Part shown: piece after piece, positions 1 to 26,738 of the stretch
How the letters are laid out: every line of letters starts with the position of its first letter
Numbering within the stretch: position 1 is the first letter of the stretch
Virus record (IMG/VR): IMGVR_UViG_3300046747_000089
Location: 1 to 26,738 of that record
DNA length: 26,738 nucleotides
DNA from: a virus
Direction: 5' to 3' (one strand)
Notes under the pieces: model-generated
Databases searched by the model: none
Told to the model about the DNA's origin: nothing
Seen by the model: the letters and a program-made list of their open reading frames with translations, nothing else
Translations under genes and position numbers: made by a program

Positions 1-2
1 AC

Positions 3-389
3 CTGGACGAGCATCCCGAGGAATACGCTCGGGGGTGGGCTGGCGCGATGGCCCATGTTTCGACCGAGCTGCCACGTTTCGTTTCGGGAATTCAGGCTCG
101 CCTTCCCCCTGTTTGCATCGAGCCTGGGATTCGGAACCTCGACGCCGGCCCGAGGCCCGAAGAGGCCGGCACTACTCCCATCGAGCGCGGACTCGCCGAG
201 TTGTGCGATGCGGTCGCTATCAAAGGCGGTCGCCCTGACTACGTCGCCATTCCGTTCGAGAACGTCCAGATGGCCCTCGATGCTGGGCTTGACGTCAGCT
301 TCATCACCGAGGCTGGCGAGCAGTTCGTCATCGACGACCCCGACGCGACCACTCCGCGTCAACGCTTCGACCTGTCGGAGTCCAAGTAG
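3..389 (+). CDS. Hypothetical phage protein, 5' end outside window
   Basis: The reading frame is open to the left window edge and reads sensible protein (LDEHPEEYARGWAGAMAHVS) before the first ATG at 48, so the gene probably begins outside the window and 128 residues are visible. The protein is acidic near the C-terminus (about residues 110-128) and has no motif, membrane segment or signal peptide that I recognise. The next gene starts directly after its stop codon, which suggests one operon. The alternative is a short gene starting at ATG 48 (113 residues). No function is proposed. Confidence 0.6.
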   Translation: MDEHPEEYARGWAGAMAHVSTELPRFVSGIQARLPPVCIEPGIRNLDAGPRPEEAGTTPIERGLAELCDAVAIKGGRPDYVAIPFENVQMALDAGLDVSFITEAGEQFVIDDPDATTPRQRFDLSESK

Positions 390-623
390 ATGGCGGTCGC
401 ATACGCCATCGAGGGCAACGACCGCCCCAGGTCCCACGAGGACAAGGGCGCTCGCGGATCACCAGCGAAACCATGCTGTAGGTGCCTGCCAGGCGACCTT
501 GGCCCGATGTGGTGCATTTTGCCCGAGGGTCACTACGGCGACTGCGAGGGCGTCTCGGCCAAGGAGATGCCGATGCCGTTCGAGGGCCTGGACCCCAGGC
601 GTAAGCCGAGGTGGGGCCGATGA
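390..623 (+). CDS. Small Cys-rich, possibly zinc-binding protein
   Basis: This 77-residue protein begins with ATG immediately after the upstream stop. Its middle holds Cys29, Cys30, Cys32, Cys42, His48 and Cys52, with a 'MWCILPEGHYGDC' stretch. The Cys/His spacing resembles small metal-binding phage proteins, so zinc binding is plausible but not shown. Its TGA overlaps the ATG of the next gene (ATGA), which suggests translational coupling. The exact family is not recognised. Confidence 0.55.
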   Translation: MAVAYAIEGNDRPRSHEDKGARGSPAKPCCRCLPGDLGPMWCILPEGHYGDCEGVSAKEMPMPFEGLDPRRKPRWGR

Positions 624-904
624 ACGTCCTGGCCTTGGTCTCGGCTCTGCTGCTGTTCGCGTCAGCCATCGCGCGCCCAACGCGTGGAGCCTGCCCTGGT
701 GGCTTCTACACGGCCGGGGTGCGCCCGAGTGGCGGGTTTCTGTGCGTGCGTCCCTACGGCTGCGTAGAGCGCCAGGGGCCACGCGGCGGATGGACCAGCG
801 AATGTGCGGGCGAGCTCGAGCTGGAGTCGGATGTGTATTGCACGAGTGGCGAGGTGGCAATCACCAGAGACGGCGTGACCGTCGGATGCGAGATGAGGCA
901 TTGA
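620..904 (+). CDS. Small exported protein with six cysteines
   Basis: The start is the ATG at 620 in an ATGA overlap with the previous gene; an in-frame GTG at 611 is the alternative. Of 94 residues, the first ~18 form a hydrophobic signal-like segment (MNVLALVSALLLFASAIA) with an A-x-A type cleavage site before Arg19-Pro20. The mature part carries six cysteines (after RGA, FL, YG, SE, VY and VG), an even number that would suit three disulphides in an oxidising compartment. There is no good lipobox: the residues before the first Cys are R-G-A. Export from the host cell is inferred, and the function is unknown. It lies among early-type small genes, where host-takeover or superinfection-exclusion factors often sit, but nothing in the sequence proves such a role. 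Confidence 0.6.
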   Translation: MNVLALVSALLLFASAIARPTRGACPGGFYTAGVRPSGGFLCVRPYGCVERQGPRGGWTSECAGELELESDVYCTSGEVAITRDGVTVGCEMRH

Positions 905-1110
905 GTCGTCGCAAGCACGTCGAGGAAGTCTCCGAGCCCACCAAGGACCCGTTCTCGGCGGTCAGCGTCGAGGAGTGCATGGCGATATGGGTTGAGGCCG
1001 AGCGGACCTACCAGCAACTCGCCGATGCGTTCAAGGCCGCAGAGGAGACGCGCACGCTGGCGTTCAACCGGATGCGGAACGTGGCACTGGGCCGGAAGGA
1101 GTTGGCGTAA
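886..1110 (+). CDS. Small helical hypothetical protein
   Basis: About 74 residues if started at ATG 886. A TTG at 901 that forms a TTGA overlap with the upstream stop would give 69 residues, and that overlap style is common in this genome. The protein is mostly charged and helical, with 'EECMAIWVEAERTYQQLADA' followed by more Ala/Glu/Arg-rich helix. It has no membrane segment or motif that I know. Its stop codon overlaps the first base of the replication-protein start. A short DNA-binding or structural helper is possible, but no function is assigned. Confidence 0.5.
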   Translation: MRDEALSRRKHVEEVSEPTKDPFSAVSVEECMAIWVEAERTYQQLADAFKAAEETRTLAFNRMRNVALGRKELA

Positions 1111-2024
1111 TGGCGATGTCGTGGTGCAAGGTGTCGAGCACACTCGACAGTCATCCCAAGATTAGGAAGGCTGGCCGGCTAGGGCGCGAGGTGTTCCTGT
1201 TCGCGTTACGTCGTAACGCTCATCCCGAGAACCCGGTGCCCGGCATCCTGCCTGCCGATGTGCTCGACCCGTGGTTCATCGCGGACCAACTCATGATGAC
1301 CGAAGAGGAGGCCGTTACGGGCGTTACGTTATGCGTTACGGTCGGTTTGTTACTAAAAAACGGGCACTGTTTCGAGATAAGTGGATGGTCGGAAGATTGG
1401 GGTAAACGGGAAACAGTTAATGCTGAACGCCAAGCCCGTTATCGCGCAAGACTGCGTAATGATGGAGAACAGGGTAATCCCGTTACGGTTGAAAACGTAA
1501 CGCGTTACAACGTTACAGTAGATCAGAGGAGATTAGAGGAGAAGAGAAGAGAAGAGATAACTAAGAATTCCGCTACGCCTAATTCGGCTAGCGGACTTTC
1601 CCCTGAATTGTTTTCCCCTGAACTGGAAAAGCCGAAAGTCAGGCAGGGCAGGCCCAAGAAGCCAAAGCCAAGCGAGCCGACACCGGCCGAAGCAGAGGCA
1701 GCACGAACCGTTCTCGAGAAGCTCACGGCGAGAAACGGCGTTCGCTACTCGTCGCCAGAGCACACCAAGCTCGTCGTGAATCAGCTGCGAGCCGGGGTGT
1801 CCGAGCTCGAACTACGCGCGGTGATTGCTTACTGCGCCGTCGAGTTGTTCGACGAGCCTGAGATGCAAAAATACCTGAGGCCACAGACGCTGTTCGGCCC
1901 CAAGACCATCACGAAGTACCTCGACCCGGCGCGAACATGGGCACAGAAGGAATATCCACAGGAATTCACAGTACATAGCGAGCCACTTACCGAACCGTTG
2001 TGGATGTCAGGAGGAGCGCAATGA
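1110..2024 (+). CDS. Replisome-organiser-like replication protein
   Basis: This 304-residue protein looks like a phage replication initiator or helicase-loading organiser. The N-terminal ~110 residues (MSWCKVSSTLDSHPKI... to ...ISGWSEDWGKRETVNAERQA) have the pattern of phage replisome-organiser N-terminal domains, including an Arg-rich run 'RQARYRARLR'. A charged, low-complexity linker follows (VDQRRLEEKRREEI, then Pro/Lys-rich). Residues ~190-283 match the pattern of the conserved phage C-terminal domain (Phg_2220_C type), with 'YLRPQTLFGPKTITKYLDPA'. The gene carries a dense set of CGTTACG repeats and a purine tract, as in lambda gene O, where the origin sits inside the initiator gene. Base composition dips in GC over the repeats compared with flanking genes. 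The next gene overlaps by ATGA and is probably coupled. Confidence 0.72.
   Translation: MAMSWCKVSSTLDSHPKIRKAGRLGREVFLFALRRNAHPENPVPGILPADVLDPWFIADQLMMTEEEAVTGVTLCVTVGLLLKNGHCFEISGWSEDWGKRETVNAERQARYRARLRNDGEQGNPVTVENVTRYNVTVDQRRLEEKRREEITKNSATPNSASGLSPELFSPELEKPKVRQGRPKKPKPSEPTPAEAEAARTVLEKLTARNGVRYSSPEHTKLVVNQLRAGVSELELRAVIAYCAVELFDEPEMQKYLRPQTLFGPKTITKYLDPARTWAQKEYPQEFTVHSEPLTEPLWMSGGAQ
1204..1218. repeat. Perfect 7-bp inverted repeat (CGTTACG-T-CGTAACG)
   Basis: Two iteron units face each other around one T. This is the first unit of the repeat cluster and lies about 95 bp before the next group. It could be an operator or binding site for a dimeric initiator; the arms are too short and tightly joined for a stable hairpin terminator. 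Confidence 0.6.
1204..1517. repeat. Iteron-like CGTTACG repeat cluster, candidate origin
   Basis: Exact CGTTACG copies lie at 1204, 1313, 1322, 1334 and 1481. The reverse complement CGTAACG lies at 1212 and 1496, and CGTTACA copies at 1503 and 1511. Weaker matches are at 1348 (TGTTACT) and 1437 (CGTTATC). The hexamer is read in three codon frames (Val-Thr, Arg-Tyr and Ala-Leu-Arg), so it is not simply a repeated peptide. The copies group into 1204-1218, 1313-1354 and 1481-1517, with spacings of roughly 7-15 bp inside groups. A purine-rich tract follows directly. Position inside a replication gene suggests initiator-binding iterons; this is inference. Confidence 0.6.
1521..1560. other. Purine-rich tract, possible DNA-unwinding element
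   Basis: The + strand here is almost all A and G (AGATCAGAGGAGATTAGAGG and on through repeated AGAAG units), just downstream of the last repeat. In lambda, an A+T-rich, strand-asymmetric element lies beside the O-binding iterons and is where the duplex melts. The same arrangement here suggests an unwinding element, though the tract also codes for the charged linker DQRRLEEKRREEI. Confidence 0.45.
2009..2014 (+). promoter_or_regulatory. Strong ribosome binding site AGGAGG
   Basis: A consensus Shine-Dalgarno sequence sits six bases before the ATG at 2021. It favours that ATG over the upstream in-frame GTG at 2000. Confidence 0.75.
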
Positions 2025-2371
2025 ACCGAGGTCTCACCGACGACGAGTTCACGGCACTGCTCAAGCAAACGGCAGAGTCACTCGAGCCATCCGACCCGAC
2101 GAGAACGTACTGCGACAAGCACGGCAAGGAGCCTCAGGTCGTGAGGCCGTTTTACATGCGTTGCCCTCGGTGCGAGGGGGATGAGAACCGCGAGTCCGGC
2201 GACAGGCTCAGTGAAGCCATTCGGCGCGTGAAGGCAAGTCCTCCGACCAAGCCCGAGGAGGAACGTGCGTGCGTCAAGCGACTGCTTGCGCTCGGCCATC
2301 CGTGCCCGGACGAGTTCCTCAAGGCCTTGCTCGAGCGCCAGCGCGGCGGCAAGGACAGGGGAACGCTGTGA
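2021..2371 (+). CDS. Zinc-ribbon-like protein of the replication module
   Basis: The start is ATG 2021, chosen for its AGGAGG site and ATGA overlap with the replication protein. The 116-residue product has an acidic N-terminus and then a putative zinc ribbon with Cys31, His34, Cys48 and Cys51 ('YCDKHGKE' ... 'MRCPRCEGD'). It ends in a basic helix. The C-x2-H-G ... C-x2-C layout resembles the zinc ribbon at the front of phage DnaC-type helicase loaders, but no ATPase domain follows. With the gene order, a role as a replication accessory or stand-alone relic of a loader is a reasonable guess. The stop lies six bases before the tRNA. Confidence 0.6.
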   Translation: MNRGLTDDEFTALLKQTAESLEPSDPTRTYCDKHGKEPQVVRPFYMRCPRCEGDENRESGDRLSEAIRRVKASPPTKPEEERACVKRLLALGHPCPDEFLKALLERQRGGKDRGTL

Positions 2372-2377
2372 CTGTAT

Positions 2378-2449
2378 TCCGACGTAGCACAACGGTAGTG
2401 CATGCGGCTGTTAACCGCAGGGTTCTAGGTTCGAGTCCTAGCGTCGGAG
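2378..2449 (+). tRNA. tRNA-Asn (anticodon GUU)
   Basis: A complete cloverleaf can be drawn. The acceptor arm is TCCGACG (2378-2384) with CGTCGGA (2442-2448), and the discriminator is G2449, as usual for bacterial tRNA-Asn. The D stem is GCAC/GTGC with loop AACGGTA. The anticodon stem is TGCGG/CCGCA with loop CTGTTAA, giving GTT at 2410-2412. The T arm is CTAGG/CCTAG with loop TTCGAGT. CCA is not encoded, so host CCA-adding enzyme would be needed. It lies between the replication and packaging genes on the same strand. Confidence 0.95.
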
Positions 2450-2483
2450 CTTTGTAATCTCGTGTATTGTAAGTAAAAAAGAC

Positions 2484-2825
2484 ATGCCATTCCAACCAGG
2501 CAACAAGCACGGAGTCCACAAGGGCCGCCCCAGCGTCGGCGCTGCACTCGCCACGGCTATCCGCGAGAAGTGGCCACCGACGCGCATCATGACGCTCTGC
2601 GAGCGCCTCGCGGCCAGCGAGGACGACCGGGCCGTGATGCAGCTCGTCCAGTGGCTCTCAGACCGCGGCTACGGCAAGGTTCCCGACGTCATCGAGGCCA
2701 AGGAGCCTATCAGCGATGACGAAGCTGAGCGCATCCTGAGCGAGCTGGTGAAAGAGCGACTGGCCAAGGCCACACCGGACGAGCTACGCGCCCTACTGGG
2801 TCAAGCCGGAGTGTCAGAGCATTAG
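2484..2825 (+). CDS. Terminase small subunit-like protein
   Basis: This 113-residue protein starts with 'MPFQPGNKHGVHKGRP', the basic opening found in many phage small-terminase and related DNA-binding proteins (DUF5681-like pattern). Helical segments follow (about residues 20-75 and 79-105). The small subunit would recognise the packaging site and load the large subunit. The large terminase lies only ~1.6 kb downstream, which supports the call. The start lies after an A-rich leader (AAGTAAAAAAGAC) without a clear Shine-Dalgarno. The match is by pattern only, and a general phage DNA-binding protein is possible. Confidence 0.6.
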   Translation: MPFQPGNKHGVHKGRPSVGAALATAIREKWPPTRIMTLCERLAASEDDRAVMQLVQWLSDRGYGKVPDVIEAKEPISDDEAERILSELVKERLAKATPDELRALLGQAGVSEH

Positions 2826-2841
2826 TCTAGACTCCGCACGC

Positions 2842-3300
2842 TTGCATACTGGGATTGCCGAGTCGGACGAGCCGACGCTGCTGATACGGGGACCAAGGCC
2901 CACGGATAAGGGCTTTGTGTGCTCGACGCTGGTCAAGTCGCTGTTCTGGGCGGACCGCAGTAAGCCCAAGCGGGCCTGGGCGCGCCTCGTCGATGACATG
3001 CTCGACCATCCGCTGTGTGCGCTGCACCTGGCCTGCGATGGCGATGCGCCCGATAGGCTGTTCGGGTTCTGCATCAGCTTTCGCATTCCGGTCGTGCGCG
3101 CGCTCGGCTACGTGTACGTGTCCAAGGGCCAGCGCAAGCATGGCTATGCACGCCAGCTCGTGACTAAGGCGCTTCCGGGGGCCAAGCCGCTCGTGTACTG
3201 TCTGCGAGGACCCGATGCGAGTGACCTACTCCAGCGCTACCGAGATGCGGTGTTCGTTCCGTTCGAGAAGCTGCTCGATTTGCACGTGACCAGCCACTAG
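2842..3300 (+). CDS. GNAT-like acetyltransferase-fold protein
   Basis: The frame starts best at TTG 2842, 16 bases after the small-terminase stop; no ATG is available and the next usable start is GTG 2917. Of 152 residues, the central part 'GYVYVSKGQRKHGYARQLV' (about 89-107) resembles GNAT motif A: a beta strand, a V-x-x-x-x-R/Q-x-x-G-x-A turn that holds acetyl-CoA pyrophosphate, then a helix. GNAT-fold proteins occur in podovirus structural operons (for example T7 gp13). The substrate is unknown, and it may be a virion or assembly factor rather than an active enzyme. The frame stays open upstream of the TTG, so the N-terminus is uncertain. Confidence 0.6.
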   Translation: MHTGIAESDEPTLLIRGPRPTDKGFVCSTLVKSLFWADRSKPKRAWARLVDDMLDHPLCALHLACDGDAPDRLFGFCISFRIPVVRALGYVYVSKGQRKHGYARQLVTKALPGAKPLVYCLRGPDASDLLQRYRDAVFVPFEKLLDLHVTSH

Positions 3301-3307
3301 GAGATTC

Positions 3308-3835
3308 ATGCTGAACCACCAACCTCGCGATTCCTGGATTCTGCTCAAGCCGCTCGAGTCCCCTCGCATGACCGGCACGGCCGGCCTCATGGTGCCCGAG
3401 AAGGCGCACGACAACTTGCCGTATGCCTATGGCCGCGTCGAGTCCGTGGGTCCGGGTCGAGTGCTCAAGGACGGCACGCGCGCCAAGACCGGGCTCAAGA
3501 CGGGCGACATCGTGACCTACGCCAAGTCGCAGGTGGCGGCGCTGTTGCCGCTCGACCCGGATGACTTCTACGCCATCGACAAGACGCGCGTCATGGTCAA
3601 CGCGGATTACATCCTGACCGTGGTCCAGGGCTATCAGGAGCCGAGCCTGGTGCTCTCCATCGACGGCAAGCCGCTGCCACGTGACCCGCAGAGCCGGGGC
3701 AACGTGGACCTGTCGGACTACGTCATCAAGAACAAGGAAGACGCCGAGGTGTCTCGGTTCTACAACGTGCCGGGCATGGCCGAGTACGTCGACGAGCATC
3801 CACCGGGTGAAGCGGCCGACGAGGTGAGCAAGTGA
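3308..3835 (+). CDS. GroES-like co-chaperonin with C-terminal extension
   Basis: Residues ~8-107 of 175 follow the GroES pattern. The first strand is 'WILLKPLESP' and the mobile loop lies at about 18-33. The loop contains 'AGLMVPEKA', matching the G-[IL]-x-[VL]-P element that contacts GroEL. Then come 'GRVESVGPGRV', 'LKTGDIVTY' and the last strand 'MVNADYILTV'. Known phage co-chaperonins (T4 gp31) cap host GroEL so that the capsid protein can fold. The extra ~68 C-terminal residues (acidic, ending near 'EHPPGEAADEVSK') are not part of canonical GroES. The start is ATG 3308 with 'AGGAGATTC' just upstream. The gene lies in the packaging cluster, which fits a capsid-folding role. The next gene overlaps in GTGA. 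Confidence 0.75.
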   Translation: MLNHQPRDSWILLKPLESPRMTGTAGLMVPEKAHDNLPYAYGRVESVGPGRVLKDGTRAKTGLKTGDIVTYAKSQVAALLPLDPDDFYAIDKTRVMVNADYILTVVQGYQEPSLVLSIDGKPLPRDPQSRGNVDLSDYVIKNKEDAEVSRFYNVPGMAEYVDEHPPGEAADEVSK

Positions 3836-4050
3836 GCGTCGAGCCCAAGAAGCGTATCGCCCGCATCGCGTTCAGCGAGCACGTGGGCATGAACTCCACG
3901 GCCGAGGACTGGACACCCGAGAAGGCTGGCGGGTGGAAACCATTGCCACCAGACGCCGTGGGTATCACGTTTGTCCACGAGGCCCTGGGCGCGGACATCT
4001 TCGTGCCATGGAAGTCGATTCGATTCGTGCGGCGCGAGGTGGTGAAGTGA
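3832..4050 (+). CDS. Small hypothetical protein
   Basis: This 72-residue protein starts with GTG in a four-base GTGA overlap with the co-chaperonin stop. It has a mixed alpha/beta character ('RIARIAFSEHVGM', 'DAVGITFVHEALGADIFVP'), no membrane segment and no motif that I recognise. Coupling to the co-chaperonin gene suggests co-expression, not a shared function. Confidence 0.55.
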   Translation: MSVEPKKRIARIAFSEHVGMNSTAEDWTPEKAGGWKPLPPDAVGITFVHEALGADIFVPWKSIRFVRREVVK

Positions 4051-4208
4051 GGTGCGTCGCGGTGAACGTCGAGGCCGGCGTGGTTACGGTTACCAACGAT
4101 GAGCCGGCTGAGCCGACCGACGAGGAACTGCTCAAGAAGCTTCGCAGCGCGTTGAAGAATCACCTACGGCGGCGACGGATGTCGTGGAAGAAACGGAGGG
4201 GCTGGTGA
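4047..4208 (+). CDS. Small basic hypothetical protein
   Basis: The frame starts best at GTG 4047, in a GTGA overlap with the previous stop, giving 53 residues. The first half reads like a beta strand pair and an acidic linker (VTVTNDEPAEPTDEE). The C-terminus is strongly basic ('NHLRRRRMSWKKRRGW'), which would suit nucleic-acid binding. The same frame is open further upstream but that part is a shadow of the preceding gene. Moderate confidence that it is expressed. Confidence 0.4.
   Translation: MRCVAVNVEAGVVTVTNDEPAEPTDEELLKKLRSALKNHLRRRRMSWKKRRGW
4195..4200 (+). promoter_or_regulatory. Ribosome binding site GGAGGG
   Basis: This site lies four bases before GTG 4205 and decides that start over the in-frame GTG at 4184. 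Confidence 0.6.
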
Positions 4209-4387
4209 CCGCCGACGAACTGTGCCGACGGCTCACGGAGACCAAGGCCGTGGCGGCTGATGACATGATCGAACTGTCCGAGCTCGTCGAGGCCAACGCC
4301 GCAGTGAAATCTGCCGGAGACTCACTCCAGAAGGCCAAGGAGCGCTGGCAATTGGCGGTGGCGGCGTTTCTGGAGATGCAGCCCTAG
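4205..4387 (+). CDS. Small helical hypothetical protein upstream of terminase
   Basis: GTG 4205 has a good ribosome site and a GTGA overlap, giving 60 residues. The sequence is almost wholly helical, with Leu/Ala heptad-like spacing ('LSELVEANAAVKSAGDSLQK'), so a short coiled coil is likely. Its stop at 4385-4387 falls where the large-terminase frame must begin, and that frame lacks a normal start codon. This protein may therefore be translationally tied to terminase production. Starting at GTG 4184 would give 67 residues. Confidence 0.5.
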   Translation: MTADELCRRLTETKAVAADDMIELSELVEANAAVKSAGDSLQKAKERWQLAVAAFLEMQP

Positions 4388-4392
4388 GAGCC

Positions 4393-5994
4393 ATCGTTCT
4401 CAGCGAGGCGCAGCGCAGCCTACTGGAGTACGCACAGTACAAGCGGGGTGATAACCCCACGGATGCCATCGTTGCCGCGCTGACGGCCGGATGGTTCCCC
4501 AAGCAACGCGCGTTCGCCGAGACGACGGCCAGGCTCGCCGCTGCCTGTTGCTCGCGCCGCGCCGGCAAGACGACCGAGGTGTGTGCGGACCTCGTTCGCG
4601 ATGCGCTGACGATTCCAGGCGGCCGGTTCATCTACCTCAACACGACCCGCGGCGAGGCCGAGCGCATCGCCTGGTGGGGCAACCGCAACGACGGCGTGGC
4701 CTCGCTCGTCCAGCGCCATGGCATCGACGCCAAGCTCAACCAAAGCAAGCTCGATGCGTACTTCCCCGAGACCGACGCGTGGATTTACCTGCGCGGCGCC
4801 GACGACGAGCCCGAGCTGCGTAAGGCCCTCGGCGGCGCGTACCACAAGGTCGTGTGGGACGAGGCGCAGAAGATTCCACCCAAGCTCGAAGTGAGTATCC
4901 GCGAGGTGTTCATGCCGACGCTTCTGGACTTCGGCGGCAAGTTCCGGTTAACCGGCACGCCGAGTCGCCAGCAGTCGGGGCTGTTCTACAAGGTCACGCG
5001 CACCGATGCCGATGCCGATGGGCAGCTCAAGCGCATGCCGGGGTGGGAAGTCCACTACTGGACCATCCTCGACAACGTCTACTTCGGCGCGACCGAGGCT
5101 GACCGGTGGACGCGCGGTGTCGAGCAACTCCAGGAGTTGTACGGCGGCAAGAACGTCGCGCCCATCGAGTCGCCCATCATGCAGCGCGAGGGCTTCGGGC
5201 GCTGGACGCTGGAAGACTCCAACTACGTCTACGCGGTCCACAAGGTTGCCGCGTCGAGCCTGACCTATGCCCCGCATCGCCAGCGGGCGGACCTGTTCGC
5301 CGACGTGCCGGCCGCCCTCGAGGATTTGCCGTTCCCCTGGCACGAGGGCATGTACGCCATGGGCGTCGACCTCGGCTACAACGACCCGTTCGCGATGGTG
5401 TTGTGGGCGTGGCACCAGCACGACCCGAACCTGTACGAGGTGTGCGCCTACAAGCGGTCGTACCTGGATAGCGACGCGCAGAACGAGGCCATCAAGGCGA
5501 TTCGCGCGCATGTCGCCGTGGGCACGGTCGACGCGGATGCCGGCGGCATCGGCAAGCAGGTGGTGAAGGGGTGGAGCAAGGAGTGGGTGGAGCGCTATGG
5601 CCTGCCCATCGCCGAGGCCGAGAAGCAGCACAAGCTGACGGCCATCCAGACGATGAACAACGACATCTTGCGCGGCGCGGTGAAGTTCCGAGAGGGCTCG
5701 CCGCTGCTGGACGAGATGCGCGAGTTGCAGTGGTCAACGCTTGTGGATGGTTCGGGGCGGATGGTGGAGGACCCGACCATGCCCAACGACCTCTGCGATG
5801 CGTCGCTGTACGCGCACCGACGTAGCTACCAGTTCAGGAGCCGGCCGGATGAGCGGCCCAAGACACAGCAAGAGCGGCTTGCCCGGGAAGCCCAGGAGAT
5901 GATCGACCGTGCCGAGAAAGTCCAGTTCGGTGGTGACGACGAGTACCCCAGCGGCGCCAGTTCGTGGTTCCGGGGCGGGCCGTGGAGGGCTTAA
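4393..5994 (+). CDS. Terminase large subunit (TerL)
   Basis: This is the packaging motor ATPase and nuclease. Walker A is 'CSRRAGKT' at 4549-4572, Walker B is 'VVWDEAQ' at 4849-4869, and the coupling motif 'TGTPS' follows ~30 residues later. The C-terminal RNase H-like nuclease shows its acidic residues in 'GVDLGYND', 'VDADAGG' and 'PNDLCDASL'. The first ordinary start codon in frame is GTG 4579, after Walker A, so a product starting there could not hydrolyse ATP. The frame is open back to 4264 and reads plausible terminase N-terminus ('AIVLSEAQR', 'AGWFPKQ') from about 4390. I therefore place the start near ATC 4393, just after GGAG; CTG 4423, frameshifting, or a sequencing error are alternatives. 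The identity is certain; the start is not. A product from 4393 would be 533 residues. Confidence 0.9.
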   Translation: MVLSEAQRSLLEYAQYKRGDNPTDAIVAALTAGWFPKQRAFAETTARLAAACCSRRAGKTTEVCADLVRDALTIPGGRFIYLNTTRGEAERIAWWGNRNDGVASLVQRHGIDAKLNQSKLDAYFPETDAWIYLRGADDEPELRKALGGAYHKVVWDEAQKIPPKLEVSIREVFMPTLLDFGGKFRLTGTPSRQQSGLFYKVTRTDADADGQLKRMPGWEVHYWTILDNVYFGATEADRWTRGVEQLQELYGGKNVAPIESPIMQREGFGRWTLEDSNYVYAVHKVAASSLTYAPHRQRADLFADVPAALEDLPFPWHEGMYAMGVDLGYNDPFAMVLWAWHQHDPNLYEVCAYKRSYLDSDAQNEAIKAIRAHVAVGTVDADAGGIGKQVVKGWSKEWVERYGLPIAEAEKQHKLTAIQTMNNDILRGAVKFREGSPLLDEMRELQWSTLVDGSGRMVEDPTMPNDLCDASLYAHRRSYQFRSRPDERPKTQQERLAREAQEMIDRAEKVQFGGDDEYPSGASSWFRGGPWRA

Positions 5995-5998
5995 GCAG

Positions 5999-6223
5999 GT
6001 GCAGTCGTTCCTGTCCTGGGCCAAGGCCAACCGCATCGCGATTCACGATGTGAGCATCGGCCCCTACGGCGATGTCAGCGTGACGATTGCCGACACCGGC
6101 ATCGCGGCGGACCCCAAGACCACCACGTCGACTGCCGCCGAACAGGAGAAGGGCTGGCGCGAGCTCGCTGGCCCGGCGTTCGACGCCATCGTGGCCAACG
6201 GCGGCAACCCGGTGAGGGGCTAA
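5999..6223 (+). CDS. Small hypothetical protein between terminase and portal
   Basis: The frame runs from GTG 5999 (about 74 residues), with GGAGGG about ten bases upstream and the start five bases after the terminase stop. An in-frame GTG at 5909 would give 104 residues and overlap terminase by 86 bases, which is less likely. The protein has a helix ('FLSWAKANRIAI'), a strand ('DVSVTIADTG') and a C-terminal helix ('ELAGPAFDAIVANG'). No family is recognised. It lies three bases before the portal start, so it is probably in the head operon. Confidence 0.5.
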   Translation: MQSFLSWAKANRIAIHDVSIGPYGDVSVTIADTGIAADPKTTTSTAAEQEKGWRELAGPAFDAIVANGGNPVRG

Positions 6224-6226
6224 GCC

Positions 6227-8185
6227 ATGGCCAAGTCCATCTCCGAGAAGAAACGCGAGTCCGGCTACCGCAGCGACAAGACCGCCGAGCCCATCAAGTG
6301 GTGGAACGAGGACGACGACAACAAGGCCGTCGGCATGCTGTGGCAGTGGGTCAAAAAGCTACGCGGCCGGCTCGCGACTCCCATCTGGATGGACCTGGCC
6401 TACGAGAGCTTCTACACGGGCCGGCCGATGGGCTACGACAACTCGTACCAGATTGCCTATCTGCGGGCGGGTTCACCGGCCACCGCACACTTCAACGTCA
6501 TCCGGTCCATCGTCGAGACCGCGACGTCGCGCCTCTGCAAGCGCCGGCCGATGCCGGTCATCTCGGCCCTGGGTGCGCGCTACTCCGAGCAGGTGTTCGC
6601 CAAGAACATGTCGAGCGTGCTGCGAACCAAGATGGGCGGCACCAACGTCGAGGTCCAGTCGCCCGACGTCGTACGTGACGCCATCATCAACGGCAATGGC
6701 TGGTGGAAGGTCGAGCGCCATCGCGGTGACGTTCACGTCCATCGCGTGCCGATGTACGAGCTGGTCTACGACCCGCGCGGGTCGTACCTGGGCTGGCCGC
6801 GGCAGATGGCGCACGTGCGGCCCATCGACCGCGACCTGCTCGCGGCGCGGTTCCCGTCGATGAAGCGGGAAATCGGCAAGGCCCCAGCGTTCACCAACCA
6901 GTACCCGTGGCTCGTCTACGCCTACGACGTGCCCATCTTCACCGACCAAGTGGAGCTATGCGAGGCGTGGTGCTTGCCGACCAACGAGGACGACGACGGC
7001 GACCACATCATCTCGGTACAGGGCCATGTGCTCTTGCGCGAGCCGTGGAAGCGCCAACGGTTTCCACTGGCCAAGACGCACTGGTCCCCGCCCATGCGTG
7101 GCATCCGTGGCCAAGGGCTCGTCGAGGTGCTGGCGGGGTTGCAGTTCAAGCTCAACGACATCTACCGGGACATTCAGGAGGCCGCGTATCACGGCGGACA
7201 GCTCAAGGTGTTTGTCCAGCGCAACAGCGTCAACAAGCACCAGCTCCGGGCGCGCCATCCAGCGGTCATCGAGTACGACGGCGCAGAGCCGCACTACGTG
7301 CCAGGAGAGCCGGTCAGCCAGGGCAACATCATGCTCGTCGACCGCATCGAGGCGAAGATGTACTCGCTCTCGGGCCTCAACCAGCAGTCGGCCCAGGGCC
7401 AGAACCCGCTCGGGCCAGGGGCATCTGGTACGGCCATCGAGACGCTGGACGACCAGCAGAGCGACCGGTTCGCCAACGTCGAGAGCAACTGGCAGCAGTC
7501 ACGCGTCGCGCTGGGACTGGCGATTCTCGACGAGGCCAAGGCCATCCACGAGGAGGTCTGCGACGACGAGGTGTGCGGCGGTCGCAACGAGGAGGCCGAG
7601 TGGACCAAGGGGGACACCGCCGAGTGGATTACCGCCAACGAGTGGAAGCGCGTCAAAATCGACGAGGGCGAGTACCACTTGAAGCTCGAGCCGATGAACT
7701 TCCTCGCGGACGTTCGCGGCGGCAAGCTGCAACAGGTCAAGGACCTCGCGCAAGCAGGGCTCATCGCCGACCCGACCATGACGGCCGAGCTGTTTGACGA
7801 GCCGGATTTGCAGAGTGCCAACCGCCCACTGCTCGGTGCCATCCACAACGCGCGCCGCATCATCGACGGCCTCGGCGATACGAGCGTCCCGATGATTGAC
7901 CTCATGCCCGACAAGTACATGAACCTCGGGCTCGTCAAGTACATGGTCCAGGGCGAGCTTGAAGAGGCCCAGTCGCTCAAAGAGGACGAGGAAATCCTCG
8001 AACGGTTCCGCACCTGGATTGAAGCCGCCAAACCCCTCGTCGATGCCCAGGCCAACCAGGCGTCGCTCGCTGGTGCGCAGGCCGCCAGCATGGGCGCAGG
8101 CCCCAACGTCACACAGGGCGGAGGCGGACCACCTGCCGCAGGACCGCCCGGCGCACCACCCATGATGCCGCCCGGAGCGGCCTAA
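6227..8185 (+). CDS. Portal protein
   Basis: This 652-residue protein would form the dodecameric ring at the head vertex through which DNA passes. Features include 'FNVIRSIVETATSRLCKRRP' near residue 87, typical of portal clip/wing regions. It also has 'NGNGWWKVERHRGDVHVHRVP' and 'YELVYDPRG'. Further on there is a long helical stretch with 'LAGLQFKLNDIYRDIQEAAY', and the C-terminus is Gly/Pro/Met-rich ('GGGGPPAAGPPGAPPMM'). Its position directly after terminase and before scaffold and capsid genes confirms the call. The ATG at 6227 follows 'GAGGGGCTAAGCC'. The size suits podovirus-type portals (roughly 500-750 residues). Confidence 0.88.
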   Translation: MAKSISEKKRESGYRSDKTAEPIKWWNEDDDNKAVGMLWQWVKKLRGRLATPIWMDLAYESFYTGRPMGYDNSYQIAYLRAGSPATAHFNVIRSIVETATSRLCKRRPMPVISALGARYSEQVFAKNMSSVLRTKMGGTNVEVQSPDVVRDAIINGNGWWKVERHRGDVHVHRVPMYELVYDPRGSYLGWPRQMAHVRPIDRDLLAARFPSMKREIGKAPAFTNQYPWLVYAYDVPIFTDQVELCEAWCLPTNEDDDGDHIISVQGHVLLREPWKRQRFPLAKTHWSPPMRGIRGQGLVEVLAGLQFKLNDIYRDIQEAAYHGGQLKVFVQRNSVNKHQLRARHPAVIEYDGAEPHYVPGEPVSQGNIMLVDRIEAKMYSLSGLNQQSAQGQNPLGPGASGTAIETLDDQQSDRFANVESNWQQSRVALGLAILDEAKAIHEEVCDDEVCGGRNEEAEWTKGDTAEWITANEWKRVKIDEGEYHLKLEPMNFLADVRGGKLQQVKDLAQAGLIADPTMTAELFDEPDLQSANRPLLGAIHNARRIIDGLGDTSVPMIDLMPDKYMNLGLVKYMVQGELEEAQSLKEDEEILERFRTWIEAAKPLVDAQANQASLAGAQAASMGAGPNVTQGGGGPPAAGPPGAPPMMPPGAA

Positions 8186-8206
8186 CTAGGACCACTAGGA
8201 GAACCC

Positions 8207-9316
8207 ATGCCCGACCCCGTTGCCACTGCTGCCCCGACGACCGCACCGACCGAAGCCGCGCCACCAGCGCCACCCGCCGAGCCCAAGGTGGAATCCAAGG
8301 GCACCGGCAAGGCCAAGCGTCCCACGATGGAATCGCTGCGCGCGGTGTTCCAGCGTGCTCGAGACGAGGCGCCCGCCGAGCCTGGCAAGGAAGCGCCCAA
8401 GGAGCCGGCCAAGGAGGCCGCACCGGCGCATGCCGAGGCCAAGCCAGAGCCGAAGGTGGAGCCCAAGGCGGAACCGGCCGACGACGATGAAGTGTTTCGC
8501 AGTCGGCGCGACTACGACCTGCGGGCCTCTGACCTCGACGCCCGCGAGAAGGAACTCGAGGCGCGCGAGAAGGCAGCAGGCGAGCGCGAGCGGGGCAGCG
8601 ACCACAAGAAGCTACGCGACCGCTATCTCGAGGACCGCGTCGAGGCCATGAAGGAGCTGCTCAAGGGGTGGTCGGTGGCGGGCGATGACGACATGGCGCA
8701 GGAGATGGAGGACTTCGCCACCGAGGTCGTCGAGAAGGTGCTCAAGAAGGAAATCGAGTCCGAGCGCAAGGCGGGTATCAACAACCGCAAGACGCAAAAG
8801 GCCCTCAAGATGTGGCAGGCCGAGCAGGCGCGTCAACGCACGGAGATGGACGAGACACGTGCGACAGAGTCCCACAAGCAGGAACTCCAGCGCGCTGCGG
8901 CAACGGTGCAGTCGCTACTCGGACGTGGCGAGAACCTCAAACGCTTTCCGTGGTTAGCGGTAGAGCGTGACGCGGGGCAACTCATCATCGACCGCTGGAA
9001 GCACTACAACGACAAGGACGGCACCAACAAGCATTGGACTGACGTCGCAAAAGAGTTGGATTCTAAGTTTGAAAAGCACTGGCGAGGCCATTATGATGCT
9101 CGCAAGAACTTGTTCTCGGCATCTGAACCCACCACTGACGCACAGGCTACTCAGCCGGCCGCCGCACTAGTAGATCGCACTAGGGCAGCAGATCACCAGG
9201 CCGCCGACAAGAAGCCCAACGCCGAAGTATCCACCGGACGGTGGAAGGGTTCCGATGCAAAGCGCAAGGCGACGCAGTCGCGGATTGCAGAGCTGCTCAA
9301 GCAGCCGCCGCGATAA
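8207..9316 (+). CDS. Scaffolding-like head assembly protein
   Basis: This 369-residue protein lies between portal and capsid genes, the usual place for a scaffold. Residues 1-95 are Ala/Pro/Lys/Glu-rich and disordered. Residues ~106-130 form a charged coiled coil ('DLDAREKELEAREKAAGER'), followed by more helix ('ATEVVEKVLKKEIESERKAG'). The C-terminus is basic ('RIAELLKQPPR'), which is common for scaffold-capsid contacts. AGGAG sits just before ATG 8207. Near its 3' end (about 9040-9200) codon use is less GC-rich than elsewhere. No protease motif is seen. The call rests on position and composition. Confidence 0.68.
   Translation: MPDPVATAAPTTAPTEAAPPAPPAEPKVESKGTGKAKRPTMESLRAVFQRARDEAPAEPGKEAPKEPAKEAAPAHAEAKPEPKVEPKAEPADDDEVFRSRRDYDLRASDLDAREKELEAREKAAGERERGSDHKKLRDRYLEDRVEAMKELLKGWSVAGDDDMAQEMEDFATEVVEKVLKKEIESERKAGINNRKTQKALKMWQAEQARQRTEMDETRATESHKQELQRAAATVQSLLGRGENLKRFPWLAVERDAGQLIIDRWKHYNDKDGTNKHWTDVAKELDSKFEKHWRGHYDARKNLFSASEPTTDAQATQPAAALVDRTRAADHQAADKKPNAEVSTGRWKGSDAKRKATQSRIAELLKQPPR
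9164..9183. repeat. Short direct repeat GCACTAG
   Basis: GCACTAG occurs at 9164-9170 and 9177-9183, with TAGATC between them and a related GCAGATC at 9188-9194. It lies in the less GC-rich tail of the scaffold gene, upstream of the capsid gene. The significance is unclear. Confidence 0.3.
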
Positions 9317-9361
9317 CTCGCCTCGAGCACAAGCGACCCCCAACAAAGGTGATTTGCTGCC

Positions 9362-10624
9362 ATGGGCGCTACGCTCACTACAATCAATGGTGTTCTCAAA
9401 GAGCACTACGACACCCTCACGATGGAAAATTTGTCCTATGCCGAGAACCCGGCGGTAGGACTCATCCCCAAGAAGAACAAGCCGATGGACGGCGGCGGCA
9501 AGTACTGGGTCCAGCCCGTACGCACGCTGCATCCAGGTGGTGGCTCGGTGAACTTCGGCACGGCGATGGCCGCGACCAACAACCAGTCGCAGTACGACGC
9601 CTTCCAGGTCACCCGCGCGCAGCACTACCGGCTCGCCAAGGTCGACACCAACGCCATCATGGCGTCGCAGGACCCCGAGAACAGCTTCGAGCCCGCGTTC
9701 AAGGAGTTCGACCACGGCCTCGAGTCGGAAGGTAACTACATCAATTTCCGGTTCTACCGCTCACTGGGCGGATGGTTCGCGCGCCTCAGCAACACCAGCT
9801 TCGCGACGACCGTTGCGACGCTCAGTGATGCCGCGGGCGTCTGGTGCCTCCGCGTCAACGACGTGGTGAACCTGTCGGCCACCGATGGCACGACTGGCGC
9901 CATCAAGTCCGGCTCGCTGACTGTCGCGAGCGTGCAGTTGCTCTCGGGCACCGTCACGTTCAACGGCAACATCTCGGCCGGCGTCGCGACCGCGGCCCAG
10001 AACGACTACATGTTCCTCGCCGGCGACTTCGCTGGCGGCACCACCGGCACCGGCGTCTCGATTGCCGGCCTGCTGGACTGGCTGCCCGATGCGGCCCCCG
10101 GCGCCACGGCGTTCTTCAACGTCGACCGCTCGACCGCGCCGGACTTGCTCGGTGGCCTACGCGTCGATGGCACGGGCGGCGCTCAGCTGTCCGAAGTGCT
10201 CATCGACATGATGGCCAACGCGCGGACCATCGGCGGCAAGCCCGAGACGTTCCTCTACAACCCGCTGACCGCTGGCCAGTTGGCCAAGCAGCTCGACGGC
10301 AAGTGGATTATCAACAAGCCGCAGAGCTACGACGACGGCGACCTCGAGATTGGTTACCCGGGCTGGGAGGTCAACCTCCTTGGCACCACGGCGACCCTGC
10401 ACCCCGACAAGCATTGCCAGCGCACCAAGATTTGGGGCCTGGAGATGGATACGTGGGCGCTGTTCTCGACGGGACGTGCCCCGGAGTTCCTGTTCACCCT
10501 GTCTGGCCTGCCGATGCTCAAGCCGTCCGAGAACTCGGATAGCTCGGAGTCGCGCATTGGCTTCTACGCAAACGCGGCGTGCTCGGCCCCTGGCTGGAAC
10601 GTCAACGCTTCCATCACGACCTAA
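9362..10624 (+). CDS. Major capsid protein (HK97-fold type)
   Basis: This 420-residue protein is the probable main shell protein. The N-terminus reads 'GVLKEHYDTLTMENLSYAEN' and then 'GLIPKKNKPMDGGGKYWVQP', a pattern common to major capsid proteins of many short-tailed phages. Later segments include 'EKEFDHGLESEG'-like long-helix material ('AFKEFDHGLESEG'). Further on are 'SEVLIDMMANARTIGGKPETF', split by Gly, and a C-terminal 'LSGLPMLKPSENSDSS'. An Ala/Gly/Thr-rich insertion at about residues 155-235 could be a surface domain. Placement after portal and scaffold, and size, fit. A weak AAAGGTG site lies upstream of the ATG. No delta-domain protease gene is seen nearby. Confidence 0.85.
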   Translation: MGATLTTINGVLKEHYDTLTMENLSYAENPAVGLIPKKNKPMDGGGKYWVQPVRTLHPGGGSVNFGTAMAATNNQSQYDAFQVTRAQHYRLAKVDTNAIMASQDPENSFEPAFKEFDHGLESEGNYINFRFYRSLGGWFARLSNTSFATTVATLSDAAGVWCLRVNDVVNLSATDGTTGAIKSGSLTVASVQLLSGTVTFNGNISAGVATAAQNDYMFLAGDFAGGTTGTGVSIAGLLDWLPDAAPGATAFFNVDRSTAPDLLGGLRVDGTGGAQLSEVLIDMMANARTIGGKPETFLYNPLTAGQLAKQLDGKWIINKPQSYDDGDLEIGYPGWEVNLLGTTATLHPDKHCQRTKIWGLEMDTWALFSTGRAPEFLFTLSGLPMLKPSENSDSSESRIGFYANAACSAPGWNVNASITT

Positions 10625-10639
10625 GAAAGGAGCCGGACC

Positions 10640-11428
10640 ATGTCTAACAGCACCAAGAACTACGCAATCGACCCGGCTATCCTGACGCAGCAGGCGGTTG
10701 CCGGCCGGGCGTCAGTCATTCCCGACCCGACCGCGGCCTTTTGGGCCACGTTGTTTCGTACCGCCAACCGCCAGACCGGCTGGGAGAAGCTCGACACCAC
10801 GGCGACGTCGCTCGACGTCGAGGTGTACGAGTCGCGCCTCGTCGTCTCGGGCACGATGGCCTTCACGCTGCCGAACGGCAGTTACAACAAGCAGCGTAAG
10901 CGCGTCGTGTGCGAGTCGGCGGCGTCTATCCCAGCGGCGACGCTGACGGTGACCACGCCGGACACGACCACGGGCTTTGCTACGCCGGCCACGTACTTCT
11001 TTGACACCGCGGGTCAGGCCCTCGAGTTCGTGTGGATGGACGACATCACGACGCCGGCGTGGCGTTGCGTGTCGGTCCAGCGCGCGGGCGGCGTGGCCAA
11101 CAACGTGGTGGTGGCGACGACCGTGACCACGGGAAAGAGCCTGTGGCGGACGTACTTCCTGTCGGTCACCGGTACGGTGTCGTCCACGGTCGCCTCGGCC
11201 ATGGGCATCCCGAACGGCAACTGCGTCGGAGATACGTGCTTGGTCGGATGCTCGACCGCGGCGTCGATCCCGTCCGGGACCATCCAGCTCGCTGGCATCA
11301 CCAATGCCGGCTCGTCGGGTGCGACCAAGACGCTCGGCACGGTGGCCGCTACTGCCAACTACGCCACGTTGCAGTGGGACGGCCAGTTCTGGGTCGTCCT
11401 GGGCAACTCCACCCTGCTCATCAGCTAA
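10640..11428 (+). CDS. Virion protein with duplicated beta domain (decoration or head-fibre candidate)
   Basis: This 262-residue protein starts at ATG 10640 behind a strong AAAGGAG site, suggesting high expression like the capsid gene before it. Two segments repeat. The first, about residues 70-145, contains 'LPNGSYNKQRKRVVCESAAS' and ends 'EFVWMDDITTPAWRCVS'. The second, about 177-255, contains 'IPNGNCVGDTCLVGCSTAAS' and ends 'LQWDGQFWVVLG'. Each ends in a W-rich strand, so each is probably one beta-sandwich or jelly-roll unit. Such proteins often coat capsids or form head fibres; the call is by position and fold type only. The family is not recognised. Confidence 0.55.
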   Translation: MSNSTKNYAIDPAILTQQAVAGRASVIPDPTAAFWATLFRTANRQTGWEKLDTTATSLDVEVYESRLVVSGTMAFTLPNGSYNKQRKRVVCESAASIPAATLTVTTPDTTTGFATPATYFFDTAGQALEFVWMDDITTPAWRCVSVQRAGGVANNVVVATTVTTGKSLWRTYFLSVTGTVSSTVASAMGIPNGNCVGDTCLVGCSTAASIPSGTIQLAGITNAGSSGATKTLGTVAATANYATLQWDGQFWVVLGNSTLLIS

Positions 11429-11438
11429 GGAGTCCATC

Positions 11439-11906
11439 ATGCCCGCAACCTCTCCAGTCCGCGGCGCACCCGCGTACAGCATGCACCGAGACGCGACGTA
11501 CGCGGTCATGGGGTACACCGGTGCCGCGGGTGCTGACTTGACCCTTGCTTTGACGACCGAGCAGAGCTTTCAGGACAACTTCGACAGCAACGCCACCGGC
11601 ACGAACACGACATCCACGGGCTCCTTTCAGAGCACCGGGCTGTTCCTCGTGACGTACAAGGGCTCGCTGCCGCCTGTGGTCCTGGACATCGCGCCCGAGT
11701 TGCACAACCGCGCTGGCACTACGCTCTATGCCACCGTGCGCGGTTGGAACAACACGGCCACGGCCATCACGATGTCGAGCATCTCGGTGGGGCCGAATCA
11801 AATCCTGTTCGACGTTCGCGACTCAGCGTCTAACGGCGCGGTGGCGAACCCGACGACCGGCGATAGGATTCGGCTCATCGTCATCGGCAGGCACTCGAAG
11901 TATTAG
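11439..11906 (+). CDS. Small beta-rich virion protein
   Basis: ATG 11439 sits six bases after an AAGGAG site, giving 155 residues; the frame runs further upstream only as a shadow. The sequence is rich in Thr, Ser, Gly and short strands ('LFLVTYKGSLPPVVLDIAP', 'TLYATVRGWNNTATAI'), as in beta-sandwich virion proteins. It lies between the duplicated-domain protein and the head-tail adaptor. A role as a capsid accessory or stabilisation protein is likely, but no family is identified. Confidence 0.55.
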   Translation: MPATSPVRGAPAYSMHRDATYAVMGYTGAAGADLTLALTTEQSFQDNFDSNATGTNTTSTGSFQSTGLFLVTYKGSLPPVVLDIAPELHNRAGTTLYATVRGWNNTATAITMSSISVGPNQILFDVRDSASNGAVANPTTGDRIRLIVIGRHSKY

Positions 11907-11916
11907 AGCCTGACGG

Positions 11917-12621
11917 ATGGCTAACACCGTCACACTTGCCCAGCTTCGTACGACGGTCGCTCGTCTTGGCCAGTACGAAGGGTCGACCGACATCACCGCA
12001 ACGGTCCTCAACGAGTACATCAATGAGGCCATCGCGGAGTTGTACGACCTGCTGATTGGCAAGTGGCAGGACTACTACGTCAAGTCCGGCACGGTGACGA
12101 CGGTGGCGGGTACGCAAAGTTACTCGCTACCGTCCGACTTTTACAAGCTGCGCAAGCTCGAGCTCGCTCTCACGACCGGCTCGAACGCGCGCATGGCGAG
12201 ACTCCACCCGGTCGACCTCGACGACCAACATCGTTACGTGACCATCGCCGGCCCTATCAAGTACCGGTACCGCGTGACGATGTCCCCGTCGACCCTGTGG
12301 CTCGTTCCGACCCCGACCTCGGTGGATACGCTGACGGTCTACTACATCCCGTTTGCGCCGACGCTATCCAGCGACTCGGAGACATTCGAGACCATCAACC
12401 GCTACGACAAGCTCGTGGTCCAGTTGGCGCTGCGGGCCTGCAAGGTTCGCGAGGACCTGCCGCACGAGGACATCGACGCCGAGATTGCACGGCTGACCTC
12501 GCGCATCGCAGCGGCGGCCGATGGGCTCGACGCTCATGAGCCGTTCTACCTCGGCGACTACGGCGGCGACGATGGTCCCATCGGCGGTGGTGGCGGTCCG
12601 GGCTTTGGAGGCTGGTGGTAA
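11917..12621 (+). CDS. Head-tail adaptor (connector) protein
   Basis: This 234-residue protein opens with 'TLAQLRTTVARLGQYEGS' and continues 'LNEYINEAIAELYDLLIGK', a pattern shared by adaptor proteins that bind under the portal in podoviruses (P22 gp4-like and related). Middle strands ('QSYSLPSDFYKLRKLEL') and a helical part near residues 165-205 complete it. The C-terminus is Gly-rich ('GGGGGPGFGGWW'). Position between capsid and nozzle genes agrees. The adaptor would join the portal to the tail nozzle. The following ATG shares one base with its stop. Confidence 0.7.
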   Translation: MANTVTLAQLRTTVARLGQYEGSTDITATVLNEYINEAIAELYDLLIGKWQDYYVKSGTVTTVAGTQSYSLPSDFYKLRKLELALTTGSNARMARLHPVDLDDQHRYVTIAGPIKYRYRVTMSPSTLWLVPTPTSVDTLTVYYIPFAPTLSSDSETFETINRYDKLVVQLALRACKVREDLPHEDIDAEIARLTSRIAAAADGLDAHEPFYLGDYGGDDGPIGGGGGPGFGGWW

Positions 12622-12959
12622 TGCCCATCCGTCGCATCGTCCAGGTCAAGCCCAAGGGCACCTTGCCCGCGGCCACGTTGGTGGACGACCCCATCGTGGG
12701 CCGGCTCATCGATAGCGTGGCCAACTCGGTCTCTCAGACATCATCGCGCATCAAGGACCGCGCCATCCTGACCGTCGACCTGGCCATCGGCGCCAACACG
12801 GTCAACCATGGGCTCGGTTTTCGCGCACACGGCGCCAGCGTGTGCCCCACGGTCGCCGATGCGACGTTCGCGTGGTCGTTCGCGGTGCCCAACGACCGCC
12901 AAGTGACCATCACCGTCATCGGCGCCGCACAGCCTGGCGCGGCTGTGGAGGTCTTTTGA
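12621..12959 (+). CDS. Small beta-structured tail or fibre protein
   Basis: ATG 12621 overlaps the previous TAA by one base, giving 112 residues. The N-terminal third is basic and Pro-rich, followed by a helix ('RLIDSVANSVSQTSSRI'). The C-terminal ~65 residues ('ANTVNHGLGFRAHGA' and later 'RQVTITVIGAAQPGA') look like a small beta-sandwich seen in several phage tail/fibre accessory proteins, with an N-x-V-x-H-G-L-G motif. The role is probably structural; the family is not named. Confidence 0.55.
   Translation: MPIRRIVQVKPKGTLPAATLVDDPIVGRLIDSVANSVSQTSSRIKDRAILTVDLAIGANTVNHGLGFRAHGASVCPTVADATFAWSFAVPNDRQVTITVIGAAQPGAAVEVF
12947..12952 (+). promoter_or_regulatory. Ribosome binding site GGAGGT supporting a TTG start
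   Basis: It lies three bases before TTG 12956. The spacing is short, but it and the TTGA overlap favour this start for the next gene. Confidence 0.45.
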
Positions 12960-13402
12960 CCATTTGCCAGCAGTGGCGCGAGGTGCTCGACGGGATGACG
13001 TTCCGGCATCTCGACAGAGGCGCGACGCCCGTGCTCGAGCTCGGCTCGGGCGAGCACCCAGCGTTGAACATCCGCGTGGAGGGCGCCGTGGATACCGTGA
13101 CGCACCAGCGCATGGGCTCACTGTCCATCTCGAGCATCGAGCTGACCTACTTCCCGGGCAAACGGCTCGCCGAGGTGTGGCTCGCGGCGGCCTGGGCCGG
13201 CTACATGCAACACGAGGCGCTAGAGCTCGTCCAGCGGACCGATGGAACCCGGCCGCTCGACCCGCATGGCGTCGACAAGGACGTAGACCGCGGGTTGCGG
13301 CACGGGATGCCCGTGAAGCTGACGCCCGAGACGCTCATCCAGTCGCTCTGCGCCGTGATGCCGGTCGATACGGCGATGGCCATCGTAGGAGGTGCTCCGT
13401 GA
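12956..13402 (+). CDS. Hypothetical protein between adaptor and fibre genes
   Basis: The best start is TTG 12956, in a TTGA overlap with the previous stop and with GGAGGT nearby; ATG 12995 is an alternative. The product is 148 residues, with an early beta part ('TPVLELGSGEHPALNIRVEG') and a conserved-looking helix 'VWLAAAWAGYMQHEALELV'. Then come a basic loop and 'TPETLIQSLCAVMPVDTAM'. No family is recognised. The location suggests a tail assembly or completion role. The next gene overlaps by GTGA. Confidence 0.5.
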   Translation: MTICQQWREVLDGMTFRHLDRGATPVLELGSGEHPALNIRVEGAVDTVTHQRMGSLSISSIELTYFPGKRLAEVWLAAAWAGYMQHEALELVQRTDGTRPLDPHGVDKDVDRGLRHGMPVKLTPETLIQSLCAVMPVDTAMAIVGGAP

Positions 13403-14514
13403 CCACAGCGAACATGGGACTCACCGAGCCGACGGTCGGCGGCGACGCGGACGTCTGGGGCGGCGAACTCAACAGCGACCTCGACCTCATCGACCAGCAC
13501 GACCACACGGCCGGCAAGGGCGTCAAGGTTCCGTCGGCGGGCCTGAACATCAACGCCGATGTGTCGTGGTCCTCGGGCGGCACCAACTACGCCATCAAGG
13601 ACCTCAAGGCCCTCGACATGGCGCCGGTGGCATCGGCTACGGTGTCGACGCTGGCAGATGCGTTCTTCGTCAACATCTCCGACAACGAGCTGTACTGGCG
13701 AAACCACTCGGGCACGAACGTCAAGGTCACCAGCGGCTCGTCGCTGAACGTGTCTGGCTTCGTCGGCGGCATCGGCGGCGACTACTCGAGCGTGTCGGCG
13801 CTTCTGTCCTACGACGACTCAACCCGCCGTTACCTATTCCAGCAGGAACTCGCGGCAGGGCTTCGGGCATGGGCTGGCATCGCATCGGCGGACCTCGACA
13901 TCTACGAGAAGGCCGTCAGCATCACCAACAAGGTGACGCTCAAGAGCCCTGGCGCTCTGGCAGCGAGCTACACGCTGACGTTTCCGGCGGCGCTACCGGC
14001 GTCGACCTACATCGCGACCATCAGTAACGCGGGGCTCATCGGCACGCCCACGAACATCGCGACACCGGGCACGGTGACGGGGACAGACTTCCGATTCACG
14101 TCCAATCAGACCACGTACTTGGTCACGGTCGGCTCGATGGACGAGTTCGGGTCGCACATCTTCAACAAGACCCCGAACAGCTTCTCGTTTCAGGCCAGCG
14201 CCAACCCCATCGTGTTCCCGCTGAACTTCCCGGCGGGTTGCGTCGTCAAGGGTGTCTTGGCCTACGTGAACAAGACGAGCGACGGCACCAAGACGCTCCA
14301 TTGTCGCCTCTACAAAGAGGACTTCACGACCGGTGCAGAGACCGCTCTAGAGAGCGACTTCACGCTCAGCACCAACAACCCAGGCATCACCAGCTTTGGC
14401 GGCGCCATGAGCACGACCATGGCAACCGGGGTGGCCTATTACATCAAGGTCACGCCGGGTGGCACGGCCGTCGACCAACTCTACGGCATCGGCATCGACA
14501 TCACGAGGCCCTAA
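13399..14514 (+). CDS. Tail/head fibre-like protein
   Basis: GTG 13399 in a GTGA overlap gives 371 residues. The N-terminus 'GLTEPTVGGDADVWGGELN' followed by 'LDLIDQHDHTAGKGVKVPS' is the virion-attachment start of many podovirus fibre proteins. After that come 'YDDSTRRYLFQQELAAGLRA' and 'VTLKSPGALAASYTLTFPAA', typical beta-rich shaft elements. The last ~120 residues ('VKGVLAYVNKTSDGTKTL', 'YYIKVTPGGTAVDQLYGIG') form a beta domain likely exposed to the host or the environment. Recognition of a receptor is inferred. The frame is open well upstream of the start, but that part shadows the previous gene. Confidence 0.68.
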   Translation: MTTANMGLTEPTVGGDADVWGGELNSDLDLIDQHDHTAGKGVKVPSAGLNINADVSWSSGGTNYAIKDLKALDMAPVASATVSTLADAFFVNISDNELYWRNHSGTNVKVTSGSSLNVSGFVGGIGGDYSSVSALLSYDDSTRRYLFQQELAAGLRAWAGIASADLDIYEKAVSITNKVTLKSPGALAASYTLTFPAALPASTYIATISNAGLIGTPTNIATPGTVTGTDFRFTSNQTTYLVTVGSMDEFGSHIFNKTPNSFSFQASANPIVFPLNFPAGCVVKGVLAYVNKTSDGTKTLHCRLYKEDFTTGAETALESDFTLSTNNPGITSFGGAMSTTMATGVAYYIKVTPGGTAVDQLYGIGIDITRP

Positions 14515-14516
14515 CC

Positions 14517-17500
14517 GTGGCCTTGCAGAAGCAGCCGTTCCGCATCCAGTTCGCCGGGGGTGTCGACACCAAGACCAACCCCAAGGGCGTGATTCCGGCC
14601 AAGCTGACGGCGCTAGAAAACGCCACGTTCGTCAAGAACACGTCACTCGCCAAGCGTAACGGCTACCGCGCGCTCAGTAAGCGCATCGGCGACGGCTCGT
14701 CGGAGTACACGGGCGCCGTGGGGCTGACGGCTCGCGACGACGAACTCATCCTGTGCAACGTCGACCGCGCCTACAGCTACCGTCCGACGGCTGACCGCTG
14801 GCACGACACGGGCGAAGTGTGCTCGGTGGTCGCGACCGATATCGCGTTCGCACGCTCGGGCACACAGCAGCGCATGCCGGACCACGCGACCAACAGCGGC
14901 ATCACGGTCGGCGCCTGGGAAGACTCGCGCGGCGGTGTCTATGCGGCAGTGCAGGACGCGGACAGCGGCCACATCCTCGTCGAGCAGCAGGTGGACCCGA
15001 ACGGGTTCATGCCTCGCGTTATCGCGTGCGGGACCGTCTTGCTGCTGTTCTGGCTAAACTCGACCGACACGTACATCTGGTGTGCGGTCATCAACCCCAG
15101 CAACCCGACGGACACCATCACAGGAACCATCCTGGCCGATGACCGGTTCGATTCCTATGACGTCTGTACAGCGGGCGGCAACGTCTACGCATCCAACCCC
15201 GGTCTACTCGCCTACGGCTCGACCTCTGGCGGGATTCGCGTGGCCTATGTCCATCAGTCTGGCGTCATCGGCTCCCCGCTGACGGGTCTGCCATCGGCGT
15301 ACAACTGGACGCTCACCAACACGGCTGGTTCAGGCGGCGCGACGCTGGTCGGCCCCATCGCGGTGACGTTCGACAAGGTCAACCATACCGCGATCGCGGT
15401 GACGTGGGGGACCGTGCTCATCAACACGCTGTTTTTGACCTATACGGACCTGACCTCGAAGCTCTACGGCGGCACGGTCTACGCTGGGGCCAGCCAATTC
15501 AAGCGCGTGTGTGCCGAGTTCGATGCTTCGAGCCAACTCTGGTACGCAGGAGAACTCGCGCACGATAGCCACGTCGACCACAACCAAACGGTGTGTGGGG
15601 CCGTCAACACGTCGGGCACGGCCATCGCGACGCCGACCACGCGCAGGCTGCACGGCCATGGCATTGCATCGCGGGCGTTCTACGACGCCGGCAAGGTCTA
15701 CTGCGCGGTCGTTCATCCGGTCATCTTCTTTCCCTACGTTGCCATCGTGCGCATGTCGTCGGCCGAGTTCGGCGGCGCGTACACGATGACCGCGAGTCGA
15801 CTGCTGCCTGGGGTCACCGCGGGACTATCGAGTCGTGACTACAGCCTGCCGGCCGTGCAGCCCGTGGACCCAGACGCGTCGTTCTTGTCGCGGCAGCACT
15901 CGCTTGCGCTGGGCTACCGCATCCAGCTCTCGAGCACGAATGGCGACCAGTTCTCCGAGGAGGGCATCAAGATTACCACCCTCGATTTCCTCCACGACTC
16001 GGCCTACAGCTTCGTGCAGCTCGGGGCGGGGTTGTACCTGGCGGGGTCGCTGCTGGCGCATTACGACGGGATGAGGTGGGCCGAAAGCGATTTCCACTGC
16101 GCACCGGACTTCGCGACCTCGACACCGGGAACCGACCTCATGACCTCGAGTGCTGGGGGCGGGTCGATGTCCGGCAGCAAGACCTATGGCTATCGCTTTT
16201 GTTACGAGGAGGTCGACGCGCAGGGTGAAGTCCACTCGGGCGCGATGAGTCAACTCTACAACATCGTGATGGGCGCCAGTGACAACACCGTCACGCTGAC
16301 GATTCCGACCTACCGGCTCACGATGAAGAACAACGTGCGCATCTCGGTATTCCGGTCCGCGGGCAACGCCACGGGGACCGTCGAGACCATCGAGTTCTTT
16401 CGGGTCACCGACACGGACCCGAGCGTGCTGGTGGGTGCGAACTGCTACCTGCCCAACGACCCGACGGTGGACGCGGTCACGTTCGTGGATGAGCTAGCCG
16501 ATGCGGGCCTGACCACGCGCGAGCCGGCCTACACCAACGGCGGCATTCTCTCCAACGACCCTATCGCCATCTCGGGCTCGGTCGTTGCGGGCGGCAAGTA
16601 CCGCATCTTCTACACGCACCCATCCGACCCCGACCTCGTCTACTTTTCCAAGTCACTCAAGGACGACACGGCCGCGGAGTTTTCACCGGCGCTGTTCGTG
16701 CGCTGTGACCCGTACGGCGGCGCCGTCGTCGGCATCGGCGTGCAGGACGAGACCATCATGCCGTTCAAGGAGCACGCTATCTACGCCTTTGGCGGGCCGG
16801 GCCCTGATGACGATGGTGGCCTGCTGAACCCCAACGACCAGTTCTCGAATCCCGAGCTCGTGACCAGCGACGTGGGCTGCCTGACGCCTAACAGCATCGC
16901 GCAGAGCCCACAGGGGCTCGTGTTTCAGACCGACAAGGGTATCCCCGGGCTCATCGACCGTAGCCGCCAAATCCAGATGATTGGCAACGACGTCTACGGC
17001 TACAAGGACCAGACGTTACAGCGTGCCACGCTGCTACCCGGGCGGCACCAGATTCTGTTCCTGACCGATACCGCCGATGGGATGTCGCTTTTGTGGGACT
17101 ACGAGCGTGGCCAGTGGGGGCCGTACTCCAACCATGTGGGCGTCGATGCCATCGTGGTCGCTGGGACGTACTACTACCTTCGCGACGACGGCCGGGTGTT
17201 CGCCGAGACGCCGGGCGTATACGCCGACGACACCAGCCACGTGAAGATGCGCATCACGACGGCGTGGCTGACGATGACCGGCTACAACCAAGGTTGGCAG
17301 AAGATTCTCCGCGCGAACTTCCTCGGGGATTGGAAGTCCGACCACGTGCTCCGGGTCTACTTCGCGCTCGACTACGAGGAACAGTGGGTGGGGCCGTTCG
17401 ACCTGGACGTGAACAGCGACTACAACCCGGACCTGTACGGCGCCGGGCTCTATGGGGCTGATGGCTACAGCTACACGCCGGGCACGAACAGCACGCTGTA

Positions 17501-17666
17501 TCAGAAGTCGCTCCACATCAATCGGAGGTGCCAGGCCATCAGGTTCCGTATTGAGGATGTGGAGTCAGCTAGTGATTTTGGGGCGGCATTCGAGTTACAA
17601 GAGTTGTTGTTGATCGGCGGAGTTCTTGGACCCGCGCGCCCGGTTGGCGCCTCCAGGCAAGCGTGA
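14517..17666 (+). CDS. Tail nozzle / tail tubular protein B-like protein
   Basis: GTG 14517, two bases after the fibre stop, gives 1049 residues. The opening 'GGVDTKTNPKGVIPAKL' with 'ENATFVKNTSLAKRNGY' is the typical start of large podoviral nozzle or stabilisation proteins, which are built on beta-propellers. The remainder is almost all beta, with repeated aromatic/Gly strands ('YGYRFCYEEVDAQGEVHSG', 'LLWDYERGQWGPYS'). The C-terminal section ('AIRFRIEDVESASDFGAAFE') resembles the closing domain of such proteins. It would form the tail tip below the adaptor. The last ~100 bases are noticeably less GC-rich than the rest. A longer reading to 14238 is a shadow of the fibre gene. Confidence 0.75.
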   Translation: MALQKQPFRIQFAGGVDTKTNPKGVIPAKLTALENATFVKNTSLAKRNGYRALSKRIGDGSSEYTGAVGLTARDDELILCNVDRAYSYRPTADRWHDTGEVCSVVATDIAFARSGTQQRMPDHATNSGITVGAWEDSRGGVYAAVQDADSGHILVEQQVDPNGFMPRVIACGTVLLLFWLNSTDTYIWCAVINPSNPTDTITGTILADDRFDSYDVCTAGGNVYASNPGLLAYGSTSGGIRVAYVHQSGVIGSPLTGLPSAYNWTLTNTAGSGGATLVGPIAVTFDKVNHTAIAVTWGTVLINTLFLTYTDLTSKLYGGTVYAGASQFKRVCAEFDASSQLWYAGELAHDSHVDHNQTVCGAVNTSGTAIATPTTRRLHGHGIASRAFYDAGKVYCAVVHPVIFFPYVAIVRMSSAEFGGAYTMTASRLLPGVTAGLSSRDYSLPAVQPVDPDASFLSRQHSLALGYRIQLSSTNGDQFSEEGIKITTLDFLHDSAYSFVQLGAGLYLAGSLLAHYDGMRWAESDFHCAPDFATSTPGTDLMTSSAGGGSMSGSKTYGYRFCYEEVDAQGEVHSGAMSQLYNIVMGASDNTVTLTIPTYRLTMKNNVRISVFRSAGNATGTVETIEFFRVTDTDPSVLVGANCYLPNDPTVDAVTFVDELADAGLTTREPAYTNGGILSNDPIAISGSVVAGGKYRIFYTHPSDPDLVYFSKSLKDDTAAEFSPALFVRCDPYGGAVVGIGVQDETIMPFKEHAIYAFGGPGPDDDGGLLNPNDQFSNPELVTSDVGCLTPNSIAQSPQGLVFQTDKGIPGLIDRSRQIQMIGNDVYGYKDQTLQRATLLPGRHQILFLTDTADGMSLLWDYERGQWGPYSNHVGVDAIVVAGTYYYLRDDGRVFAETPGVYADDTSHVKMRITTAWLTMTGYNQGWQKILRANFLGDWKSDHVLRVYFALDYEEQWVGPFDLDVNSDYNPDLYGAGLYGADGYSYTPGTNSTLYQKSLHINRRCQAIRFRIEDVESASDFGAAFELQELLLIGGVLGPARPVGASRQA

Positions 17667-17685
17667 AGAAAGGCGGCATAACTAT

Positions 17686-18621
17686 ATGGGCTTCTGGGAC
17701 TTCTTGACCGGCGACAACGTCACTAACCCGCAGTACCAAAACGGCCAGTACATGACCGGCGTTGCGCAGAACGGCATTGCCGGCGCGCTCGGTCATCAGG
17801 CGCCCCAACTGGACCCGACGCAGCAAGCGCAGTTCCGCAACATGCAGATGCAGCAGGCGCAGCAGCTCCAGCGCATTGCGTCGGGGCAGCAGCAGGGCGC
17901 GGGCGAGCTCGCCGCTCAGCGTCAGGCCGCCAACGCGGCAGCACAGCAGCAGGCTATGGCTCGCATGGGTCGCGGCCCCAACGCGGCGCTCGCCTTCCGA
18001 GGCGCTGCCAACAACGTCGCCGGCATCGGACTCAACGCGGCAGGTCAGGGCCAGCAGGCAGCACTTCAAGACCAGCAGATGGCGCAGGGTGCACTCACCG
18101 GCGCACTCGGCCAGGGTCGCGGGCAGGACCTCAGCCTGTCCGGTCAGAACGCCAACCTCCAAGAGCAGAACTTCGCCAACCAGAACCAAGCGGCGCTCGG
18201 CTACCTCAACAACATGAGCGGTCTCGAGCAAGGCCGGCTCGGCATGCAGCAGCAGGCCAACATGGCCCAAAACCAGTTCCAACAAGGGCTGTTCGGCGCC
18301 GGCATGAACGCGCTCAGCGGCGTCGGTGGCCTCTTGTCCGACGAGACGCAGAAGACCGACATCGCGCCGACGAGCGACGCGGACCTCGACGAGATGCTGT
18401 CGAGCATGCACGCCTACAACTACCGCTACAAGGACGAGGCGAAGCATGGCGAGGGCGAGCGTGCCGGCGTCATGGCGCAGGACGTGGCGAAGTCCAAGCT
18501 CGGCCGCCAGATGATTGTCGAGACCGACGACGGCATGGCGCTCGACGGCAACAAGCTGCTGTCCGGCCTCTTGGCCTCGGTGTCGTACCTGAACCGCAAG
18601 GTTAAAGAGCGTGCTCGATAA
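17686..18621 (+). CDS. Gln/Ala-rich virion protein with S74-type chaperone domain
   Basis: ATG 17686 follows an AGAAAGG site. The 311-residue protein opens 'MGFWDFLTGD', then has a low-complexity helical body (about 40-200) rich in Gln, Ala, Asn and Gly. Residues ~217-309 look like an intramolecular chaperone auto-processing (peptidase S74) domain: 'LSDETQKTDI' with Ser218 and Lys223 at the five-residue spacing of the catalytic dyad, 'HAYNYRYKDE', 'AGVMAQDV', and a final coiled-coil helix 'LLASVSYLNRKVKER'. In known cases the domain trimerises the protein and cuts itself off just before the Ser. Cleavage here would leave ~217 residues. The body is unlike a tail spike and more like an internal or ejection protein. 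The next gene overlaps by 11 bases. Confidence 0.68.
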   Translation: MGFWDFLTGDNVTNPQYQNGQYMTGVAQNGIAGALGHQAPQLDPTQQAQFRNMQMQQAQQLQRIASGQQQGAGELAAQRQAANAAAQQQAMARMGRGPNAALAFRGAANNVAGIGLNAAGQGQQAALQDQQMAQGALTGALGQGRGQDLSLSGQNANLQEQNFANQNQAALGYLNNMSGLEQGRLGMQQQANMAQNQFQQGLFGAGMNALSGVGGLLSDETQKTDIAPTSDADLDEMLSSMHAYNYRYKDEAKHGEGERAGVMAQDVAKSKLGRQMIVETDDGMALDGNKLLSGLLASVSYLNRKVKERAR

Positions 18622-20683
18622 CGACTCACTCAGCGCGCTCACTGGAATGGGGCCGGTGACGTCGCCGATGCAGGTCGACCCCGTCATGGCGCAAGCGACG
18701 TTGCCGGCGGGTGCAGTCGCGCCGCCTGCCGTGGACCCGTCGGTGATGCCAGTGCCGCCCGTTCAGCCCGCCACGTGGTACTCGCCACTGACCGGCAAAG
18801 AGCAGCCGCCACCACCACCGAGCGGCCCGGTGACCGCGCCATCGGGCCTCGTGACCTCGCCATCGCAGGCCGATGCAGGCGCGGCAGACAACGAGGGCCG
18901 GCAAGCACCCAAGGACTTCCTCGCGCACCTCACGGGCATGGCACAGCAGGCCAATGACCCCGTGGCGCAGTACGCCAAGCAGGGTCAAGCGGCTCTTGGC
19001 GAGCAAAAGCAGGTCGCGCAGCAGCGCGGCGATATGGAGTCGCAGAAGGCGCAGGAGGACTACCAGACGCTACTCCAGCGCAACAAGGACGTAGACACAG
19101 CTCGGGCCGATGCCGAGAAGCAGGCGGCGCAGCGTCAGGCCGAGGAGGCCAAGCGCCAGGCCGACATCGACGGCATGGTGGACCGCTTCGCCACGATGAA
19201 GGTCGACCCGAATCGCTACTGGAACGACAAGAGCACGGCCGGCAAGATTGGCAGTGCTATCGGCGTGATGTTCTCGGGCCTTGGTTCGCAGTTGCAGCAG
19301 GGCTACTCAGGGCGAGCGGGCGGTAACCCGTTCCTCGACTCCATCAAGGACAGCATCAAGCAGGATGTGGCGGCGCAGACGGCCGACCAGGAGAAGTACA
19401 AGCAGTTGATGGGCATGAAGCGCGACTCGCTGTCGCACTACCACGCTCAAACCCAGGACATGGCGCAAGCCGCGCAGCTCAAGGTGGCCGAGGGCTACAA
19501 GCGTGCGGCTGACATGATTGAGGCGACGGGCCAGAAGTACGCATCGCCCGAGGCACAGCTCAAGGCCAAGGAGGCCGCCGCCAAGCTCGACGCCGATGCG
19601 GCAGGACTCACCAAGGAAGTCGGCAAATGGGCGCAGGACCGCTCGGATAAGCAGTTCGAACAGGGCATCCAGAAGCAGCAGGTGGGCATCGCGGCAGGTC
19701 ACCTCGCCGAACAGCGGCGCGAGTTCGACCTGGGCCGCGTCGACAAAATCAACGAGCAACTGCTGGCCCAGGCTGCCCAGCAGCAGGGGCTCAACAAGGC
19801 GCAAGCGGACGAGCTCGTCAACCGTGGCGTCGCATCGCCCGATGGCGGGTCACTGATGAACGCCAACAACGAGCCATACCTCGCCCCGAAGGGCCGAGAG
19901 ACAGAAATCCAGAAGGCATCGACAGCACAGGCGACACTCATGGCGTCACTGGACCGGCTGCGTCAGCTACGCGATGCCAACGGCGGTCACATCGTCAACA
20001 ACGCCGATTCTCGCAAGGCCGCTCAGAACATGGCGCGCGCGTTGGTTGCGATGCACGAGGCCAAGGGCATCACCCGGTTCTCGGGTGAGGTTGTCGAGTT
20101 GATGGACAAGCAAATCGCGGGCGGTGCCGACATCAACTCCGTGATGCGGAGTCTCATGCCGAACCTCGACGAGGCTCGCACAAACGCCATCGAGGACTAC
20201 AACGCGACGCTCACCGGCGCCAACTACAAGGGCAAGCTGGTCGACTTCCCCGACCCGCTCAAGAACGCGGCGCCAGCACCGGGAAAGATGCAGCGCGGCG
20301 CGCAGGGGGCGCTCGAGTACAACGCAGCGGCACCCAGCGACGACGAGGCCGCCGAGTTGGGCACCAGCGATAACCCCCTGGAGAACGCGGCAGGAGGGCT
20401 GCCTAGCAATCGTGTGCTGGGGAGCATCTTCAACTCTGGTGCGACGGCGGCAGCGACAAAGGCACTCAACCAGAGCAGCGGCATTCCGGCCGAACACAAG
20501 GCGAGCGTGGACATGCTCGTCAAGACCATCAGCGACAAGAACTCGGACCCGAAGCAACGCGAAGATGCCGCCGCGCTGCTTGACCAAATCGTCCACAGCG
20601 GCAACGACAAGACCATCCGTGACTATGCGCGCTCCAAGTGGATGGGGGCAATCGGCGAATCCATCCCGGTGAGTGCTCCGTAA
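18611..20683 (+). CDS. Internal virion (ejection-type) protein
   Basis: GTG 18611, inside the end of the previous gene, gives 690 residues. Residues 1-100 are Pro/Ala-rich and disordered ('EQPPPPPSGPVTAPSG'). Long coiled-coil helices follow ('QEDYQTLLQRNKDVDTARAD'). A Gly-rich hydrophobic stretch comes at ~208-228 ('STAGKIGSAIGVMFSGLGSQ'), followed by helix 'IKDSIKQDVAAQTADQEK'. This layout, where a hydrophobic Gly-x-x-x-Gly segment is followed by D-x-x-x-Q helix, recurs in podovirus ejection proteins. The rest is charged helix with a beta-poor tail. It would be packed in the head or neck and leave with the DNA to form a channel; this is inferred from pattern and position. Confidence 0.62.
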   Translation: MLDNDSLSALTGMGPVTSPMQVDPVMAQATLPAGAVAPPAVDPSVMPVPPVQPATWYSPLTGKEQPPPPPSGPVTAPSGLVTSPSQADAGAADNEGRQAPKDFLAHLTGMAQQANDPVAQYAKQGQAALGEQKQVAQQRGDMESQKAQEDYQTLLQRNKDVDTARADAEKQAAQRQAEEAKRQADIDGMVDRFATMKVDPNRYWNDKSTAGKIGSAIGVMFSGLGSQLQQGYSGRAGGNPFLDSIKDSIKQDVAAQTADQEKYKQLMGMKRDSLSHYHAQTQDMAQAAQLKVAEGYKRAADMIEATGQKYASPEAQLKAKEAAAKLDADAAGLTKEVGKWAQDRSDKQFEQGIQKQQVGIAAGHLAEQRREFDLGRVDKINEQLLAQAAQQQGLNKAQADELVNRGVASPDGGSLMNANNEPYLAPKGRETEIQKASTAQATLMASLDRLRQLRDANGGHIVNNADSRKAAQNMARALVAMHEAKGITRFSGEVVELMDKQIAGGADINSVMRSLMPNLDEARTNAIEDYNATLTGANYKGKLVDFPDPLKNAAPAPGKMQRGAQGALEYNAAAPSDDEAAELGTSDNPLENAAGGLPSNRVLGSIFNSGATAAATKALNQSSGIPAEHKASVDMLVKTISDKNSDPKQREDAAALLDQIVHSGNDKTIRDYARSKWMGAIGESIPVSAP

Positions 20684-23514
20684 TGCCAGAGCCGGTGACC
20701 GTCGTCGATCGTGACGGCAACGCCATCGCTGTTCCCGAGGGCGATGCCGGCTACTACCTGCATCATGGCTATCACGCCGACACGTCCGAGGAGATGGCCG
20801 GACGTACCGAGGCCGCGGCCCGCGAGAACACCTACGGCGGCATCAAGGGCAAGATTGCCGCTGGTGTCCAGGGAGCAGTCCGCGGCGCCACGGCCGGCGG
20901 GTCCGATGCGCTCGCTGGTCTCGATGAGGACGCGGCTCGCGGCATGGCCGGGTTCAAGGAGTACAACCCCGGGACTGCCCTCATTTCCGAGTTGGCTGGC
21001 GCGGCCATCGCGAATCCATTCGGCAAGGTCGGGTCCGCGGTATCGAAGCTCGGCGAGGGCGCAGGATTCGCCGGGCGGACCGCCGCGCACATCGGCGCCG
21101 GCGCCGCTGAGGGTGCTGGCTACGGCGCTGGCGGCTATGTCTCCGACGTCGCGCTTGGCAACAAGCCGCTGTCCGCCGAGGGCTTCATGGCCTCGATGGG
21201 CCAGGGTGCACTCTGGGGCGGCGTGGCGAGCGGCGCGTTGTCGGTGTCCGGTGATGCACTGGCCAACGCTCGCAAGCTGTTCCCCGCCGAGCAGATGACG
21301 CCTCAGGCTGTGGAGGCTGCCGTCGGCGAGGCAAAGCAGGCGATGCGGGGTGCCGTGGACCGTGCTGAGGCGATGGACTCCACGACCTCGCGGCTCGTGC
21401 GGGCGTCACGTCAGGAAGCGGCGGCGGCGGACCCTGCTTTCGCGGCGCAGGTCGAGGCCAGAGGGCACCGGGCGGCGCAGGAACTCGCGGAATCCCGCGT
21501 GCCGCAGGGCCTCGAGGAGGGCTCGCTCGCCGAGGGTAGTGGACCTGCCGGAACAGGCCGGCCCGCACCCAAGGACACGTCGAACATCGCCGGCCTACGC
21601 GAGCAGATGGGCCTGCCGACCAGCGACCTCGACACGTGGCGCGCGAAGTACCCCGGCGGCATGGTTGACCTTGGCGAGATGGCGCCGGGCGCTCGCAAGG
21701 GCGCGCTCAAGTCGTGGGCGGAAGGATTCGAACCGGCCAGCGATGTCGGCGCGACGGTCAAGGACTACACGCTCCATGGTTCTGGTGCGGTGGACCCCGT
21801 CGAGCGCGCTGGCATGCCGTTCATGCCGCCCGAGATTGCCAAGGTGGCCCGCACCGAGGGCGCAGCGGCGGCGCGCACTGGCTACAACGAGACGCTCGCG
21901 GCGGCGACCAACCAAGCGCAGTCAGGGGCCGAACTGCTGGCCCGTGCGACCTACGGCGGCAAGCGCGCGGCGGCGCAGATGCAAGACCTCGTGGCGGCGA
22001 CGCATGCCCAGGGCTTGCCGCTGACCGAGGACGTGCTCTCCGCGCTGCGCAAGAAGGTTCGCGCGACCCACATCGAAGACCAGATGAACGCCGAGCTCGG
22101 CAAGGTCAACCCGCATGTCCGCGACATGCTCGACCGGCAATCCGAGCTGCGCGAGGCCAACGACGCCATGAAGGGCCTACTCGGTGGCGACAAGGAGGCC
22201 GCGGCGGCAGGCGAGGCCATCGAGGGCCACGACGTCGACCTGTCAGACCTGGTTGGCAAGGAGCACGGGTTCGACCTCGACCTCGACAAGGCGGCAGACG
22301 CCATCTCCAGGCACGAGGCCGCATCGGCTGAGATTGCCGATGCCCTCGGCGCGCACGCTCCTATCGAGTCGCAGGCGCATGCCCAGGCGTTCCGTACGGC
22401 GCAGGAGGCCGCCGAGCACAAGAGCAGCCAGGCCATCGCGGACCACACGGCCAAGGTTGACGACGCCGCGCACGAGTCGCTCACCAAGGAAGTCCAGCCC
22501 GCCAAGAAGGGCAAGAGTGCGCTCAAGAGCGTCGCGGATAAGGCGAGTAAGGGTCTGGCCATCGCAGACGTTGCTCACATGATTGGCATGGGGCCGGCGT
22601 TGCACGCGATTCCGGTCGTTGGGCCGCTGCTGCACGTTGTGGCCAAGGCGAAGATTCTCCAGGCGGCCTACAAACGGCTGCTCAAGGGCGAGATTGCCGA
22701 GACCGCCGAGACGACCATCGCGAGCAAGGCATCCGACACCATCAACCGCGTCAGCAAGGCGCTCGACGGCGTGTTCCAGGGCGCCAAGGTCGCAGCAGGC
22801 AAGGCGCCGGCACCTGCGGCGATTCTGGGCCACACGCTGTTCGATGGCGGACCGCCCCAAAAGAGCCGGCCGATTCCGGTCAAGGGCGGCGACGAGTACA
22901 AGCTGTTCCAGCAGCGCGCCGACGAGCTCGTGGCGTCGCAACAGCCGGGGGCCATCGAGAAGGCCATCAAGGCACGCATCTCGACGCAGGACCCGGAAAT
23001 CATCGCCGAGACGGTGGCCGCGTATCAGCGCCAACTCGGGTTCCTGTACTCCAAGCTGCCCAAGCCGGCGATGGGCGACAACCCGCTCAAGGACGGCGCG
23101 GAGATTCCGGTCGCGCGGCAGCAGATTGCGGAGTTCGCCAAGTACGTACGCGTCGCCCAGGACCCGGCGCACGTGTTCGAGAAGGTATACCGAGGCGAAC
23201 TCATCACGCCGGTGGACCTCGAGACGCTGCACACGGTCTATCCGTCTCTCGTCGGCGAAGGGTCCGCGATGATGGCCAAAAAGGCCATGACCGGTAAGGG
23301 GAAGCTTTCCTACTCCTCCCGGGTGCAGCTCTCGATACTGTCAGGAGGGGCATTTGACCACTCCATGCTTCCCGAGATGAACAACTATCTCCAGGGTGGA
23401 TATCAGGCGCCACCCCCTGCATCGCCGAGTGGCAATGCGGGTAAACTAGGTCCGCCCATGAAAGGCACTCCATCGTTCAAGGAGCAGACTCTGACGAGTC
23501 TGGACCAGAGGTAG
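20683..23514 (+). CDS. Large internal virion (ejection-type) protein
   Basis: ATG 20683 shares one base with the previous stop, giving 943 residues. The start 'VTVVDRDGNAIAVPEGDAG' with 'YYLHHGYHADTSEEMA' matches a short entry domain seen in podoviral internal virion proteins. Residues ~50-195 are Gly/Ala-rich with repeated Gly zipper patterns ('GIKGKIAAGVQGAVRGATAG', 'AGAAIANPFGKVGSAV'), as in membrane-inserting ejection proteins. The middle is helical. A second hydrophobic part lies near residues 625-660 ('MIGMGPALHAIPVVGPLLHV'). No lysozyme or peptidoglycan-cutting motif was recognised. The final ~200 residues and last 200 bases show a shift to less GC-rich codons. The role in DNA delivery is inferred. 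Confidence 0.65.
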   Translation: MPEPVTVVDRDGNAIAVPEGDAGYYLHHGYHADTSEEMAGRTEAAARENTYGGIKGKIAAGVQGAVRGATAGGSDALAGLDEDAARGMAGFKEYNPGTALISELAGAAIANPFGKVGSAVSKLGEGAGFAGRTAAHIGAGAAEGAGYGAGGYVSDVALGNKPLSAEGFMASMGQGALWGGVASGALSVSGDALANARKLFPAEQMTPQAVEAAVGEAKQAMRGAVDRAEAMDSTTSRLVRASRQEAAAADPAFAAQVEARGHRAAQELAESRVPQGLEEGSLAEGSGPAGTGRPAPKDTSNIAGLREQMGLPTSDLDTWRAKYPGGMVDLGEMAPGARKGALKSWAEGFEPASDVGATVKDYTLHGSGAVDPVERAGMPFMPPEIAKVARTEGAAAARTGYNETLAAATNQAQSGAELLARATYGGKRAAAQMQDLVAATHAQGLPLTEDVLSALRKKVRATHIEDQMNAELGKVNPHVRDMLDRQSELREANDAMKGLLGGDKEAAAAGEAIEGHDVDLSDLVGKEHGFDLDLDKAADAISRHEAASAEIADALGAHAPIESQAHAQAFRTAQEAAEHKSSQAIADHTAKVDDAAHESLTKEVQPAKKGKSALKSVADKASKGLAIADVAHMIGMGPALHAIPVVGPLLHVVAKAKILQAAYKRLLKGEIAETAETTIASKASDTINRVSKALDGVFQGAKVAAGKAPAPAAILGHTLFDGGPPQKSRPIPVKGGDEYKLFQQRADELVASQQPGAIEKAIKARISTQDPEIIAETVAAYQRQLGFLYSKLPKPAMGDNPLKDGAEIPVARQQIAEFAKYVRVAQDPAHVFEKVYRGELITPVDLETLHTVYPSLVGEGSAMMAKKAMTGKGKLSYSSRVQLSILSGGAFDHSMLPEMNNYLQGGYQAPPPASPSGNAGKLGPPMKGTPSFKEQTLTSLDQR

Positions 23515-23516
23515 CT

Positions 23517-23987
23517 ATGTCGAACAGCGCAGCGAAAGTCAGGGTCTACAACGTGGACGGCACCGAGGTGTTCGAGGACCCATCGACGGGGTTTCCTCTG
23601 ACCACGACGAAGACCCCCTATCTGGCCATCACCGGCGACCCCGACACCAAAATCAAGAGCACTCACTGCCTGTGGGACGCGACCTACGCCGGTGTCATCA
23701 CGCTCGAGTCAAGCAACATGCCGCGCACCGTCAACGGCAACGTGAAGCCTGGCGATGTGGCCGACTCGTCGCGCACCGTGGGTCATTGGGTGCAGGAGAA
23801 CCCGTCCACGGCCTACGTGGCGGTCGTGGGCAGCGGTCACTCGGCATCGGCGGCGACGGTTACCGCGGTGACGGGCAATGCGGGCGCGTGCATGTATCAC
23901 GTCGGCAATTTGGGCGCGGAACGACTGCGCCTCAACCTCACCTGCACCACCAACGGCTCGGTCCGCATTCGAGTGCATGGAAAGTGA
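23517..23987 (+). CDS. Small beta-rich virion protein
   Basis: This 156-residue protein begins two bases after the previous stop. Strands dominate ('KVRVYNVDGTEVFED', 'HCLWDATYAGVITLES', 'TTNGSVRIRVHGK'), giving the look of a beta-sandwich virion protein. There is no signal peptide. Its position between ejection proteins and surface proteins suggests a tail component, possibly a base or linker for the receptor-binding proteins that follow. No family is recognised. Confidence 0.5.
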   Translation: MSNSAAKVRVYNVDGTEVFEDPSTGFPLTTTKTPYLAITGDPDTKIKSTHCLWDATYAGVITLESSNMPRTVNGNVKPGDVADSSRTVGHWVQENPSTAYVAVVGSGHSASAATVTAVTGNAGACMYHVGNLGAERLRLNLTCTTNGSVRIRVHGK

Positions 23988-24794
23988 GTGATTAGTCCGC
24001 GGATAGGTTGCCGTACTGGAGAAAGGGTCAGCCCGGCCATTGGAGCGGGTGAGGACGAGCTTGGTAGCGGCGTGATTAGCGGCGTCACCAAGGACGCATC
24101 CAGTGGCAAGTACGTCCCGTCGAGCCTCACCGAGTGGAACGCGTTTATCGCAGCGACCGGTTTGACGCTCAGCGCGCCGACGTCCACCTGGCCGTTCCAA
24201 GAGCCGTCGGGTTCACCCGTCGACGTCATCTCGGCCATCAACCTGACGGCCGGCGGCACGGTGACCTATTCGAACCCGGTTCCGGGCTGGACTCGCAAGA
24301 GTTGCGACGTTGCGGCCGGCGGCACCAACCAGTTCACATCGACCTCCGCATCGCTGCCGGACGTCCTGACGACGAGCATGACGGTGCTGATGTACTGGCG
24401 CGCACCGACGGCGACGCCGGCCTCGCAGCAAACGGCGTTGTTTCTGGGGCCGCTCGCCAAGGGCGGCGCAACGTCCGTCACTAACACGCCTCAACACAAC
24501 TGGAACATCGGTGCTAACGCGTCACTCGGCGCTAGTCCAATCGGGCGCGTGATGCCCGTGGTGGCGCGCATCGACGTCACTAACAGCATCGGCCGTTGCT
24601 ACACCGACCAGGACAAGCTCGCGCCGCTGTGGGACCCGCCGACGACGGGAAAGCGCATCGGATTCGGCACCAACCCCAGCGCGGACGGCGGCTACCTCTA
24701 CGCGGCGATGTGGTCGGGGGCGGCGGCGGAAATCAGCGATGCCAACGTCAAGCGGCTTTTGCAGGCCCTCGGTTGGACGGTGCCTTGGTCATGA
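23988..24794 (+). CDS. LamG-like tail surface protein
   Basis: GTG 23988 follows directly on the previous stop, giving 268 residues. The first 26 residues ('MISPRIGCRTGERV', then 'AIGAGEDELG') closely match the start of the next protein. Then 'YVPSSLTEWNAFIAATGL' leads into a beta-rich domain of ~200 residues. The C-terminal 'GGYLYAAMWSGAAAEISDAN' with 'VKRLLQALGW' is the typical ending of LamG/concanavalin-type lectin domains. Such domains bind glycans, so host surface binding is likely. It overlaps the esterase gene by ATGA, suggesting the two are made together. Confidence 0.6.
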   Translation: MISPRIGCRTGERVSPAIGAGEDELGSGVISGVTKDASSGKYVPSSLTEWNAFIAATGLTLSAPTSTWPFQEPSGSPVDVISAINLTAGGTVTYSNPVPGWTRKSCDVAAGGTNQFTSTSASLPDVLTTSMTVLMYWRAPTATPASQQTALFLGPLAKGGATSVTNTPQHNWNIGANASLGASPIGRVMPVVARIDVTNSIGRCYTDQDKLAPLWDPPTTGKRIGFGTNPSADGGYLYAAMWSGAAAEISDANVKRLLQALGWTVPWS

Positions 24795-26317
24795 TTGGAC
24801 CGCGCGCGACCGCCAAGATTGGCGCAGCCCTCACCGCCGCCATCGGTTGTGGCGCGGACGAGCTTGGGCCATCGTCCGGCGCCAAGGTGAACCTGCTCGG
24901 CGTGCAGGCCGGCCAGTCGAATGACGGTGGCTTGTGCATCTCGACGAACGTCGACAACTATCCGGGATTCACCACGCCCTACGGGCCTGTCTCGATCCGG
25001 CGTCAGGGCGCGACGCTCGCCGACCCGCCCTCGTGGGTCACGGAAGGTCCGGTCTCGCTACAGCCACGAACCATCGGTGTCAACGGGACCACCTACGCCG
25101 CTGGTACCTGTGGCTTCGAGGTGTCGATGGGCCGAACCATCGACCAAGCAGGCGGCGTCAATCTCTACATCGCCCAGCTGTTCATCGATGGCAGCGGCCT
25201 CGAGAATCACTGGCTTAACCCGAGCTATCCGACCGTCGGCACGAAGCTGCAACAGCAGTTCAAGGACTACATCACGGCCAGGCTCGCCGACGTTCCGGGC
25301 ATGACGCTTGGCTACATCATGTGGAACCAGGGCGAAGCCGATGCAGGCGAGGCGCCCGATGCCACGGATTACTACAACAATCTGGTCACGTTCGTCGGTG
25401 ACCTGAGAACGACGTTCCCCGGCAACTGGTGGTTCTTGATGAACCGCCTCAGCAAGCGGGCCACCGGCGGGCAGCTCATCAACGTGCGCGCGGCAGAAGA
25501 GGACTTCGCGGCCAACCCCGCCAACAAGGCTGCATGGGTTGGGCTCGACGACCTCGCACTCCGAGATACCGCGCACTTTATCGACGACGGCTACCCAACC
25601 GGCGGCACCCGGCTCGGCCTAAAGATCGTCGACCTGCGCGCCGGCACAACCTCACTCGCCCCGACTTACATCACCGGCGGCGTTCCGGTTGTAGCAGCCT
25701 CGGGCGCCGGTATCGCCAACATCCCGTTCATCACGAACTACGCGACAAACGACCGTGCGCTCCTGTTCGTGTCCGGCATCGGAAACACGCCCTACGCCGC
25801 GCCAGCAGGATGGAGCGAGGTTGCCAACTCTCCGCAGCATGACGGCGCCAGTGGCCTGAACGCCCGCATCCACTGCTTCACCAAGGTGCTGACGGCGGGC
25901 GCAGAGTCCGCGCCGACCGTCGCTGACGTTGCGGGCGATGACGCCAAGCTCGGGACCATCGTCATCATCCGCGGCACTGGTGCTGCGGCACCCACCATCG
26001 ACATCACGGCGGGTGCTACGGCTGCCGCGTCTACCTCGCTGTCACTGCCATCAGTCACCACGACGGCTGATAACTGTCTCATCGTGCAAGCCACGGCCAT
26101 CCACAACGACATTGGAACATGGCAGTTCGATGCGTACGCCAATGCGGGCCTGTCGAGCCTCGTCGAGCAGTACGACTTCAACACGACCACGGGCACCGGC
26201 GCCGGCCTGGGCATCGTCACCGGAATCAAGGTCGCCCACGGCGCCATTGGCAATACGACCGGAACCATCGCGGCATCCACCACGCAGGCGATGTTGACGA
26301 TTGCGCTGAGGCTCTAA
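24791..26317 (+). CDS. SGNH/sialate-O-acetylesterase-like tailspike
   Basis: ATG 24791 in an ATGA overlap gives 508 residues. After an N-terminal motif shared with the protein upstream (residues 1-26), an SGNH-hydrolase domain spans about 33-285. The nucleophile block is 'GVQAGQSND' with Ser43. Block III-like is 'YIMWNQGEADAG' (178-186), and the Asp/His block is 'LALRDTAHFIDDGY' with Asp259 and His262. This pattern fits the carbohydrate esterase/SASA family, which removes acetyl groups from sugars. The C-terminal ~220 residues ('PAGWSEVANSPQHDGASG' and later 'TIVIIRGTG') are a beta-sandwich also common in phage surface proteins. Trimming of acetylated O-antigen, capsule or exopolysaccharide at adsorption is inferred. 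A sugar-binding C-domain with other roles is possible. Confidence 0.78.
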   Translation: MIGPRATAKIGAALTAAIGCGADELGPSSGAKVNLLGVQAGQSNDGGLCISTNVDNYPGFTTPYGPVSIRRQGATLADPPSWVTEGPVSLQPRTIGVNGTTYAAGTCGFEVSMGRTIDQAGGVNLYIAQLFIDGSGLENHWLNPSYPTVGTKLQQQFKDYITARLADVPGMTLGYIMWNQGEADAGEAPDATDYYNNLVTFVGDLRTTFPGNWWFLMNRLSKRATGGQLINVRAAEEDFAANPANKAAWVGLDDLALRDTAHFIDDGYPTGGTRLGLKIVDLRAGTTSLAPTYITGGVPVVAASGAGIANIPFITNYATNDRALLFVSGIGNTPYAAPAGWSEVANSPQHDGASGLNARIHCFTKVLTAGAESAPTVADVAGDDAKLGTIVIIRGTGAAAPTIDITAGATAAASTSLSLPSVTTTADNCLIVQATAIHNDIGTWQFDAYANAGLSSLVEQYDFNTTTGTGAGLGIVTGIKVAHGAIGNTTGTIAASTTQAMLTIALRL

Positions 26318-26640
26318 TGGACCTCGAGCTCGCAAAGCTAATCGGCACTGGTGGGGTAGCAGCCTCGTTGCTGTTCCTCATCTACCTGGTGGGCAATCGG
26401 CTAGTCGTGGCGATTCGCGAGCTGGTCAGCATCATCCGCGAACACACGACCAAGGACCTCGAGCACCACGCCCAGGTGAAGACCGAACTGGTAGCGATGC
26501 GCACGGAGATGAAGCAGGCGCTCGATATCAAGGGTGTGGTCCAGGAAGCGGTAGACGAGGTCAGCGGGGTCCATGAGACAGCAGGTGAGTGGCACCCCAA
26601 AACTCCACCGTATGGCGTGAGGCGCAGACGTGGAATCTGA
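26317..26640 (+). CDS. Holin-like small membrane protein
   Basis: ATG 26317 shares one base with the esterase stop, giving 107 residues. One membrane segment lies at about 11-33 ('GTGGVAASLLFLIYLVGNRL'), followed by a charged helix with coiled-coil spacing ('IREHTTKDLEHHAQVKTELV') and a basic tail ('GVRRRRGI'). Phage genes at this point, after tail proteins, often encode holins or spanin-like lysis proteins, and a single N-terminal membrane segment plus helix fits. A structural membrane-associated protein is possible. Confidence 0.5.
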   Translation: MDLELAKLIGTGGVAASLLFLIYLVGNRLVVAIRELVSIIREHTTKDLEHHAQVKTELVAMRTEMKQALDIKGVVQEAVDEVSGVHETAGEWHPKTPPYGVRRRRGI

Positions 26641-26738
26641 CGACGACATCACGCCGCTCGAGGTCATCCGGCCGGAACCAAAGCCGCCCATGGAAGGCCC
26701 CGAGACGTTCCGTGACCACATCCTCCACAAGCTGTCAG
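26630..26738 (+). CDS. Partial gene start, unknown protein
   Basis: GTG 26630, with a TGAGG site about seven bases upstream, opens a frame that runs to the window end. About 36 residues are visible, acidic first ('MESDDDITPLEVIRPEP') and then 'FRDHILHKLS'. It overlaps the previous gene by 11 bases. No function can be proposed from this fragment. Confidence 0.5.
   Translation, partial: MESDDDITPLEVIRPEPKPPMEGPETFRDHILHKLS

Follow-up and report, generated by a model that had tools for sequence, protein, structure and literature searches.

Repeats of the heptanucleotide CGTTACG (iterons) and a purine tract downstream of them mark the gene for a phage replication initiator. Cluster and tract very probably form the replication origin of the phage, situated within the coding sequence of its initiator (probability about 0.86). 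This reading as an intragenic iteron-type origin is well supported, at the level of sequence, by codon choice, the density of the motif in relatives, conservation at synonymous positions and a strict polarity. The DNA analyzed, hereafter the window, is a viral record of 26,738 bases, linear and probably a fragment. A previous sequence-only reading had recognized the iterons and the strand-asymmetric tract, and both stand; the hairpin downstream and the wide spread of the layout had been missed.

Exact copies of the motif were found on the plus strand at 1204, 1313, 1322, 1334 and 1481, and on the minus strand at 1212 and 1496; together with two CGTTACA units (1503 and 1511, read directly from the sequence) these seven copies span positions 1204–1517, inside the gene (Table 1). 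The re-count bore out all the motif coordinates of the sequence-only reading. Just two more copies lie in the window (12232, 14655). The nine exact copies observed compare with 2.5 expected and with a maximum of 6 among 100 shuffles. When every 7-mer was scanned along the window, CGTTACG ranked on top with 7 copies per 300 bp, the next unrelated 7-mers reaching 5. The motif does not recur at equal density elsewhere in the window, and repeats far denser in the initiator gene than outside are what an intragenic iteron-type origin should feature.

Table 1. Elements of the initiator gene and of the putative origin within it (window coordinates).
Feature	Position	Strand	Basis
Initiator / replisome-organizer-like gene, 304 aa (P0001)	1110–2024	+	PHROG 428 replication initiation, 7e-10; Phg_2220_C
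Winged-helix-type N-domain and basic helix, aa 1–118	1110–1463	+	hhalign to initiator N-domain family A7
Inverted pair CGTTACG-T-CGTAACG, iterons 1 and 2	1204–1218	both	fold z -2.4
Three direct CGTTACG iterons (1313, 1322, 1334)	1313–1340	+	motif search
Tract-proximal iterons CGTTACG 1481, CGTAACG 1496, CGTTACA 1503, CGTTACA 1511	1481–1517	both	
Purine tract with AGAAG repeats; presumed unwinding / loader-binding element	1521–1560	+	35/40 purines
Hairpin; core stem TCCGCTA 1569–1575 / TAGCGGA 1589–1595	1566–1598	.	DNA fold -9.2 kcal/mol, z -3.5
Phg_2220_C C-terminal domain, aa 202–271	1713–1922	+	Pfam PF09524, E 1e-8

The purine tract had also been rightly called. Its purine content was reached by none of 5000 resamples drawn at the codon usage of the window, and by 139 of 5000 when the codons of the gene itself were shuffled, so that taken alone this evidence is weaker. 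Arg residues in the tract are all encoded by AGA or AGG (4/4), while AGR codons make up 8.4% in the rest of the window. The tract provides the asymmetric or easily opened element expected next to the repeats of an intragenic iteron-type origin, and its polarity in relatives is 56:0 (see below). The hairpin past the tract is added here, and the conserved order of iterons, tract and hairpin is established. A 14-nt unit, TTTCCCCTGAAYTG, is present in two tandem copies at 1597–1625, immediately past the hairpin.

The identity of the gene as replisome-organizer-like, proposed from the sequence alone, is established by the matches to PHROG 428, to Phg_2220_C (35 bits, cutoff 27 in Pfam) and, for residues 1–118, to N-domain family A7 (hhalign probability 96.5, E 1e-9), a family of phage initiators assembled in the present analysis. 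The Pfam and PHROG matches fall in the C-terminal half of the protein. The AlphaFold model features a confident helical N-domain (pLDDT about 76–96 over residues 11–120) with a pair of wing-like strands, and a linker that is loose. A fold search of the PDB gave nothing below E 1e-3, solved winged-helix proteins matching weakly; in a viral structure library P0001 resembles replisome organizers, with weak to moderate matches, and Lin1244/DUF1376 proteins. P0001 thus combines the winged-helix N-domain and the DnaD-like or Phg_2220_C C-domain of phage replisome organizers and DnaD-like initiators, and its N-domain is presumed to be the iteron-binding part.

GC content across 1–2.5 kb (0.56–0.58) is the minimum of the window. 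The GC-skew minimum falls at 17075, away from the iteron cluster, and says little on origin position because the record is a linear 26.7-kb fragment. No match to the DnaA box TTWTNCACA was found in the window, which does not conform to a DnaA/oriC-type origin. Scans of neighboring ORFs against Pfam and PHROGs recognized no helicase or loader gene in this fragment. A tRNA-Asn (GTT) gene is located at 2378–2450, shortly downstream of the replication region, and genes for a GNAT-type acetyltransferase (2842–3300) and a GroES-like co-chaperonin (3308–3835) are nearby.

Relatives of the initiator were selected by protein, with back-translated, codon-neutral patterns, and 42 non-redundant genes were retained. 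One of the two patterns contains Val-Thr, a bias toward the peptide and not toward its codons, and the query alignment was built from motif-selected loci. Three or more motifs are present in 36 of the 42 genes. In the gene sequences (36.5 kb) CGTWACG was counted 239 times (6.5/kb), against 19 copies in the 171 kb that flank them (0.11/kb), a difference of about 59-fold; CGTTACA is enriched 10-fold in the family genes. In 15 whole records (38.9–62.7 kb), 95 of 144 copies are located within one 700-bp zone. The spacing of successive copies peaks at 12 bp, and 5, 7, 10, 11 and 24 bp are also common. Synonymous conservation, a check suggested by the sequence-only reading, was found: in the motif columns CGT accounts for 38/39 and 35/37 of the Arg codons, and AAC for 36/37 and 34/34 of the Asn codons. 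Arg columns elsewhere mostly vary strongly (about 2 bits); three Arg columns of low entropy lie outside the motif mask. This conservation is seen in distant relatives only, because protein scans of viral and genome contigs gave no close relatives of P0001. A tblastn search of named phages with only the N-terminal region gave no match.

Viral contigs were also scanned by DNA alone for three closely successive CGTTACG motifs, and at least 120 loci were found. Among the matches listed, the longest ORFs over the clusters repeatedly correspond to replication families, namely replication initiation phrog_9474 (27/103), DnaD-like loader phrog_10469 (19/103) and replisome organizer phrog_4880 (9/103), counts which overlap and come from a set including the window itself. 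CGTTACG is common to several different N-terminal families. By eye, non-blind, 58 of 120 listed loci were judged initiator-like, making 59 genes with the window. In 59% of these a tract of tandem repeats, 3–6 nt in period (mostly 5 or 6), exceeds the 95th percentile of local controls, and in 27% an inverted repeat with a stem score of at least 7 follows the tract (8% in controls). Many of the hairpins past the tract have a CCTACGG-type loop (loci L021, L043, L065, L078; also the L029 sequence).

Polarity is independent of such curation, as the test looks for two iterons followed by a purine or a pyrimidine tract. The arrangement with the purine tract was found in 56 viral contigs, many of them near-duplicates, and falls in all 56 within an ORF on the same strand; the arrangement with a pyrimidine tract was found at no locus in viral contigs. 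The polarity is therefore established. The purine tract is read in the three frames at 33, 14 and 9 of the 56 loci. The same motif-plus-tract scan of genome contigs returned no loci, a result which is at odds with matches in viral contigs that seemingly come from isolate genomes, and which is given no weight here.

Scans with other words were compared by the identity of the matches, not by raw counts. The reversed motif GCATTGC had been chosen as a negative control, but it landed, among the matches listed, in initiators of another family, and for this reason is not a clean control. The third motif, GCTTAGC, hit mostly low-complexity proteins and one more group of initiators among the matches listed. 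GCAATGC repeats, read as NANAMRTHSEGNA, form a second iteron class in phage initiators with DUF1376 and Lin1244_N domains (loci L129–L248), and GCTAAGC repeats, read as SAKQTEASAKQNQASAKQ and followed by a DKIREEE tract, are found in another initiator group (L255, L263, L292 and others). Named phages also carry words of their own: GCGGACA in epsilon15, SPN1S and phiPSA1, GCGTTAC in TL-2011b and a Rac-like phage, CGTTACC in the Xanthomonas phages CP2 and Olaya, and CGTWACG in Bradyrhizobium phage ppBjS10J-1 (4 copies). CGTTACG is therefore one case of a general layout, and, as the two words meant as controls revealed, repeats within the gene are widespread among phage initiators. Genes next to the initiator in named relatives encode, among others, a DnaC-like loader or a DnaB helicase. 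GC skew in epsilon15 and ppBjS10J-1 has no clear coincidence with the iteron region. The assignment of GCGTTAC to ydaU of the E. coli K-12 Rac prophage was wrong, as this gene has a different repeat; ydaU (L432:4620-5477) contains repeats of the TGTTCAAACA type together with a GATACAGATAAAGAT tract and a hairpin formed by a C-run and a G-run. The Rac prophage contains an active origin, oriJ (PMC3945230).

Repeats in a coding region may merely mirror a repeated peptide, here Val-Thr motifs and EERREE within a linker of low complexity. Val-Thr is indeed encoded by five of the seven exact copies, in four as GTT ACG and in the fifth as GTA ACG, though the motif is found in three codon frames, as stated in the sequence-only reading. 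Codon choice speaks against the peptide: all six Val-Thr pairs of the initiator gene use iteron-type codons (GTTACG in four, GTAACG and GTTACA in one each), whereas none of the 44 pairs in other genes of the window does (Fisher probability about 6e-8, by our own arithmetic), and the constraint therefore acts on the DNA. Resampling of synonymous codons under an unchanged protein sequence gave seven motif copies in none of 5000 trials. Spacings of 5, 7, 10 and 11 bp in the family shift the reading frame, and what is repeated is therefore not a peptide; the occurrence of the tract in all three frames among relatives, and the conservation of codons at Arg, Asn and Thr columns, argue in the same direction. 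The constraint at DNA level is established, and the repeated-peptide explanation, already strongly disfavored, has next to no probability.

By analogy with lambda, binding of the protein to the iterons, unwinding, helicase loading and the start of replication would all take place at this site. The winged-helix N-domain would bind the CGTTACG iterons, phased in the family mostly 12 bp apart, and the initiator might oligomerize on them and open the neighboring strand-asymmetric tract. For the loading step, the strand-specific single-stranded element in oriC recognized by DnaD (PMC10201434) offers a possible parallel. Once exposed, the tract, bounded by the hairpin, may set strand and direction of helicase loading, which could proceed via the C-terminal part of the initiator, a separate loader, or both.

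The cluster might otherwise be an autoregulatory operator, or a partition or condensation site, for the initiator or another phage protein. Iterons can serve in autoregulation or incompatibility, and the groups at 1204–1340 sit 180–320 bp upstream of the purine tract, both of which suit such a role; the location within a coding region and not at a promoter, and the polar tract and hairpin which come after the cluster in relatives, make it unlikely. Less probable still is that the iterons are sites of a host protein, an initiation or nucleoid factor which many hosts have in common, the phage protein being only a loader. The sharing of CGTTACG by several N-terminal families would fit a host factor, but other initiator families have other iterons (GCAATGC, GCTAAGC, GCGGACA), which suggests that the site follows the initiator, and the lack of DnaA boxes in the window also speaks against it. 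An origin recognized by the phage initiator is the reading preferred here.

CGTTACG iterons, a polar tandem tract of 5- or 6-nt units and a hairpin may represent an undescribed class of origins, spread across many phage initiator families each pairing with its own iteron word; we give this proposal even odds. A search of open-access papers for CGTTACG together with iteron found nothing relevant. If the proposal is true, initiator genes could by themselves suffice to reveal both the origin and the specificity of the initiator. To our knowledge, very few phages have mapped origins. The same layout is found in dozens of other phages, and origins could be predicted from sequence: the rule of an iteron word in the initiator gene, a purine-type tract and a hairpin would yield testable predictions for uncultured as for cultured phages, and would tie initiator families to recognition words. 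The low-complexity peptides of many annotated replication proteins, such as NVT, EERREEKRREE and DTDTDTD, would be explained as by-products of DNA elements.

Several known systems can be compared. For mycobacteriophages with RepA-like initiators it has been suggested that, as in lambda, repA itself may contain the origin, and no repeated motifs were reported in the examined regions between tail genes and parS-L (PMC7157519); two related phage genes examined here have only weak 7-mer repeats. The initiators of epsilon15, SPN1S, phiPSA1, TL-2011b, CP2 and Olaya are homologous to the MAGDW-type relatives and have intragenic repeated 7-mers, and all but TL-2011b share a GAAGAG tract; they differ in the iteron, which is GCGGACA, GCGTTAC or CGTTACC and not CGTTACG. 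No origin mapping for these six phages was found in the open-access literature. DnaD and DnaD-like loaders are alike in that relatives of P0001 match such loaders and a strand-specific element lies beside initiator sites (PMC10201434). DnaD needs at least two TnnT elements in its single-stranded element at oriC (PMC10201434), and the complement of the purine tract, its T-rich strand, holds spacings of this kind. DnaD, however, acts with DnaA boxes and DnaA-trios at oriC (PMC10201434), whereas the window has no DnaA box.

The nearest parallel in layout is lambda, in which O binds iterons inside gene O and an adjacent AT-rich tract opens; lambda and Stx phage origins likewise have iterons and an adjacent melting element placed centrally within the initiator gene (PMC7466680), and by position the elements in the window do the same. 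The description of the cluster as a lambda-like origin in a replication gene therefore stands for the intragenic logic of iterons and asymmetric element, and fails for the protein family and the repeats. P0001 has no match to an O-type initiator (Phage_rep_O or an O-like PHROG) in Pfam or PHROGs. Lambda has four 19-bp imperfect-palindrome iterons (PMC7466680), and no such row of four was found in the window, where a 7-bp core is arranged in irregular groups in both orientations. In place of the AT-rich tract and the O initiator of lambda, the window has a purine tract with a hairpin after it and an initiator outside the O family. As P0001 is not a homologue of O and the iteron is not that of lambda, the putative origin would work like ori-lambda, without being a member of that group.
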